Origin: Aquisalimonas sp. 2447
GTDB taxonomy: Bacteria > Pseudomonadota > Gammaproteobacteria > Nitrococcales > Aquisalimonadaceae
Reading direction: 5' to 3'
Length of the DNA: 64,000 nt
Assembly (NCBI RefSeq): GCF_012044895.1
Contig: NZ_CP050695.1
Location: 1,394,501 to 1,458,500, forward strand
Shown: piece by piece, positions 1-64,000 of the stretch
Position numbering within the stretch: the first letter of the stretch is position 1
How the letters are laid out: each line of letters begins with the position of its first letter
Notes under the pieces: generated by a model
The model's database searches: none
Seen by the model: the letters and a program-made list of their open reading frames with translations, nothing else
Told to the model about the DNA's origin: nothing
Program-made: the position numbers and the translations under genes

Positions 1-1
1 G

Positions 2-1243
2 GCGCGGCGTCTTCCGGACAGGCCGCTTTTGACGTTGGCCCATCACATTGACGAGGCGTGGTTGCGTGAGGCGTATCGACGCACGCGCAAGGACGGGGCG
101 CCGGGCGTTGATGGTCGCACGGGTGCCGCCTACGGCGAGGAGCTTGAGGCGAACCTGAGCTCGCTGCTGGAGCGGGCGAAGTCCGGGGCGTACCGGGCGC
201 CGCCGGTGCGGGGCACCTCGATCCCCAAGGGTGACGGGAGCGAGCGCCGAGCGCTCGGCATTCCGACGTTTGAGGACAAGGTGCTCCAGCGGGCGGTGGC
301 GATGGTGCTGGAGGCGGTCTACGAGCCGGAGTTCCACGAGGGCTCGTACGGCTTCCGCCGGGACGCTCGGCGCACCAGGCGCTGCAGGCGGTCTGGCGGC
401 CGTTGATGGCGATGGGCGGTGGCTGGGTGATTGATCTTGACGTGCGCAAGTTCTTTGACCGGGTCGACCATGGTCTGTTGCGGGAGGTGCTGCGTCGGCG
501 GGTACGTGACGGCGTGCTGGTTCGGTTGATCGGCAAATGGTTGAACGCCGGCGTGCTGGAGGAAGGGCAGTGGCGCCAGCCTGGCGGGGCACCCGCAGGG
601 CGGGGTGATCTCGCCGATGCTCGCCAACATTTTCCTCCACGAGGTGCTGGATACGTGGTTCGAGGACAGTGTCCGGCCCCGGTTGCGCGGTGAGGCGCAC
701 CTGGTGCGTTTTGCCGACGATGCGCTGCTGGTGTTCGCCTGCGAGAGCGATGCCCGGCGGGTGATGGAGGTGCTGCCCAAGCGTTTTGCGCGCTACGGGC
801 TGGAACTCCACCCGGAGAAGACCCGGGTTGTGCGGTTCGACCGGCCCGGATCGGGCGGAGGACCGCACCCGGAGACCTTCGATTTTCTCGGCTTCACCCA
901 CTACTGGGGGCGGTCGAGGCGAGGGCGCTGGGTGGTCAAGCGCAAGACGGCGCGGGATCGGCTGCGCCGGGCCATGCATGCAATCGATCGTTGGTGCTGT
1001 GTGATGCGGCATCACCCCGTGGTTGAGCAGTGGCAAGCCCTGAACCGCAGACTCCGGGGCCACTACGCCTACTTCGGCGTGCGTGGTAACTTTGCAGCGA
1101 TCGACCAGGTCCGCTCCCAGGCGATGCGCTCCTGGCACCGATGGCTGTCGCGGCGCTCGCAGAAGGCGGCGATCCCGTGGTCGGAGTTCTCCCGGTTCCT
1201 GGAGTGTTACCCGCTCGCCCGGGCCAGGATCTGCGCCACGTAG
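2..1243 (+). pseudogene. ltrA: group II intron reverse transcriptase/maturase, 5'-truncated, frameshifted
   Basis: Intron-encoded protein that would splice and retrotranspose its host intron. The reading frame is already open at the window edge, so the N-terminus lies upstream. The RT core reads through APGVDG, the RT domain and a catalytic FADD box (about 711-722, FADD rather than the commoner YADD), then the maturase X domain (RGHYAYFG region, about 1057-1080). No HNH endonuclease domain follows. Frame 2 shifts to frame 1 near 360, where [12 protein letters not shown]-type sequence needs one more C, and back to frame 2 near 580-600, in the segment normally reading [10 protein letters not shown]. 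Two indels make a functional protein unlikely. Intron domains V and VI follow directly. High confidence in family, good confidence in decay. Confidence 0.85.
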
Positions 1244-1261
1244 CGAAGCCACTCACACGAG

Positions 1262-1332
1262 GAGCCACTTGCGGGAAACCCGCACGAGTGGATCTGTGGG
1301 GGCCGGCCGGGTAACCGGCCGGCCTACCCGAC
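1262..1332 (+). ncRNA. group II intron domains V and VI, 3' intron end
   Basis: Positions 1262-1294 form a typical domain V hairpin: a GAGCC start with the AGC triad, a stem capped by GAAA, and a closing GGATC. It is followed by a GC-rich domain VI hairpin (about 1300-1332, GTAA loop). The sequence ends CTACCCGAC, so the 3' splice site is placed near 1332 (AC end). Location just after the maturase frame fits. The 5' intron domains lie outside the window. The splice position is inferred from the usual 3' end pattern. Confidence 0.75.
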
Positions 1333-1356
1333 GTCAGCCTTCCCCTGGCCGGAGAA

Positions 1357-2538
1357 CTAGAGTCGCTCCACTGCCAGCGCAATCCCCTGGCCACCGCCGA
1401 TGCACAGCGTCACGATGCCGCGCCGTTCACCGTTGCGCTCCATGGCGTGCAGCAGCCGCACGGTGAGCACCGCGCCAGTGGCACCGATGGGGTGGCCGTG
1501 GGCGATGGCGCCGCCTTCGACATTGACCACGTCCTCGGACAGGCCCAGCTCCCGCAGCACCGCCAGGGCGATGGCGGCAAAAGCCTCGTTGATCTCTACC
1601 CGGTCCACATCGCCCACCCCCCAGCCGGCCCGCTCCAGGGCCTGGCGCACGGCGGGTACCGGACCGATGCCGAACATGCCCGGTTCCACGGCACCCACGC
1701 CCCAGGAGACCAGCCGTGCCACGGGCTTGAGGCCGGCCTTCTCCGCCCATGCCCGCTCTGCTAGCACCATGGCCGCAGCGCCGGTATTCAGGCCCGGGGC
1801 GTTTCCGGCGGTGATGGTGCCTTCCTCGCGAAAGGCGGGGCGGAGCTTGCCCAGCCCCTCGGCGGTGGTGTCGCCGCGATTGTGCTCATCCCGTTCGAAC
1901 AGCGTCGGACCCTTGCGGCCGGGGACTTCCACCGGGACGATCTCGGCGTCGAACAGGCCATCGGCCTGGGCCTTCGAGAAACGCTGCTGCGAGCGGGCCG
2001 CCCACCCGTCCTGGTCTTCGCGGCTGACCTTGTACTCCTTGGCAAGATCCTCCGTATGCCAGCCGGAGTGCTTGCCGGAGAAGGCGTCGTTGAGACCGTC
2101 GCCCAGCATGGAATCAACCATTTTCGCGTCGCCCATGCGGTAGCCCCAACGAGCCTTGTCCAGCAGGTAGGGTGCGCGGTCCATGTTCTCCATGCCGCCG
2201 GCCACGGCGCAGTGGGCATGGCCGAGCAGGATTTCCTGAGCCGCCGACGCCAAGGCCTGCGCACCGGAGCCGCACACCCGGTTCACTGTCAGCGCCGGTA
2301 CCTGCACCGGAATGCCACCGTTGATGGCGGCCTGGCGCGCCGGGTTCATGCGGTTGCCCGCCTGGATCACGTTGCCGAGCACCACCGTATCCACCTGGTC
2401 GCCCTGGAGGCCGGCACGCTTCAGTGTCTCGGTCACGGCGATGGCGCCAAGATCAGTGGCCGGCATGTCCTTGAGACTGCCGGCGTAGGTACCGATAGGG
2501 GTGCGCGTGGGCGCGCAGATTACGACTTCCTTCGTCAT
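1357..2538 (-). CDS. acetyl-CoA C-acetyltransferase (thiolase)
   Basis: Thiolase of 393 residues that condenses or cleaves acetoacetyl-CoA and related 3-ketoacyl-CoAs in the cytosol. Thiolase signatures are present: nucleophilic Cys in NRVCGSG near residue 88, INEAFA, GHPIGATG and the C-terminal CIGGGQG with the second catalytic Cys. The start at 2538 gives the usual MTKEVVICAPTRTPIG opening; an in-frame upstream start would add 17 unusual residues. The gene stands alone, between the group II intron and the FKBP gene that ends the respiratory operon, and its own promoter probably lies in 2539-2636. It could serve polyhydroxybutyrate synthesis or fatty acid breakdown; the sequence alone does not decide. 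Confidence 0.9.
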   Translation of the reverse strand: MTKEVVICAPTRTPIGTYAGSLKDMPATDLGAIAVTETLKRAGLQGDQVDTVVLGNVIQAGNRMNPARQAAINGGIPVQVPALTVNRVCGSGAQALASAAQEILLGHAHCAVAGGMENMDRAPYLLDKARWGYRMGDAKMVDSMLGDGLNDAFSGKHSGWHTEDLAKEYKVSREDQDGWAARSQQRFSKAQADGLFDAEIVPVEVPGRKGPTLFERDEHNRGDTTAEGLGKLRPAFREEGTITAGNAPGLNTGAAAMVLAERAWAEKAGLKPVARLVSWGVGAVEPGMFGIGPVPAVRQALERAGWGVGDVDRVEINEAFAAIALAVLRELGLSEDVVNVEGGAIAHGHPIGATGAVLTVRLLHAMERNGERRGIVTLCIGGGQGIALAVERL

Positions 2539-2636
2539 GGCTATGGACCTCGCGGGAAAGGGGGTGGTGACCGTGTCACGATGGACCATTGCGTGGTCGG
2601 GTGCCTTGATCTACGGCAACTATTCGCCGGAAAACC

Positions 2637-3137
2637 CTACTGCCAGCCCGCCGTTACGGGCCGGCGAGCCGTGTCCCCCGAGGCCCGCCGTGCCTGCACC
2701 TCGGCTGCTGTCGCCGCACGGACCTCGCGAATGGTGAGTTCGAAGGTCAGCCGCTGGCCCGCCAGCGGGTGGTTGCCGTCGAGGATGGCGCCGTCGTCCG
2801 TGAGCCGCACCACGCGCAGGGAGAACTTGCGGCCGTGGGAACCGCTGGTCAGGCGCTTGCCTTCAGCCAGCTCCAGTCCCTCGGGCAGCACCTCGCGCTT
2901 GGCCTCGAATACCAGATTCTCCTGGTGCGCACCGTAGGCGTCCTCGGGCTCCAGCTCCACCACCAGGTGTTCGCCGGCGCTGCGGCCTTCCACGGCGCTC
3001 TCCAGAGCCGGCAGCACGTGCCGGTAGCCGTGGAGATACAGCATGGGTCCCGAAGCCGCGCTGCTGTCCACGAGTTCGCCGGCCTGGTTGCGCAGCGCAT
3101 AGTCGATGGTGGCCACGGTGTCGGTGGTGATCTTCAT
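2637..3137 (-). CDS. FKBP-type peptidyl-prolyl isomerase, SlyD-like
   Basis: Peptidyl-prolyl cis-trans isomerase/chaperone of 166 residues. It opens MKITTDTVATIDYALRN, carries the insert-in-flap arrangement of SlyD-type FKBPs, and has the DGNHPLAGQ motif near residue 125. It lacks the His-rich metal tail of E. coli SlyD. The ATG (3135-3137) overlaps the stop of the upstream arxD-like chaperone (ATGA), and GGAGG lies 7 nt upstream, so the two are probably translationally coupled. Its place at the end of a molybdoenzyme operon suggests a role in folding or maturing the complex. That role is inferred from position only. Confidence 0.85.
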   Translation of the reverse strand: MKITTDTVATIDYALRNQAGELVDSSAASGPMLYLHGYRHVLPALESAVEGRSAGEHLVVELEPEDAYGAHQENLVFEAKREVLPEGLELAEGKRLTSGSHGRKFSLRVVRLTDDGAILDGNHPLAGQRLTFELTIREVRAATAAEVQARRASGDTARRPVTAGWQ

Positions 3138-4102
3138 GACACGCCTCCCCCGGAAAACGCTGAGCCGTTCCCGCGCACCTCTGCGCTTCCTTTCGGTTGT
3201 GCCGCGGCACCGATCTCCTTGAACTGCGGGTCGGTGGGTCGCAACCCCATGGTGCCGGCCCGGCAGTCCGGGCAGACGCTCAGGTGCGCGGTGCCCAGGC
3301 CCCGTTTTTCCAGCACCCGGATCATGTCGGCCAGCTCGGAAGGCGCGGCGAAGGGCTGGCCGCACTGGGTGCATTCGGTGTGCTGCTGACCGGCGTGTTC
3401 GGCCCGCTGGCGGGCCAGGTGTTCGCGGGCAGCGTCTTCGGCCTTGGTGTCCCTTGTTGGGGGCGTAGGGGCGAGGGACTGCAGCCACTGGCCATCGGCC
3501 GCCACGGCTTCCCGCACCAGGTGGCCCAGCACGGCATAGGGACGAGCGCGCGTGTCACGCGCGGTTTCGGCGCTGAGCCGTTGTGCCATGTCGCCCACCC
3601 AGGGGTGCAGGAACCGGTGCACGAAGTCACGGGCTTCCTCCAGCAGGGGCTCCCTCGCCCCGGTGTCGGCCTCCGCGGCCGAGGCCAGCAGCAGGGCCAG
3701 GAAGCGCAGTTGCAGCACCAGGTGGTCCGGCGTGCCCCGGAAGGCCGCGTCGCCATCCACGCCGCGGCGCTGGTAGCAGGCCCTGATCTCCATGGCGGTG
3801 GGCCCCATGATGCCGCCGTCCATGTAGACGCTGGCATTCAGTGACACCGGCCGTGGCGGAACCAGGAACAGGCGGCTGTAGACGCGCAGCAGCGCGTCGG
3901 GGTCCGGCGCGGTTGCCATGGTGGATGCCAGCTCGGTGCCGGCGCCGCGCCCGGGCAGGAGTTCGTCCAGATCGCCGGGCAGCGCCTCGGTCATGGCCTG
4001 GTGGTAGGACGCCTCCATGGGCGGCAGAAACGCCTGGGCCAGGCACTGGTAGAGTTCCGCCCGCGCCGTGAGGCGCGTGGTGTGCTCGGGCACTGCGGTC
4101 AT
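3134..4102 (-). CDS. arxD: TorD-family molybdoenzyme chaperone with C-terminal CxxC module (ArxD-like)
   Basis: Cytoplasmic chaperone of the TorD/DmsD family that would bind the Tat signal of the catalytic subunit and hold it for cofactor insertion. The all-helical TorD core is recognisable (about residues 15-225, including LYQCLAQAFLPP and the PVSLNASVYMDGGIMGPTAMEI region). An added C-terminal segment (about 240-305) has two Cys pairs, CTQCGQ and CPDC, spaced like a zinc ribbon. The start at 4102 has GGAG 5 nt upstream; an alternative ATG at 4123 also has a good ribosome site, so the N-terminus is uncertain by 7 residues. The gene lies 81 nt after the membrane subunit and overlaps the FKBP gene. 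The symbol rests on operon architecture. Confidence 0.8.
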   Translation of the reverse strand: MTAVPEHTTRLTARAELYQCLAQAFLPPMEASYHQAMTEALPGDLDELLPGRGAGTELASTMATAPDPDALLRVYSRLFLVPPRPVSLNASVYMDGGIMGPTAMEIRACYQRRGVDGDAAFRGTPDHLVLQLRFLALLLASAAEADTGAREPLLEEARDFVHRFLHPWVGDMAQRLSAETARDTRARPYAVLGHLVREAVAADGQWLQSLAPTPPTRDTKAEDAAREHLARQRAEHAGQQHTECTQCGQPFAAPSELADMIRVLEKRGLGTAHLSVCPDCRAGTMGLRPTDPQFKEIGAAAQPKGSAEVRGNGSAFSGGGVS

Positions 4103-4183
4103 GGTGTCTCCGCTGCGTTGCATTGGCGTACTCCCTGGGCGGGTGTGCCGGGGCAGCAACAAGGGCCGCCCCGGCGAGCTCTG

Positions 4184-5383
4184 TCAGGCCGTGGCCTCAC
4201 GTGGTTTCGCCCCCTGTGGCCCGGTTTCTTCCAGCGCCGGGGTCGCCGACAGGTCGAAGTACTTCTCGCCCAGCACGTACAGTGTGAACAGCATGGCCGA
4301 GCCCATGATGGTCAGCATCCATTCCGTGACCGACGGCGTGTACTGGAGCATGTCCCAGGCCCAGGTGCCCTGGAACAGCGGAATAACCTGGCCGCCCACC
4401 ACGAAGTAGTAGCGCTCGGCGAACAGGCCACCGAAGGTGAGTACCGCCACCAGTACCTGGATTTGCGGGTTGACGCGCAGCGTCGGTGACATCATCAGGG
4501 CGAACGGCACCGCCAGCCCGAAGATCAGGGACAGGATGTACAGCGGCGAGGCGAACAGGTAGTTGGCCCAGACGTGGTACACCTCCGGGTTGTTGGCGTA
4601 CAGCCCGGTAATGGCGCGCACCGCCACGAACAGGATGGTCAGCCCCAGGACGGCGGCGAACAGCTTGGGCAGTCCCCCGGTGAAGGCAGCCTGCAGTTGC
4701 TGCGGCATTTTGCTGCGGGTGAACCCGTAGGCGAGATAGGTGAAGAACACCAGTGCCGCCATGCCGCTGGCAATCGCCGTGAGGTAGAAGTAGATGGGCA
4801 GGGAGCCGTCGTACCAGAACGGCCGCATGCTCATCATGCCGAAGATCAGCGCCAGGTTGCCGCTGGCCAGCAGCACCCCGAGGAAGGAGGCGATGCCGAT
4901 GATCTTCGTGTTCCTGCTGTCCCAGTCGCCGGCTTCCATTTTCTGGAACTTCCAGAGCAGGAACAGCAGGTCCGCCGCGTAGAACACCCCCATCCAGAAC
5001 ATGGCGGACTGGATCTGCATGTTGAACGGGATGGCCCAGAGCATGCGGAAGGTGTGGCCCAGCTCCAGGGCCAGCACCGCCATGCCTGAGATGAGGATGA
5101 TGAAGGCGAGGAAGATCGCTCGCTTGGCAATGCCGTAATACTGCTTGAAGCCGAATACCAGCGGCAGTGAGGCGATCAGCCCCAGCCCCGACGATGCCAG
5201 GGCGAAGTAGAGGTAGGTGGAGATGGGCTGGCCCCAGGGCAGCTGGGAGCTCACGTTAAAGGCCGCATGGCCCACCGTGACGAGCTGGATCATGGTGTAG
5301 CCGAAGGACACCACCAGCACGACGGCGGAGAGGATCAGCAGGCCCGTGCCCAGCCCGCCCTTCATGACGTTGTTGTCGGACAT
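4184..5383 (-). CDS. arxC: NrfD/PsrC-family quinone-interacting membrane subunit (ArxC-like)
   Basis: Integral membrane subunit of 399 residues with about nine to ten hydrophobic helices, of the NrfD/PsrC type. It would exchange electrons between the quinone pool and the periplasmic iron-sulfur and molybdenum subunits. Conserved-looking stretches include the LELGHTFRMLWAIPFN region after the third helix and YHVWANYLFASPLYI. No signal peptide or haem-binding motif is seen. It starts 14 nt after the iron-sulfur subunit and is clearly co-transcribed with it. The subunit order (iron-sulfur, catalytic, iron-sulfur, NrfD, TorD) is that reported for anaerobic arsenite oxidase operons; polysulfide or tetrathionate reductases have related membrane subunits. 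Confidence 0.85.
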   Translation of the reverse strand: MSDNNVMKGGLGTGLLILSAVVLVVSFGYTMIQLVTVGHAAFNVSSQLPWGQPISTYLYFALASSGLGLIASLPLVFGFKQYYGIAKRAIFLAFIILISGMAVLALELGHTFRMLWAIPFNMQIQSAMFWMGVFYAADLLFLLWKFQKMEAGDWDSRNTKIIGIASFLGVLLASGNLALIFGMMSMRPFWYDGSLPIYFYLTAIASGMAALVFFTYLAYGFTRSKMPQQLQAAFTGGLPKLFAAVLGLTILFVAVRAITGLYANNPEVYHVWANYLFASPLYILSLIFGLAVPFALMMSPTLRVNPQIQVLVAVLTFGGLFAERYYFVVGGQVIPLFQGTWAWDMLQYTPSVTEWMLTIMGSAMLFTLYVLGEKYFDLSATPALEETGPQGAKPREATA

Positions 5384-5397
5384 GTCGGGTTACTCCC

Positions 5398-6147
5398 TCA
5401 GGACTCGCGTGGGCGGAAGGCGGGGATGCCGGCGCCGGCACCCAGGTAGTACACCTGCGGGCGGTTGCCGGTGTGGTCCAGCAGTCGCTGCCCTTTCTTG
5501 TCAGCGATGAGCCGGTTGACGTTGGACTCCGGGTTGTCCAGGTCGCCGAAGAAGCGTGCCTTGGGCGGGCACGTACGCACGCAGGCGGGTACGTACTCGA
5601 CCAGTTCCGGGTCATCCTCGTCCAGGTCGGCCACGCCCTCGGGGGCCTTGCTGACCTTGTGGTAGCAGAAGGTGCATTTGGAGACCACGCCCTTGGGCTG
5701 GACGCCGATACCTCTCCGCCAGTCCGATTCCGGGTTCTGGTAGGGCGGGCTCCAGAGCTGGCCGTTCTCGCCCGGGAAGACATCCCGGATGTCCGGCTCT
5801 ACCAGGGGCTGCTCGTCGGCGTAGAAGCGCACCCCGTAAGGGCAGGCGATCATGCAGTACTTGCAGCCGATGCACTTGTTCCAGTCCACGAACACGATGC
5901 CGCCGGCGTCCTCGTCCTTGTAGGTGGCCCGGGTGGGGCAGACGTGCACGCAGGACGGATCCTCGCACTGCATGCACGGCCGTGGCAGCCACTTCATCTG
6001 GCCGCTGGGATACTCACCCTCGTTGTAGAACAGCACGTCCTGCCAGCTCTCGCCGGGCAGGGTGTTGTTCTCCATGGAACATGCGGTGGTGCAGGCCTGG
6101 CAGCCGGTACACGTGTCCAGGTCGATGACCATTCCCCACTTCGCCAT
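5398..6147 (-). CDS. arxB: 4Fe-4S electron-transfer subunit, DMSO reductase family (ArxB-like)
   Basis: Ferredoxin-like beta subunit of 249 residues that wires the molybdenum subunit to the membrane anchor. Four cysteine clusters are visible: CTGCQACTTAC near residue 15, CMQCEDPSCVHVCP near 58, CIGCKYCMIACP near 92, and CTFC with CVRTCP in the C-terminal half. This is the four-cluster pattern of DmsB/PsrB/ArrB/ArxB proteins. It has no signal peptide and would be exported with the Tat-dependent catalytic partner. It begins 26 nt downstream of the catalytic gene. The C-terminal tail after residue 210 has no cysteine. Confidence 0.9.
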   Translation of the reverse strand: MAKWGMVIDLDTCTGCQACTTACSMENNTLPGESWQDVLFYNEGEYPSGQMKWLPRPCMQCEDPSCVHVCPTRATYKDEDAGGIVFVDWNKCIGCKYCMIACPYGVRFYADEQPLVEPDIRDVFPGENGQLWSPPYQNPESDWRRGIGVQPKGVVSKCTFCYHKVSKAPEGVADLDEDDPELVEYVPACVRTCPPKARFFGDLDNPESNVNRLIADKKGQRLLDHTGNRPQVYYLGAGAGIPAFRPRES

Positions 6148-6173
6148 GATTCAGACTCCTCCGTTGTGCGTGC

Positions 6174-8675
6174 TCAGGCCCGCTCCAGCGTGACCTTGGT
6201 GGTGTAGTAGCTGGCGAGCCCGGAAATCGGGTCGGACCGGTTCTCGGTTAGCTCGCCCGAGTTCCCCGGTTTGGCGTGGCGCCCGTTCGCAGTGGCCCAA
6301 CGGCCCTGTGCCCAGTGGCCATACTCATGGGGCAGCACCAGGGTGTCCGGGCGATGGGAGGGCATCAGCCGCGCGACGGCCGTGATGCTGTGCTGCTCGC
6401 CACGCACCTGCGCCGAAATGCGCACCGGATCGCCATCACTGATGCCGCGTTCGCCTGCGGTCCTGGGGTGCAGTTCCAGGAATACCGTGCCCCGACCGCC
6501 CACGATGGGCTGCATGTAGGCCTGCGCCTGGGGCAGGTTGGCACTGCGTCCCTCGGCCTTCAGCGGCAGCTTGGGTGTGACGAAATGGAGGTCGCCCTCG
6601 CCGGTGTGCCGTGGTTCCACCCACTGGATGAGCCCGGCCCGTTCCTCGGGGATATCCATCTCCCGCTGGATGTAGGCGGCGTGCGCCTCCAGGAAACTGG
6701 ACTTGAACTCGAACTTGCCCGATTCCGTTGGCATGAGCTTGTCCTTGACCTCTGACTCGCTCATTTCGATGTTGTAGTCGTCGCCGTCCCACTCCCAGAA
6801 GCTGCCGCGCCAGTAGCGCCAGTGGTAGGGCTTCTTGTACCAGACGCCCTTTTCCTTCCAGCTCTCGAAGTCGTTCACGCCGTTGTCGCCGGGGTTGTCG
6901 GCGAAGCCGGCGGCGCGGTGGCGCAGTATGTTCTCCACGTCCCCGAGCTCCGCGTAGTACTCGCTCATGGGTCCGTCGATGCGTTTGCCGATCTCGATGA
7001 GCATGTCACCGAAGTGCCTGGTGTCGTACACGGGGTCCACCGCCGGCACGCGCAGGGCGGTCATGGGCCAGCCCTCGAAGGGGTAGGTTGGCGAGTCCTG
7101 CAGTCGCTCCAGGTAGGTGTGCTCCGGCATGATGATGTCGGCGTACATGGCCGTCTCGCCGGGGTAGGGCGAGGTGTCGATGATGAATACGTCCTTCAGG
7201 GCCTCCTCCCACAGCTGAGGATCCGGTGCCGACCAGATGGGGTTGGTGACGAAGAACATGGCCGTGTCCAGCTTGTACGGGTCGCCGTCCAGGTGGTGTT
7301 GCGCCGTCTCCTGCATCATGTGGGAGGTCATTGGCCACTTGTCGGTGCCGGCCATGTCGATGCGCGGGTGCTTGCCCTCCATCTCCCGGGCGTAGTCGTC
7401 CATGTAGTCATCGGCGCTCACCGGCAGGTCGCCGTAGGGCGGGCCCATCTGGTAGAACAACCCGCCCTCGGCGAACAGGCTGCCCACCAGCGCATTAAGG
7501 GCGTGGATGGCCATGCCGTTGTAGGTGCCGTTGAAGTGCGCCGTGGGGCCGCGCTCCATCAGGGCAATGGCCGGCCTGGTGGTGGCAAACTCCCGGGCGA
7601 TGCGCTTCATGTGGAAGGCCGGGATGGTGGTGATCTCCTCCGCCCACTCCGGTGTGCGGTCCTTGAGTTCCTCGTTCCACCAGTCGGCCAGGCCGTGGGT
7701 CCAGCGCTCCTGGAAGCGGTCCGCGTCGATGGTCTCGCCGGCGCGGAAACGGTTCTCACCGTCGTCGAAGTCACCCACGAATTCCGTGTCCCATAGCCCT
7801 TCGGTGAGGATCACGTGGGCGATGGCCAGCGCCATGGCACCGTCGGTGCCCGGCTTGATCATGTGATAACGGTCCGATGCCGCCATGGTGGGGTTCATGC
7901 GCACATCGATGGAGGTGATGCGCGTCTGCGGGCTCTTGGTCCGCATGTGCCCCCACACCTGCATGAGGTAGTTGTAGGGGCGGAACGCCTCCAGGAAGCT
8001 GGCGCCGAAATTCAGGATGTAGTTGCAGTTGCGGTAGTCGTAAGCGTTGTAAGAATCATTGCCGTCGGTGGCGCGCTTGGCGCGCTTGGAACCCTCGGCG
8101 CAGATGGATGCATGGCCGATGGCGGAATTCGGCGTGCCGTAGAGCTTGCCGAAATCACTATACATGCCCGCATCGGTGGAGCCCCAGCCGCGACCGTAGA
8201 AGTGCGCGAAGCGATAGGACTCGCCGTTCTCGCGTAACCGGTTCAGCCGCTCAGCCACCGTATCGAATGCTTCTTCCCAGGTGATGGGCACGAACTCCGG
8301 GTCCTCGTTCCGGCCCTTGTTGGGGTTGGTGCGCTTCATGGGGCCTTCGAAGCGATCCGGGTCGTAGAGCAGATAGGTCCCGAGATGGCCCTTGGGGCAG
8401 AGCTTGCCGTTGGCGATGGGGTTGCCCGGATCGCCGTAGATGGCGTGCACCTTGCCGTTGCGGGTATAGACGTTGATGCCGCACCGGGCCGGGCATTGAT
8501 GGCAGATGTTCTTGGTAATGGTGGTCTCGCCGTCGATCGGGCCTGGGTCAGCCCGGCTTTCCTGAATGGGGCTGAGGCCACGCAGAGCGCCGAAGCCCAC
8601 CGCCGTGGCGGCACCCGCGGCGCTGGTCGCCTGCAGAAAGCGGCGCCGGGTGATCAGAGTCTGCAGGACATTCAT
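6174..8675 (-). CDS. arxA: periplasmic molybdopterin oxidoreductase, ArxA/ArrA-like catalytic subunit
   Basis: Catalytic subunit of 833 residues in the DMSO reductase family. A Tat signal (TRRRFLQA, residues 9-16, then a hydrophobic stretch) sends it to the periplasm. Cys58, Cys61, Cys65 and Cys93 would bind the proximal 4Fe-4S cluster. Cys192 in GHASICAEG lies where PsrA, ArrA and ArxA carry the molybdenum-ligating cysteine. The C-terminal molybdopterin dinucleotide-binding domain is complete. The start at 8675 has AGGAGG 7 nt upstream; the longer frame upstream lacks homologous character. Operon order and the adjacent X-S-R regulatory genes match anaerobic arsenite oxidase loci of Alkalilimnicola and Ectothiorhodospira. 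The substrate could still be tetrathionate or polysulfide. No arsenic-resistance genes are in the window. Confidence 0.8.
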   Translation of the reverse strand: MNVLQTLITRRRFLQATSAAGAATAVGFGALRGLSPIQESRADPGPIDGETTITKNICHQCPARCGINVYTRNGKVHAIYGDPGNPIANGKLCPKGHLGTYLLYDPDRFEGPMKRTNPNKGRNEDPEFVPITWEEAFDTVAERLNRLRENGESYRFAHFYGRGWGSTDAGMYSDFGKLYGTPNSAIGHASICAEGSKRAKRATDGNDSYNAYDYRNCNYILNFGASFLEAFRPYNYLMQVWGHMRTKSPQTRITSIDVRMNPTMAASDRYHMIKPGTDGAMALAIAHVILTEGLWDTEFVGDFDDGENRFRAGETIDADRFQERWTHGLADWWNEELKDRTPEWAEEITTIPAFHMKRIAREFATTRPAIALMERGPTAHFNGTYNGMAIHALNALVGSLFAEGGLFYQMGPPYGDLPVSADDYMDDYAREMEGKHPRIDMAGTDKWPMTSHMMQETAQHHLDGDPYKLDTAMFFVTNPIWSAPDPQLWEEALKDVFIIDTSPYPGETAMYADIIMPEHTYLERLQDSPTYPFEGWPMTALRVPAVDPVYDTRHFGDMLIEIGKRIDGPMSEYYAELGDVENILRHRAAGFADNPGDNGVNDFESWKEKGVWYKKPYHWRYWRGSFWEWDGDDYNIEMSESEVKDKLMPTESGKFEFKSSFLEAHAAYIQREMDIPEERAGLIQWVEPRHTGEGDLHFVTPKLPLKAEGRSANLPQAQAYMQPIVGGRGTVFLELHPRTAGERGISDGDPVRISAQVRGEQHSITAVARLMPSHRPDTLVLPHEYGHWAQGRWATANGRHAKPGNSGELTENRSDPISGLASYYTTKVTLERA

Positions 8676-8731
8676 CGCGTTCCTCCTGGTCTTTTCCTTG
8701 TCGGTGTCACTTGCGGGGCTCGGTGGTACGG

Positions 8732-9832
8732 CTAAATGAACGCCGCGCGGCCGAGCCCGCGGGATTTCTCGCACGCCTCGCAGTGGGTTGCGTCGTCGCT
8801 GGCCGGGCTGAAGCGCCGGTCGCAGTCGCGGCAGGTGGCCTGGCGGTGATTGGTCAGACGCCCGCTTGTCCCGCCTTCGGCGTGGATGGTGATGGCCTGC
8901 TGCGGGCACACGGCGGCGCAGAGGCCACAACGGATACAGAGGTCCGGTTCGAATTCCAGCCCATCGTCAGCCTCGGTGCGGGCCAGCGCCTTAGTAGGGC
9001 ACAGCGCCGCGCAGATGCCCGTGTTGCAGCAGTTGCCGTCGATCTCCAGCCGTGGCGCAGGAGGTGGTGTCGGAGCGGCCACAAGACGGCGTTCCGCGAG
9101 CAGTCGCAACCGGCGCTGTGGCGTGATCCGCTGGCGCGGGTCCGCGGTGCCGCCGGTCTCGCCGGGATCCGATTTCGTTGTCTCGGGCTCCGGGCTGAAC
9201 AACTGCAGCAGTTGTCGCCGGCTGTTGCCGCGCCGCAGTTCCGGTCCACGAGCCACGGGCGACGCGATATCCTCGGGCAGCGGCGCCCGGGTCACTGTGA
9301 CCGGCGGCGTGGTACTGCCGGCGAGATGTTGATTGGCGCGGCGCTGCGCATCATCCACTGGCGTTGCTTGCCAGTCGCCGCGTGCAGGGCAGTCAGAGCA
9401 CCAGCCGCGATCCATCAGCGTCAGGCCGTTGGGGCCGGCCGCGCGTGCCATAGCCAGCATGTCGGCCTCATGCAAGCCAGCTAGGCAAGGCACGCGCAGC
9501 GCGTCTTCCGGGGTCAGCGCCCCGGGCACGCGCATGCATTCGAGCGACCGCACCGGCGGCAGCGTGTGCGCCGGGTCATCCACGTTCGGAAAATCATCAA
9601 CGCTGAGAGCCTCTGTCGGGCAGGCCACGGCGCAGGCGCCGCAGCCGGTGCAGTCACCGGTCAGCTCAGGGCCGGTGCCCGCAGTCACCGTCAACGCACC
9701 CACGGGGCACGTGTCGGCGCACGCCTGGCAGGCGGACAACGGTGTCCGCCGCGGCAGGCACGCGCTGTCGGCCAGGCGGACACGTGGATCGTTGCCGTCC
9801 AGCGGTACGTTTTCGGGTTGCGAGTTCGCCAT
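8732..9832 (-). CDS. multi-cluster ferredoxin, first gene of the arx-like operon (ArxB2-like)
   Basis: Electron-transfer protein of 366 residues (373 if the ATG at 9853 is used). It has ferredoxin motifs in the N-terminal part (CQACADTCP and CTGCGACAVACP), a CSDCPARG pair mid-protein, and two more clusters in the C-terminal half (CCNTGICAALCP and CIRCGLCAAVCP). It ends with a rubredoxin/zinc-knuckle-like pattern, CRDCDRRF and CEACEK, near the C-terminus. There is no signal peptide. It is the first gene after the sigma54 promoter, 56 nt before the catalytic gene. Published arx operons begin with a second iron-sulfur gene; equating this gene with it is by position and cluster type. Confidence 0.75.
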   Translation of the reverse strand: MANSQPENVPLDGNDPRVRLADSACLPRRTPLSACQACADTCPVGALTVTAGTGPELTGDCTGCGACAVACPTEALSVDDFPNVDDPAHTLPPVRSLECMRVPGALTPEDALRVPCLAGLHEADMLAMARAAGPNGLTLMDRGWCSDCPARGDWQATPVDDAQRRANQHLAGSTTPPVTVTRAPLPEDIASPVARGPELRRGNSRRQLLQLFSPEPETTKSDPGETGGTADPRQRITPQRRLRLLAERRLVAAPTPPPAPRLEIDGNCCNTGICAALCPTKALARTEADDGLEFEPDLCIRCGLCAAVCPQQAITIHAEGGTSGRLTNHRQATCRDCDRRFSPASDDATHCEACEKSRGLGRAAFI

Positions 9833-9882
9833 CCGGGGTTCGCTGCTTCTCATCCAGGGTACTTGTCGTTTTCCAGGACAGG

Positions 9883-9898
9883 AGCAATATCGGGGCCA
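9883..9898 (-). promoter_or_regulatory. sigma54 promoter for the arx-like operon
   Basis: The minus strand reads TGGCCCCGATATTGCT. It has the invariant GG and GC elements at the -24/-12 spacing and matches TGGCACG-N4-TTGCW at all but two positions. Transcription would begin near 9872, 40 nt before the arxB2 start at 9832. A sigma54 activator gene is encoded divergently close by, which supports the assignment. Confidence 0.8.
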
Positions 9899-9962
9899 CC
9901 CCGGTTCAGTCCCCGCGGAGCCTGTCCCAAGGCGCAGGCGGTGCTGCTGTGTTTCTGGTGTG

Positions 9963-9980
9963 TGTTACCGTTGGGTAACA
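9963..9980. promoter_or_regulatory. upstream activator site 1 (palindrome TGTTACC-N4-GGTAACA)
   Basis: A perfect 7-bp inverted repeat, TGTTACC-N4-GGTAACA, is centred about 100 bp upstream of the predicted sigma54 start site. It is an enhancer-like position for the NtrC-family regulator encoded at 12341-13684. Confidence 0.7.
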
Positions 9981-9995
9981 GCGCGCATCGCAGAG

Positions 9996-10011
9996 GTTAC
10001 CGGGCGGTGAC
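9996..10011. promoter_or_regulatory. upstream activator site 2 (GTTACC-N4-GGTGAC)
   Basis: A second copy of the same motif with one mismatch (GTTACC-N4-GGTGAC). Its centre lies 32 bp from the first copy, three helical turns, as is usual for dimers of an NtrC-type activator that oligomerise. It lies immediately before the ribosome site of arxX, so occupancy could also repress the regulatory genes. Confidence 0.65.
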
Positions 10012-10024
10012 GGGAGGCATGATC

Positions 10025-10885
10025 ATGCGTGGCGGGGTTGCGGGGCTGGTTCTGTTCCTGGCCGTTGTCCTCTCGGGGCACGCCGGCGCCGAGGAGCGGA
10101 CGATTCGGATTGGTGTGACCCCGGTGATTCTCAAGGATCAGTCGGGATTCCTGGACGCGTGGCGGGATTACCTCGAGGATCGGACGGGGTATTCCGTGGA
10201 CTTCGTCCGCCGGGGCAGTTACGGCGAGATCGTCGAGCTGGCGCGGCGCGAACGCATCGATTTCGCCTGGCTGTGCGGGTTTCCCTATGTCACCGAGCAG
10301 GGTAGCGTGGAGCTGCTTGCGGTGCCCGTGTACGACGGCAAGCCCACGTATCAGTCCTACATCATCGTCGGTGAAGACAAGTCGGACACCCGGGGCATGG
10401 AAGATCTCGAGGGTGTCGTGTTTGCCTTCTCGGACCCGAACTCCAATTCTGGCTGGCTCTATCCGGAGACCCGGTTGCACGCCAAAGGCCTGAACAGCGA
10501 CGAGTTCTTTCGCCAGAGCTTTTTTACCTACGGTCACCGCAACGTGGTTGAAGCCGTGGCGGAGGGCTTGGCCGATGCCGGTGCGGTGGATGGCTACGTC
10601 TGGGAGACGCTGAAGAAACGGGGCTCCGGGCTGACCGAGCGGACCCGGGTGATCGAGAGGTCGCCGGAATTCGGGTTTCCGCCTCTGGTGGCAACGCGGG
10701 CGGCCGACGACGAAATGCGCGCGCGTTTCCGCGGCGCCCTGCGCGACATGACCGACCATCCCGGGGGGCGGGATCTGCTGGAGGCGCTGAACCTGGATAG
10801 TTTTGTCGACGGCGAAGACGCCTGGTTCGACGGTATCCGGGAGCTGAGCCGGCAGGTGTCACGGGACGAAGCGCCGGGCGGGTAA
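10025..10885 (+). CDS. arxX: periplasmic PhnD/ABC-substrate-binding-like sensor protein (ArxX-like)
   Basis: Secreted binding protein of 286 residues, of the phosphonate/phosphate-binding PhnD-like fold. A Sec signal peptide (about residues 1-22, ending HAGA) precedes RIGVTPVILKDQSGFLDAW. No transporter permease is nearby. It precedes a histidine kinase by 16 nt, so it probably presents a periplasmic ligand (arsenite or another oxyanion) to the kinase sensor domain, as proposed for ArxX and TorT-like proteins. The start at 10025 has GGGAGG 7 nt upstream; an ATG at 10019 would be too close to it. The ligand cannot be read from the sequence. Confidence 0.8.
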   Translation: MRGGVAGLVLFLAVVLSGHAGAEERTIRIGVTPVILKDQSGFLDAWRDYLEDRTGYSVDFVRRGSYGEIVELARRERIDFAWLCGFPYVTEQGSVELLAVPVYDGKPTYQSYIIVGEDKSDTRGMEDLEGVVFAFSDPNSNSGWLYPETRLHAKGLNSDEFFRQSFFTYGHRNVVEAVAEGLADAGAVDGYVWETLKKRGSGLTERTRVIERSPEFGFPPLVATRAADDEMRARFRGALRDMTDHPGGRDLLEALNLDSFVDGEDAWFDGIRELSRQVSRDEAPGG

Positions 10886-10901
10886 CAGGGCAGAGAGCAC
10901 G

Positions 10902-12344
10902 GTGTTTGAACGTCTGAGTTATCGCGTCAAGGTGCCGTTGAACATCATGCTGGTGGTACTGCTTACGGCGGTGATCACCGCCGTGACGCTGCTCGGGTAT
11001 CACTACCGCACCGTAGAACCGGATCTGTTCCGGAGTGGCGAACGACTGGCCGGCGCCATGACCCCCGCTTTGGGTAATACCCTGGTGCGCGATGACGTGT
11101 GGGGGGCCTGGGAGATTATTCGCGGACCGCTGACCGACGATTCCGGTGACGATACTCTGCGCCCGGCGGTGATTACGCTCCTGGGAGATGATGGGCGAGT
11201 GTTCGCCTCCAGCGCGCCGCGCCGCTTTCCCCTGGGCAGCGAGGTCGGTGACGGGGATGACCGTTACGCTCTAAATGATCTTGGCGACGCCGGGGAGAAT
11301 CCGCGCCGTATCCGCCTGGAAGATCAGTCCCTGCTGGTGATCGAGGCAGTTTTCGTGGACGAGCGCCGGGTGGGAACACTGCTCCTGGAACTGGAACGTC
11401 CCGGCGTTCTGGATCTATACGGAGGCGCACTGACCCAGGCGGCGTGGGTGACGGGCATTCTTATCGTTGCCGGGGCGCCGGTGGGCTGGTGGTTGGGACG
11501 TCGGGTCGCGCGGCCGCTCACACGCATTGGCGGACTGGTGGACCGTGTGGCCACGGAAACGCCGGAGCAACTGGCCCGGGAACTGCCCGATCGCAGGGCC
11601 GACGGCGACGAGGTTGCGCGCCTGGAGCGACGTTTCGCGGAGATGCTGCGGGAACTTGCGGAGAAGCAGCGGCTGGAAGGAGAGGTGATCCGTTCGGAGC
11701 GGCTGGCAGCGGTGGGGCGCCTTTCCGCCGGTATCGCCCACGAGGTGAACAATCCCCTGGGCGGCATGCTCAACGCCGTTTCCAATCAGCGCCATCGCGG
11801 TGTGGACGACCCGCAAGTGGCGCGCACCATGGACCTGATCGAGCGCGGGTTGAACCAGATCCGGGAGACGGTGGCCGCCCTTCTGGTTGAAGCGCGGGAT
11901 ACGCCCCACCCCTTGGAGTGCCAGGATTTGGAGGATGTCCATACCCTGGCTGCGGCCCAGGCGGGTGGTGTCAGCATTCACAGGGATATCCGACTGGACC
12001 GGGCACTGCCCCTGCCGGCCACGGCGGTCCGCCAAGTGCTCCTGAACCTGCTGTTGAACGCATGCCAGGCCGCCGGTCCGGGCGGAACCGTCCGCTACTC
12101 CGTTGGCTGCAACGGCGACGGTCTGGAGGCGGATGTCCGGAATACCGGGCCGGCGATGGCGCCGGAACTGCTGGAGCATCTCTTCGAGCCATTCTACCGG
12201 CGCGCCGGAGAAGGTTCCGGTCTGGGCCTGTGGGTGTCCTACCAGATCGTCCAGCAGCTCGGCGGCAGCATTGAGGCCACCAGCGCTCCCGATGACACGC
12301 GGTTCCGGGTCCATTTACCGATCCCGTCGCAGGAGAGGGTATGA
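10902..12344 (+). CDS. arxS: sensor histidine kinase (ArxS-like)
   Basis: Membrane histidine kinase of 480 residues. One helix (about 13-32), a periplasmic sensor region (about 35-175) and a second helix (about 180-198) are followed by HAMP, a HisKA segment with His280 in LSAGIAHEVNNPLGG, and a C-terminal ATPase domain with N-box LLLNACQAA and GSGLGLW. It uses a GTG start. It lies between the periplasmic binding protein and the response regulator, whose ATG overlaps its stop. The three genes form one operon that would detect the substrate of the divergent molybdoenzyme and activate it. The HEVNNPLGG box is like that of NtrB-type kinases, which pair with sigma54 activators. Confidence 0.88.
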   Translation: MFERLSYRVKVPLNIMLVVLLTAVITAVTLLGYHYRTVEPDLFRSGERLAGAMTPALGNTLVRDDVWGAWEIIRGPLTDDSGDDTLRPAVITLLGDDGRVFASSAPRRFPLGSEVGDGDDRYALNDLGDAGENPRRIRLEDQSLLVIEAVFVDERRVGTLLLELERPGVLDLYGGALTQAAWVTGILIVAGAPVGWWLGRRVARPLTRIGGLVDRVATETPEQLARELPDRRADGDEVARLERRFAEMLRELAEKQRLEGEVIRSERLAAVGRLSAGIAHEVNNPLGGMLNAVSNQRHRGVDDPQVARTMDLIERGLNQIRETVAALLVEARDTPHPLECQDLEDVHTLAAAQAGGVSIHRDIRLDRALPLPATAVRQVLLNLLLNACQAAGPGGTVRYSVGCNGDGLEADVRNTGPAMAPELLEHLFEPFYRRAGEGSGLGLWVSYQIVQQLGGSIEATSAPDDTRFRVHLPIPSQERV

Positions 12345-13684
12345 GCAAGCGCATCTGCCTGGTGGAAGATGACGCAATCATGGGCGAGTCCCTGCAGGAC
12401 CGTCTGCGTATGGAAGGCTACGCCGTGTCCTGGTTCACGGAGACGGTCGCTGCGGAAGCCGCGTTGACCAGCGACCGGTTTGCTGTAGTGATTTCGGACA
12501 TCCGGCTGCCTGACGCGGACGGTGGCGAGTGGTTCCGGCGCCTGCAGTCGAGCTACGGTGGTGCGTTGCCACCTTTCATCTTCATTACTGGTTTCGGCAC
12601 CATCGATGCCGCCGTGGGCCTGGTGAAGGACGGTGCCGCCGATTACCTGACCAAGCCTTTCAATCTGGACGCGTTGGTGGCCCGTGTGGCGGGGCTGTCG
12701 GAGAACGGTGGGGCCGAGCAGGGCGGCGACGCTGCGCCGGATCCGGTACTGGGTGTCTCGCCGGCGATGCGCGATGTGGAGGGCCAGTTGCGACGGGTCG
12801 GGGCGGCGCGGGCGGGATGCCTTATTACCGGGGAGTCCGGGACCGGCAAGGAATTTGCCGCGCGGTACCTGCACCAGTGGACGCCACACCACGGCGAATT
12901 GGTGGCGGTGAACTGCGGGGCGCTGACCGAAAGCCTGCTGGAGGCCGAGTTGTTCGGCCATGAGCGCGGCGCGTTCACTGGTGCCCAGCGGCGCCACCAG
13001 GGCTTGTTCGAGCAGGCCCAGGGCGGGACGCTGCTACTGGACGAAATTGGCGAGATGTCCGCCACCATGCAGGTGAAGCTGTTACGGGTGATCCAGGAGC
13101 GGCGCATACGCCGTGTGGGCGGCGAGCGGTCGATCCCGGTGGATGTGCAACTCGTCTTTGCGACCCACCGCGACCTGCGTGCCATGGTGAGTGCCGGAGC
13201 GTTCCGGGAAGACCTCTACTACCGCATCAATGTGGTCCACGTCCGCCTGCCACCGTTGCGCGAACGCCCGGAGGATATTCTCTGGTTCGCACGTGCCTTT
13301 CTGCGAGAGATCGCCGGTGATGCCCCGCCGCGGACCTTGAGCCCCGCGGCAGAACGCGTCCTCATGGGCGCACCTTGGCCGGGGAACCTGCGGGAGTTGC
13401 ATCACGCGCTGGAGCGGGCAGTCATCATGAGCGATGCCGCAGTGCTGGAGCCCCGGGACCTGTTCCCCGAAATCGATGAGCCCGCAGCGGATAACGGCAC
13501 CCTGTCCGACTACCTCAAGGCCTGCGAGAAGCAGCGCATACTGGCGACGCTCCAGGATCGCGACGGCCAGATTCAGGCCAGTGCCGACGCCCTGGGCATT
13601 AGCCGCAAGTCGCTCTGGGAACGTATGCGCCGCTACGGCATTCGCGCCCGGGATCTGGTCAGCGGGCGTGCCAGGGGGTCATAG
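12341..13684 (+). CDS. arxR: sigma54-dependent response regulator, NtrC family (ArxR-like)
   Basis: Transcription activator of 447 residues. The receiver domain (1-120) has phospho-acceptor Asp53 and Lys105. The AAA+ domain has GESGTGKE (165-172) as Walker A and an intact GAFTGA loop (211-216) needed to contact sigma54. A Fis-type helix-turn-helix ends the protein (IQASADALGISRKSLWERM). The ATG overlaps the kinase stop codon (ATGA). The presence of a sigma54 promoter and paired palindromes upstream of the divergent operon makes that operon the obvious target. The last codons overlap the convergent Sel1-repeat gene. Confidence 0.9.
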   Translation: MSKRICLVEDDAIMGESLQDRLRMEGYAVSWFTETVAAEAALTSDRFAVVISDIRLPDADGGEWFRRLQSSYGGALPPFIFITGFGTIDAAVGLVKDGAADYLTKPFNLDALVARVAGLSENGGAEQGGDAAPDPVLGVSPAMRDVEGQLRRVGAARAGCLITGESGTGKEFAARYLHQWTPHHGELVAVNCGALTESLLEAELFGHERGAFTGAQRRHQGLFEQAQGGTLLLDEIGEMSATMQVKLLRVIQERRIRRVGGERSIPVDVQLVFATHRDLRAMVSAGAFREDLYYRINVVHVRLPPLRERPEDILWFARAFLREIAGDAPPRTLSPAAERVLMGAPWPGNLRELHHALERAVIMSDAAVLEPRDLFPEIDEPAADNGTLSDYLKACEKQRILATLQDRDGQIQASADALGISRKSLWERMRRYGIRARDLVSGRARGS

Positions 13685-14728
13685 CTGTGTGCTGAACATC
13701 GTGGCCCGCTCCCGTTCATGGGCATCCAGGGTGTCCCAGATCCAGTCTCGGGCCGCCACTGCGGCCTCGTGGCCCTGATCCGCCGACCGCGCGAACCAGG
13801 CCCAGGCTTCCGCGCGGTCCGCGGGAATACCGATGCCGTCGGCCAGAAGAATGGCCAGGTTGTACTGGGCCGGGGCGTAGCCGCGTTCTGCGGCGAAGCG
13901 GTAGCAGCGCGCGGCGCGCAACGGGTTCTCCGCCGTTGTGCGCCCCTTGTCGTACATCACGCCGATGTTGGTCATACCTACCACATCTCCCTGCCGGGCG
14001 GCGGCGACATACCAGTTCCAGGCCCTGGTCTCGCTCTGCGGAACACTGTGGCCGTGGCGGTACCGGTCGCCGAGCAGCACTTGGGCGCGGGTATCGCCGC
14101 CGTCGGCGGCACACTGCAACCAGTGGATGATGGCCGCTTCGCCGTCACCTTCGGTCCCGAGCCGTTCCAGCAGCAGCGCCAACTCCCGGGCGGCCGCGGC
14201 ATGCCCCTGTTCCGCCGCCTGCCGGTGGAAACGCTGCGCACGCTCGTCATCTGCGGGCACATGTTCCCCGGATGCATGCAGGCAGCCCAGGTTGTACAGA
14301 GCGTCGGCATCACCCTTAGCTGCGCTGTCCCGCAGCAGCGAGACTGCCCGCGCCGGATCGGGTGCGCCATTGTCGTTGAGCAGCAGCGCGGCCAGGTTGT
14401 TGGCAGCGCCCGCATGCCCTGCGCGCGCTGCCCGCCCGTACCACTCGCCGGCTCGTGTCTCGCTGTCGGGCGTGTGGTCCTGCTCCGCCATAAGGCCCAG
14501 GTTGTAGAGCGCGTCCGGGTGCCCTGCGTCGGCGGCCGCCCGCCAGTAGCGTACGGCGAGGGTCGGATCCGCTGGCCCTCCTTCGCCGGCGGCAAGCATC
14601 AGCCCCAGGGCGGTCTGCGCATCCGGGTCGCCCATGGCCGCGCGTTCCTCCCACAGGCTCCTGGCGATGGTGGTCTGTCCCCGCTCATAGGCCGCCAGGG
14701 CGGCGTCGTGGTGTGCTGGTTGTGACAT
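13679..14728 (-). CDS. Sel1-repeat (tetratricopeptide-like) protein
   Basis: Protein of 349 residues built almost wholly of Sel1-like repeats of about 36 residues (AAxxGHxxAxYNLGLMxExG type; clear units near residues 60, 95, 132, 168, 205, 245 and 282). Such solenoids mediate protein contacts. No signal peptide or enzymatic domain is seen. The 3' end overlaps the convergent response regulator by 6 bp. No strong Shine-Dalgarno precedes the start at 14728. The partner and role are unknown. Confidence 0.8.
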   Translation of the reverse strand: MSQPAHHDAALAAYERGQTTIARSLWEERAAMGDPDAQTALGLMLAAGEGGPADPTLAVRYWRAAADAGHPDALYNLGLMAEQDHTPDSETRAGEWYGRAARAGHAGAANNLAALLLNDNGAPDPARAVSLLRDSAAKGDADALYNLGCLHASGEHVPADDERAQRFHRQAAEQGHAAAARELALLLERLGTEGDGEAAIIHWLQCAADGGDTRAQVLLGDRYRHGHSVPQSETRAWNWYVAAARQGDVVGMTNIGVMYDKGRTTAENPLRAARCYRFAAERGYAPAQYNLAILLADGIGIPADRAEAWAWFARSADQGHEAAVAARDWIWDTLDAHERERATMFSTQL

Positions 14729-14897
14729 GAAGAACTGTCCCAGTGCTTGCTGAAGGAATACTTCAGCTCAAGCGAAATCCGTGCCAGCCTTGAGTCGATC
14801 GCAACTTGAGCGCTTCCCTGGGGTGGAGTTGTATATCCTTCGCTGGGGTTCGACGCGGCTCGCGAGCGGACGTTGCACAGTTCGCCATGGAGGGCAG

Positions 14898-15812
14898 TCA
14901 AGCGTTGAACCTGACCTCCGCTAATGCGGACAAGTCGTACCCGCCCATGGCATCCGCCCGCTGTTGAAGCCGCTCGCCGCGGGCAAACGCCAGCAGGCGC
15001 TGCAGCGGCGGCTCGAAGTACACCCTGCGGCGCATGGCCAGATCGAACAATTCCTCGTGAAGGGGTATGAAGTCGAGGCCGTGGCGCCGGGCTGCCGCTT
15101 CCACCGCCAGGCCGGTATCCGCTTCGCTCTCCCTGATCGACAGGGCCAGATCGTCCTCACTGAGAGACGTGTGGGGCGTGAAGTTCAGTCGTTCCGGGGC
15201 GATGCCGTGGCGCTCCAGCAACGAGCGGAAGAGGGCGTCCGCCCCTGCCTCACGCTGTCGATGAGCGACCCGCACGGGGCTGGATGCCAGATCCGGAAGG
15301 TCTTGGATGCCGTACGGATTGCCCGGCTGCACCAGCAATCCCTGGGTTCGCCGAGCCCAGTGAATGATCACCAGGTCACGCATTCCTGATAGCCCCAGGT
15401 GGCTCGGGTCATTGTAGTGACCGGTGCCGTGGTCGATCACGTGCAGACCGGCGACCATCGCCTCGTCCCGAAGCAGCCGCCGGACGCCGTCCCCGCTGCC
15501 ATTGCAGAGGAACGCAAGGTCCGCACCCGCCTCCCGGATCGCCCAGTCAAGCAATGGATCCTGACTCCCCGCAAGAACGGGTGGGGTCGCATGCGGCGGG
15601 GCCTGATCCCCTTCGAGGTGGTTCATCACCCACAGGTCGATGCTGTCCCGGGGGAACAGCAGCTTGCCGGTGACCTTGGTGGACGGGATCAGCCCCTGTC
15701 GGACCAGGTCGTAGATCTTGCGCTCCTTCATCCGCAGGTATGCCGCGACTTCAGCAGTTGTCATGTACCGGTGATGGCTGGTCTTGTCGTCGTCTGTCAT
15801 ATGACTGCACAT
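14898..15812 (-). CDS. HTH regulator with PBP-like ligand domain, probably oxyanion-responsive
   Basis: Regulator of 304 residues. Residues 17-70 form an excisionase/MerR-type helix-turn-helix (TTAEVAAYLRMKERKIYDLVRQG, here split by convention into helix pairs). Residues 85-290 resemble a periplasmic-binding-protein-like domain of the kind fused to molybdate/tungstate regulators. It is divergent from a tungstate-type ABC transporter with a palindrome between them, so it probably controls that transporter in response to tungstate or molybdate. In-frame ATGs at 15812 and 15800 are both possible; neither has a good ribosome site. Ligand identity is inferred from the neighbours. Confidence 0.75.
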   Translation of the reverse strand: MCSHMTDDDKTSHHRYMTTAEVAAYLRMKERKIYDLVRQGLIPSTKVTGKLLFPRDSIDLWVMNHLEGDQAPPHATPPVLAGSQDPLLDWAIREAGADLAFLCNGSGDGVRRLLRDEAMVAGLHVIDHGTGHYNDPSHLGLSGMRDLVIIHWARRTQGLLVQPGNPYGIQDLPDLASSPVRVAHRQREAGADALFRSLLERHGIAPERLNFTPHTSLSEDDLALSIRESEADTGLAVEAAARRHGLDFIPLHEELFDLAMRRRVYFEPPLQRLLAFARGERLQQRADAMGGYDLSALAEVRFNA

Positions 15813-15826
15813 TTTTCATGGCCGGG

Positions 15827-15844
15827 TGATAACACTCGTTATTA
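15827..15844. promoter_or_regulatory. palindrome between regulator and tungstate transporter (candidate operator)
   Basis: TGATAAC-ACTC-GTTATTA: arms match at six of seven positions. It lies in the short divergent region, 15 bp from the regulator start and about 45 bp before the permease gene. The ATAAC half-site resembles ModE-type half-sites, but the family of the regulator differs. Confidence 0.5.
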
Positions 15845-15887
15845 TGCACACACTGCCGCCTATGGTCCTCTTTGGATAACGCCGGAT

Positions 15888-16583
15888 ATGGATAACGCTT
15901 TCCAGGCAGCTTTTGAACTGATCGTGGCTATGGACCCGGTGTTGATAGGGATCGTCACGCTGTCGCTGCAGGTGTCGTTGACCGCAGTGTTGATTGCGAG
16001 CCTGATCGCGTTACCGCTGGGTGCGGCCATCGCCCTGTGGCAGTTCCCCGGGCGCGGTCTGCTCATCGTGATGCTCAACGCGTTGATGGGGCTGCCGCCG
16101 GTGGTGGCGGGGCTCATGGTCTACCTCATGCTCTCGCGGGCGGGACCGCTGGGGCAGTTCGGGTTGTTGTTCACGCCCACGGCCATGGTGATTGCCCAGA
16201 CAGTACTGATTCTGCCGATCGTCGCGGCGCTGTCGCGCCAGGTCATCGAAGAACTCTGGAGCGAGTACCGCGAACAGCTGCAGTCATTCGGGGTATCGCG
16301 CCTGCGCGCCATTCCGACGCTGCTCTGGGATGCCCGTTTCAGCCTCAGCACGGTGGTGCTTGCTGGTTTCGGCCGCGCCAGCGCGGAGGTGGGAGCGGTG
16401 TTGATTGTCGGCGGCAATATCGCCGGCGTGACCCGCGTGATGACCACCGCCATCGCCCTGGAGACCAACCGGGGCAATCTTCCGCTGGCGCTGGGCCTGG
16501 GGATCATCCTGCTGCTCCTGGTTGCCTCGGTGAACGCCGTGGCCTACTTCATCGGTGAAGCGGCGAAGAGGCGGCTGGGATGA
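15888..16583 (+). CDS. tupB: tungstate/molybdate ABC transporter permease (TupB-like)
   Basis: Inner-membrane permease of 231 residues with about five to six hydrophobic helices and the EAA-type loop segment (EYREQLQSFGVSRLRAI, about residues 130-146). Start at 15888 removes a spurious upstream extension that overlaps the divergent regulator. The stop overlaps the ATG of the ATPase gene (ATGA). With the ATPase and binding protein it makes a complete ABC importer. TupA-type features of the binding protein indicate tungstate; molybdate is also possible. Confidence 0.85.
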   Translation: MDNAFQAAFELIVAMDPVLIGIVTLSLQVSLTAVLIASLIALPLGAAIALWQFPGRGLLIVMLNALMGLPPVVAGLMVYLMLSRAGPLGQFGLLFTPTAMVIAQTVLILPIVAALSRQVIEELWSEYREQLQSFGVSRLRAIPTLLWDARFSLSTVVLAGFGRASAEVGAVLIVGGNIAGVTRVMTTAIALETNRGNLPLALGLGIILLLLVASVNAVAYFIGEAAKRRLG

Positions 16584-17317
16584 ACCGTCAGCAATCACCG
16601 TCGCTGCTGCCCCTGGAACTGGAGGGGGTCACGTTCCGGCATCGGGGGCAGACGCTTCTGCAGCCCCTGGATCTGCACCTGGAGCGCGACGGCAAGACCA
16701 TGCTCATGGGCCCCAACGGTGCCGGGAAGAGCCTGCTGATGCGCATCTGCCACGGTCTGCTCCGCCCCAGCAGTGGCAGCGTGCGTTGGGCTGGAGATGG
16801 TGCAAGTCCCGAGATGATCCGGCGGCGCCAGGCTATGGTATTCCAGCGCCCGGTGATGCTGCGCCGCTCCGCCCTCGCCAACGTCCGCTACGCGCTGGCC
16901 GTTCAGGGGGTTCCCCGGGGGCAGCGGCGGCAGCGCGCCGACGAGGCCATCGAGCGCTTCGGGTTACAGAACATCGCCCATCGTCCAGCCCGGGTGCTCT
17001 CCGGCGGCGAGCAGCAGCGCCTGGCGCTGGCCCGCGCCTGGGCCCTGCGCCCGGAAATCCTGTTCATGGACGAGCCCACGGCGGCGCTGGACCCTGCCGC
17101 CATCAACGCCGTGGAGGAAGCGGTGCAGACGTTCCATCGGGAAGGCACGCGCGTCGTCATGAGCACCCACGATCTCGGGCAAGCCCGGCGATTGGGCGAT
17201 GACCTTCTGTTTCTGGTGGGCGGCCGCCTGGTGGAGCGGGCGCCTATAAGAGAGTTCTTCGAGCAGCCGCGCAGCCGCGAGGCGGCAGCCTTCGTGAAGG
17301 GTGAGCTGGTCTGGTGA
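16580..17317 (+). CDS. tupC: tungstate/molybdate ABC transporter ATP-binding protein (TupC-like)
   Basis: ATPase of 245 residues with Walker A GPNGAGKS (near residue 50), signature LSGGEQQR, Walker B ILFMDEPTAALDP and switch histidine in STHD. It lacks the C-terminal oxyanion-sensing (TOBE) domain found in ModC. Translationally coupled to the permease gene and followed 43 nt later by the binding protein. Confidence 0.88.
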   Translation: MNRQQSPSLLPLELEGVTFRHRGQTLLQPLDLHLERDGKTMLMGPNGAGKSLLMRICHGLLRPSSGSVRWAGDGASPEMIRRRQAMVFQRPVMLRRSALANVRYALAVQGVPRGQRRQRADEAIERFGLQNIAHRPARVLSGGEQQRLALARAWALRPEILFMDEPTAALDPAAINAVEEAVQTFHREGTRVVMSTHDLGQARRLGDDLLFLVGGRLVERAPIREFFEQPRSREAAAFVKGELVW

Positions 17318-17360
17318 CCCTGGACATGGGGTGGTCGCGGGGGAGCATTGGAGGAGTGTC

Positions 17361-18170
17361 ATGAAACAACTGTTGAAGAGGGCATTCGTTGCAGCGGGCC
17401 TGCTGGGGGCGGTTACCGCCGCTCAGGCGGGAGATCGTTTCATCACGGTTGCATCCACCACGTCCACCGAGGCTTCGGGGCTGTTCGAGCACATCGTGCC
17501 GAAGTTCCGTGACGCCACCGGCTTCGACGTGCGCGTGGTAGCGGTGGGCACCGGCCAGGCCTTCGAGATCGGCCGCCGGGGCGACGCCGACATCGTGCTG
17601 GTCCACGACACCACCGGTGAGGAGGAGTTCGTCGAGAACGGCTACGGCCGCGAACGCCGCGACATCATGTACAACGACTTCATCCTGGTCGGCCCGTCCG
17701 AGGATCCCGCCGACCTCCGGAATGCCGACGGCGCCCTGGACGCCTTCAGCCGGATCGCCGGCGCCGAGCACCCGTTCACCTCCCGCGGTGATGACAGCGG
17801 CACCAACCGTGCGGAGCTGCGGCTCTGGGGCGAGGCCGGTGTCGACCCGGGTGGCCAGTGGTACCGGGAGCTGGGCAGCGGCATGGGCGAGACCCTGAAC
17901 ACCGCCGCCGGCATGGATGCCTACACCTACGTGGACCGGGCCACCTGGATCGCCTTCGACAATCGTCAGAACCTGGAGATCGTCTACGAGGGTGATCCGG
18001 TGATGTTCAACCAGTACGGCAGCCTGCCGCTGAACCAGGAACGCCATCCGGGTCTCAAGCACGACATGGCTAACAAGTGGCACGAGTGGCTGCTTTCCGA
18101 CGAGGGCCAGGCGGCCATTGCCAGCTATGAACTGCGCGGCGAGCAGCTGTTCTTCCCGAACGCCGAGTAA
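17361..18170 (+). CDS. tupA: tungstate-binding periplasmic protein (TupA-like)
   Basis: Secreted binding protein of 269 residues with signal peptide (1-23, ending AQA). VASTTSTEASG at the N-terminus of the mature chain and VGTGQAFEIGRRGDADIV are typical of TupA, whose TTST serines bind the tungstate oxyanion. The start at 17361 has GGAG at proper distance. Tungstate or molybdate supplied by this system could feed the molybdopterin enzymes in the window (6174-8675 and 57610-58557). Confidence 0.87.
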   Translation: MKQLLKRAFVAAGLLGAVTAAQAGDRFITVASTTSTEASGLFEHIVPKFRDATGFDVRVVAVGTGQAFEIGRRGDADIVLVHDTTGEEEFVENGYGRERRDIMYNDFILVGPSEDPADLRNADGALDAFSRIAGAEHPFTSRGDDSGTNRAELRLWGEAGVDPGGQWYRELGSGMGETLNTAAGMDAYTYVDRATWIAFDNRQNLEIVYEGDPVMFNQYGSLPLNQERHPGLKHDMANKWHEWLLSDEGQAAIASYELRGEQLFFPNAE

Positions 18171-18243
18171 ACCGCCACCCGGCCGTGCCGGCTCTGCCAG
18201 CGCGGCCTGTCGCAACAACCAAGAACGGACAGGGGGTAACACC

Positions 18244-19302
18244 ATGAAACGCACTGCATTGACACTGGTCACGGCGTCCGGGCTCATCGCCGCCGGCAAC
18301 GCCCAAGCCGCCGACATCGACATCTACGGCCAGGCCCACATGGCCATCAGCCACTTGGACGACGGCGACGACTACAGCGCCCTCAACCTCTCCAGCAATT
18401 CCAGCCGCGTCGGCTTTCGCGCCGGCCACGATCTGGACGACGCGCTGCGCGCCATCGTCCAGATCGAAGGACAGGTCAATATCGACAATACGAATACGGA
18501 CGTCCTCACCTTCCGCAACAGCTTCGCCGGGCTCACGGGCGGCTGGGGTACCGTTCGGGCCGGGCGCTTCGACACCCCCAACAAGATCCTGCGCATCCGC
18601 ACGGACCTGTTCGGCAATCAGGTGGGTGATGCGCGTAACGTGATCCGGGGCAACTACGCCGGCAACCAGGGCTTCGACGAGCGGTTCCGCAAGGGCATCG
18701 CCTATACCACGCCGCAGGTGAATGGGTTCTTTGCGGATGTTCACTATAGCGTGGACACACAGGAGAACGCCCGCTCCGTCGACGACAACGACAACGACGC
18801 ATGGAGCGCGTCCATCACCTATCATGACGGGCCGCTGTACGCCGCGATTTCGCACGAGCGCTGGAATTTTTCCGACGCCGAAATCGAAGACGAGGACGGC
18901 AACATGGTCCGCGCTTATCCAGAAGAACGCGACGTCACCCGCATTGCCGCCTACTACGACATCGCCAACTTCCGCTTCACTGGCCTGGCCCAGACCGCGT
19001 CCGATCCGGATGACGACGCATACGGCATCGGCGTTCGCTACGCGATGGTACCCGACGTGCACCTGAAGACCCAGTACTACCGCCTGGATGGTGACGCCGA
19101 TGAAACCAGCGCTGATCTGTTCGCCGTGGGCGTGAACTACGCCTATGCCAGCAACACCACGTTCTATCTGAACTACGCGCAGATCGACAACGACGACCTG
19201 CAGACCCGTCAGCCCTGGAACGAGGCCAGCAGCCTCAACCTCACCAACACGGCCGGCGAGACGGCGCGCGCCGTGGCCGCCGGCATGATCTACAACTTCT
19301 GA
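18244..19302 (+). CDS. outer-membrane porin (general porin family)
   Basis: Protein of 352 residues with signal peptide (1-22, ending AQA), IDIYGQAHMAIS opening, alternating beta-strand pattern and a terminal Phe (GMIYNF), all typical of trimeric Gram-negative porins. It is rich in Asp and Glu (DDGDDYS, DDNDND), as expected of a halophile. It lies 73 nt after tupA with its own ribosome site (GGGGG, 9 nt upstream), and a hairpin follows, so it may be the last gene of the tup operon. Whether it favours oxyanions is not visible. Confidence 0.88.
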   Translation: MKRTALTLVTASGLIAAGNAQAADIDIYGQAHMAISHLDDGDDYSALNLSSNSSRVGFRAGHDLDDALRAIVQIEGQVNIDNTNTDVLTFRNSFAGLTGGWGTVRAGRFDTPNKILRIRTDLFGNQVGDARNVIRGNYAGNQGFDERFRKGIAYTTPQVNGFFADVHYSVDTQENARSVDDNDNDAWSASITYHDGPLYAAISHERWNFSDAEIEDEDGNMVRAYPEERDVTRIAAYYDIANFRFTGLAQTASDPDDDAYGIGVRYAMVPDVHLKTQYYRLDGDADETSADLFAVGVNYAYASNTTFYLNYAQIDNDDLQTRQPWNEASSLNLTNTAGETARAVAAGMIYNF

Positions 19303-19314
19303 GTTCTGCGAACA

Positions 19315-19340
19315 CGGGGGAGCGCTCCGGCGCTCCCCCG
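19315..19340 (+). terminator. hairpin after porin gene
   Basis: A perfect 10-bp stem (CGGGGGAGCG / CGCTCCCCCG) with a 6-nt loop, 12 nt after the porin stop. No T-run follows, so it may be a weak terminator or a 3'-stabilising hairpin. Confidence 0.6.
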
Positions 19341-19479
19341 CTCATGTGCCACGGCTCTCGGTGTAAGGCCACTGTAAGGTTCGCAATGTCACGGTGGTGG
19401 CACAGTCTTCAGATTGACTATGCCTCGAGGCGCGTTCGCGTCGACATTCGAAAAACAGAACGAAGCACCAGGAGGCGCC

Positions 19480-22428
19480 ATGTACCACCTCCGGAACATT
19501 CTCCGGACCGTTGCTCCGTTTGCGTTACCCGTTCTCCTCTCCGCGCCATTGGCGGCCTGCATCAGTAGCGGTGGCAGCGGCTCGGGCGGCAATGAATCCA
19601 AGAGTGGCGGCGATCTCGATGGCGATCGCATCGGAACAAGGGTCGACGGACCGATCAATGCGGCGGCAGCCGGGCTTGAGAATGTCACGCTCGCCACTTC
19701 GAGCGCAGAGCCGTTCGACCGCGTTCGCGTAGAAGGACTTCCTGAAGGGATCGATGTCCAAGACATTTATGCCGAGTTCGAAGAGGCGGACAGCGCAGGT
19801 GCCATTGGGCCGGATTACAAGAGCGTGCAGGCGATCCTGCAGCAGCTCCCTGGTGATGAAGGAATCGCCTTCGTGGTGCCGCCTGTCATCGACGACCCGC
19901 AGACCTTGCGGGTCAAGATCACCGACGGCGAGGGGTACTCGCAGGCGCTGTCGCTCGACGTTTCTCCCTTGCCGCAAGCAAGCCGCGAAGACGTAACGGC
20001 ATGGGTCGATGATCTCGAGAACATGATCCAGTCAGTCGCGAAATCTTTCGGGATCGACTACCCGGATGATCTCCAGGAGGACCTGCAGAACCCCGGCACG
20101 GTGAGTACCGATGAGCGTTTGATTGACATCCTGCGCATGTACGATGCCGTCGCCAACCCGGACAACGAAGACAGTCTACGAAACCTGGATCTGAGCGACG
20201 ATGAGGTCGCCTACCTTGGCGGGATGATTCAGCAAACGGGACTGACTGACACCACCAATGCCGTACGGCAATTCATTGAAGCCGATCCCGAAGGGTTGCT
20301 GAGTGATGCGCGCAGTGAGCTTGCGCACAGCACCAACACGGCCATGGCCGGCGTCCAGGCGCAGTCAGCCGACATCGTTGTTACACCCTTTGAGTTTAAC
20401 GACATCAACAACGTGGTCGAGCTCGCAGAAGGCATGCAGATGTATGCCGACCTCCGAGAGAGCTTTGACACCTGGGGTGATTTCGAAGATGTCTTTGGTA
20501 CAACGGTCGATGGCATGCTCGTCGCGACAGTCGCCGGATCCGGGGGCACCTCCTTGCCGCTTGCCGCTGTTATCAAGGGTGCTCTGTCCGGCATTGGCGC
20601 TGTAGTCACAGGTGCGGAATACGGGCTTGTGTTTCTCCCCTGCTGCATCGATGACATCCGTGTCACGGGCAATCGTCCCGTCGGTGACAATCGTGAGATT
20701 ATCATTGGGAGAGAAGATGTAGAGGAAGCGCAGTTCGAAATCTTCTCTGTGGACGTCGATGCACGAAGCGACCCCTATTTCGGAGGAAATGTCCTCCAGG
20801 CACTCTTTGAGCGTGCCGCCAAGAGAACCTCCAACCGCTCTGGAGGCGAAGGGGGTTCGGATGGCTCAAGCGGCAGCCAGGATGGTGGTTCCGATAATGG
20901 CGTCGACGTGGATCTGAACGAGGAGGCCATCGAGTTCGGGGCGTCTGAGCTGTTTGAGCAGCTCGAGGACTACACACCGGATGTCTACTTCCTCTGGGAG
21001 GGGATCGACGTCACGGACGTCAGGGTAGGCTATGACGAGTATCTTGATGTTGATATTGACCCACTCAACGATGCCATGGGGACAAGTGAGCTGATCTGGG
21101 AGGATCCGCAGGACCCCGCTTCTTTTTCCCTTGAGCAAACCCTAAACCCGGATACGTTCTTTGGCAGCGAAGACGCAGTGAACATCCTCCGGGTGGCGCT
21201 CGACGAAGACGAGTTCCCTACGGGGAGGTGGTCCCGGGATGCGGGCGATCAGCGGGAGCAGCCCTTCGTGCTTCGCGTCAACAAGATCGACGTCTACTTC
21301 ATTCGCGCCATCAATCACGTCGAAGAAGGGGAAGAGATCGAAATTCAGTTCCGTGTGAGGAATTCCATCGATCCCGATTATGAACAACCGCTTGAGCTTG
21401 AGGGGACCGGGCAGGGACAGATCATCGATCACTCCATTGATGGCGGGCTTGGGACGATCACCTACAAGGCGCCTGAGTCCATCGGCGACGATTTCCAGGA
21501 CGAGATCACCGTGGTTGCCGACTCCGATACCGGCGTTCGTCAGTACCAACAGGCGCAGGATCGCGAGGCAACGGCCTACATCGTTGCCGAGCCCGATGAT
21601 GCGTTCGTCGAGGTTGCCGGTGGCGGGTGCCTGGAACCGGGTGAGACCAAAACGCTACAGGCCAACGTGATCCCCGAGAGCATCCTTGACGATGATGGTG
21701 ATTCCGATGGGGCAACCGTCAACTGGGAGGTCCCGGATCGTGGCCACATCAACCCGGACGCCAATGACCAGACCCGGGCTGTTTTCTCGGCAACGGAGAA
21801 TACCGGTCAGGCGACGGTGAGAGTGACGGTTGAAAAAGAGGGTGACGTTCTGAGTGTCAGTGAGACCGAGATCAGTGTCTCGGAGAACTGCGCCTGCTTT
21901 TCCATCATCGACGATGGACGTGACCAGATCACCACGGAGGTGACGGATAATGCCAATCCGATGGCTGAACAATCGGACCTTCAGCTTGTGGATGGGCAGC
22001 CCATTTTTGGTGTTCAACTGGCCGACGACCCGACTTCCGGTGAGGTGGCGAGTGTGCTGCTGCCTTCTGGCTCCCTCGAAGACGGGTCTGTTTTCTACCA
22101 GCCAACGGCAGGGGAGTTCGTCGTTCCACAAGGCGCAAGCGCCCTGGATATCGATGTTGACCGTGAGAGCCTGCATCGCGTGCGTCTGCAGTTCAACGCT
22201 CCAGCAGTGCGTGTCAATCAGCTTGCGCAAAGCGTCTCTGGTGCAAGCCTCAACGCTGATCTACGGCCGCGCATCGTCAACTGGCCCGGGGAAATCACCG
22301 AGGAAACAGCGATGATGTTCACGCAAGATGTCGTGGCGCAGAGCGAGGAGACCTGGGAAAACGTCGTTGACCGTGGTGATCATTTCGAGCACACGCGCTC
22401 AGGCGTTACCTGGACGAACTGTGACTAG
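19480..22428 (+). CDS. large acidic lipoprotein of unknown function
   Basis: Protein of 982 residues not recognised as any family. The start at 19480 has AGGAGG 5 nt upstream and gives a lipoprotein signal (hydrophobic residues 9-26, lipobox LAAC) followed by a Ser/Gly linker. The chain is strongly acidic. Residues about 55-160 and 620-830 look like beta-sandwich (Ig/bacterial Ig-like) segments, including VEVAGGGCLEPGETKTLQ and ATENTGQATVRVTVE. A Gly/Ser linker lies near 450-475, and the segment 350-400 is Gly-rich and hydrophobic. It reads as a cell-surface protein. Codon choice is visibly less GC-rich at third positions than in neighbouring genes, which suggests acquisition. The 3' end overlaps a pirin remnant by 4 bp. 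Confidence 0.75.
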   Translation: MYHLRNILRTVAPFALPVLLSAPLAACISSGGSGSGGNESKSGGDLDGDRIGTRVDGPINAAAAGLENVTLATSSAEPFDRVRVEGLPEGIDVQDIYAEFEEADSAGAIGPDYKSVQAILQQLPGDEGIAFVVPPVIDDPQTLRVKITDGEGYSQALSLDVSPLPQASREDVTAWVDDLENMIQSVAKSFGIDYPDDLQEDLQNPGTVSTDERLIDILRMYDAVANPDNEDSLRNLDLSDDEVAYLGGMIQQTGLTDTTNAVRQFIEADPEGLLSDARSELAHSTNTAMAGVQAQSADIVVTPFEFNDINNVVELAEGMQMYADLRESFDTWGDFEDVFGTTVDGMLVATVAGSGGTSLPLAAVIKGALSGIGAVVTGAEYGLVFLPCCIDDIRVTGNRPVGDNREIIIGREDVEEAQFEIFSVDVDARSDPYFGGNVLQALFERAAKRTSNRSGGEGGSDGSSGSQDGGSDNGVDVDLNEEAIEFGASELFEQLEDYTPDVYFLWEGIDVTDVRVGYDEYLDVDIDPLNDAMGTSELIWEDPQDPASFSLEQTLNPDTFFGSEDAVNILRVALDEDEFPTGRWSRDAGDQREQPFVLRVNKIDVYFIRAINHVEEGEEIEIQFRVRNSIDPDYEQPLELEGTGQGQIIDHSIDGGLGTITYKAPESIGDDFQDEITVVADSDTGVRQYQQAQDREATAYIVAEPDDAFVEVAGGGCLEPGETKTLQANVIPESILDDDGDSDGATVNWEVPDRGHINPDANDQTRAVFSATENTGQATVRVTVEKEGDVLSVSETEISVSENCACFSIIDDGRDQITTEVTDNANPMAEQSDLQLVDGQPIFGVQLADDPTSGEVASVLLPSGSLEDGSVFYQPTAGEFVVPQGASALDIDVDRESLHRVRLQFNAPAVRVNQLAQSVSGASLNADLRPRIVNWPGEITEETAMMFTQDVVAQSEETWENVVDRGDHFEHTRSGVTWTNCD

Positions 22429-22739
22429 AGCGAATTGAGCCCGGGTTGCCAGTGGTATGCCCGGGCCATTCGCAGAATCATCAGACGGGCGCCGGTCTCC
22501 CCTGACGCCGCGGTGATGGCATCGCCGGGGCGGAACACCATCATCTGGCTGGCTTCAAAGCACTGGCCGGCGATGGTCATGGACCCGGCGACCACGTAGA
22601 TGCCCCGGTCCTCGTGTTGGTCCGGCAGGCGGAAGCGGGTTTTCGGCTGACGCTGGACGTCGGCATAGAAGGCTTCCGAGTAGAGTGTCGCCGGTGCCCG
22701 TCCGCCGTAGGCATTACCGAGACGCAGCTGCACGCGCAC
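22425..22739 (-). pseudogene. pirin C-terminal domain remnant
   Basis: The 104-residue frame matches only the second cupin half of pirin-family proteins (RLGNAYGGRAPATLYSEAFYADV, shown here in part: SEAFYADV, HEDRGIYVVAGSM, GARLMIL). Complete pirins are near 230-290 residues. The N-terminal cupin and its metal-binding His/Glu are absent; the open frame reaches only to about 22796 before a stop. The normal C-terminal end is replaced by an unrelated tail that stops inside the lipoprotein gene. It is therefore a fragment cut at both ends. It might still be expressed as a single cupin. Confidence 0.65.
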
Positions 22740-22799
22740 GGGATTCGTGCTGAGGACGCAATCCGTGCAGGTCTCTTGATGTGGTTTGGAACTCTCTGC

Positions 22800-24008
22800 T
22801 TAGAGCAGTAGAAAACCGGCCAGCGCGCAGGCGGGTACCAGCAAATAGACGGGAAAGCGTGTGGCCATGAGGAGAGTGAACGCGGCCGCCGCGATGACGA
22901 ACTCCGTGATGCCGGTAATGCCTACCTGGATGACCGGGTCCCAGAGGATGGCGGCGAGCAGGCCGACCACACCGGCGTTGATGCCTGTGACCGCACGACG
23001 AATGGTGGTGATGCCACTGATGCGGTCCCAGTAGGGCAGGATGCCTACCAGCAACAGGGTGCCGGGGAGAAAGATGGCGATGATGGCGATGACGCCGCCG
23101 AGCACGGGGGCGTGATTGTATGCCTCGGCGCCGAGGTAGCCAGCGAAGCTGAACAGTGGGCCCGGCAGCGCTTGGGCCACGCCGTAGCCGGCGAGGAAAC
23201 TGCTGCTGTCCACTCCGGCGGGAGCAGCCACCTCCCGCTCCAGGAGCGGCAGTACCACGTGGCCGCCCCCGAATACCAGGGAGCCGGCGCGGTAGACACC
23301 ATCGATCAGGCTGAGCAGGCCGCCGGGCGCCAGGGTGGCGAGCAGCGGTAAACCGGCGAGGCAGAGGAGGAACAGGCCGAGGCTCGCCCCTGCCACCCGC
23401 CGTGACACCTGGACGTTCAGATCCGCAGCCGCATGGTCGGCAGCCTGTGGCATGGGTAGCCCGAATGCCAGCAGCCCGCCCAGCAGCAGGGCGCCAAGCT
23501 GGCCCGCGGGGTTTGCCCAGAGAGTGGCGACGACGAAAGCCGAAAGGGTAATCAGCAGCCGCTGCCAGTCCGGTGACAGGGCGCGGCCCATGTTGATCAC
23601 CGCATGGGCGACCACGGCCACGGCGGCGAGCTTGAGCCCGTGCAACCAGCCTGCGCCGCTGATCGCCTCCGGCCCCACCGCGCCCACGGCCACCGCCGCG
23701 CCGATCATGATCACCGCCGACGGCAGGGTGAAGCCCAGCCATGCCCCGAACAAACCCGGCAGGCCGCCCCGCATCAGGCCAATGGCCTGACCCACCTGAC
23801 TGCTGCTGGGCCCCGGGAGGAACTGGCACAGGGCGACAATCTTGCCGTACTGCCGGTCATCCAGCCAGCCGCGGCGCTGGACCAGCGCCTCTCGGTAGTA
23901 GCCCAGGTGGGCCACCGGGCCGCCGAAGGAACGCAGTCCCAGGGAGAGGAACACCAGGAAGACCTCCAGCGCGGGATTGGTCCGGAGGCCCGAGGGGCGC
24001 ATCTCCAC
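22800..24008 (-). CDS. chrA: chromate transporter, ChrA (CHR) family
   Basis: Inner-membrane protein of 402 residues with two homologous CHR halves: SFGGPVAHLGYYRE and CQFLPGPSSSQVG in the first, VFGGGHVVLPLLEREV and QALPGPLFSFAGY in the second. ChrA exports chromate, lowering its cytoplasmic concentration. A GTG start at 24008 is favoured because GGAG lies 8 nt before it; an ATG at 24002 would be too close. The gene begins 3 nt after the end of the ABC ATPase gene, so the two are probably one transcript. No chrB or chrC is near. Confidence 0.88.
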   Translation of the reverse strand: MEMRPSGLRTNPALEVFLVFLSLGLRSFGGPVAHLGYYREALVQRRGWLDDRQYGKIVALCQFLPGPSSSQVGQAIGLMRGGLPGLFGAWLGFTLPSAVIMIGAAVAVGAVGPEAISGAGWLHGLKLAAVAVVAHAVINMGRALSPDWQRLLITLSAFVVATLWANPAGQLGALLLGGLLAFGLPMPQAADHAAADLNVQVSRRVAGASLGLFLLCLAGLPLLATLAPGGLLSLIDGVYRAGSLVFGGGHVVLPLLEREVAAPAGVDSSSFLAGYGVAQALPGPLFSFAGYLGAEAYNHAPVLGGVIAIIAIFLPGTLLLVGILPYWDRISGITTIRRAVTGINAGVVGLLAAILWDPVIQVGITGITEFVIAAAAFTLLMATRFPVYLLVPACALAGFLLL

Positions 24009-24010
24009 GG

Positions 24011-25102
24011 TCAGTTCTCCTTCGTTGCGAGGCCCCCGTCTCGGGGAAAGGCGACGAGGTGCTGCGCGTCGATGTGGATGCCGACGTGTTCGTTGATGGC
24101 GTGATCGTGGTGGCTGGGGAATAAGGACAGGATCTCCGCGCCACTGTCCAGGCGCAACGTGTAGATGGTCTCGGCCCCGGTGAAGGCCTTCTTGACCACC
24201 CGGGCCCGCAGTTCGGATTCCGGCGCCGGTAGCACATCATCCGGCCGCAGCAACACGTCCACCTCGGTGCCCGCCGGCCAGCCGTAGGCGCGGTTGCCCT
24301 GGATCACGCCCACCTCGGTGTCGAGCAGGTCATGATCCAGCAGGCGGCCGTGGATGAACCGGCCGTGGCCGATGAAGTCCGCCACGAAGCGGTCCACGGG
24401 TTCGTGATACAGGTTGTAAGGGGTGTCCCACTGGACGATCTGACCGTCGCGCATGATGCCGATCTGGTCCGCCATGGCGAAGGCCTCGTTCTGGTCGTGG
24501 GTCACCAGGACGGCGGTAACGCCGCGCTCGCGGAAGATTTCGTGGACCTGGTTGGCGAGGCCCTCGCGCAGATCCACGTCCAGGCTGGAAAAGGGTTCGT
24601 CCAGCAGCACCAGTTCCGGTTCCGGGGCCAGCGCCCGGGCCAGGGCGACCCGCTGCTGCTGGCCACCGGAGAGTTCATGGGGAAAGCGTTCCTCCATGCC
24701 GTCCAGCTGCACCAGTGCCAGCATCTCCCGCGCCCGCTCCTCGCGCTGACTACGGCCGAGCTTGCGCAGCCCGAAGGTGACGTTGTCGGCCACGTTCAGG
24801 TGGGGGAAGAGGGCGTGGTCCTGGAACACCATGCCCAGCCGACGCTGCTCCGGTGGCGTAAGCCAGTCCGGGCTGGAGACGACCTGGTCGTTGAGGAGGA
24901 TTTCGCCGGAAGCCAACGGCTGGAAGCCGGCGACCGCGCGCAGGGTGGTGGTTTTGCCGCAACCGCTGGGGCCCAGCAGACAGACGGTCTGACCGCGTCG
25001 TACGCGGAAACTCAGCGCCCGTGCCACCTGTGCGCCCTCGACGTCCAGATCCACCCGGCGCAGTTCCAGGAGGATGTCGTCGTCCGCCGCCGTCTGGTTC
25101 AT
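24011..25102 (-). CDS. ABC transporter ATP-binding protein with TOBE-like C-terminus, orphan
   Basis: ATPase of 363 residues of the Fe3+/polyamine/oxyanion importer class: Walker A GPSGCGKT, Q-loop FQDHALFP, signature LSGGQQQR, Walker B LVLLDEPFSSLD and switch VTHDQNEA. A C-terminal regulatory segment (about 245-360) follows. The best match by eye is FbpC-like. The start at 25102 has GGAG 9 nt upstream. No permease or binding protein is adjacent; its neighbours are chrA and argF. It may serve a transporter encoded elsewhere. Confidence 0.82.
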   Translation of the reverse strand: MNQTAADDDILLELRRVDLDVEGAQVARALSFRVRRGQTVCLLGPSGCGKTTTLRAVAGFQPLASGEILLNDQVVSSPDWLTPPEQRRLGMVFQDHALFPHLNVADNVTFGLRKLGRSQREERAREMLALVQLDGMEERFPHELSGGQQQRVALARALAPEPELVLLDEPFSSLDVDLREGLANQVHEIFRERGVTAVLVTHDQNEAFAMADQIGIMRDGQIVQWDTPYNLYHEPVDRFVADFIGHGRFIHGRLLDHDLLDTEVGVIQGNRAYGWPAGTEVDVLLRPDDVLPAPESELRARVVKKAFTGAETIYTLRLDSGAEILSLFPSHHDHAINEHVGIHIDAQHLVAFPRDGGLATKEN

Positions 25103-25206
25103 GCGCTGTGTCTCCAAGGGCCTTCCGGGGAGCCGGTGTTATGACATCACCGTGGGGTGAGCATGCTACTGCGCCGGCGCCGCCCCGTCAGCCCCCGGAT
25201 GCCGGG

Positions 25207-26109
25207 TTACGCAATCAGGTATTCCAGCAGCGCCTTCTGCGCGTGCAGGCGGTTTTCCGCCTCGTCCCAGACCACCGACTGCGGTCCGTCGATGACCTCG
25301 GCATCCACCTCCTCGCCCCGGTGGGCGGGCAGGCAGTGCATGAACAGGGCGTCGTCCGCCGCCGCGGCCATGAGTGCCGCGGTGACGCGATAGGGCGTGA
25401 AGGCGCGCTCGCGACGCTTCTGCTCCTCTTCCTGGCCCATGCTGGCCCACACGTCGGTGACCACCAGATCCGCCCCCGCCGTGGCCTCGGCCGGGTCGCG
25501 ATGAATGGTGATCCGCTCCGGTGCCACGGCGACGATGTCCGGGTCCGGGTCGAATCCCTCCGGGCACCCGACACGCAGCTGGAAATCGAACTGGCGGGCG
25601 GCATTGATGTAGGAGTGACACATGTTGTTGCCGTCACCGATCCAGGCAACGGTGCGCCCCTGGATGCTTCCCCGGTGCTCGAGATAGGTCTGGATGTCCG
25701 CGAGCAGCTGACACGGATGGTAGCTGTCCGACAGGCCGTTGATCACTGGCACCGCGGAGTAGGCGGCGAACCGCTCCAGCGTGGCGTGATCAAAGGTGCG
25801 GATCATGATAGCGTCCACCATGCGCGAGAGCACGCGCGCGGTATCCTCCACCGGTTCGCCGCGACCCAGCTGGGTATCCCTGGGGCTGAGGAAGATGGCG
25901 CTGCCGCCCAGCTGGTGCATGCCCGCCTCGAAAGACACCCGCGTACGCGTGGACGACTTCTCGAATACCATGCCCAGGACCTTGCCGCGCAGGGGCTCGT
26001 GGAGTTCACCGCGCTGGCGCAGGGTTTTCAGATCCCGGGCACGCTGCAGCAGCCGGTGCAGGGTATCGGGTGTGGCGTCGCGCAGGGTCAGGAAGTGTTG
26101 CACGTCCAT
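25207..26109 (-). CDS. argF: ornithine carbamoyltransferase
   Basis: Makes citrulline from ornithine and carbamoyl phosphate in arginine biosynthesis. The 300-residue chain has the carbamoyl-phosphate site STRTR (53-57), the HPCQ motif and the ornithine-side HCLPAHRG with its catalytic Cys. It starts 4 nt after argD, so argD-argF form an operon. argG, acting next in the pathway, lies separately at 35313. Confidence 0.95.
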
Positions 26110-26113
26110 GGTG

Positions 26114-27295
26114 TTACCTCGCATCGCGGAGGAAGCCGCGGATCAGACCAGCGACCTGGTCGGTCATCTGCTCGGCCTCGTCATCGGTGAGGATCAACGG
26201 TGGCAGGAGCCGAACCACCGACTGCGCGGTGACGTTGATCAGCAGGTGCTCATCCAGGGCCCGGGTGACCACATCACTGCAGGGGCGGTCCAGCTCAATA
26301 CCCAGCATCAGGCCCCGGCCGCGGATGTCCAGCACTCCGGGTTCATCGGCCAGGCGCTCGCGCAGTCCGGTCTGGATACGCTTGCCGAGGTGCTCTGCCC
26401 GCTGGATGAGATCTTCCTCGTCGAGGGTGTTGAGGACCGCCAGGGCGGCACAGGCCGCCAGCTGATTACCACCGAAGGTGGAGCCGTGGCTGCCGGGGCC
26501 GAGGATCTCAGCCGCCTCACCGCGCGCCAGGCACGCACCGATGGGAACACCGTTGGCCAGGCCCTTGGCCAGAGTGACCACGTCGCCGCTGACGCCCTCG
26601 TGCTGGGAAGCGAGCCAGCGGCCGGTGCGGCCGACACCGGACTGCACTTCGTCGAGCATCAGCAGCCAGCCGTTGCGGTCGCAGCGCTCGCGCAGACCCG
26701 CCAAGTAGCCACTGGCGGGGACGCGGATGCCGCCTTCACCCTGGATGGGTTCCACCAGCACGGCGACGATGTCGTCGTAGTCTGCCGCGGCCCGATCCAC
26801 GGCGGCCAAGTCGTCAAACGGGATCCGCTCGAAGCCCTCAGGCAGCGGGCCGAAGCCCTCCTGGGCCTTGGCGTTGCCGGTGGCTGCCAGGGCTGCCAGG
26901 GTGCGACCGTGGAAGGCGTTATCCATGACTAGGATGCGCGGCGTGGTCACCCCGCGACGGTGTCCGTGCAGGCGTGCCAGCTTGATGGCGGCCTCGTTGG
27001 CCTCGGCCCCGGAGTTGCAGAAGAACGCCGCGTCCGTTCCGGTGCGTGGGCAAAGGGCGCCGGCGAGTTCTTCCTGCAGGGGTACGCCGTAAAGGTTGGA
27101 CGTGTGCAGCAACCGGGCGGCCTGCTCCTGCAGCGCCGCCGTCACGCTGGGGTGGGCGTGCCCCAGGCCGCAGACCGCGATCCCGCTCAGGGCGTCGAGG
27201 TAGGACTGCCCGTCGGTGTCCTTCAGCCAGGCGCCGTGGCCCTGGCTGAAGGACACCGGCAGGCGTCCGTAGGTGTGCATCAGCGGATGCGCCAT
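26114..27295 (-). CDS. argD: acetylornithine aminotransferase
   Basis: PLP-dependent class III aminotransferase of 393 residues that converts N-acetylglutamate semialdehyde to acetylornithine. Visible motifs are the phosphate-binding [13 protein letters not shown], the [11 protein letters not shown] segment with the PLP-contacting Asp, and [13 protein letters not shown] with the Schiff-base Lys. An upstream in-frame ATG at 27391 would add an unusual Cys/Phe-rich extension, so the start at 27295 ([14 protein letters not shown]) is preferred. Also active on succinyldiaminopimelate in many bacteria. Confidence 0.93.
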
Positions 27296-27442
27296 GATCA
27301 CGTACTCGCAAAAACAAAAAGGCAGCGCCGAGGGAACCGCGAAGGCCTGGGGCCGCAAAAAGCGATTCCCGACGGGGGCTGCCGGGGACATTGGATTATA
27401 GGAAGGGTGGCGGCACCGGGCAAGTCACGGATCCGCTCGACG

Positions 27443-27471
27443 TTTTCAGGGAGAAACTCAATGGGTATACT
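27443..27471 (+). promoter_or_regulatory. sigma70 promoter for grxD
   Basis: TTTTCA (27443-27448), 17-bp spacer, TATACT (27466-27471). The -10 matches five of six consensus bases. The leader to the grxD start would be about 88 nt. Confidence 0.55.
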
Positions 27472-27565
27472 GGATACATGATTTTCGCTAACCCTTTACT
27501 GCCGAGAAGGTTAGTAAGTCCTGCCCGCGCGGCTGGCAGAGGCACCCATCAAGACGAGGTACGCA

Positions 27566-27901
27566 ATGGACGAGGTTCAGGAAGCCATCAAGAAGCAGGT
27601 GGACAGCCATCCGGTGATTCTGTTCATGAAGGGAACGCCGCAGTTTCCGCAGTGCGGTTTCTCCATGAAGGCATCCCAGGCACTGGCCGGCTGCGAGGCG
27701 GAATTCGCCTACGTCAACGTGCTCGAGGACGAGCGCATCCGTCAGGGCATCAAGGACTTCGGCAACTGGCCCACGATCCCGCAGCTCTACATCGGCGGTG
27801 AGCTGGTGGGTGGCTGCGACATCATCCTGGAGATGTATGAAAGCGGCGACCTCGAGCAGATGGTGAAGTCCGCCGTCGCGCAACAGAGCGACGACGCCTG
27901 A
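27566..27901 (+). CDS. grxD: monothiol glutaredoxin, CGFS type
   Basis: Class II glutaredoxin of 111 residues. The CGFS active site (Cys30), the GTPQFPQ element before it, WPTIPQLYI and GGCDI place it with E. coli Grx4. These proteins bind a glutathione-ligated 2Fe-2S cluster and hand clusters to target proteins rather than reducing disulfides. Fits the iron-sulfur-rich gene content of the window. GAGG lies 6 nt before the ATG. Confidence 0.95.
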   Translation: MDEVQEAIKKQVDSHPVILFMKGTPQFPQCGFSMKASQALAGCEAEFAYVNVLEDERIRQGIKDFGNWPTIPQLYIGGELVGGCDIILEMYESGDLEQMVKSAVAQQSDDA

Positions 27902-27923
27902 TCTCCGGCCAGGAATGACGCGC

Positions 27924-27950
27924 ACGCGCCCCGGCCCGGCCGGGGCGCGT
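27924..27950 (+). terminator. terminator after grxD
   Basis: Perfect 12-bp GC-rich stem (ACGCGCCCCGGC / GCCGGGGCGCGT), 3-nt loop, then CGTTT, starting 22 nt after the grxD stop. Confidence 0.75.
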
Positions 27951-28134
27951 CGTTTCCGGCTGTGCTATACGAAGGTGTTGAAAACCTGCCGACGCGCCCC
28001 AATGCGTGATCCGGTAGGGATGGCGGGAGACGGCCATTGAGGGTCTGGCCGCTGGCCGATCCCCGTCACGCAGCTCTCCGGCCATGGCCCCAAGGGCCGT
28101 GGCCGTACATCTTGTAACGGAAGGAGGCACAAGA

Positions 28135-28761
28135 ATGGCTTACGAACTCCCGGATCTTCCCTATGCCCACAATGCGCTGGAGCCACACATCGATGCCAAG
28201 ACCATGGAGATCCACCACGGCAAGCATCACAACACCTATGTGACCAAGCTCAACGGCGCAGTGGAGAACCACCCGGAGCTTGCCTCCAAGCCGGTGGAAG
28301 AGCTCATCAAGCGCATCAAGGATCTGCCGGCGGACATTCAGACGCCGGTGCGTAACAACGGCGGTGGTCATGCCAACCACACCATGTTCTGGCAGATGAT
28401 GAGCCCCAACGGGGGTGGCGGGCCCAGCGGTGAACTGGCCGACGCCATCAACAGCACCTTCGGCAGCCTGGACGCCTTCAAGGAGGAGTTCACCAATGCC
28501 GCCGTGGGCCGCTTCGGCTCCGGCTGGGCCTGGCTGGTGGTGGACAAGAGCGGCAAGCTGCGCGTGACCTCCACGCCCAACCAGGACAGCCCGCTCATGG
28601 AAGACATCGTCGATGTCCCGGGCACCCCGCTACTGGGCCTGGACGTGTGGGAACACGCCTATTACCTCAACTACCAGAACCGGCGCCCGGACTACATCGC
28701 GGCGTTCTGGAACGTGGTGAACTGGGACGACGTGGCCAAGCGCTACGCGGCAGCCAAGTAA
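28135..28761 (+). CDS. sodA: superoxide dismutase, Mn/Fe family
   Basis: Dismutates superoxide in the cytosol. The 208-residue chain has the first ligand in [13 protein letters not shown], the second in [13 protein letters not shown], and Asp and His ligands in [20 protein letters not shown] with the GSGWAWLVV pattern is closer to Mn-type SodA than to Fe-type SodB; metal choice is not certain. The start at 28135 has AGGAGG 7 nt upstream. A GC-rich hairpin at 28080-28104 lies in the leader. A strong terminator follows. Confidence 0.93.
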
Positions 28762-28781
28762 CCCCCAGCACCGCTGACCCT

Positions 28782-28810
28782 AAAAAACCCCGCCGCTGGC
28801 GGGGTTTTTT
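28782..28810. terminator. bidirectional-looking Rho-independent terminator after sodA
   Basis: A13-bp stem AAAAAACCCCGCC / GGCGGGGTTTTTT with a 3-nt loop. The T6 run on the plus strand makes it a classic terminator, and the A-run gives the same on the minus strand, where rnt ends. Confidence 0.92.
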
Positions 28811-28841
28811 GTGAGGCGCCTTACGATACACCGTTCCTTGC

Positions 28842-28974
28842 GTAGGGCGGACCTTCAGGTCCGCCGTTTCCCGGTACGCAAGCGGCAGGGTGGACGTTCA
28901 GGTCCACCTTCTCCCGACATGCAGGCCGAGGTGGTTCGTCGGACGGCAACGGTGGACCTGAAGGTCCACCCTAC
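28842..28974. repeat. REP-like palindrome block 1 (three units)
   Basis: Three palindromic units: 28842-28865 (GTAGGGCGGACC..GGTCCGCC), 28888-28908 (GGGTGGACG..GGTCCACC) and, inverted, 28951-28974 (GGTGGACC..GGTCCACCCTAC). The outer units point inward like a BIME. The first unit has GCGGACC paired with GGTCCGC where others have GTGGACC with GGTCCAC, a compensatory change. Lies between sodA and rnt 3' ends. Confidence 0.85.
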
Positions 28975-29000
28975 GGTTCCTGCAGCGACCGCTATTGCAG

Positions 29001-29645
29001 CTATCGTGGGATGCCGATGTGCCGGTCCCACTGGTTGACGATCTCGCAGAAGAGATCGGCGGTCTTTTCCGCGTCATAGACCGCGGAGTGCGCCTCCTGG
29101 CCGTCCCAGCCCAGGCCGGCGCAGCGCACGGCGCGGGCCAGCACGGTCTGGCCGAAGGCCAGCCCCGCCAGGGTGGCCGTGTCGAAACTGCCGAAGGGGT
29201 GGAAGGGATTGCGGCGGATGCCGCAGCGCTCGACGGCGGCGTTGAGGAAGTTGAGATCGAAGGTGGCGTTGTGGCCCACCAGGATCGCACGGGTGCAACT
29301 GGTATCCCGGACCTCTTGGCGAATGGGTTTGAACACGCGTCCCAGGGCATCCTGCTCGCCGTAGGCGATGCGCAGGGGATGGTCCGGGTCGATGCCGTTG
29401 ATCTCCAGCGATTTCGGATCGATGTTGGCCCCCTCGAAGGGGCGGACGTGCAGTGAATGGGTGTCGGCGCGGTACAGACGGCCGTCGTCGTCCATGCGCA
29501 CGATCACCGCTGCGATCTGTAGCAGGGCGTCGGTCTGAGAGTTCAGCCCGCCGGTCTCCACGTCCACCACCACCGGCAGGAAGCTGCGGAAGCGGCGGGC
29601 GATGGCGGTCTCCGGGGCGGACGTCGCGGTGTCTTGCTCGGCCAT
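29001..29645 (-). CDS. rnt: ribonuclease T
   Basis: DEDDh exonuclease of 214 residues that trims 3' ends of tRNA and other stable RNAs. The three exonuclease motifs are visible: VDVETGGLN (residue 26 on), HNATFDLNF and HSAVYDAEKTA. It ends GIPR shortly after. The start at 29645 follows pyrC by 16 nt and gives MAEQDTATS before the catalytic core; longer in-frame starts run through pyrC and are ignored. Confidence 0.93.
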   Translation of the reverse strand: MAEQDTATSAPETAIARRFRSFLPVVVDVETGGLNSQTDALLQIAAVIVRMDDDGRLYRADTHSLHVRPFEGANIDPKSLEINGIDPDHPLRIAYGEQDALGRVFKPIRQEVRDTSCTRAILVGHNATFDLNFLNAAVERCGIRRNPFHPFGSFDTATLAGLAFGQTVLARAVRCAGLGWDGQEAHSAVYDAEKTADLFCEIVNQWDRHIGIPR

Positions 29646-29661
29646 GGTGATCTGCGTTCCG

Positions 29662-30705
29662 TCAGGTGAGTTGCCAGGCAACGGTCTCGCCGGCAAGGAA
29701 TGGCACGATGCGTTGGTTACCGAAGCTGCAGTGTTCCGGCAGGGTCCACGGCGACCGCGACAGGGTAATGGTGTCGGTGTTCCGGGGCAGGCTGTAGAAG
29801 TCCGGCCCGTGATGGCTCGCGAACGCCTCCAGGCGGTCCAGGCGGCCGGCGGCCTCGAAGATGCCCGCATACAGCTCGATGGCCGCGGGCGCCGTGAAAC
29901 AGCCGGCACAGCCGCAGGCGTTTTCCTTGTCCTCCTGGGCATGCGGTGCGCTGTCGGTACCCAGAAAGAACTTCGGATTGCCGGATGTGGCGGCTTCCAC
30001 CAGCGCCTCCTGGTCCTTCTCCCGCTTGAGGATGGGCAGGCAGTAGTAGTGTGGCCGGATCCCGCCCACCAGCATGTGATTGCGGTTGCACAGCAGATGC
30101 TGGATGGTGATGGTCGCGCCCACCGTCTCCGGTGCTTCGCGCACGAACTCGGCAGCCACGCTGGTGGTGATGTGCTCGCAGACGATGCGCAGGCGCGGGT
30201 GGCGGGCCAGTAGCGGCGCGAGGCGTTCGTCCAGAAAGCGCGCTTCACGGTCGAAGATGTCCACGCTGTCCGTGGTGACCTCGCCGTGGATGAGCAGGGG
30301 CAGACCGACTTCGGTCATGGCCGCCAGGGTCTCGTCACAGTGCCGGAGATCGGTGACGCCCGCGTCCGAATTGGTGGTCGCCCCTGCCGGGTAGAGCTTG
30401 ACGCCGTAGATGATGCCGCTGGCCGCCGCCTTCTCGATCTCCGCCGGCGGGGTATTGTCGGTGAGATACAGCGTCATCAGCGCCTGGAAGTCATTGCCCT
30501 CGGGCACGGCTGCTAGGATGCGCTCCCGGTATCCCTGCGCCTGGGCCACGGTGGTCACCGGCGGCTTCAGGTTGGGCATGATGATGGCGCGGCCGAACCG
30601 GCGCGCTGAAAATGGCACAACATCGGCCAGCACGTCGCCGTCGCGGACGTGCAGGTGCCAGTCGTCGGGTCGGGTGAGGGTGATCTGGTCCATGGATCGG
30701 GTCAT
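29662..30705 (-). CDS. pyrC: dihydroorotase (class II)
   Basis: Pyrimidine biosynthesis enzyme that closes carbamoyl-aspartate to dihydroorotate. The chain (347 residues) has the zinc-binding HLH in [13 protein letters not shown], the carbamylated-lysine segment [12 protein letters not shown], further His ligands in LIHGEV and CEHIT, and the GTDSAPH motif. The start at 30705 leaves 11 residues before RPDDW, as in E. coli PyrC; ATG at 30693 is an alternative. Operon with rnt. Homology with the short class II enzymes is clear. Confidence 0.93.
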
Positions 30706-30827
30706 AGCGGCGGCGCAATCAGCCGGAGAGTATACTTGCTCCGAGGTGCTGGATGCGACCGTTGCGGGCATGCGCCGATGCCGGAGCATGACAGGGTTGT
30801 TCCGATGCAGGCCGGTTGTGGTTGGGG

Positions 30828-30909
30828 GCGCTGGTTATCGCGACTGACTTCGCTCCTACAAGGGCAGGCCCGCCACTGTAGGAGCGACGTCAGTCGCGAT
30901 AACCAGCGC
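30828..30909. repeat. REP-type long inverted repeat (GTAGGAGCGACGTCAGTCGCGA family)
   Basis: Two 32-nt arms (30828-30859 and 30878-30909) pair with one mismatch around an 18-nt loop. The sequence CGCGACTGACGTCGCTCCTAC is the same family as the site occupied by the IS110 element at 31976. It is located between pyrC and the carbonic anhydrase gene and ends 6 nt from that gene's stop, so it may also act as a transcription barrier. Confidence 0.85.
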
Positions 30910-30915
30910 TGGAAC

Positions 30916-31437
30916 TCACTCCATCGCCCGCAGTTGCTCCCGATAACGCCGACCGTTGTCCACATAGTGCTCGGCCCCGTGGGCCAGTGCCGCCTTCTGC
31001 TCGTCGTTCAACTCCTTGACCACCTTGCCCGGCGAGCCCATGACCACGGAGCCGTCGGGGATCTCCTTGCCTTCGGGAACCAGGGCGTTGGCGCCGATCA
31101 GGCAGTTGCGACCGATCTTCGCGCCATTGAGGATCACCGCGTTGATGCCGATCAGGCTGCCGTCACCGATGGTGCAACCGTGCAGCATGACCTTGTGCCC
31201 CACGGTGACGTTGCGGCCGATCTCCAGGACGATGCCCGGGTCGGTGTGCAGCACCGAGCCGTCCTGGATGTTGGAGTTGTCGCCGATGATGATGCGGTCC
31301 GTGTCGCCGCGGATCACGGCGTTGAACCAGATGCTGACATCGTGGCCGATCTCCACGTCACCGATGACGGTGGCATTGTCGGCAATGAAACACTCGCCGT
31401 GGCGGACCGGGCGGCGGCCGTCCAGTTCATAGAGCAT
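30916..31437 (-). CDS. gamma-carbonic-anhydrase-like hexapeptide protein
   Basis: Left-handed beta-helix protein of 173 residues (YrdA/PaaY group). Hexapeptide repeats run from about residue 20 to 140. The metal-binding histidines of the family are present in [16 protein letters not shown]. Members are carbonic anhydrases or CoA-thioester-handling proteins; the substrate is unknown here. The start at 31437 ([10 protein letters not shown]) removes an upstream extension that overlaps the divergent thioesterase. Confidence 0.88.
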
Positions 31438-31496
31438 GCATGCCTCTCCTGTTGCTAAAGTACGCGCGGACAACAATCCGCAGACAGGGGAACATG

Positions 31497-31931
31497 ATGG
31501 CACGGGAAGACTTTCGGCTGCTGCACAAGGAGCGCGTTCGCTGGGGCGAGGCGGACATGCAGGGCGTTGTGTTCAATGCCCATTATCTGACCTATGTGGA
31601 CGTGGGGGTGACGGAGTACTTCCGTGCCCTGGAGCAGAACCAGGGCCGGCTCGCCGTGGGCGGGGGCGATTTCTTCATGGCCCGTACGGAGCTGGATTTC
31701 CATGCCTCGGCGGAGTTCGACGACCTCATCGAGATCGGCGCCCGCATCGCGCGGTTCGGTCGCACCAGCGTGGAGTGGGTCTCGGAGATCCACCGCGGAG
31801 ATGCCCATCTCATCACCGCCCGCATGATCTATGTCCACGCCGATCTGGAGAGTCGCAGCAGCCAGCCGGTGCCGGAGGCGTTCAAGCACACGGTAGCGGC
31901 GTTCGAGCGGGTGCGGCCGGAAGGTGTGTGA
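31497..31931 (+). CDS. acyl-CoA thioesterase, YbgC/4HBT hotdog family
   Basis: Thioesterase of 144 residues. [22 protein letters not shown] carries the active-site Asp of the 4-hydroxybenzoyl-CoA thioesterase family (D in EADMQG). ATGs at 31494 and 31497 are adjacent; AGGGG lies just upstream and the second is favoured by spacing. Divergent from the carbonic-anhydrase-like gene with a 59-bp spacer. Confidence 0.87.
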
Positions 31932-32039
31932 ACCCCGGGAGCACACCCCCACCGCCTGCCACGCCCCCGTAGGAGATTGCGCATCAACGCTGTTGGTGCG
32001 CTGTCGCGCAGCAAACATGGTGCAAGATAGGCGGGCGCA

Positions 32040-32195
32040 CGGAGAGCAGAGGCCAGACGCCGCACTGGTGTGCATGCACCCGCGTAGGAGAGTGGCCCGC
32101 ACGGCATCGGCGTGGAGTCGTTGAAGGCACGGCACTGGCCGTGACCTCGTATGAGAGAGTGAGCCCTACCGCCGCCGTGTCTCCCCGTACGCCCT
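32040..32195 (+). ncRNA. candidate IS110 bridge RNA
   Basis: In the noncoding left end, CGTAGGAG (32083-32090) equals the top strand left of the insertion point. A CACG/CGTG hairpin (32100-32114) follows, then GTCGTT (32117-32122), which can pair with AGCGAC right of the insertion point with one G-U. A 6-bp hairpin (CACGGC/GCCGTG, 32128-32143) leads to ATGAGAG (32151-32157), equal to the right end of the IS (33603-33609). The order target guide, hairpin, target guide, donor guide is that of IS621-type bridge RNAs. The right donor guide is not clear (GTCT at 32179-32182 possible). RNA ends are guesses. Confidence 0.6.
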
Positions 32196-32220
32196 TGTGA
32201 TCATCATGTGAGGAACGGAC

Positions 32221-33554
32221 ATGGCAGGCAAGAGGCAGAAGCGGCGGTTGGAGGTGGTGCATCCGGATTGTGCCGGTATCGATGTCGGGGGTCACGAGCA
32301 TTGGGTGGCGGTGGATCCCGGGCGTTGCGAGGTCTCGGTGCGGTGTTTCAGCGGTTTCACCGACGATCTGCAGGCGCTGGCCGACTGGCTGGAGTCGCTG
32401 GGGATCACCCAGGTGGCGATGGAGGCGACGGGGTGTACTGGATTGCGCCCTTTGAGGTGCTTGATGCACGGGGCTTTGAGGTTCTGCTGGTCAACTCCCG
32501 GGCCACGCGGCAGGTCTCGGGGCGCAAGTCCGATGTGCTCGACTGTCAGTGGATCTGGCAGTTGATGAGCCACGGTTTGTTGAGCGGTGCCTTTCGCCCG
32601 GGTGATGCGGTGTGCACGCTGCGTGCGTTCGTGCGCCAGCGCAGTCGCCGGATCCAGGCCCAGTCGTGGTGTCTGAACCACATGCACAAGGCGCTGGCGC
32701 AGATGAACGTGCATCTGGGCCATGTCGTCAGCGACCTCAAGGGCAAGACGGCGATGCGCATCCTGCGGGCGATTGTCGCCGGTGAGCGGGATCCGTGGCA
32801 GCTCGCCACGCTACGCGATCGGCGGCTGCGCGCCGACGAGGCGACGGTCGCGCGCAGCCTGCATGGCAACTGGCGCGTCGAGCATCTCTTTGCCCTCGAG
32901 CAGGCACTGGCGCACTTTGATTTTCTCGAGCAGCAGATCGGCGCCTGTGATCGGGCGATCCTCTCGGCACTCGAGGCACTGCCCGTGCGTGCCTGTGCCC
33001 CGACTGAACTCGCCACCCCCTCGCGCAGCGCCCACCGCAGCGCGGCCGAGCAGCGCCGGCTCCAACAGGCACTCCTCCAGGTCATGGGGGTCGATCTCAG
33101 CGCCATCCCATCGCTGGGTGTCGACACCGTGCTGGTGATCGCCGGAGAAATCGGCCCCGACCTCTCGCGCTTTCCCTCCCAGGCGCACTTCTGCTCCTGG
33201 CTCGGGCTCGCGCCACCGACCCGGATCTCGGGTGGCAAAGCCCTCAGCGGGCCGGGGACGAAGGTCAACAACATCGCCGCCCAGGCACTCCGCCAAGCCG
33301 CCTCGAACGCGCGATCGAGTCGCAGCTTCATCGGCGCCGCCCATCGCGCAAGACTGACACGCATGGACACCGCCAAAGCGATCAAGGCCACCGCTCACCA
33401 GCTCGCCCGGCTGATCTACGCCATGCTCACCCGTGGCCAGCCCTACGTCGAGAAAGGCATCGAGGCCTTCGAGGCCACACGCCATGATCGCCAACTGCGG
33501 GCACTCCAGCGCAAGGCCCGCAAACTCGGCCTCGATCTGGTGCCAGCAGCATGA
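32221..33554 (+). pseudogene. IS110-family transposase (DEDD recombinase), frameshifted
   Basis: Bridge-RNA-guided recombinase family. The N-terminal RuvC-like part has the first Asp in AGIDVGGHEHWV, Glu in AMEATG, and two Asp in SDVLDCQW. The C-terminal transposase_20 part has IPSLGVDTVLVIAGEIGP and the LGLAPPTRISGGK segment with the presumed catalytic Ser. The frame breaks at 32430-32433: a run of four G where five would restore METGVYWI-type continuity. Start ATG at 32221 follows GAGG. Both halves are otherwise intact, about 444 residues in total. A sequencing slip or programmed shift cannot be excluded. Confidence 0.85.
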
Positions 33555-33678
33555 CTCAATATGAAACCGCCCCTGTCAAAACAACGACCTGGCAGATGTT
33601 TGATGAGAGCGACGTCAGTCGCGACCTGCCAGGGTACAGGAACAGGGCCCAGGCTCTTTACGGTGGCTTCGATCCGCG

Positions 33679-33790
33679 GGCGCCGATCGAGTACTCCGGT
33701 CACGGACACGCCGCAAGTACGTCCGTGTAGGCTCGGCTCCAGCCATCCATGGCTGGAGACGGTCCGTGACCGGAGTACCCGATCAGCGCC
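33679..33790. repeat. nested structured repeat, copy A
   Basis: Outer arms 33679-33707 and 33762-33790 pair over 29 nt with two mismatches. The core 33698-33771 is 74 nt, bounded by GGTCACGGAC and GTCCGTGACC, and contains an inner hairpin CTCCAGCCAT / ATGGCTGGAG. A second copy is at 35149. It lies within the loop of the REP pair, so two repeat families are nested. The 337-bp spacer 33555-33891 holds only these repeats and the IS right end. Confidence 0.85.
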
Positions 33791-33891
33791 GGCGGCATTG
33801 CAAATCGCCACCGGCCAGGGCTGGCCCGGCTTCCTGCGCCCTGGCAGGTCGCGACTGACGTCGCTCCTACGGGGGGCGTGGCGGGGTTTCC

Positions 33892-34995
33892 TTAGGCGAA
33901 CGTGATCACGCCGCGGGCGTTGCGCCCGGCTTCCATGTCGGCGAAGGCCTGGGCTGCCTGGTCGATGGTGTAGCGCTGGGTTACCAGTTCGTCCAGCATC
34001 AGATCGCCCTTGGCATAGAGCCCGAACAGGCGCGGAAAGTCGTAACGCGGCCGGGCGGACCCGAACCAGCTGCCGCGGATGCCGCGCTCCTCGGCGGGCA
34101 GGGACAGGGTGCGGATGGTGGTCATGTCCTCCCGCGGGGCAACGCCCACCACGATCACTGTGCCGCCCTTGCCGAGGCTGGCGTAGGCTTGCTCGGCCAC
34201 CTTGCCACGGCCGACGCACTCGAAGGCGTAGTCCGCGCCGCCCCGGGTGAGCTTGCGGATGGTCTTGGCGGCCTTTTCATCGGCGACCACCACATCCGTG
34301 GCACCGAACTCCCTGGCCGTAGCCAGTTTCTCTTCGGACATGTCCACGGCGACAATCTGGCGGGCGCCGGCGATGCGGCATCCCTGGATGACGTTGAGAC
34401 CGACGCCGCCGGCGCCGAACACGACGGCGATGCTGCCGGGCTCCATCTGGGCGGTATTGAACACCGCGCCGACGCCGGTCATCACGGCGCAGCCCACCAG
34501 GGCGGCGCGGTCCATGGGCACGTCTTCGGTGACCGGGACGACGTTGTTTACGTGCAGCGTGGCGTACTCGGCCATGACGCCGCAGCCGGAGAAGATGTTC
34601 AGTGCGTTGCCGTTGCTGTCATGGGTGCGCACGCTGCCGTCGGGCAGGGTGGTGAGGGCGGAGTTGACCGTCTCGCACAGGACCGGACGGCCGGCGTTGC
34701 AGTAGCGGCAGGTGCCGCACATGCTCACGAAGGAGGTGATGACCCGGTCGCCGATCTGGAAGTCCGTGACGCCTTCGCCCACCTGGACGATTTCACCGGC
34801 GCCTTCGTGGCCGAGCACCAGGGGTGGGGGAAACGGGATGACGCCGGTGGCCGCCGAGAGGTCGCTGTGGCAGACGCCACAGGCGTGCAGCTTGATCATC
34901 ACCTCGTTGCGGCGGGGGGCCTCAACCTGGATTTCCTCGACACCGACAGGCTGGTTCCAGTCGCGGCAAACGGCGGCGCGGGCGGTCTGGGTCAT
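33892..34995 (-). CDS. zinc-dependent alcohol dehydrogenase (class III-like)
   Basis: Medium-chain dehydrogenase of 367 residues. Catalytic zinc ligands lie in CGVCHSD and GHEGAGEI, structural zinc in CGTCRYCNAGRPVLC, and NAD is bound by VFGAGGVGLNVIQG with Asp in VAVDMSEEK. The AGGAG ribosome site precedes the start. Similar proteins oxidise primary alcohols or aldehyde adducts; substrate is unknown. It is monocistronic, between two repeat elements. Confidence 0.87.
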   Translation of the reverse strand: MTQTARAAVCRDWNQPVGVEEIQVEAPRRNEVMIKLHACGVCHSDLSAATGVIPFPPPLVLGHEGAGEIVQVGEGVTDFQIGDRVITSFVSMCGTCRYCNAGRPVLCETVNSALTTLPDGSVRTHDSNGNALNIFSGCGVMAEYATLHVNNVVPVTEDVPMDRAALVGCAVMTGVGAVFNTAQMEPGSIAVVFGAGGVGLNVIQGCRIAGARQIVAVDMSEEKLATAREFGATDVVVADEKAAKTIRKLTRGGADYAFECVGRGKVAEQAYASLGKGGTVIVVGVAPREDMTTIRTLSLPAEERGIRGSWFGSARPRYDFPRLFGLYAKGDLMLDELVTQRYTIDQAAQAFADMEAGRNARGVITFA

Positions 34996-35148
34996 GACGC
35001 TTCTCTCCTGGGGGTTGAATCATTTTTTTGAAGTGTATCAGCTTGCCGGTGGCCAGTGTACCGGGATGGTTGCACTGGGCGGCCTGAGGTCGGATCATTC
35101 TGCCTCGGATTCAAGGGGCCGGTTCGGTTTCTCCGGTCCGGGGCGCGT

Positions 35149-35248
35149 CGCCGGGTATTCTGGTCACGGACACGCTGTGAATACGTCCGTGTGCGCTCGA
35201 CGCTGGCCCTCCCTGGCCAGCGACGGTCCGTGACCAGAACACCCGGCG
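35149..35248. repeat. nested structured repeat, copy B
   Basis: Arms 35149-35171 and 35226-35248 pair over 23 nt with one mismatch. The core 35162-35235 is again 74 nt between GGTCACGGAC and GTCCGTGACC. The inner hairpin is CGCTGGCC / GGCCAGCG, different in sequence from copy A yet equally paired. The region TACGTCCGTGT is identical in both. It fills most of the 317-bp spacer before argG, whose ribosome site is at 35301-35304. Confidence 0.85.
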
Positions 35249-35312
35249 CCGCGCGCGGTATATGGCCGCTCAGTGCCCTCGCTATTGTCATGATCAGTTT
35301 TGGAGCGCCCCA

Positions 35313-36524
<1,212 letters not shown>

Positions 36525-36543
36525 TCCTTTGTGGCGAAGGATA

Positions 36544-36568
36544 CGTGCCGCGTTGGCCGCGCGGCACG
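36544..36568 (+). terminator. hairpin after argG
   Basis: Perfect 9-bp stem CGTGCCGCG / CGCGGCACG with 7-nt loop, 19 nt after the argG stop; no T-run. Confidence 0.5.
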
Positions 36569-36731
36569 GGCGATTTCGCTGTTACGATTCGGCTTGATGT
36601 TGCAGCGCGATTGAGGATACAAACATCCCGGTCCGGGACAATAACGATAAGCGAAAGGGAGTGTTCCATGATTCTCGATGTGTCCGGCGAGCGCTCCCCG
36701 AGTCTTAGGGCAGGAGGGGGACCGTCGGGAT

Positions 36732-39074
36732 ATGACTGAACCCCGGCAAGTCGGGCAGGGGCATCCCCCGCTCAGCCGACTGGCAGCGGATCCCTCAGCC
36801 TCGCCGCCATCGGCGCAGTCCGCCAGCGGTGATCTCACTCGTATCCGCCGTTACCATCAGGTCGGTCATCGCGGTGTGATCGTCTCCATGCTGGTCGCTG
36901 TTGCCATGGCGGCGGCATTTGCCGGGTTCGTTCCCTGGCAGTGGATTGCCGCCTGGTTGGGGACGTTCCTGGCCATCGGTGCCATCCGCCTGGTTGTTTT
37001 CAGTCACGTTGCCCATCGTGTGCCGGAAGGGCCGTCTCTGCGCTGGTGGGGACATTTGGCGGTGGTCCTGAGCCTGGCTCAGGGGCTTGCGTGGCTTCCT
37101 CTGTTGTGGTTTGCCCATGTCGCGGGAGCTGTCTCGGTGACTCTCCTGGTGGGGTTGGTATTCGGGCTCTTTGCCACCGGTATTGTCTCCATCGTGGGCC
37201 TGTATCCCCCGGTTTACTGGGCCTATGTTCTGCCTCTTGTGCTTGGTGGGTTCGCCTGGCTTACGGTGATCCCTGATCGGCAACCTGCTGTTGCACTGGC
37301 CTTCCTGGTGGCCGCGGGGTTCATGCTGCGCGGGGCCATCGACAGCAGTCGCCAGTTGCGCCGCAGCGTGGCACGCCGCCGGGAGACCAGTGAGCTTGCC
37401 CAGCGCCTGGGGCTCGCCAAGCGCCGGTTCCAGTCGACCCTGGCTTCCATCGGCGACGCTGTGATTACCACGGGCCCGGATGCCCGGGTGGAATACATGA
37501 ACCGCGCCGCTGAGCAGCTGACCGGCTGGACCGCTGAGCAGGCATCCGGGCGGCATCTCACCAGCGTTCTCGCCCTGGTGGATTCGGCCCCGGGGCAGGC
37601 GTTGACGGTGCTCATCGAGACCTGCCTGGCCCGCGGCGCCCCCGTGAATCGCGATGAAGATGCCCGTCTGCTGCCGCGGGGTGGTGATGGCGAAGAACGG
37701 CTGGTACAGATTGGTATCTCCCCGCTGCAGGATGATCCGGGCGAGGTTCGTGGTTTGGTGGCCGTGATCCGGGATGTGACTGAACTCCGTGGCATGGCGC
37801 GGCAGGTACGCCATCAGGGCCTCTACGACACGCTCACGGGGTTGCCGAACCGCCCGGGGTTTCAGGCGGTTCTCCGCGAAGTGCTTGCCGATCATGCGCG
37901 CAGCGAGCAACCAGCGGTGATGTGCTGGTTCGATCTGGATCGGTTCAAACTGGTGAACGACGCCTGCGGACATGCTGCCGGTGACGAGATGTTGCGCCAG
38001 ATCGCGGGGCAGATGCTGGTGCAGTTGCCCGAGGGCGCGACGCTGGCGCGCATGGGAGGCGACGAGTTCGCTCTGCTTTTGCCGGGCTATGATCTGGACC
38101 AGGCGACCGCACTGGCCGAAGGGATCCGCGACGAGATCGCCAGATTCCGCTTTCCCTGGGCGGACCGGGTCTTCAACCCGGGTGTCAGCGTCGGTGTGGT
38201 GACGGTGTCAGTCCGGGACGGGGTCGGTGCCATTCTCGCGGCCGCGGACACCGCCTGCTACATCGCCAAGGAGCAGGGGAGTAATCGGGTGCACGTGGCC
38301 GACCCCGACGATATAACCCTGTCGGATCGTCATGGCCAGGTGGAGTGGGCCGCCAAGGTGCAGAACGCCCTGGACGAGGATCGCTTCCGGTTGCGCTACC
38401 AGCGGCTGGAGGCGTTACAGCCGGATCTGCCCACCAAGGTGGAATTCCTGCTCACCATGATCGACGATGACGGCACCCTCGCCGGACCAGCACAGTTCCT
38501 CCCCGCGGCGGAGCGCTTCGGTCTCATGCCGGCGCTGGACCGTCATGTGGTACACATGGCGATGAACGTCGTCGTTCAGTGCCCGCGGGAGCTCGCGGGC
38601 GTCGAGCAATTTGCCATCAATCTCTCCGGGCAATCCATTAACGATCCGGAGTTTCTGGGTTTCGTTCTGGAGGCCGTGCGGGAGACCGGCGTGGATCCCA
38701 CGCGGTTGTGCTTCGAGATCACGGAAACAGCGGTGATCAGCAATATGACCCGGGCCCAGGCATTCATTGCCCGTCTGCGCGAGCAGGGCTGTCGTTTTTC
38801 CCTGGATGATTTCGGCAGCGGGTTGTCGTCGTTCGGTTATCTGCGGGCGCTGCCAGTGGATTGCCTGAAGATCGACGGCCAGTTCGTTCGAAACCTGGCT
38901 ACGGATCAGGTGGATCAGAGCATGGTCCGGTGCATCAATCAGGTGGGCCATACCATGGGCATGCTGACGGTGGCTGAGTTCGTGGAGGATGCAGCTGCCC
39001 TGGAGCGGGTGCGCGCGCTCGGAGTGGACTATGCCCAGGGGTATGCGGTCCATCATCCCGTGTTGTTATCCTGA
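36732..39074 (+). CDS. membrane PAS-GGDEF-EAL protein
   Basis: Cyclic-di-GMP signalling protein of 780 residues. About five hydrophobic helices (roughly residues 50-205) are followed by a PAS domain (about 225-350, ASIGDAVITTGPDARVEYMN), a GGDEF domain with an intact GGDEF signature (active-site positions 38058-38072), and an EAL domain. The EAL signature reads VEFLL, keeping Glu but replacing Ala; NLSGQSIND, EITETAVI, DDFGSG and KIDGQFV are conserved, so phosphodiesterase activity is possible. The start at 36732 has only a weak ribosome site; an upstream GTG at 36678 would add 18 residues. Confidence 0.88.
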   Translation: MTEPRQVGQGHPPLSRLAADPSASPPSAQSASGDLTRIRRYHQVGHRGVIVSMLVAVAMAAAFAGFVPWQWIAAWLGTFLAIGAIRLVVFSHVAHRVPEGPSLRWWGHLAVVLSLAQGLAWLPLLWFAHVAGAVSVTLLVGLVFGLFATGIVSIVGLYPPVYWAYVLPLVLGGFAWLTVIPDRQPAVALAFLVAAGFMLRGAIDSSRQLRRSVARRRETSELAQRLGLAKRRFQSTLASIGDAVITTGPDARVEYMNRAAEQLTGWTAEQASGRHLTSVLALVDSAPGQALTVLIETCLARGAPVNRDEDARLLPRGGDGEERLVQIGISPLQDDPGEVRGLVAVIRDVTELRGMARQVRHQGLYDTLTGLPNRPGFQAVLREVLADHARSEQPAVMCWFDLDRFKLVNDACGHAAGDEMLRQIAGQMLVQLPEGATLARMGGDEFALLLPGYDLDQATALAEGIRDEIARFRFPWADRVFNPGVSVGVVTVSVRDGVGAILAAADTACYIAKEQGSNRVHVADPDDITLSDRHGQVEWAAKVQNALDEDRFRLRYQRLEALQPDLPTKVEFLLTMIDDDGTLAGPAQFLPAAERFGLMPALDRHVVHMAMNVVVQCPRELAGVEQFAINLSGQSINDPEFLGFVLEAVRETGVDPTRLCFEITETAVISNMTRAQAFIARLREQGCRFSLDDFGSGLSSFGYLRALPVDCLKIDGQFVRNLATDQVDQSMVRCINQVGHTMGMLTVAEFVEDAAALERVRALGVDYAQGYAVHHPVLLS

Positions 39075-39132
39075 TCACGGACAACGGGCGAGGCCATGGG
39101 TTATGATGCTGCAACCTTGTCCGGGGTAGTGC

Positions 39133-39615
39133 ATGTTTGAAGCCCTGAAATCCCGATTGACCACCCCGCGGCGCGCGAGCCGCAGCCGAAATGATGTACT
39201 CGCCGAATGCAGCGATCTGGCACGGCTGGATCGTTTGCGTCGTCATGCGCGTGATCGTGACACCCGGCAACGGGCCGATGCGCGTTATCGGGCGTTGCTG
39301 GTGGGAGGTGACGCCAGCCTGCGTCTCGAGGACCGTGTTGCCGCTGTGCAGGTGTGTACCGACGATGCCGTTCTGGCCTACGTCGCCCGCAGTGCCCGTG
39401 AAGAGATCGTGCGGCGCGCCGCGCTTGATCGTCTGGACAGTGATCGGGTGCTCATGGAGGTGGCCCTCAACGACCCCATCGCCCGATTGCGGCGCCGGGC
39501 GGTGGCCATGATGAATGACCCGGAATTGCTGCAGAATGTGCTGCATCGAGGGCACCCCGACGACCCCCGCATCGCCCGCGACGCGGGGCGGCGACTACGT
39601 GAACTGCAGGTCTGA
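39133..39615 (+). CDS. small HEAT-repeat-like protein
   Basis: Protein of 160 residues, rich in Arg and Asp, predicted all-helical. Repeated patterns such as DRVAAVQVCTDDAVLAYVA, REEIVRRAALDRL and LRRRAVAMMNDPELL resemble HEAT units like those at the N-terminus of DUF349 proteins. No other domain is recognised. Its stop codon is followed after 3 nt by the thioesterase ATG, so the two are one operon. Confidence 0.65.
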   Translation: MFEALKSRLTTPRRASRSRNDVLAECSDLARLDRLRRHARDRDTRQRADARYRALLVGGDASLRLEDRVAAVQVCTDDAVLAYVARSAREEIVRRAALDRLDSDRVLMEVALNDPIARLRRRAVAMMNDPELLQNVLHRGHPDDPRIARDAGRRLRELQV

Positions 39616-39618
39616 GTG

Positions 39619-40137
39619 ATGGTCCTGTCGGAGCGGGTCATGGCCGCTGGCTGGCGTGTGCTGTTCCGCCTGCCGTCGGTGCGACGGTATTTCGGACGAC
39701 GGTTCTTCGATTCCATTCCCCACAGCCGGCGCCTGGGCCTTCGCGTGACCGATGTCGGTCGTGGTACATTCAAAGCGCGGATCGGCTATCGTGATGAACT
39801 GGTAGGCAACCCCTACCAGGGGCATCTCCACGGCGGCGTAGTGACAACGCTGATCGACCAGACCAGCGGCGCCGCAGCGTTCTTCAGCCTGACTCCACCG
39901 GAGTTCGTTGCCACCCTGGACCTGCGTATTGATCACCTGCGCCCGGCGGCGCCGGGGCGGACCGTCCATGCCCGCGCCCAGTGCTATCACCTGACCCGTC
40001 ACGTGGCCTTCGTGCGCTGTTGCGCCCATGACGGCAACCCGGACGATCCGGTGGCCACCAGCATCAGTGCCTTCATGCGCAACGGCAGCGTGCCCCTGCG
40101 CTTCGGCATTCGCCGTCGCCGGAAGATCAATACGTGA
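39619..40137 (+). CDS. PaaI-family hotdog thioesterase
   Basis: Thioesterase-like protein of 172 residues. NPYQGHLHGGVVTTLIDQTSGAAAF is the PaaI hotdog helix with the HGG motif (about residues 69-93). An N-terminal basic segment of about 35 residues precedes it. The GTG at 39616 is an alternative start. A REP block begins 15 nt after the stop. Confidence 0.83.
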   Translation: MVLSERVMAAGWRVLFRLPSVRRYFGRRFFDSIPHSRRLGLRVTDVGRGTFKARIGYRDELVGNPYQGHLHGGVVTTLIDQTSGAAAFFSLTPPEFVATLDLRIDHLRPAAPGRTVHARAQCYHLTRHVAFVRCCAHDGNPDDPVATSISAFMRNGSVPLRFGIRRRRKINT

Positions 40138-40152
40138 TCCGCTCGCCAGGCC

Positions 40153-40294
40153 GTAGGGTGGACCTTCAGGTCCACCGTTGCAGGCTCCGATGAACCACCT
40201 TGGCCTGCCTGTCGGGGGAAGGTGGCCCTGAAGGTCCACCCTACGGTGTTTGGCTTCTCTATCTGGAGACGGCGGACCTGAAGGTCCACCCTGC
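40153..40294. repeat. REP-like palindrome block 2 (three units)
   Basis: Units at 40153-40176 (direct), 40221-40244 and 40271-40294 (both inverted), all of the GTAGGGTGGACCTTCAGG type seen at 28842. The middle unit has lost one pair (GTGGCCC). The last has GCGGACC against GGTCCACC. The 190-bp spacer between the thioesterase and ETF-QO stops holds nothing else. Confidence 0.85.
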
Positions 40295-40327
40295 GGTCCT
40301 ATGGTCCGCCGCCGGGTGCTGCGGCCC

Positions 40328-41989
40328 CTACATGTTCGGGTAGTTCGGCCCGTCTCCGCCCTGCGGGACCACCCACTTGATGTTCTGGGTGGGGTCCTTG
40401 ATGTCGCAGGTCTTGCAGTGCACGCAGTTCTGGGCGTTGATTTGCAGGCGCGGGTTGGAGCCGTCGTCGTCGCGGACGATTTCGTACACGCCGGCCGGGC
40501 AGTAGCGCTGCTCCGGGGCGTCGTAGTGCTCCAGGTTGATCTGCACCGGGACGCTGTCATCCTTCAGCGTGAGATGGCTGGGCTGATCTTCCTCGTGGTT
40601 GGTGTTGGAGATGAACACCGAGCCGAGTTTGTCGAAGGTCAGCTTGCCGTCCGGCTTCGGGTACTGGATGGGCTTGTAGTCGGTCTTCTTGCCGATCTGT
40701 TCGTGGTCCGCGTGGTTGTTGAAGGTCCACGGCGCCTTGCCCCGGAAAATGTACGTATCCAGGGCCGAGTAGGCCATGCCGCCCCACAGGCCCCACTTGG
40801 CCATGGCCGGGCGGATGTTGCGCACGCGATAGAGCTCGTCCCAGATCCAGGACTTCTTCAGACCGTCCAGGTAGGCGGTAACTTCCTGGCCCGGGCTGTC
40901 GTCCTTCTGCAGCGTCTCGAACACGGCTTCCGCGGCCACCATGCCGGACTTCATGGCGTTGTGGGTGCCCTTGATCTTGGGCACATTCAGGAAGCCGGCA
41001 GAGTCGCCGATGAGTACGCCACCGGGGAAATGCACCTTGGGCATGGACTGGAAGCCCCCTTCCACCAGGGCACGGGCCCCGTAGGAGACCCGCCGGCCAC
41101 CCTCCAGGTACTTGCGGAACGCCGGATGGGTCTTCAGCCGCTGCATCTCATCGAAGGGAGAGAGGTAGGGGTTCTTGTAGTCCAGGCCGATGACATAACC
41201 GATGGAGACCAGGTTGTCCTCCAGGTGGTACATCCACGCGCCGCCATAGGTCTTACTGTCCACCGGCCAGCCTACCGAGTGCACCACCTTGCCCTGCTCG
41301 TGCTGTTCCGCGGGGACTTCCCACAGCTCCTTGATGCCGATGCCGTAGGTCTGCGGATCGGAGTCGCTGTCCAGCTTGAAGTTGGCAATCACTTCCTTGC
41401 TGGCGGAGCCGCGGCAGCCTTCGGCGAACAGGGTCTGCTTGGCGTGAAGCTCCACACCGGGTTCATAGTTGGGTCCCCGGGAGCCGTCAGCCTGTATGCC
41501 CATGTCGCCGGTGGCGATGCCCTTCACCGAGCCGTCATCGTGGTAGAGGACCTCGGCGGCGGCGAAGCCGGGATAGATCTCGGCACCGGCCTCCTCGGCC
41601 TGCTCCGCCAGCCAGCGGCACACGTTGCCGAGACTGACGATGTAGTTGCCGTGGTTGTGCATCTGCGGCGGCGTGGGCAGCTTGTAGGATTTGCTCTCGG
41701 TGAGCAGCAGGAAGCTGTCGTCGCCGGCAGGCGTGTTCAGCGGCGCGCCCTTGTCTTTCCAGTCCGGGATCAGCTCGTTCAGCGCCCGGGGCTCGATGAC
41801 GGCGCCGGAGAGGATATGCGCGCCCACCTCGGAACCCTTTTCCACCACGCACACGGCGAAGTCGTCGTTACCGGCTTCCTGGGCGAGCTGACGCAGCCGG
41901 ATCGCCGCCGCAAGCCCGGAGGGCCCGGCGCCGACGATCAGGACGTCGAATTCCATGCTTTCGCGTTCCACGGCTTCGTTCTCAGCCAT
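40328..41989 (-). CDS. electron transfer flavoprotein-ubiquinone oxidoreductase
   Basis: Membrane-associated flavoprotein of 553 residues that passes electrons from acyl-CoA dehydrogenases, via ETF, to ubiquinone. FAD binding is shown by [15 protein letters not shown] (about residue 15). The C-terminal 4Fe-4S ligands are in RYCPAGVYE and [19 protein letters not shown] precedes the start. It sits beside two acyl-CoA dehydrogenases that would use it; the ETF subunits are not in the window. Confidence 0.94.
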
Positions 41990-42065
41990 TGATTGTTCCT
42001 CCTGCTAGCGCGGCGCAGGCCGCCCGGCGGACGGCCTGACAGGTCCGTGCCCCTGCGGGGCCGTA

Positions 42066-43244
<1,179 letters not shown>

Positions 43245-43312
43245 GGTCTGCTCCTCCGTCAGGGATATTCCAGCGGGCCGGACTGATCATTCACGTGAAC
43301 GTCAGCAGTCCG

Positions 43313-44521
43313 TTACCCGTCCATACGTTCCACAACGGCGGCAACCCCCTGTCCCACACCGATGCACATGGTCACCAGGGCATACCGGCCCCGGATAGCC
43401 TCCAGCTGGCGCACTGCCGTGAGCAACAGGCGCGCGCCGGAGCAGCCCAGCGGATGCCCGATGGCGATGGCGCCGCCATTCGGGTTCAGCCGCGGGTCGT
43501 CGTCGGCGAGGCCCAGCAGCTGGGTGCAGCCCAGAACCTGAGCGGCAAAGGCCTCGTTGAGTTCAATGACGTCGAGATCGTCCAGGCCGATGCCGGCGCG
43601 CTCCAGTGCCTTGCGCGAGGCCGGGACCGGGCCGAGCCCCATGGTGCGTGGTTCCACGCCGGCGACCGCGCCGGAGAGGATGCGTGCCCGGGGTGCGAGA
43701 CCGGCCTTGTCGCCGGCGGCGCGGGTACCGATGAGCATTGCCGCCGCGCCGTCGTTGATGCCCGAGGCGTTGCCGGCGGTGGTCACTCCGCCCTCGAACA
43801 GGCTGGGTAGTTTGGCCAGCTTGTCCGCGGTGCTCTCCGGGCGCGGATGCTCATCCTCACTCACGGTGATCGGCGGTTTCTTGCGCCCCTGGGGCACCTC
43901 CACCGGTAGCAGTTCGGTGTCGTAGAAGCCGGCATCCTTCGCCTGCGCGTACTTCGCCTGGGACCAGGCGGCGAAGGCGTCGGCGCGCTCCCGGCTGATG
44001 CCCAGATCGGCGGCTACGTTGTCCGCCGTCTCCGGCATGGTGTCGCCGCCGTACTGCTCCAGCACCTTCGGGTTCGGGAAGCGGGCGCCGATGGTGGAGT
44101 CGAACACGCGGATGTCGCGGCTATACGCGCTCTCGGCCTTGGCCATGACGAAGGGCGCCCGGCTCATGCTCTCCGAGCCGCCGGCAATGAACAGCTGGCC
44201 CTCGCCGGCGTGGGCAGCACGGGCTGCGTCGATGGAGGCGGCCAGGCCTGAGCCGCACAGCCGGTTCACGGTCTGCCCGGCCACGTCCACCGGCAGGCCG
44301 GCCAGCAGGCCGGCGTGGCGTGCCAGGTTGCGTGCGTCCTCACCCGCCTGGTTGGTACAGCCGGCGACCACGTCCTCGACCATGCCGGCGTCCAGGCTGT
44401 TGCGCCCTACCACATGGCGGATGCAGTGAGCCATCAGGTCGTCGGGCCGTACCTTCGCGAGGGCGCCGGCATGGCGGCCGATGGGTGTGCGAATTCCGTC
44501 GTAGACGTAGGCGTCGAGCAT
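43313..44521 (-). CDS. acetyl-CoA acyltransferase, 3-oxoadipyl-CoA thiolase-like
   Basis: Thiolase of 402 residues. CTNQAGEDARNLAR and RAPFVMAKAESAYSRD are characteristic of PcaF/PaaJ-type thiolases acting on 3-oxoadipyl-CoA. Active-site Cys lies in NRLCGSG (near 90), with GHPLGCSG and CIGVGQG at the C-terminus. It differs clearly from the thiolase at 1357. With gcdH it may complete degradation of dicarboxylic or aromatic acids. Exact substrate is inferred. Confidence 0.88.
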   Translation of the reverse strand: MLDAYVYDGIRTPIGRHAGALAKVRPDDLMAHCIRHVVGRNSLDAGMVEDVVAGCTNQAGEDARNLARHAGLLAGLPVDVAGQTVNRLCGSGLAASIDAARAAHAGEGQLFIAGGSESMSRAPFVMAKAESAYSRDIRVFDSTIGARFPNPKVLEQYGGDTMPETADNVAADLGISRERADAFAAWSQAKYAQAKDAGFYDTELLPVEVPQGRKKPPITVSEDEHPRPESTADKLAKLPSLFEGGVTTAGNASGINDGAAAMLIGTRAAGDKAGLAPRARILSGAVAGVEPRTMGLGPVPASRKALERAGIGLDDLDVIELNEAFAAQVLGCTQLLGLADDDPRLNPNGGAIAIGHPLGCSGARLLLTAVRQLEAIRGRYALVTMCIGVGQGVAAVVERMDG

Positions 44522-44719
44522 TATTCAGTCTCCTGGCCGGTTCCCGTCGTCAGGCAGTGCCGTCGGCATGATGACTCATCGCCGGGCCACGCGTGCCCAT
44601 CAAACACTCGCGACGCCGACTCTTTCCTCAACTCCACAGTCTCCCATATTCGCCGGGTTGCGTACTCAACCGGTGTATCGCCGATCGCATGGGACTGTAG
44701 CGGAGCATCTGTCTTGCCG

Positions 44720-44734
44720 TTTCGCTAAGCGAAA
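44720..44734. promoter_or_regulatory. perfect palindrome TTTCGCTAAGCGAAA (candidate operator)
   Basis: Arms of 7 bp around one base, fitting the T-N11-A pattern of LysR-type sites. It lies in the 363-bp divergent spacer (44522-44884) between the thiolase-gcdH unit and the acyl-CoA dehydrogenase-ligase unit. Nothing else was recognised in this spacer except a TTGACC (44756-44761) that could be a -35 element. No regulator gene is adjacent. Confidence 0.5.
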
Positions 44735-44884
44735 TAGCGTTCCAAAAACTTGACCAAGAGAATAGTTCGTGCCAGATTTCAATGCAAATCCGGCGCGCCG
44801 AAAGATGCCTCCCGCTAGAATGGTGGCCAGCGCCTTTGGGAATGCCCACCTCCGTTTTCGACGATTGCTTGAGAGGATGTACCC

Positions 44885-46039
44885 ATGATCAGAGACCAGG
44901 AGACGTTGAACACGCTCCTCGACACGGTCAGCCGTTTCGTGCGCGAACGCCTGGTGCCCAGGGAACAGGAGGTGGCGGAGAACGACCGCATCCCTGACGA
45001 GATCGTCCAGGAGATGAAGGAACTGGGTCTGTTCGGCCTGTCGATCCCTGAAGAGTACGGCGGCCTGGGCCTGACCATGGAAGAGGAGGCGTTGGTGGCC
45101 CTCGAACTGGGTCAGACCTCGCCGGCCTTCCGCTCCATCATGGGCACCAACAACGGCATCGGCTCCCAGGGCATCATCATGGACGGCACCGACGAGCAGA
45201 AGGAGCGCTATCTGCCGCGCATGGCCACCGGCGAGATTATCGGCTCCTTCGCGCTCACGGAACCCGATGTGGGTTCCGATGCCGGTTCGGTGAAGACTAC
45301 AGCCATCCGTGACGGCGACCACTATGTCATCAACGGCACCAAGCGGTACATCACCAACGCCCCCTACGCCAGCGTGTTCACGCTGATGGCGCGCACGGAT
45401 CCGTCGCAGAAGGGTCCGGGCGGGGTGTCCGCGTTCCTGGTGGACGCCGACACCCCGGGGATCACCCTGGGCAAACCGGACAAAAAGATGGGGCAGAGCG
45501 GCTCCCACACCTGCGATGTGATCTTCGAGGACGCCCGGGTGCCCGCCGAGGCCATCATTGGTGGTGAGGAAGGCAAGGGCTTCAAGACCGCCATGAAAGT
45601 GCTTGATCGTGGACGGCTGCACATCTCCGCGGTCTGCACCGGTGTCGCCGAGCGTCTGATCGACGAAGCCCTGCGCTTCGCCACCGAGCGCAAGCAGTTC
45701 GGCAAGCATCTCTCCGAGCATCAGCTGATCCAGGCGATGCTGGCCGACAGCAAGGCCGAGGCCTTCGCCGGTCGCTCCATGGTTCTTGAGGCCGCGCGGA
45801 AAAAAGATGCCGGCGAGCGTGTGAGCACCGAGGCCTCCTGCTGCAAGCTCTTCTGCGCGGAAATGGTGGGGCGGGTCGCTGATCGCGCCGTGCAGATCCA
45901 CGGCGGTGCCGGCTACATTTCCGAATACCCGGTGGAGCGCTTCTACCGGGACGTGCGGCTGTTCCGGCTCTACGAGGGTACCAGTCAGATCCAGCAGATC
46001 GTTATTGCGCGCAACATGGCGAAAGAGCTCACGGGCTAA
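44885..46039 (+). CDS. acyl-CoA dehydrogenase, short/medium-chain type
   Basis: Flavoenzyme of 384 residues. SFALTEPDVGSDAGS and the C-terminal RLYEGTSQIQQIVIAR with catalytic Glu364 mark the standard ACAD fold. It introduces the 2,3-double bond in an acyl-CoA and donates electrons to ETF. A ligase gene starts 9 nt after its stop, so the two probably act on the same acid. Chain-length preference is not visible. Confidence 0.93.
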   Translation: MIRDQETLNTLLDTVSRFVRERLVPREQEVAENDRIPDEIVQEMKELGLFGLSIPEEYGGLGLTMEEEALVALELGQTSPAFRSIMGTNNGIGSQGIIMDGTDEQKERYLPRMATGEIIGSFALTEPDVGSDAGSVKTTAIRDGDHYVINGTKRYITNAPYASVFTLMARTDPSQKGPGGVSAFLVDADTPGITLGKPDKKMGQSGSHTCDVIFEDARVPAEAIIGGEEGKGFKTAMKVLDRGRLHISAVCTGVAERLIDEALRFATERKQFGKHLSEHQLIQAMLADSKAEAFAGRSMVLEAARKKDAGERVSTEASCCKLFCAEMVGRVADRAVQIHGGAGYISEYPVERFYRDVRLFRLYEGTSQIQQIVIARNMAKELTG

Positions 46040-46048
46040 GAGGGCACC

Positions 46049-47635
46049 ATGACCGAGGCACAGATGCCGGACGAACAGGTTCGGGGCCGTTGGGCCAGTG
46101 ACATCGTTACGGAGCTGCCGCGGCGGATCAGCCATGCCCCCCTGGCCTGGGCTGAACGCACCCCGTCGGCGACTGCCGTTGTTGACGGTGACGTGGTCTG
46201 GACCTATGCGGATCTCGCCCAGGCCGTCGATGAGATGCGTGAGCGCCTGAGGACGACAGGCGTGCGGCCCGGGGATCGGATCATGGTCCTGAACGAGAAC
46301 TGCCGGGCCCTGGTGGCGACCATCCTTGCCGCCAGCGAGATGGACGTCTGGTGCGCCGTGGTCAGTGCGCGCCTGTCCGCCGCCGAGATCGAGATCATTG
46401 CCGGAAGCTGTCAGCCCCGGCTGATGGTGTTCACCACCGGCGGCTCGCCGGATGCGGCTGGTCCTCTGGCAGACGGCTACGGCGCTGAACGTATGGACTC
46501 CCCGCGCCTGGGCGAGATCGCCCTCGGGCCGGTGCAGGAGCAGGTGCAGCCGGAGCCGGTTCACCACGACGGCGCCGAACAGGTGGCCACGCTGATCTAT
46601 ACCTCGGGGACCACCGGGGCGCCCAAGGGCGTGATGCTGACCCACCGCAACATGCTGTTTGTCGCCGCCATCTCCGGTGGTCTGCGTGATCTGCAGTCGT
46701 CGGACCGGGTCTACGGTGTACTCCCCATATCGCATGTGTTCGGGTTGTCCAGCATGTTTCTGGGCACCCTGTTCGCCGGTGCCACTCTGCAGCTCAGTGC
46801 CCGTTTTGATCCTGCGGCGCTGGCGAAGGCGCTTGGCAATGACGATCTTACGGTGTTGCAGGGCGTCCCGGCCATGTTCCAGCGGCTGCTGGAGTACCTG
46901 AACACCAACGCGCTGTCGCTGCAGGCCCCGAAGCTGCGTTACATGTCCGTCGGCGGTGCGCCATTGGACCCGGCGGTGAAGCAGCGCATCGAGCAGGCCT
47001 TTGGCCTCAAGCTCCACAATGGCTACGGGCTGACCGAGTCGTCGCCGACCATCTCGCAGACACGCCTCACCGATCCCCTGGACAACACCTCATGCGGTCC
47101 GGTGCTGCCGCTGCTGTCCTACCGGCTGCAGGGGTACGACGGCATGCCCGTTGGCGAAGGCGAAGTGGGCGAGCTGTGGGTGCGCGGGCCGACGGTGATG
47201 AAGGGGTACTACCGACGCCCGGATGCCACCGCCGAGGTCATCGATGAAAACGGCTGGCTGAACACCGGTGACATGGCGCGCATCGACGAGTGCGGCAATC
47301 TGCACATCGTTGGTCGCACCAAGGAGCTCATCATCCGCTCCGGCTTCAATGTCTACCCGCCGGATGTGGAGGCGGTGCTCACTGCCCACCCGGAGGTGAC
47401 CCTGTCGGCGGTGGTGGGTCGGCCGGTGGAAGGCAACGAGGAAGTTGTGGCCTACGTCCAGCTTGCGCCGGGCAGCACCACCACTGCGGAAGATCTTCGT
47501 GCCTTCGCCGCCGAGCGTCTGGCGCCTTACAAGCGGCCGTCGGAAGTGGTGTTGATGGAGGCGTTGCCGGCAACGCCCACGGGCAAGATTCTCAAGGGCA
47601 AACTCAACGACATGATTGCGGCTGGCACGGTCTGA
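46049..47635 (+). CDS. acyl-CoA synthetase (AMP-forming)
   Basis: Adenylate-forming ligase of 528 residues. P-loop IYTSGTTGAPKGVMLTH (about 190), YGLTESSP, GWLNTGDMARID, GRTKELIIRSGFNVYP and the C-terminal catalytic Lys in PTGKILK are all present. It activates a carboxylic acid to its CoA ester for the dehydrogenase encoded just before it. FadD/FcsA-like; the substrate is unknown. Confidence 0.92.
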   Translation: MTEAQMPDEQVRGRWASDIVTELPRRISHAPLAWAERTPSATAVVDGDVVWTYADLAQAVDEMRERLRTTGVRPGDRIMVLNENCRALVATILAASEMDVWCAVVSARLSAAEIEIIAGSCQPRLMVFTTGGSPDAAGPLADGYGAERMDSPRLGEIALGPVQEQVQPEPVHHDGAEQVATLIYTSGTTGAPKGVMLTHRNMLFVAAISGGLRDLQSSDRVYGVLPISHVFGLSSMFLGTLFAGATLQLSARFDPAALAKALGNDDLTVLQGVPAMFQRLLEYLNTNALSLQAPKLRYMSVGGAPLDPAVKQRIEQAFGLKLHNGYGLTESSPTISQTRLTDPLDNTSCGPVLPLLSYRLQGYDGMPVGEGEVGELWVRGPTVMKGYYRRPDATAEVIDENGWLNTGDMARIDECGNLHIVGRTKELIIRSGFNVYPPDVEAVLTAHPEVTLSAVVGRPVEGNEEVVAYVQLAPGSTTTAEDLRAFAAERLAPYKRPSEVVLMEALPATPTGKILKGKLNDMIAAGTV

Positions 47636-47666
47636 GCAGGCTGGCGTTTTACCGGGAGAAGCGACT

Positions 47667-48089
47667 GTGACAGATGATCACGGGCACGAAACGGCGGAAG
47701 GTTTCCATGGCCTGGTCGGGCACCGGCTGACGCGCTGGGAGCAGGATTTCGCGGAACTGCAACTGGACGTCCAGCCCAGGCACCTGAACCGCGGTGGCGT
47801 CCTGCACGGCGGCGTCCTCTCCACCCTGATCGATGCCGTATGTGGCTTTGCCGGCTGCTACACCGACGATCCCAACGAGAAACGCGGCTGTATCACCCTG
47901 TCGCTGACGGTGAGCTTCACCGGTCAGGTGAACGGCGGCATCATTCGCGCCGTCGGCCGCCGGCGGGCCGGCGGGCGGCGCATTTACACCGCCACCGGCG
48001 AAGTCTATGACGAACAGGGCGAGCTGATCGCCCTGGGCGAGGGCACGTTCCGCCTGCGTTCCCGCCCGGCCGACTCCGGCGACGACTAA
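47667..48089 (+). CDS. PaaI-family thioesterase
   Basis: Hotdog thioesterase of 140 residues. GVLHGGVLSTLIDAVCGFAG is the PaaI active-site helix with HGG and catalytic Asp. The GTG start at 47667 has GGGAG 8 nt upstream. It follows the ligase by 31 nt. It could release CoA from dead-end thioesters in the same pathway. Confidence 0.86.
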   Translation: MTDDHGHETAEGFHGLVGHRLTRWEQDFAELQLDVQPRHLNRGGVLHGGVLSTLIDAVCGFAGCYTDDPNEKRGCITLSLTVSFTGQVNGGIIRAVGRRRAGGRRIYTATGEVYDEQGELIALGEGTFRLRSRPADSGDD

Positions 48090-48177
48090 GACGGATTGGC
48101 CGCTCGTTCAGTATTCGGGTGACAGATCCGTCATCTTCGGGCATGCTGCTCTGCAGTCTAGGACGTGCGATGCCGCT

Positions 48178-49038
48178 ATGCCTTTTGTCGAAATGCCATC
48201 CGTCCGGTTGCATTATCGCGGTGAGGTCCGCGGCGGTACGCCCGTGGTGTTCCTGCACGGCAACCTCGGTTGCGGCGACTGGATCGACCTGGTCGCCCGG
48301 CGTCTCGGCGATGCGCTGGACCTGATTGCACCCGACTGGCGGGGTTGCGGCGAGTCCGACAAGCCGCTTCCGGACCAGGATTTCGCCAACTACTCCATGG
48401 CCGTCCACGCCGACGACATGCTTGGCCTGCTGAATGGCCTGGGCATCGATCATTGCCACCTGTTGACCCACTCCACGGGCGATCTGATCGCGACCCACAT
48501 GTTGTTGCAGGCCCCGGAGCGCTTTGGCCGCATCCTGAGCATCTCGCCGGTTGGCCCCATGGGGCTGGCGTTCACGGAAGCGCAGCTGCAGGGTTTCCGG
48601 ATCATGCGCGACACCCCCGATGTCGCCCGGGCAGGGCTCGCTTCGGCGGTGCCGACCCTGTTCACCGCTGGAAGCCCCGCGCCCGGTCATGCCCCCACCT
48701 TCGCCGACTCCGCGACCTCCGAGCAGCGCGCTCTGTTCGAACACCTGCTGGCCCGCACACGGTTGCTCAGTGACGGCATCTGGGTGGGCACCCCCTATCA
48801 CCTGAACCGGACCTGGCGTGATGGCGGGTTGCGGCGGCGCCAGCCGGACCTCGCCCACCCGCGCCGTATCCTGTGGGGCAGCGAGGACGCCTGGATTCCC
48901 CGCGCCGACGTGGAAGAAATGGCTGAGCGTATGCCACGGTGCGAGCTGGAGGTGGTCGAGGGCATCGGCCACTCCCTGAATGTGGAAGCACCGGACCGCT
49001 GTGCCCGGGTCGTGGAAGAGTTCCTGATAACAAACTGA
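48178..49038 (+). CDS. alpha/beta hydrolase 1
   Basis: Hydrolase of 286 residues with oxyanion-hole segment FLHGNLGCGDW, nucleophile Ser in LTHSTGDLI (in place of GxSxG: HSTGD), Asp in WGSEDAWIPR, and His in GIGHSLNVE. It is cytosolic (no signal). First of three consecutive alpha/beta-hydrolase genes that follow the acyl-CoA genes. Substrate is unknown; esters or lactones that yield the acid for the ligase are plausible. Confidence 0.8.
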   Translation: MPFVEMPSVRLHYRGEVRGGTPVVFLHGNLGCGDWIDLVARRLGDALDLIAPDWRGCGESDKPLPDQDFANYSMAVHADDMLGLLNGLGIDHCHLLTHSTGDLIATHMLLQAPERFGRILSISPVGPMGLAFTEAQLQGFRIMRDTPDVARAGLASAVPTLFTAGSPAPGHAPTFADSATSEQRALFEHLLARTRLLSDGIWVGTPYHLNRTWRDGGLRRRQPDLAHPRRILWGSEDAWIPRADVEEMAERMPRCELEVVEGIGHSLNVEAPDRCARVVEEFLITN

Positions 49039-49052
49039 TCGAGGAGAGGATC

Positions 49053-50654
49053 ATGCGCGAACTGAACCGAAAATCCCGTTATCCCGCGCTCGCCGCCATT
49101 CTTGCCGCGTCGGGCCTGCTGGTCGCCTGCCAGACCGCGCCGGGTCCCGAGCGCAGCTTCGAGGTCACCGACATGGAGACACCCCGGGTTGAGCCCGGGG
49201 AGGCGACCGAGAGCTTCTGGAAGGAGCGGGTGGTGTATCCCTTCCCGGTGGAGTACGCCACCGTGGCGGACGACCGGGGAATGGAATACGAGTTCGCCTA
49301 CATGGACGAGTACCGGGGTGACGAGCCGGGCAACGCGCCGGTGCTGGTGCTGGTCCACGGCAAGGGGGCCAGTGCCGGCGGCTTCTCGTTGCTGATGCGT
49401 GACGCCCTGGAAGCCGGCATGCGGGTCATCGCCTTCGACCTGCCACATTACGGCAAGTCCATCCACGGCAATCTGGACCCGGAGACGTATACGCGGACCC
49501 TGCAGGACACCCGCGAAGCCGGTCGTGAGCTGCTCACGGAGCACCTTGGCGTGGATTCTGCCGTGTTCATGGGCCATTCCATGGGCGGTCAGTGGGCGGC
49601 GGGCTACGCTCTGGAATGGCCGGGCGACGTGGACAAGCTGATCCTGAAGGCCCCCGCCGGGCTGGAGGAGTATCCCCGCAACCTCAGTCTGCCCGGTGGT
49701 GAACTGCCGTGGATGGACCCGGCGTACAAGCGCGACTTCCAGCAGTGGCAATCCGTCTGGGAACCTCTCGGCCGGCTGGAGCAGGAGCGGGCGCAGACCG
49801 AGCAGCAGATCCGTGATTTCTACTACTTCCAGGAGCGTGATCCGGAGACCGGTGAGACGCGCCGTGCGGATGTCGGGTTCTTTCTGCAGGACAGCGATGA
49901 TGCCCGGTTTCTTACCGAAACCCGGGTGGGCATGATCGACGGCCCCGAGGACGAGTACGAGGCCTGGATCATCGCCTTCGTGCGGGACATCTACACCATG
50001 GGCATCGAGGTCAATCGGGAAGCCGATGACAGTCTGGTGAAGCGGCTCAGTGAACTCGACATGCCGGTCTTCCTCGCACTGGGCGAGCAGGATCCGCTGA
50101 TACCCACGACTGCTGCCAGCGGCAATGAGGATATGCGCTGGGACGTCGTGCGCCCGGCCCATGAGCGTCTGTCCGAGCAGGGTCCGGAACCGGTGGTGAA
50201 GTTCTATGACGAGGCCGCCCACTTCATTCACGTGGACATGCCCGAGGCCTTCAACGACGACGTGATCCGCTTCGTCTACGGTAACCGGATCAGCGGCACC
50301 GAAGACCCGGCCAACTATCGGGAACCGGCGGTTCAGCTCCCGGACGACGTGGAGGCGTTTCTCGAGCGTGACCGGGACGCCGTGCTTAGCGGTGACATGG
50401 ATGCCATCATGGCCCTCTACCATCCGGATTATCTGGATCAGGGACGTGACCGTTCCGACCAGCGCCAGATGCTGTCCCAGGTGGTACCGGCCCTGAGCCG
50501 GTACGAGGTCCATCTCACCGGGTTCGAGCGCGATGGTGACGAAGCTGTCATCGAGGGCGTGGTGCGTACGAACTTCGGCAGCCAGGCGCTTCCCGATGGC
50601 GCCAGAATTATCCGGGAAGACGGCGACTGGTTGTGGTACGGCAACCAGCGGTGA
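49053..50654 (+). CDS. alpha/beta hydrolase lipoprotein with C-terminal NTF2/SnoaL-like segment
   Basis: Protein of 533 residues. The lipobox LLVAC (near residue 24) predicts a lipoprotein, so the enzyme acts outside the cytoplasm. The hydrolase domain (about 55-415) has VLVHGKGASAGG, nucleophile Ser in MGHSMGGQW, Asp in LGEQDPLIP and His in AAHFIHVDMP. Residues about 430-533 (AFLERDRDAVLSGDMDAIMALYHPDY) resemble an NTF2-like fold. The start at 49053 has GAGGAGAGG upstream. It is 14 nt after the previous hydrolase gene. Fusion of the two folds on a lipoprotein anchor is unusual. Confidence 0.8.
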   Translation: MRELNRKSRYPALAAILAASGLLVACQTAPGPERSFEVTDMETPRVEPGEATESFWKERVVYPFPVEYATVADDRGMEYEFAYMDEYRGDEPGNAPVLVLVHGKGASAGGFSLLMRDALEAGMRVIAFDLPHYGKSIHGNLDPETYTRTLQDTREAGRELLTEHLGVDSAVFMGHSMGGQWAAGYALEWPGDVDKLILKAPAGLEEYPRNLSLPGGELPWMDPAYKRDFQQWQSVWEPLGRLEQERAQTEQQIRDFYYFQERDPETGETRRADVGFFLQDSDDARFLTETRVGMIDGPEDEYEAWIIAFVRDIYTMGIEVNREADDSLVKRLSELDMPVFLALGEQDPLIPTTAASGNEDMRWDVVRPAHERLSEQGPEPVVKFYDEAAHFIHVDMPEAFNDDVIRFVYGNRISGTEDPANYREPAVQLPDDVEAFLERDRDAVLSGDMDAIMALYHPDYLDQGRDRSDQRQMLSQVVPALSRYEVHLTGFERDGDEAVIEGVVRTNFGSQALPDGARIIREDGDWLWYGNQR

Positions 50655-50719
50655 AGCCCATGTGCCGGTGCCTACTGCGGGTGCCGGCTGTTCTGCCACG
50701 GAATGCCCCGGGGGGCTGA

Positions 50720-51565
50720 ATGAGCACGACCATGGAACAGGAAACCATCAACGGTCTGGTCGTCGAGCGCGCCGGTGATTCCGGGCCGGCGATTCTGTTC
50801 GTCCACGGCTCCAGCGGCGGTTCGTGGTACTGGCACGGGTTCATGAGCTACTTCGCCGAACGGGGTTTCCGGAGTTATGCGGTGAACCTCCGTGGGCATG
50901 GTCCGAATCCGCCGCTGCCGGATCTCGGCAAGCTCTCCCTGCGGGATTACGTGGAGGACGTGCGCGGCGTGGTGGATGCCCTGGGGGAGGTGATCCTGGT
51001 CGGTCACTCCATGGGCGGCGCCATCGCCCAGGTGATCGCCCAGGACATGCCTCTGAAGGCGGCGGTGTTCGCCTCGTCGGCGCCGGTGGCCGGCGTCAAG
51101 TTCCAGAACCCGCCCATGAATCTCTGGTTCGCGTTGCACGGCATCAAGTCCATCCCGGCCATGCTGCGCAAGAAGTCCATCAAACCCGGCTACCGGGTGG
51201 CGGCGTCGTCCCTGTTCAACTGTTTCGAGAAGGAGCAACGCCGGGAGCTGTGGCAGAAGCTGCAGCCGGAGTCCGCGACGGTGGCGGTGGAGGTGCTTCG
51301 CGGCACCGTCGACGCCGACCTGAGTCAGGTGCGCTTCCCCATGCTCTGCATGGTGGGAACGGAAGACCGCACCACCATCCCTGCCATGGTGAAGGAGATC
51401 GCCGAGTATCACGGCGCGGCCTACCAGGAGCTGCCGGAGCACGGCCACATGTTCATGATCGAGCCGGGCTGGGAGGCGTGCGCGCAGGTGCTGGAGCGCT
51501 GGCTGGCGGAGCAGGTGACCGGCGGTACGTCCGCCGTCGACGCCGGAAGTCAGGGAGCGCCCTGA
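50720..51565 (+). CDS. alpha/beta hydrolase 3
   Basis: Hydrolase of 281 residues. FVHGSSGGSWYW, nucleophile Ser in VGHSMGGAI, Asp in GTEDRTTIP and His in EHGHMFMIEP form the usual triad. Its region LRKKSIKPGY resembles hydrolases near lipid or polyhydroxyalkanoate genes, but the match is loose. GGGGG lies just upstream of the ATG. Last gene of the run; a repeat block follows after 44 nt. Confidence 0.82.
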   Translation: MSTTMEQETINGLVVERAGDSGPAILFVHGSSGGSWYWHGFMSYFAERGFRSYAVNLRGHGPNPPLPDLGKLSLRDYVEDVRGVVDALGEVILVGHSMGGAIAQVIAQDMPLKAAVFASSAPVAGVKFQNPPMNLWFALHGIKSIPAMLRKKSIKPGYRVAASSLFNCFEKEQRRELWQKLQPESATVAVEVLRGTVDADLSQVRFPMLCMVGTEDRTTIPAMVKEIAEYHGAAYQELPEHGHMFMIEPGWEACAQVLERWLAEQVTGGTSAVDAGSQGAP

Positions 51566-51609
51566 CCGCACCGTCGAGCGGGCACGGAAAAACCAACGAA
51601 TCCTAGCCC

Positions 51610-51745
51610 GTAGGGTGCATCTTGATGCACCATTTAAGGTGCTTCGATCAGCCAGAAAGGTGCATCAAGATGCACCCGACGGCGGGCGTGACCGGTCCTG
51701 TCGGCTAACGGAAGCCCCCGACGGTGCATCAAGATCCACCCTACG
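51610..51745. repeat. REP-like palindrome block 3, variant family
   Basis: Units at 51610-51631 (GTAGGGTGCATC..GATGCACC), 51659-51677 and 51724-51745 (inverted; last unit GGTGCATCAAGATCCACCCTAC). Same framework as blocks 1 and 2 (GTAGGGTG...CACC) but with GCATC/GATGC arms in place of GGACC/GGTCC. The CTA of the last unit's CTAC end is, on the minus strand, the stop codon of the TRAP permease. Confidence 0.82.
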
Positions 51746-53729
51746 CATAGGCCGCGCGGCGGTTGCTCCACCACGCCAGGCTCACCGCCGGGATGAGCAG
51801 CGCGGCGCTGATCAGCGACAGTTCCAGGTTGGTGAGTGGCACTGGCCCGCCGCCAGGCACGGCGATGAGCATGCCGCCGATCACGAGCATCCCTCGGATG
51901 GGCCACTGCAGGATCGCATAGCGCCCGAGATCACCCACGAACAACAGGTAGCCCTGCATGGCGCTGGCGATGACCAGCACGCCGAACAGCGCCTGGGTGA
52001 GTACCAGCGCAATTTCCTGGAGTGAGCCCTGGAGGATCAGCGCCGGGTTGAGCACGAACAGGAACGGGATGAAGTAGATCACGCTGCCGAGCCGCATGGC
52101 CTGCAGGCCGGTCTGCATGGCGTTGGAGCCGGCGATGGTGGCTGCGGCGAAGGCGCCCAGCGCCACCGGTGGCGTAATGAAGCTCAGCATGCCCCAGTAG
52201 AGGATGAAAAGGTGCACCGCCATGGGGTTCATGCCGCCGCCCTGGATCAGCGCCGGCGCCAGCGCCACCGCCAGGAAGATGTAGGCCGCCGTGACCGTCA
52301 TGCCGATGCCCATGATGAAACTGGTCAGCGCGCCCATGAGCAACAGCACCAGGATGTTGCCGCCCGCAATGTAGATCAGGTCGTTGGCGATGGTGCCGGA
52401 CAGCCCGGTCATGGACAGCGCGCCGATCAGCAGGCCGATGCCGGCGAGAATGGCGATGAGCTCGGCGAACAGCTTGGCCGCCGAGGAGAAGAAGTTGAGC
52501 ACCTCCTGCCAGCCCCAGCGCTGGTAGGGGAGCACCTGATTGATGAAAATCAGCAATGCTGTGGCGTAGAAGGGAGCGATGGCCTCACGCCGGAGGAAAA
52601 ACAGCATCCAGATCAGCAGCACGAACACGAAAATGAAGTACCAGCCCTCCTTGAGGGTGCGTTTCAGCGACGGCAATTCCGAGCGCGGCAGGCCCCTGAG
52701 GTTGTTACGGGCGGCGTAGGCGTCGATCTGGATGAACAGCCCCAGGAAGTACAGTACCGAGGGCACCACCGCCGCCAGCGCAATGTGGCCGTAGGGCACG
52801 TTCAGGAAGGTGGCCATGATGAATGCGGTGGCGCCCATGACCGGCGGCATCAACACGCCGCCGGTGGAGGCGCACGCCTCGACACCGCCGGCGTAGGAGC
52901 GACTGAACCCGACCCGGCGCATGGCCGGGATCGACAGGACCCCGGTGGTCATCACGTTGGTGATGACGCTGCCGCTCATGGAGCCCATGAGGCCGCTGGA
53001 GAAGATGGCGACCTTGGCCGGGCCGCCGCGCACGTGCCCCAGCAGGCCGAAGGCCAGGTTAATGAAGAACTTGCCGCCGCCGGTGTGTTGCAGGGCGACG
53101 CCGAAAAGCAGAAAGCCGATCACCAGGTTGGCGAACGCCTGCAGCGGGATGCCCATGACGCTCTCGCGGCTCATGGCGTGGTAGATTGCGGTTTCCGACG
53201 CGCTTGCGGGGAATCCCTGGATGGGGCCGGGCATGACATCGGCGACCAGCGGGTAAAGGCTGGCCGCGGCGGCGATCAGGGCGATGGTCAGGCCGCCGGC
53301 GCGGCGCGTCGCTTCCAGGATCACGATCCAGAACAGGAACGACATGAAAATGGCGTGATCCGGCGCGCCGTATTCCCAGCCCCGGTCGAGAATCTGTTCG
53401 GCGTTGTAGACGAAATAGCCGCACACACCCAAAGCAAACAGGAACAGTGCCACGTCGTACCAGGGCACACGCGCGCGGCTCGCCCCGGGCCACATGGGCC
53501 AGAGGATGTACACCAGCGGCAGCATCAGCGTGACCACGGTGTAGAAGAACTGGGGCTCGACCCGTGTGATTACGGTGAAAAAGCCGAGGTTGAGCAGGTA
53601 ATCCAGTGCGGTGAGCGTGAGGATCAGCGCTGCGAGTCGCGGCACCCAGGCCCAGAACCCCTGCAGTGTGCGAATGCCGGAGATCTGCTCTGGATCGGGT
53701 GGACGGGTTTCCACTGACGGAGTGCTCAT
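51741..53729 (-). CDS. TRAP transporter fused permease (DctQM fusion, TAXI type)
   Basis: Membrane protein of 662 residues. The N-terminal four-helix DctQ-like part (about 25-190) is fused to a DctM-like permease. Conserved features include SVITNVMTTGVLSIPAMRRVGFS, GGVEACASTGGVLMPPVMGATAFIMA and MGIGMTVTAAYIFLAV. It works with the TAXI binding protein encoded upstream to import an acid using a sodium or proton gradient. The start at 53729 gives MSTPSVETRPP. Substrate may be the acid used by the neighbouring ligase and dehydrogenases; that link is by proximity. Confidence 0.92.
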   Translation of the reverse strand: MSTPSVETRPPDPEQISGIRTLQGFWAWVPRLAALILTLTALDYLLNLGFFTVITRVEPQFFYTVVTLMLPLVYILWPMWPGASRARVPWYDVALFLFALGVCGYFVYNAEQILDRGWEYGAPDHAIFMSFLFWIVILEATRRAGGLTIALIAAAASLYPLVADVMPGPIQGFPASASETAIYHAMSRESVMGIPLQAFANLVIGFLLFGVALQHTGGGKFFINLAFGLLGHVRGGPAKVAIFSSGLMGSMSGSVITNVMTTGVLSIPAMRRVGFSRSYAGGVEACASTGGVLMPPVMGATAFIMATFLNVPYGHIALAAVVPSVLYFLGLFIQIDAYAARNNLRGLPRSELPSLKRTLKEGWYFIFVFVLLIWMLFFLRREAIAPFYATALLIFINQVLPYQRWGWQEVLNFFSSAAKLFAELIAILAGIGLLIGALSMTGLSGTIANDLIYIAGGNILVLLLMGALTSFIMGIGMTVTAAYIFLAVALAPALIQGGGMNPMAVHLFILYWGMLSFITPPVALGAFAAATIAGSNAMQTGLQAMRLGSVIYFIPFLFVLNPALILQGSLQEIALVLTQALFGVLVIASAMQGYLLFVGDLGRYAILQWPIRGMLVIGGMLIAVPGGGPVPLTNLELSLISAALLIPAVSLAWWSNRRAAYA

Positions 53730-53775
53730 TGCGGGGACGCCCCGTGCTCTCTATTCCAGGGTGCAACGCTTTACC

Positions 53776-53803
53776 ATTGCGGGCACCCGCCGGTGCCCGC
53801 AAT
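53776..53803 (-). terminator. 12-bp perfect hairpin between TAXI and permease genes
   Basis: ATTGCGGGCACC / GGTGCCCGCAAT around a 4-nt loop, without a T-run. In an operon this may stabilise the binding-protein mRNA or partly terminate, giving more binding protein than permease. Confidence 0.6.
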
Positions 53804-53828
53804 GTGCCACATTGGGCTCAGACCGTGC

Positions 53829-54992
53829 TCAGCGGAAGATCGGGTCCATGCCGATGTCTTCCAGCGCGGCTGCGCGGGCCTCCATCCAGCCCTCCCTGAA
53901 TGCGTCCTCGTCCCGCGGCGGATCCTCGGACACGTAATCGCCCCAGGCGATGCGGATGGTGCGGTGACGCTGCACCAACATGTCCTGATGTTCCTGCATT
54001 TCGTCGGTCCAGTGACCGGTATCCTTGTAATACTCCACGGCTGCCTCGTGGAACGGGATCACCCACTGCATGTTCTGGTTGTCCAGGGACCAGCCGGCCA
54101 GGCCCGGGGCTGCATCCTTGTACTGGTCATTGTCCTCGATCAACACCCGTAGCAGATTGCGGACCATGTCCTCGTCAGCGTCGCGGTTGGCCACCAGGAT
54201 GGGGTAGGGGTAGCTGGCTCCGATCCAGGGGTTGTCGTCATCGTGGCCGCCAGCGGCAACCGTCACCCGATGCGGCTGGAAGTAGGGCGCCACTTCCTGG
54301 AAACGCCCCCATGCATCGCTGTCGTCGGGATCCAGGTGCGGCCAGGTGATGCCACGCGGACTGGCGGCGAGCTGCTGTGCCGGCGGTGCCACGGTCATGG
54401 TGAAGGCGGCGTCCGCCTGGTTGCCGATGATGCCCTCGAAGGAGCGGCCGTAGCCGGGGAACTCCACCCGTTCCACGTCATCCCAGGACAGCCCGCCGAA
54501 GGCGAGGAACGCCTCGGTACCGATATTCAGGGCATCGTCACCCCGAATGTAGGCGATGCGCTTGCCTTCCAGGTCCGCCGGAGTCTCTACGTTGATGTCG
54601 CCGGCCACCGCCAGGCCGAGGCCAAAGTTGGCCTGGGATGTGGCGATGACGCGAATGTCCTGCGGCCCCCAGTCGGGCCCCGAAAACATGAAGACCCCTT
54701 CGGCGCCGTAGTAGCTGGCGATCCCGCAGGAGCAAAGCGGCACGCGGCCGGTTTTCAGGGGCGTCATGCGAGCAACGTCGTTCTCGCCGGGGAGAATGCG
54801 CACGGATGAGCCGTAGTTGTTCTGCAGGTGATTGCCCAGGGCGGCCATCTGCGTGTAGCCGGCGGAGCCGGTGCCGTAGGCGGTCATGGCAATGCTGCGG
54901 GGCAGGTTGATGTCATCGGCGCTGGCAGTGGCGTTCCATGCCAGGGTGAGGCCGAGTGCGCTCGCGGCAAGTGGTTTGATGCTTGTCTTCAT
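53829..54992 (-). CDS. TAXI-family TRAP transporter solute-binding protein
   Basis: Periplasmic binding protein of 387 residues with signal peptide (1-25, ending ATASA). TAYGTGSAGYTQMAALGNHLQ and CSCGIASYYGAEGVF show the TAXI binding fold. It is richly acidic. It precedes the fused permease by 99 nt. The start has a CCTCCT-complement ribosome site (AGGAGG) 6-8 nt upstream on the minus strand. The ligand is unknown. Confidence 0.92.
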   Translation of the reverse strand: MKTSIKPLAASALGLTLAWNATASADDINLPRSIAMTAYGTGSAGYTQMAALGNHLQNNYGSSVRILPGENDVARMTPLKTGRVPLCSCGIASYYGAEGVFMFSGPDWGPQDIRVIATSQANFGLGLAVAGDINVETPADLEGKRIAYIRGDDALNIGTEAFLAFGGLSWDDVERVEFPGYGRSFEGIIGNQADAAFTMTVAPPAQQLAASPRGITWPHLDPDDSDAWGRFQEVAPYFQPHRVTVAAGGHDDDNPWIGASYPYPILVANRDADEDMVRNLLRVLIEDNDQYKDAAPGLAGWSLDNQNMQWVIPFHEAAVEYYKDTGHWTDEMQEHQDMLVQRHRTIRIAWGDYVSEDPPRDEDAFREGWMEARAAALEDIGMDPIFR

Positions 54993-55267
54993 GGTTTGCT
55001 CCTCCTCGTTTCGGTGTTGTCGTTCTTATGCGCTTTATCGGAACTGTATTCCGAACAGCGGAATCATGCCAGCGTTACGGACCGTTCGCGTCCGAGAGTC
55101 GCTCGCTGGGTGCAGGGTTCGGCCCACGACACCAGGTTCCGTTACCGTGTGCCAGTGTGGTATTGAGGATGCCTGGTTCCGGACCTCTGGGATTGCTCGA
55201 GATTGTGCCTTGGTACTGATGAGCACCGAACCAGGACAACAGCTGACAACGACAAAGGGGTAGCGAA

Positions 55268-56284
55268 GTGAAAGCGTTTTTCGAGCCGATGCAGGACGGG
55301 CACATTCCGCGCAGCTATCTCTCCCGCGGGCAGATGCGCACGCCCCTGGAGATCCCCGAGCGCACTGGGTACATCCTCAAGGGGCTGGAAGCCGTCGGTG
55401 TCCCGGTGGAGCGCCCGGTGGATCACGGCATGCGCGGCATTAACCGCATCCATGACCTGGGCTATCTGCGCTTTCTCGAGGACGCCCATCGGCGCTGGAC
55501 CGCCGGGCCGGATGACTGGGGCGACGAGGTGATGTCCAATGTCTTCGTGCGCTCGCCGAATCCCCTGCGCGGCATTCTGGCCGAGTCCGCCCGCTACCAG
55601 GCCGACGGCAGTTGCCCCATCGGCGAGAAGACCTGGGAGGCTGCGTACTGGTCAGCTCAGACGGCACTCTCTGCCGCCGACGAACTGCTACAGGGGGCGC
55701 CGTCTGCGTACGCTGTCTGCCGCCCGCCGGGGCACCATGCCCGCCGGGATGCCGCTGGCGGCTTCTGTTATCTCAACAACGCCGCCATTGCCGCAGCGGC
55801 GTTACAGCAGGAGTTTCCCCGCATTGCCATTCTGGACCCGGATATGCACCACGGGCAGGGCATCCAGGAGATCTTCTACCACCGGGATGATGTGCTCTAC
55901 ATCTCCATCCACGGCGATTCCACCAACTTCTACCCCGTGGTCACGGGCCACGAGGACGAGCGCGGCGAAGGCGCCGGTTACGGCTACAACATCAATCTGC
56001 CCATTCCCCATGGCTCACCGGAGTCGGCATTCTTCGAGCGGCTGGAGACGGCAATGCACGCAGTGAAGGTGTTCGAGCCGGATGCGCTGATTGTCACCCT
56101 GGGTTTTGATATCTACGAAGCGGACCCGCAGGCCAAGGTGGCGGTGTCCCACCAGGGATTCCATCGCCTGGGCCAGGCGGTGGCCGGTGCCGGCGTGCCG
56201 CTGCTGGTGGTGCAGGAGGGCGGCTATCACCTGGAGAGTCTCACCGAGAACACCAGGCAGTTCTTCTCCGGCGTGCAAGGGTGA
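55268..56284 (+). CDS. histone-deacetylase-family protein, acetylpolyamine amidohydrolase-like
   Basis: Zinc amidohydrolase of 338 residues. CRPPGHHARRD, the zinc-binding DPDMHHGQG (Asp-x-His) and a third ligand in TLGFDIYEADP are present, as in bacterial acetylpolyamine amidohydrolases and HDAC relatives. A GTG start follows AGGGG. The 275-bp upstream spacer (54993-55267) shows no repeat of the families above and no clear promoter. Substrate could be acetylputrescine or another acetylamine. Confidence 0.88.
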   Translation: MKAFFEPMQDGHIPRSYLSRGQMRTPLEIPERTGYILKGLEAVGVPVERPVDHGMRGINRIHDLGYLRFLEDAHRRWTAGPDDWGDEVMSNVFVRSPNPLRGILAESARYQADGSCPIGEKTWEAAYWSAQTALSAADELLQGAPSAYAVCRPPGHHARRDAAGGFCYLNNAAIAAAALQQEFPRIAILDPDMHHGQGIQEIFYHRDDVLYISIHGDSTNFYPVVTGHEDERGEGAGYGYNINLPIPHGSPESAFFERLETAMHAVKVFEPDALIVTLGFDIYEADPQAKVAVSHQGFHRLGQAVAGAGVPLLVVQEGGYHLESLTENTRQFFSGVQG

Positions 56285-56341
56285 TTCGGCGACGCAGGCA
56301 ACGCGCGGTCCCGGCCCCGCGTCGCCTGCGGCGACCACCTG

Positions 56342-56355
56342 TTGATCTGGATCAA
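56342..56355. promoter_or_regulatory. perfect FNR/Anr box
   Basis: TTGATCTGGATCAA matches TTGAT-N4-ATCAA exactly. It is centred about 40 bp before a plausible start near 56388, with TAGATA (56373-56378) as -10, the classic class II activator position. Target is the Rrf2-family gene at 56441. Confidence 0.78.
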
Positions 56356-56440
56356 TGGGTCATAACTCGAAATAGATAGTCTGGGGGCACACTTCAGGGA
56401 GTTCGGTTCCGGGTTCCGGGCCGGCGGAGCGTGCTGCCCC

Positions 56441-56914
56441 ATGCGACTGACACGACATACCGATTACGCCTTCCGCGCCCTGATCTATCTCGGGTTGCTG
56501 GAAAAAGATCAGCTCGCCACCATTGGCAACATTGCCACCGACTACGGCATCTCCAGAAATCATCTCATGAAGGTGATCCAGAAACTCGTCCAGAGTGGTT
56601 ATGTGCACTCGGTGCGGGGAAAGTTCGGTGGTGTCTGTCTCGGGGTGGCGCCGCGGGATGTACGCCTGGGGGCTGTCGCCCGGGTGACCGAGTCACAGGA
56701 GCGCATGCTGGACTGCCGTGACGACAGCTGTCCACTGTCCTCCGACTGTCCACTGCAGGATGCCATGGACGAGGCCATGGACGCCTTCTTTAAGGCGCTG
56801 GACCGGTACACCCTGGAGGACATGCTGACGCAGCCGGAGCGCCTGGCGGCGCTGGTTGGCATGGATGGCCGAGGTTTGCCCGCCCGGGTCCGCCGGCATG
56901 TGGCTGGGCACTGA
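56441..56914 (+). CDS. Rrf2-family regulator, NsrR-like
   Basis: Transcription factor of 157 residues. The winged helix opens MRLTRHTDYAFRALIYLG, typical of NsrR. Cysteines in CRDDSCPLSSDC (C-x4-C-x5-C, about residues 92-103) would bind an NO-sensitive iron-sulfur cluster. NsrR controls nitric-oxide defence genes. An FNR box upstream suggests it is made at low oxygen. It is convergent with msrQ. Confidence 0.85.
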   Translation: MRLTRHTDYAFRALIYLGLLEKDQLATIGNIATDYGISRNHLMKVIQKLVQSGYVHSVRGKFGGVCLGVAPRDVRLGAVARVTESQERMLDCRDDSCPLSSDCPLQDAMDEAMDAFFKALDRYTLEDMLTQPERLAALVGMDGRGLPARVRRHVAGH

Positions 56915-56947
56915 CGGGGCTGCGGAACGGCGGTGGGGCGTTGCCTG

Positions 56948-57586
56948 CTATCGTCTTCGCCAGGCGTTCCATACCGGCGGCAGCAGCCGTAGCCCGACAA
57001 TCGCCGCGAACCCGCCCATGTAGATCACCGGCAGGGCGTAGTCCGCGCGGGTAATGATCCACAAGTGCAGCAGGCCGGCTGCGACTGCCACGTAGCCAAG
57101 TCGGTGCAGCCAGTGCCACAGGCTGGATCCCCAGTGCTGGCTCAGGCCCCGCCCGGAAGTCAGCGACAGTGGAATCAGCAGCACCAGGCTGATAAGACCC
57201 ACCTGAAGGTAACGCAGGTCGGCCATCTCCATGGCGATGAACTCCCACTGCCAGACCATATCCAGCCCGGCCCAGGACACCGCATGCAGCGTCAGGTAGA
57301 CAAAGGAGGCGATACCCAGGAGCGGGTGCAGCGTGAGTAGCTTCGGTGCACGGAAAACGTGGGCGAGGGTGCCCAGGATCAGCGTCAGCAACAGCAGGCC
57401 CAACCCGAACCGCCCGAGGAAATGCACTACGGCTTCCGCCGGATGAAAGCCCAGCTCGCCGGCCTGCCAGGCCCAGTGCAGCCATGCCAGCGGTGCTGCA
57501 CAGGCAATGCCGGCGAGAAGTTTCAGCAGCAGGGCGACGCGAGCCCAGCCCGAGCCCCGTCGGGTGGCGGTTTCGGTATCAGCCAT
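56948..57586 (-). CDS. msrQ: MsrQ haem-binding membrane subunit
   Basis: Membrane protein of 212 residues with about six helices, of the ferric-reductase-like YedZ/MsrQ group. Conserved histidines for haem include those in LTLHPLLGI, TLHAVSW and WHWLHRLGY. It passes quinone electrons to MsrP. Located 23 nt after msrP, with ribosome site GGAG. Confidence 0.9.
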   Translation of the reverse strand: MADTETATRRGSGWARVALLLKLLAGIACAAPLAWLHWAWQAGELGFHPAEAVVHFLGRFGLGLLLLTLILGTLAHVFRAPKLLTLHPLLGIASFVYLTLHAVSWAGLDMVWQWEFIAMEMADLRYLQVGLISLVLLIPLSLTSGRGLSQHWGSSLWHWLHRLGYVAVAAGLLHLWIITRADYALPVIYMGGFAAIVGLRLLPPVWNAWRRR

Positions 57587-57609
57587 GGTTGCTCCGGTGC
57601 GTGTCGCCG

Positions 57610-58557
57610 TCAGCGATGCTCGCTGAGATCCATGCTTTCGTAGAGGTGGGCCACGTGCTCACCGTAGCCGTTGAATTTCTCCGTGCGCCGGCGACCGTCC
57701 TCGCCGATGCGGCGCTCCGTGGCCTGATGCCAGCGGGGGTGGCGGACCTCCGGATTGACGGTGGCGTAGAAACCGTACTCGTTGGGCCGTTCTGCCTCCC
57801 AGGTGGACACGGGCCGCTCTTCCTGCAAGTGGATGCGAACGATGGACTTGATACTCTTGTAGCCGTACTTCCAGGGCACCACCAGGCGTATGGGAGCGCC
57901 GTTCTGGTTGGGAAGCACGTCGCCGTACAGGCCCACGGCTAGGATGGTCAGCGGGTGCATGGCTTCATCCATGCGCAGGCCTTCCTTGTAGGGCCAGTCC
58001 AGAATGTCGCGGCGTTGTGCCGGCATCTGCTCGGGATCATGCAGCGTCTCGAAAACCACGTACTTGGCCCGCGAGGTGGGGTCATGGCGCTTGAGCAGCT
58101 CGGCCAGCGGAAAACCGACCCAGGGGATCACCATGGACCAGGCCTCGACACAGCGCAGTCGATAAATGCGTTCTTCGAAGGTCTGATGCTTGAGAACGTC
58201 TTCCAGTCCAAAGGTCCCTGATTTTTCCACTTCGCCGCTGATCTCCAGCGACCAGGGATCCGTCTGGAGCTTGTGTGCGTTCTTGTGGGGATCGTCCTTG
58301 CCGGTCCCGAATTCGAAGAAATTGTTGTAGGTCTTGATTGCCTCCTTCGGGGTTTTGTCGCCGTAGGTGGTGAACTCGGTGGCTTTCGCATCCCCGAGGC
58401 GACCGGTCCATGACCAGGCGCTGGTGCTCCAGAGCGCTGGTGCCGCCGCCAGCGCCAGGCCACTGGCTGACTGACGCAGAAATTCACGGCGGCGTTCGAA
58501 GAGCTGCCGGGGCGTGATTTCGGAAGGCGGCGGCTTGGGGTAGCGAAATGCTCGCAT
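57610..58557 (-). CDS. msrP: MsrP, periplasmic methionine-sulfoxide reductase (Mo)
   Basis: Molybdopterin enzyme of 315 residues that repairs oxidised methionine in periplasmic proteins. A Tat signal ([12 protein letters not shown], residues 22-33) precedes the mature protein. Cys136 in [10 protein letters not shown] is the expected molybdenum ligand. It uses plain Mo-molybdopterin. The start at 58557 has GGAG 7 nt upstream. The divergent spacer contains an AT-rich element at 58635-58660. Confidence 0.93.
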
Positions 58558-58698
58558 GACGTGCTCCGGTCCGGGGTTTCCAGTCCATGATCATGGAAAT
58601 GCGTCGTGATGCCAAGCAGTGAAAGGCCAGTTAAAGCATCAAAAAATATGCATTTTTTCTCTGGAAGGAGAGCCCGTAACAAGCAGCGAAATTACTTT

Positions 58699-58727
58699 TT
58701 TACAGTCCGCGTCCCCGGCGGTATGTT
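58699..58727 (+). promoter_or_regulatory. sigma70 promoter for the di-haem peroxidase
   Basis: TTTACA (58699-58704), 17-bp spacer, TATGTT (58722-58727). Just upstream, GCAT-N8-ATGC within A/T runs (58635-58654) could be a regulator site for either divergent gene. Confidence 0.55.
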
Positions 58728-58796
58728 TGGACTCAATCCAGACCGGTTTCGAAAGTGATCGCCATCAGGCAACAAGAGAAAAGGAGGGCACCACCA

Positions 58797-59804
58797 ATGC
58801 GCTCGATAAGACATACAGGGTTCCTGGCCAGCGCGCTGGTCCTCGCGGGTACAACCACACTGGGCATGGCTGGGCAGGCCATCGCTGACGATGGCTACGG
58901 CGAGTACCGGGACAGGTTCGAACCGCTTCCGGCGTTGCCGCCCATCCCGGCGGACAACTCGCTGACCAAGGAGAAGATCGAGCTCGGCAAGATGCTGTTC
59001 TTCGAACCGCGAATCTCCTCCAGCGGCGTGATCAGCTGCGCCACCTGCCATAACCCGGCTCTCGGCTGGGCAGACCGGATACCGCAGTCCGTGGGCCACG
59101 AGGGGCAGGTGGGTGACCGCAACACGCCGACGGTTCTGAACTCCGGCTTCCTGGATTCGCAGTTCTGGGACGGCCGCGAGCCGGATCTGGAAGGTCAGGC
59201 GCTCGGTCCCATCGAGGCGGACGTGGAGATGGCCATGGATCTGGACGAAGCGCTGGAGCGTCTGGACGGTTTCGACGAGTATCATGAAACCTTCGGGAAT
59301 GCCTTCCCGGATGATGATGATCCCATCAACGCCGATAACGTCGCGCACGCCCTCGCCAGCTTCCAGCGGACCCTGAACACGCCGAACTCACCCTTCGATC
59401 GCTACCTGCGTGGTGACATGCAGGCCATGACGGACCAGCAGAAGCGGGGCATGGCCGCGTTCGTGGACAATGGCTGCATCGCCTGCCACCGGGGTCCGGC
59501 GCTCACCGATGGTGGCTTCCACCGCTTCGAGTTGCCGGAAGGGCCGACGGACGAGGGGCGCTTCATCGTCACGGGAGAGGAGCGGGACAAGTTCCGCTTC
59601 CGCACACCGGGCCTGCGTAACGTGGCTGTGACCTACCCGTACTTCCACAACGGCCAGGTGGACAACCTCCACGATGCTACCCAGCTCATGGCCGAGCAGA
59701 TGCTTGGCAGCGAACTGGATGACGACACCGTGGATGACATCGTCGCGTTCATGCACGCCCTCACCGGCGAAATGCCCGACGTCAGCTTCCCGGCCCTGCC
59801 GTGA
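58797..59804 (+). CDS. di-haem cytochrome c peroxidase
   Basis: Periplasmic peroxidase of 335 residues. A signal peptide (about 1-30) is followed by two haem c sites, CATCH (near 85) and CIACH (near 223). FRTPGLRNVAVTYPYFHNG is the conserved region around the distal haem. It reduces hydrogen peroxide using cytochrome c. GGAGG is 9-10 nt before the ATG. Related MauG-like proteins are an alternative; the length fits CcpA. Confidence 0.9.
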   Translation: MRSIRHTGFLASALVLAGTTTLGMAGQAIADDGYGEYRDRFEPLPALPPIPADNSLTKEKIELGKMLFFEPRISSSGVISCATCHNPALGWADRIPQSVGHEGQVGDRNTPTVLNSGFLDSQFWDGREPDLEGQALGPIEADVEMAMDLDEALERLDGFDEYHETFGNAFPDDDDPINADNVAHALASFQRTLNTPNSPFDRYLRGDMQAMTDQQKRGMAAFVDNGCIACHRGPALTDGGFHRFELPEGPTDEGRFIVTGEERDKFRFRTPGLRNVAVTYPYFHNGQVDNLHDATQLMAEQMLGSELDDDTVDDIVAFMHALTGEMPDVSFPALP

Positions 59805-59813
59805 TCTCCGACA

Positions 59814-59850
59814 CCGTCCCGGTCGCCTCCTTGCGGGGCGGCCGGGACGG
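59814..59850 (+). terminator. hairpin after peroxidase gene
   Basis: Stem CCGTCCCGG with CGCC pairs to GGCG with CCGGGACGG, 9 nt after the stop; no T-run. Confidence 0.5.
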
Positions 59851-59893
59851 GCTGGATGCCTCACCACGTACCCGCCAACCCCGCAAGTGATTG

Positions 59894-61954
59894 ATGGCAG
59901 TCGCCTCCTCGCAGGACCGATCCACGCCACGCGACCGAAGAAGGTCCTCCGGCACGCTCTCCCAACTCCTGGCGTTCCTGGGCTCCATGAACCTTGCCAT
60001 TACCTTGCTGGTGGCGGTGGCCATTGCCTCGGTGATCGGTTCGGTGTTGCAGCAGGATCAGGCCTGGGCCACCTATCAGCAGAAGTTCGGTCCGTTCTGG
60101 TTCGAGGTGTACCGGTCCCTGGGGCTCTACGATGTCTACTCGGCGCCGTGGTTCATTGCCATGCTGCTATTTCTGGTGATGTCCACGTCGGCCTGCATCT
60201 ACCGTCACTCGCCCACGGTCTGGAAGGAGTCCACGCGTTTCCGTGAACGGCAGCGGGATGTCGGACTGCGGGCGCACAGGAACCATCGCGAATGGACCAC
60301 CGACGACTCCCTGCACGATGCACGGGCGGTTGCTCACCAGGTGCTGGCGAAGCATCGGTTTCGGATCCGTGCCAGTGACGAGGGTGAGCGCGTGGTGCTT
60401 GCCGGCATGCGTGGCCGCGCCAACCGCCTGGGGTATGTATTCAGCCACCTCGCCATCGTGGTGATCTGCGTTGGCGGGCTCATGGACGCCAACATGGGCC
60501 TGAAATGGCAGGAATGGACGGGACAGTTGCGCATCGAGACGCGCGATGACGTCCCCCTGGGCGAGCTCCACCAGGACAGTCGCCTGCCGCCGCGAAGTAC
60601 CGCCTTTCGCGGCAACATCAGCCTTCCGGAGGGGGAGGCGGGTCGCGCTGTCTATCTGGATGTCCGCGACGGCTACCTGGCGCAGGAACTGCCCTTTGCC
60701 ATTGAAGTGGCGGACTTCCGCATCGAATACTGGGACAACGGCGAGCCGCGCGCCTACGAGAGCGATCTCATCATCCATGATCCTGATCTGGATGAACCGC
60801 TGCATCGCACGGTGGCGGTGAATGACCCCCTGCATCACCGCGGTCACGCCATCTACCAGTCAAGCTACAGCGATGGCGGCACACGCATGGACCTGCGGCT
60901 GTGGCCGCTGCAGTCCACTGCCCGCGAGCCGGTCGACGGAGAAGCCCGCGTCCACGGCCAGCTTCCGGTCAACCTCGGTGAGCGCAGTTATACTCTGGAG
61001 ATGGAGGACTTCTCCCGTTACAACCAGGGTCCGGATGCGCAGAGCGAAGGTGAAAGCGCCGATTACGGCCCCACCTACACCTACAGGCTGCGCAGTCACA
61101 CTGGAGAAGCGCGGCAGTACCGGTCTTTCATGGAACCCGCTCAGGTGGACGGCCGCTGGTATTTTCTCACCGGCATGCGCAGCGCCCCGGAGCAGGATTA
61201 CCGGTATCTGCACATTCCGGCAGACCGCCAGCGGGGACTCGACCGCTTCATGGCCCTGCTGGATACACTGCGCGACGACCAGGTCCTCAAGGCCGCCTCG
61301 GGGCGTGCCGTGGACAGTTTCTTCCGAAATACACGGTTCAGCGAGACATCGCTGGCGCCCTGGCTGGCTGGAGCCGGGCAGCAAATGGCCCGCGACCTGC
61401 TGCAGGGCGGCCTGCCGGCGGTGGAGCAGCGCATCGAGCAACTCCTGGCCCGGACGGGCATGGGGGGCGACGCCGAAGAAGTGATCCGGGGGTTCATGCG
61501 TGACGCTTTCCACGCCACCCTGGCGGAGGCCTACGCGCACACCCTGCGGGCGGAAGGCCAGGAGTTGACCAGCCCGGCGGAGCTGGATGACTGGGACGAG
61601 GCGTTCTTCAGCGACGCCATGGAGGTGCTCATGGTGCTTCCCGCCTATGGCGCTCCGGTTTTCCCGGAGCTGCGCCGGTTCGATCACCGCCAGGCCACGG
61701 GGCTGCAGATCACCCGCGCGCCCGGAGAGGGCGTTGTCTATGCTGGTTCGCTGCTGCTGGTTATCGGTCTGGTGCTGATGTTCTATGTCCGTCACCGACG
61801 GGTGTGGGTGCGGCTGGCCCGTGCCCCGCAGGGTGGTACGCAATGGCTTGTTGCCGGGCTGGATCAGCGTCGATCCCGCGCCTTCGAGCAGGAGTTCGCG
61901 TCCCTTGCCCGCTCCCTGGAGCAGCGCTCCACCGACTCCTCCGGTCACCACTGA
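59894..61954 (+). CDS. ResB-like cytochrome c biogenesis protein
   Basis: Protein of 686 residues of the ResB/Ccs1 family. Three helices near the N-terminus (about 30-50, 80-100 and 170-190), a large periplasmic domain and a fourth helix near 615-635. The opening FLGSMNLAITLLVAVAIASVIGS is typical. ResB with ResC/CcsA attaches haem to cytochromes c by system II. No ResC gene is in the window, and this copy is longer than average, with an inserted segment at about 400-560. It lies 89 nt after a cytochrome c peroxidase. No ribosome site is seen before the ATG at 59894. Confidence 0.85.
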   Translation: MAVASSQDRSTPRDRRRSSGTLSQLLAFLGSMNLAITLLVAVAIASVIGSVLQQDQAWATYQQKFGPFWFEVYRSLGLYDVYSAPWFIAMLLFLVMSTSACIYRHSPTVWKESTRFRERQRDVGLRAHRNHREWTTDDSLHDARAVAHQVLAKHRFRIRASDEGERVVLAGMRGRANRLGYVFSHLAIVVICVGGLMDANMGLKWQEWTGQLRIETRDDVPLGELHQDSRLPPRSTAFRGNISLPEGEAGRAVYLDVRDGYLAQELPFAIEVADFRIEYWDNGEPRAYESDLIIHDPDLDEPLHRTVAVNDPLHHRGHAIYQSSYSDGGTRMDLRLWPLQSTAREPVDGEARVHGQLPVNLGERSYTLEMEDFSRYNQGPDAQSEGESADYGPTYTYRLRSHTGEARQYRSFMEPAQVDGRWYFLTGMRSAPEQDYRYLHIPADRQRGLDRFMALLDTLRDDQVLKAASGRAVDSFFRNTRFSETSLAPWLAGAGQQMARDLLQGGLPAVEQRIEQLLARTGMGGDAEEVIRGFMRDAFHATLAEAYAHTLRAEGQELTSPAELDDWDEAFFSDAMEVLMVLPAYGAPVFPELRRFDHRQATGLQITRAPGEGVVYAGSLLLVIGLVLMFYVRHRRVWVRLARAPQGGTQWLVAGLDQRRSRAFEQEFASLARSLEQRSTDSSGHH

Positions 61955-61974
61955 TCGTCCGACAACGGTCGCCT

Positions 61975-62027
61975 GGGTTGTCCCCGGCGTTGTCTCCGGG
62001 CTGTCGTTCGGCGCAACGGGACAACCC
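61975..62027 (+). terminator. inverted repeat after ResB gene
   Basis: GGGTTGTCCC (61975-61984) pairs perfectly with GGGACAACCC (62018-62027) around a 33-nt loop. The rest of the 272-bp spacer (61955-62226) has an A-rich patch (62040-62070) and no recognised riboswitch. Confidence 0.5.
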
Positions 62028-62226
62028 GGGGGCGTTTCCGGAAAACGTTGAAATAACGAAAAAAACTTGCCCACTTTCCGTGTCGCGCCCGCACAAGGGC
62101 GCGTCGCACACAAGCGCCTGCGACCTCGCCAACGGGCATAGCATCCTCAGTCAGTGACGGACAGGTTCTGCGCCGTCACCACACGCGCAGCGGCGGACAA
62201 AACGAGTCACGGCGAGGATTTCGGCA

Positions 62227-63546
62227 ATGGCGAACAGCAGCAACTTGAATTATCAGGCCACGGTGGATCAGAGCGACCGCAAAGTCCCCGTCAATCTCCG
62301 CCAGACCGGGGATCCGGGCATCGAGCTACTGATCTCCAATCGCGTACGCAAGTCCGCTTACTGGCACCTGTCCTGTGAGGCCGGCTGCTGGCGGGCCACC
62401 GTGTACAACCGGATGTACCATCCGCGCGGTTACGTGCGCCCCGAGGACGGCGGAGCCATGGTGGAGTACCGCGCCCTGGTGAACGACGTTACCTTGTGGA
62501 ACGTGGCCGTGGAGCGGCCCATTCGGGTCAAGGGACCGGACGCCGAGGCGTTCTGCAACTTCGTCTGCACCCGCGATATCACCCGCGTGCCGCCCATGAA
62601 AGGGCGGTACGTCATCCTCTGCAACGAGCAGGGCAAGGTGCTGAACGATCCGGTGATGCTGCGGCTGTCCGAGGATGAGTTCTGGTTCACCATCAGCGAT
62701 TCCGACCTGATGCTCTGGTTCCAGGGCGTGAATGTCATGGCGAAGTACGATGTCACCATCGAGGAAATCGATGTGTGCCCACTGCAGATCCAGGGGCCCA
62801 AGTCCGAGGCGCTGCTGGCCGATCTGGTGGGGGAGGAAGTAAAGGAGGTCCCTTACTACGGTCTCATGCACACGGAAATCGCCGGCGTGGAGTGTCTGAT
62901 CTCCCAGACCGGTTTCACCGGCGAGAAAGGCTATGAGGTCTACGCCTACGACTCCACCCTGAACGCGGAGAAGGTCTGGAACCGGATCCGGGAAGTGGGC
63001 GAGGCGCACAATCTCATGGTCATCGCCCCGGCGCACCACCGCCGCATTGCCGCCGGCATTCTCTCCTACGGGCAGGATCTGGACCACGAGACCAATCCGT
63101 TCCAGTGCTATCTCGGGCACATGGTGCCCAAGTCCAAGGACGCGGACTACATCGGCAAGCAGGTGCTGGAGGAAACCCGGGAACTGGTGAACGCCGGCCG
63201 CGCCCCGTTCACCCATACCCTGGTGGGGCTGAAGGTCGGCGGCAAGCCCATTGAGGATTACGCCCCGGACTTCTGGCTGATCAGCGACGAGAGCAGCGAC
63301 GAGCCCATCGGCTGGATCACTTCGCCGTGGTACTCGCCGGAGCTGGAGACCAACATTGCCATGGCCTATGTGCCGGTAGAGAAATCGGCCCTGGGCACGC
63401 GCCTGCAGGCGTGGCTGCCGGAGGAGTACCTGAACTACCCCGGGCATCCGGAGCATGCCGAAGTCGTGCAGATGCCGTTCCGGCCGTCGGTGAACATGAG
63501 TTCACGGGAGCGGGCCCGGTCCGAAGGCCGGGATTACGCCTACTGA
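62227..63546 (+). CDS. GcvT/DmdA-family aminomethyltransferase-like protein
   Basis: Tetrahydrofolate-dependent methyl/aminomethyltransferase fold, 439 residues. Segments such as VCPLQIQGPKSEALLADL, TGFTGEKGYEVYAYD and AAGILSYGQDLDHETNPFQ resemble DmdA (DMSP demethylase) and its relatives. GcvT proper and DmdA are near 365-370 residues; this protein has about 70 extra residues at the N-terminus with CEAGCW. It could demethylate DMSP, a betaine or another methylated osmolyte. Not next to gcvH, gcvP or dmdBCD. The start has GAGG about 10 nt upstream. Confidence 0.75.
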   Translation: MANSSNLNYQATVDQSDRKVPVNLRQTGDPGIELLISNRVRKSAYWHLSCEAGCWRATVYNRMYHPRGYVRPEDGGAMVEYRALVNDVTLWNVAVERPIRVKGPDAEAFCNFVCTRDITRVPPMKGRYVILCNEQGKVLNDPVMLRLSEDEFWFTISDSDLMLWFQGVNVMAKYDVTIEEIDVCPLQIQGPKSEALLADLVGEEVKEVPYYGLMHTEIAGVECLISQTGFTGEKGYEVYAYDSTLNAEKVWNRIREVGEAHNLMVIAPAHHRRIAAGILSYGQDLDHETNPFQCYLGHMVPKSKDADYIGKQVLEETRELVNAGRAPFTHTLVGLKVGGKPIEDYAPDFWLISDESSDEPIGWITSPWYSPELETNIAMAYVPVEKSALGTRLQAWLPEEYLNYPGHPEHAEVVQMPFRPSVNMSSRERARSEGRDYAY

Positions 63547-63577
63547 CATCTGCTTTGCTCAGCGTTTCCCTTGGTTT

Positions 63578-63612
63578 CCCGGCGGTGCCCCTGGGTGTCG
63601 CCGGGATTTTTC
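63578..63612 (+). terminator. terminator after DmdA-like gene
   Basis: CCCGGCG pairs with CGCCGGG around a 14-nt loop, followed by ATTTTTC. Confidence 0.75.
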
Positions 63613-63628
63613 GTTGTCCGGTAAAATA

Positions 63629-63645
63629 TGTGCAATAATTGTACA
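63629..63645. promoter_or_regulatory. palindrome TGTGCAATAATTGTACA (candidate operator)
   Basis: Two 8-bp arms with one mismatch around a single base, in the AT-rich leader 33 bp before the DCC-family gene. The regulator is not known from this window. Confidence 0.5.
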
Positions 63646-63677
63646 AATATTGTCATTGCTGCTGGAGAACGAGCGCC

Positions 63678-64000
63678 ATGAAGGAAGGGCTGGAGCGACT
63701 CACCACGGCTGCCGGAGATCGGCTGACAGTGCTCTACGATGGGGGCTGTCCGGTCTGCCGGCGGGAGATCAATCACTACCGGCGGCTGGACAGTGCCGGA
63801 CGGCTGTACTGGCAGGATGTCGCCCATCAGCCCCAGGTGCTCAACGGCACGGGCATTACGCCGAAGCAGGCACTGGCGTATTTCCGCGTGGTGGAGCCCG
63901 ATGGCCAGGTAGTGGGCGGTGCCCACGCCTTCGTCCGGCTGTGGCAGCGGTTGCCCGGGTATCGCTGGCTGGGAGGCATCTGCCGGTATTCCGGGCTGGT
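63678..64000 (+). CDS. DCC-family thiol-disulfide oxidoreductase (DUF393), 3'-truncated by window
   Basis: The frame runs open to the window end (107 codons seen). LYDGGCPVCRREI (about residues 18-30) is the DCC family signature with its CxxC pair. GGAG lies 10 nt before the ATG. The family is predicted to be thioredoxin-like; its role is not established. The rest of the gene lies beyond position 64000. Confidence 0.82.
   Translation, partial: MKEGLERLTTAAGDRLTVLYDGGCPVCRREINHYRRLDSAGRLYWQDVAHQPQVLNGTGITPKQALAYFRVVEPDGQVVGGAHAFVRLWQRLPGYRWLGGICRYSGL

What the first reader, a model, noticed from the sequence alone, without database searches (positions are those of the whole stretch)
32040..32195. 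IS110 left end carries guide segments matching its own target and donor ends
The insertion site can be read from the split REP, so guides can be tested. CGTAGGAG at 32083-32090 equals the left flank (31968-31975). After a small hairpin, GTCGTT (32117-32122) can pair with AGCGAC at the right junction (33608-33613), one G-U. After a second hairpin, ATGAGAG (32151-32157) equals the IS right end (33603-33609). Order and strand sense agree with what is known of IS621-type bridge RNAs (left target guide same sense, right target guide complementary). Only the right donor guide is unclear.
Basis: partly seen in the sequence, partly recalled or inferred. Interest (0 to 1): 0.85.

Follow-up and report, generated by a model that had tools for sequence, protein, structure and literature searches.

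The report
REP-targeting IS110 with reordered bridge RNA
A jumping gene in this bacterium carries a guide RNA whose short segments match the DNA it inserts into and its own end; in relatives the guide and the DNA change together, and the guide parts seem to be in the opposite order from the best-studied example, IS621.

Summary
This is an IS110-family insertion sequence with five copies in its genome, four of them in REP-like GTAGGAG|CGRC sites. Its left end encodes a predicted two-loop bridge RNA, supported by compensatory changes in 16 sequences. The left target guide occurs exactly in upstream DNA in 21 of 23 relatives, against 10 of 476 swapped pairings. The left donor guide occurs downstream in 23 of 23, against 3 of 450. 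GTCGTT as right target guide fails (z -0.1 to 0.65). A scan of all windows instead picks CGCCGC at 32058-32063, on the 5' side of the target loop (z 4.5-4.9 over 22 elements; 5.9 over 31); in close relatives alone this is weak. The loop order is then stem, right guide, hairpin, left guide. That is the reverse of IS621 and ISEc21 and the order reported for IS1111 elements, although the RNA lies upstream of the transposase. The right donor guide is unresolved. Relatives include transposase-less bridge-RNA elements, one sitting exactly in the right end of a full element that its guide matches. Bridge RNAs are known; the permuted order and guided hitchhikers may be new.

The parts
31968..31975 (+). 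left target half (CGTAGGAG), ending in the AG core 31974-31975
   Evidence: read directly; junctions of five copies compared
31976..33609 (+). IS110-family element, left end to right end; AG core at both ends
   Evidence: an AG direct repeat is also reported for ISPpu9 (PMC8450116, section 16)
32044..32194 (+). predicted bridge RNA core (match to covariance model R1, 154 bits)
   Evidence: converted to window coordinates; the window family is one of the 16 sequences in the model, so the match is by construction
32051..32054 (+). target-loop stem, 5' strand (pairs with 32094-32097)
   Evidence: 3 of 4 pairs with compensatory changes
32058..32063 (+). proposed right target guide CGCCGC (may extend to 32056); pairs with GCGGCG of the target (core G plus CGGCG)
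   Evidence: top window of the scan over the full set and z 5.9 with added elements; 6 of 6 pairs with the CGGC sites, one mismatch at the window's own CGAC site
32067..32080 (+). target-loop hairpin (GGTG 32067-32070 with CACC 32077-32080)
   Evidence: mostly invariant, no compensatory change
32083..32090 (+). left target guide CGTAGGAG
32094..32097 (+). target-loop stem, 3' strand
32100..32112 (+). donor-loop stem, 5' strand (CACGGC 32100-32105, GGCG 32109-32112)
   Evidence: outer part: 4 of 6 pairs with compensatory changes; inner part: none
32117..32122 (+).
32126..32146 (+). donor-loop inner hairpin
   Evidence: 3 of 6 pairs with compensatory changes
32150..32157 (+). left donor guide TATGAGAG (ATGAGAG equals the right end)
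32170..32179 (+). donor-loop stem, 3' strand
32221..33554 (+). IS110 transposase gene with a one-base frameshift in this copy; intact copies exist elsewhere in the genome (L002, L005)
   Evidence: intact copy matches NF033542 IS110 family RNA-guided transposase, PF01548 and PF02371
33603..33609 (+). right end / left donor sequence ATGAGAG ending in core AG
33610..33616 (+). right target half CGACGTC
33840..33888 (-). inverted, uninterrupted copy of the same REP-like sequence (approximate limits)
   Evidence: CGTAGGAGCGAC at 33860-33871 on the minus strand

Best explanation
The left end of this IS110-family element encodes a bridge RNA that names both the insertion site and the element's own end. 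In the target loop the RNA runs stem, right target guide (CGCCGC), hairpin, left target guide (CGTAGGAG), stem. In the donor loop it runs stem, unassigned 5' segment, hairpin, left donor guide (TATGAGAG), stem. Left guides are the same sense as the top strand and would pair with the bottom strand; the right target guide is complementary to the top strand. The left guides end with the AG core, and the right target guide ends on its G. Shown by comparison: covariation of left target and left donor guides (strong) and of the right target guide (moderate) with the DNA, and the covarying two-loop fold. Inferred from IS621: transcription of the RNA, binding to the recombinase, a circular donor, and strand exchange at the core. 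Compared with IS621 and ISEc21, the order of guides within the target loop is reversed, and the left donor guide is on the opposite side of its loop from that in IS621.
For: Left target guide: top window in 25 elements (z 10.4, next 4.0); exact 7-mer in 23 of 25; present in 260 nt upstream in 21 of 23, against 10 of 476 for swapped guides. Left donor guide: z 8.9, next 3.6; 24 of 25; 23 of 23 against 3 of 450. Right target guide: best of 138-140 windows at lengths 5, 6 and 7 (z 4.9, 4.6, 4.5), 0 of 20000 permutations at length 6, 22 elements; top in all 8 settings tried in the full set (23 elements); z 5.9 over 31 with nine further plasmid elements. Fold: 24 hand-drawn pairs in 16 sequences, 97.4% of cells paired, 10 pairs with double changes, 0 of 500 shuffles as high; RNAalifold finds the same two loops. 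Natural retargeting: guides read GTAGGAG, GTGGGAG, GAGGGAG, ATGAAAG, ATGACAG, ATGTTAG, TAAAAAA and others, each with its own site.
Against: Folded alone, the sequence is no more stable than shuffles (z 0.81 and -0.50). No Rfam family matches at gathering threshold. The right target guide is uneven: 10 of 22 elements score 3 or less out of 6. In close relatives alone it is z 2.1 (133 of 5000 permutations, 13 elements) and the top window in only 2 of 8 settings; distant elements alone give z 2.5 (65 of 5000, 9 elements). The permutations do not correct for shared ancestry. Copy L004 sits where the right half does not match, and L032 lacks the left target match (2 of 7 at the aligned position, best 5 of 7 upstream). 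The right donor guide has no clean signal. The hand-drawn structure was made from the same sequences, which favours it. No expression data exist here for this organism.
Confidence: 0.77

Rival explanations
1. An ordinary IS621-type bridge RNA: left target guide, small hairpin, GTCGTT as right target guide, then the donor loop.
For: GTCGTT can pair with AGCGAC of the window's own site with one G-U. The small hairpin can form in nearly all 16 sequences (98.4% of cells). IS621 and ISEc21 have this order.
Against: GTCGTT does not covary with right targets (z -0.10, -0.12 and 0.65). The small hairpin has 1 compensatory cell, while the donor stem that uses the same bases has 4 of 6 outer pairs with double changes. 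The left guides lie 3' of their hairpins.
Confidence: 0.08
2. Only the two left guides act as guides; the right half of the target is read by the recombinase or hardly at all, and the right target signal is inherited background.
For: Left guides score far higher than the right one. Copy L004 has a left match with one G-U but no right match. Close-only and distant-only subsets are weak, and in the close set the window is top in only 2 of 8 settings.
Against: The same window is first in all settings in the full set, positive in both subsets, and improves with nine added elements. Perfect pairs exist in unrelated hosts (own CGCCGC, L085 TTCGCC).
Confidence: 0.14
3. The matches are relics of insertion or REP-derived sequence inside the element, with no guide role.
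For: The guide equals the REP left half in the REP-targeting elements.
Against: The same position matches non-REP sites such as ATGACAG, ATGTTAG and TAAAAAA in relatives, and swapped guides rarely match.
Confidence: 0.01

Closest known systems
IS621 bridge RNA and other IS110-group elements (PMC11208160, PMC11208158; passages read)
   Same: RNA in the left end upstream of the recombinase, two loops for target and donor, left guides same sense as the top strand and right target guide complementary, two-base core shared by target and donor, REP target
   Different: Core AG, not CT; right target guide on the 5' side and left guides on the 3' side of their loops, the reverse of the IS621 order; right donor guide not found. 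ISPpu10 is drawn in Extended Data Fig. 10 of PMC11208160; the library holds only its legend, so its order could not be compared
IS1111-family seekRNAs (ISEc11, ISPa11, ISKpn4; PMC11187229, passages read)
   Different: In IS1111 the RNA usually lies downstream of the transposase and sub-terminal inverted repeats are present; here it lies upstream, and no conserved long inverted repeat was seen by eye (not computed)
ISPpu9 and ISPpu10 of Pseudomonas putida (PMC1525189, passages; PMC8450116, passages and section 16)
   Same: IS110 family, insertion at one fixed point of a REP, AG direct repeat for ISPpu9; ISPpu9 has separate ssr9 copies without transposase, like the transposase-less relatives found here, and its authors already suggested that such segments might move on their own
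   Different: Ssr9 and Asr9 were interpreted as regulators of transposase expression, not as guides. I did not fetch ISPpu9 or ISPpu10, so the relation is by description only

Membership tests
IS110 family (DEDD recombinase) | recombinase with DEDD_Tnp_IS110 and Transposase_20 domains | tested here: met
   PF01548 77.3 bits, PF02371 43.8 bits, NF033542 263.7 bits against cut-off 140, on the intact copy; no PDB sequence match at E 0.01; catalytic residues not checked one by one
IS110 family (DEDD recombinase) | inserts at a fixed sequence with shared two-base core | tested here: met
   five copies, AG at both ends; 4 of 5 in GTAGGAG|CGRC
IS110 group as against IS1111 | long non-coding end with guide RNA upstream of the transposase | tested here: met
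IS110 group as against IS1111 | bottom-strand match (left target guide) 5' of the top-strand match, as in IS621 and ISEc21 | tested here: not met
   best right target guide is 5' of the left target guide; moderate evidence
Bridge RNA | two-loop RNA with target and donor guides that covary with DNA | tested here: met
   three of four guides and covarying fold
Bridge RNA | right donor guide | tested here: inconclusive
   no clean peak
Bridge RNA | RNA is made, binds the recombinase and directs recombination | not testable with these tools
   no expression or biochemical data
IS1111 group | guide RNA downstream of the transposase | tested here: not met
   RNA is upstream
IS1111 group | sub-terminal inverted repeats of 7 or more bp | not tested
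   looked at by eye only

The most novel reading that the evidence does not exclude
This subgroup, with members in gamma-, beta- and alphaproteobacteria, has bridge RNAs whose loops are permuted relative to IS621, so guide order and RNA location are independent traits. It has also given rise to transposase-less bridge-RNA elements (about 250-360 bp) that act as guided hitchhikers. In some, the left target guide is set to a right terminus of full elements (ATAGGAG in L008b; ATGAGAG in L080, L101 and L102), so that they could dock in tandem behind a partner and borrow its recombinase. The ssr9 segments of ISPpu9, so far read as an RNA sponge, may be such elements.
Probability: 0.5. Interest if true: 0.72.

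Novelty: new variant of a known kind. Interest (0 to 1): 0.52.

Why it matters
Guide order has been reported as a difference between IS1111 and IS110 elements (the latter from one member, ISEc21, in PMC11187229) and taken as a hint that their mechanics differ. An element with IS110 placement and IS1111 order would separate the two traits and bears on how the two groups arose. It also corrects which bases would have to be changed to retarget this subgroup. Transposase-less bridge-RNA elements would be natural cases of a guide RNA and its end sequences working in trans.

Tried and rejected
Rejected: GTCGTT as right target guide; the CACG/CGTG hairpin, which is nearly invariant and loses to the donor stem; single-sequence fold stability as evidence (searches gave none); Rfam (nothing). 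A right donor guide was searched for at lengths 4-8 with and without the core base; several conserved windows reach z 3-4 and none stands out, so none is claimed. Abundance of TAGGAGCGNC in the genome is not evidence of REP enrichment: 69 sites against 135 for the reversed control pattern. A scan of viral contigs with a profile gave one relative, with a DNA pattern none. No match at E 1e-60 in 58 other genomes of the kinship search.

Rows dropped. L081: its left end appears cut off by other DNA. L055: near duplicate of L009, left out of counts. L066 and L008b: no transposase, left out. Right targets of L084 and L139: another copy sits there. L008a and L048: no right target available. L133 and L134: my pattern found no guides in them, so they were not used; 9 of the 12 loci were used. 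The guide of L138 was read by eye after the pattern failed. The boundaries of L020, L021, L048 and the plasmid elements were placed with the help of the guide match, which is circular; one search does not use those boundaries, though one upstream window was only 65 nt and two downstream windows only 266 and 287 nt.

Full report
What is there. The window holds an IS110-family element at 31976-33609. It occurs five times in the 3.97 Mb genome. The left flank ends in GTAGGAG in four copies and GCAGGAG in L004; the right end is TTTGATGAGAG in all five; the right flank starts CGAC in the window, CGGC in L002, L003 and L005, and GCAG in L004. An AG is common to both ends. The left ends are identical apart from one base near the terminus of L005. 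The transposase gene carries a one-base frameshift in the window copy, L003 and L004, while L002 and L005 are intact. The intact protein passes the NCBIfam model for IS110 family RNA-guided transposase and both Pfam domains. No match at E 1e-60 was found in 58 other genomes of the kinship search, so the element was probably acquired from outside (inference).

Checking the strings. Whether they are guides cannot be settled from one element, so relatives with other insertion sites were compared. Twenty-six elements were tabulated.

Left guides. In an alignment of the left-end RNA regions, each window was scored against the left flank and against permuted flanks. One window stands alone for the left target: seven bases shortly after CCCG, ending in the core (z 10.4, next 4.0, 25 elements). 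One stands alone for the right end of the element: seven bases ending in the core, followed by AGTGA in the window (z 8.9, next 3.6). Exact seven-base matches occur in 23 of 25 and 24 of 25. Because some boundaries had been placed with the guide in view, a control asked only whether the guide occurs anywhere in the 260 nt upstream or in 450 nt downstream (shorter where contigs end): 21 of 23 and 23 of 23, against 10 of 476 and 3 of 450 for guides of other elements. The misses are L021 (6 of 7) and L032 (5 of 7), both for the left target.

Right target guide. The scan of 138-140 windows puts first, at all three lengths, the bases just 5' of the CANTGG hairpin, which in the window are CGCCGC at 32058-32063 (z 4.9, 4.6 and 4.5; 0 of 20000 permutations at length 6; 22 elements). 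Full pairing is seen for the window family with GCGGCG and for L085, TTCGCC with GGCGAA; L007 scores 5.5 of 6, and L019, L060 and L087 5 of 6. Ten of 22 score 3 or less. In the close relatives alone the window is top in only 2 of 8 settings with z 2.1; the distant ones alone give z 2.5. Nine added plasmid elements raise the whole to z 5.9 over 31, but eight of the nine share one target type that was already in the first set. Permutation does not remove shared ancestry. I take this guide as likely, not proven.

Fold. RNAalifold on 16 sequences gives two stem-loops, the first enclosing right target guide, hairpin and left target guide, the second enclosing a 5' segment, a hairpin and the left donor guide (16 of 38 pairs with a change on both sides). 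A structure drawn by hand from the same sequences has 24 pairs, 97.4% of cells paired, and 10 pairs with changes on both sides, against a shuffled mean of 3.8 and at most 2 for slid versions. Single-sequence folding gives no support by itself, and no Rfam family matches.

How it probably works. By analogy with IS621 (PMC11208160, PMC11208158; passages), the recombinase would bind this RNA, use the donor loop to hold the joined ends of the excised circle and the target loop to open a REP, and exchange strands at the AG core. Only the pairing logic is supported here. The guide order in the target loop is reversed relative to IS621 and to ISEc21, and equals the order that PMC11187229 reports for IS1111 elements (passages), whose RNA usually lies on the other side of the transposase. 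I found no statement of this combination in the listings of searches, in a library without figures and with few subscription papers; Extended Data Fig. 10 of PMC11208160 may already show it for ISPpu10. That some IS110 elements, including ISPpu9 and ISPpu10, insert at a fixed point of REPs is long known (PMC1525189, passages).

Hitchhikers. A covariance model built from the alignment finds only the five copies in the own genome and matches in 12 of 398 genomes of the genus of a Pseudomonas genome. Of ten loci examined, eight had no tblastn match to the transposase, though L099 and L109 end early at contig ends. L008b (361 bp) is inserted exactly in the right end of the full element L008a: its left target guide is ATAGGAG, the terminus of L008a, and its left donor guide ATGGGAG matches its own right end. 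A second kind (346-348 bp) occurs in L080, L101 and L102 at unrelated sites that all end in ATGAGAG, matching its guide AATGAGAG at 8, 7 and 8 of 8 bases; its right end ATAGAAG matches its donor guide. L105, a diverged copy, fits less well. ATGAGAG is also the terminus of many full elements, but none of these three was seen to sit in one. The G471 copies (253 and 264 bp in the two measured, L070 and L074) instead match a REP-like left half. PMC8450116 (section 16, passages) describes ssr9 segments behind ISPpu9 and orphan copies outside REPs, and its authors already suggest that such segments may move; what is added here is a guide match. A search for Ssr9 or bridge RNA lists papers holding both terms first, and the first ones listed hold only one.

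Verdict. The core claim, a bridge RNA with left target and left donor guides, is right; the right target guide was misplaced, and the better candidate implies a permuted architecture.

Noticed in passing
L008 3881-4241: A transposase-less element of 361 bp with its own bridge RNA sits exactly in the right end of the full element L008a; its left target guide equals that end.
   Followed up: partly
L080, L101, L102, L105: A family of transposase-less bridge-RNA elements of about 346-348 bp in Pseudomonas, one on a Pseudomonas aeruginosa plasmid; L080, L101 and L102 sit at sites ending in ATGAGAG, which is also the terminus of many full elements.
   Followed up: partly
   Followed up: partly
L086, L087, L088, L132, L135-L140, L142, L143: A branch whose guide reads TAAAAAA or similar inserts at an A-run that looks like the boundary between the two reading frames of IS3-family elements; this IS3 reading rests on the look of the flanks and on recall.
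   Followed up: no
L083, L084, L133, L134, L139: Several distant relatives sit in or next to what looks like the right end of another IS110 element, some as tandem insertions.
   Followed up: no
window 32221-33554; L003; L004: Three of five copies share the same one-base frameshift in the transposase and are otherwise identical over the element to intact L002, as if defective copies had moved with help in trans.
   Followed up: no
L004 junction: One copy sits at a site whose left half needs one G-U with the guide and whose right half does not match, suggesting the left guide dominates.
   Followed up: no
L010, L011, L019, L054: Some Pseudomonas relatives carry a terminator-like inverted repeat between left end and bridge RNA, possibly of an antisense RNA like Asr9 (judged by eye).
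   Followed up: no
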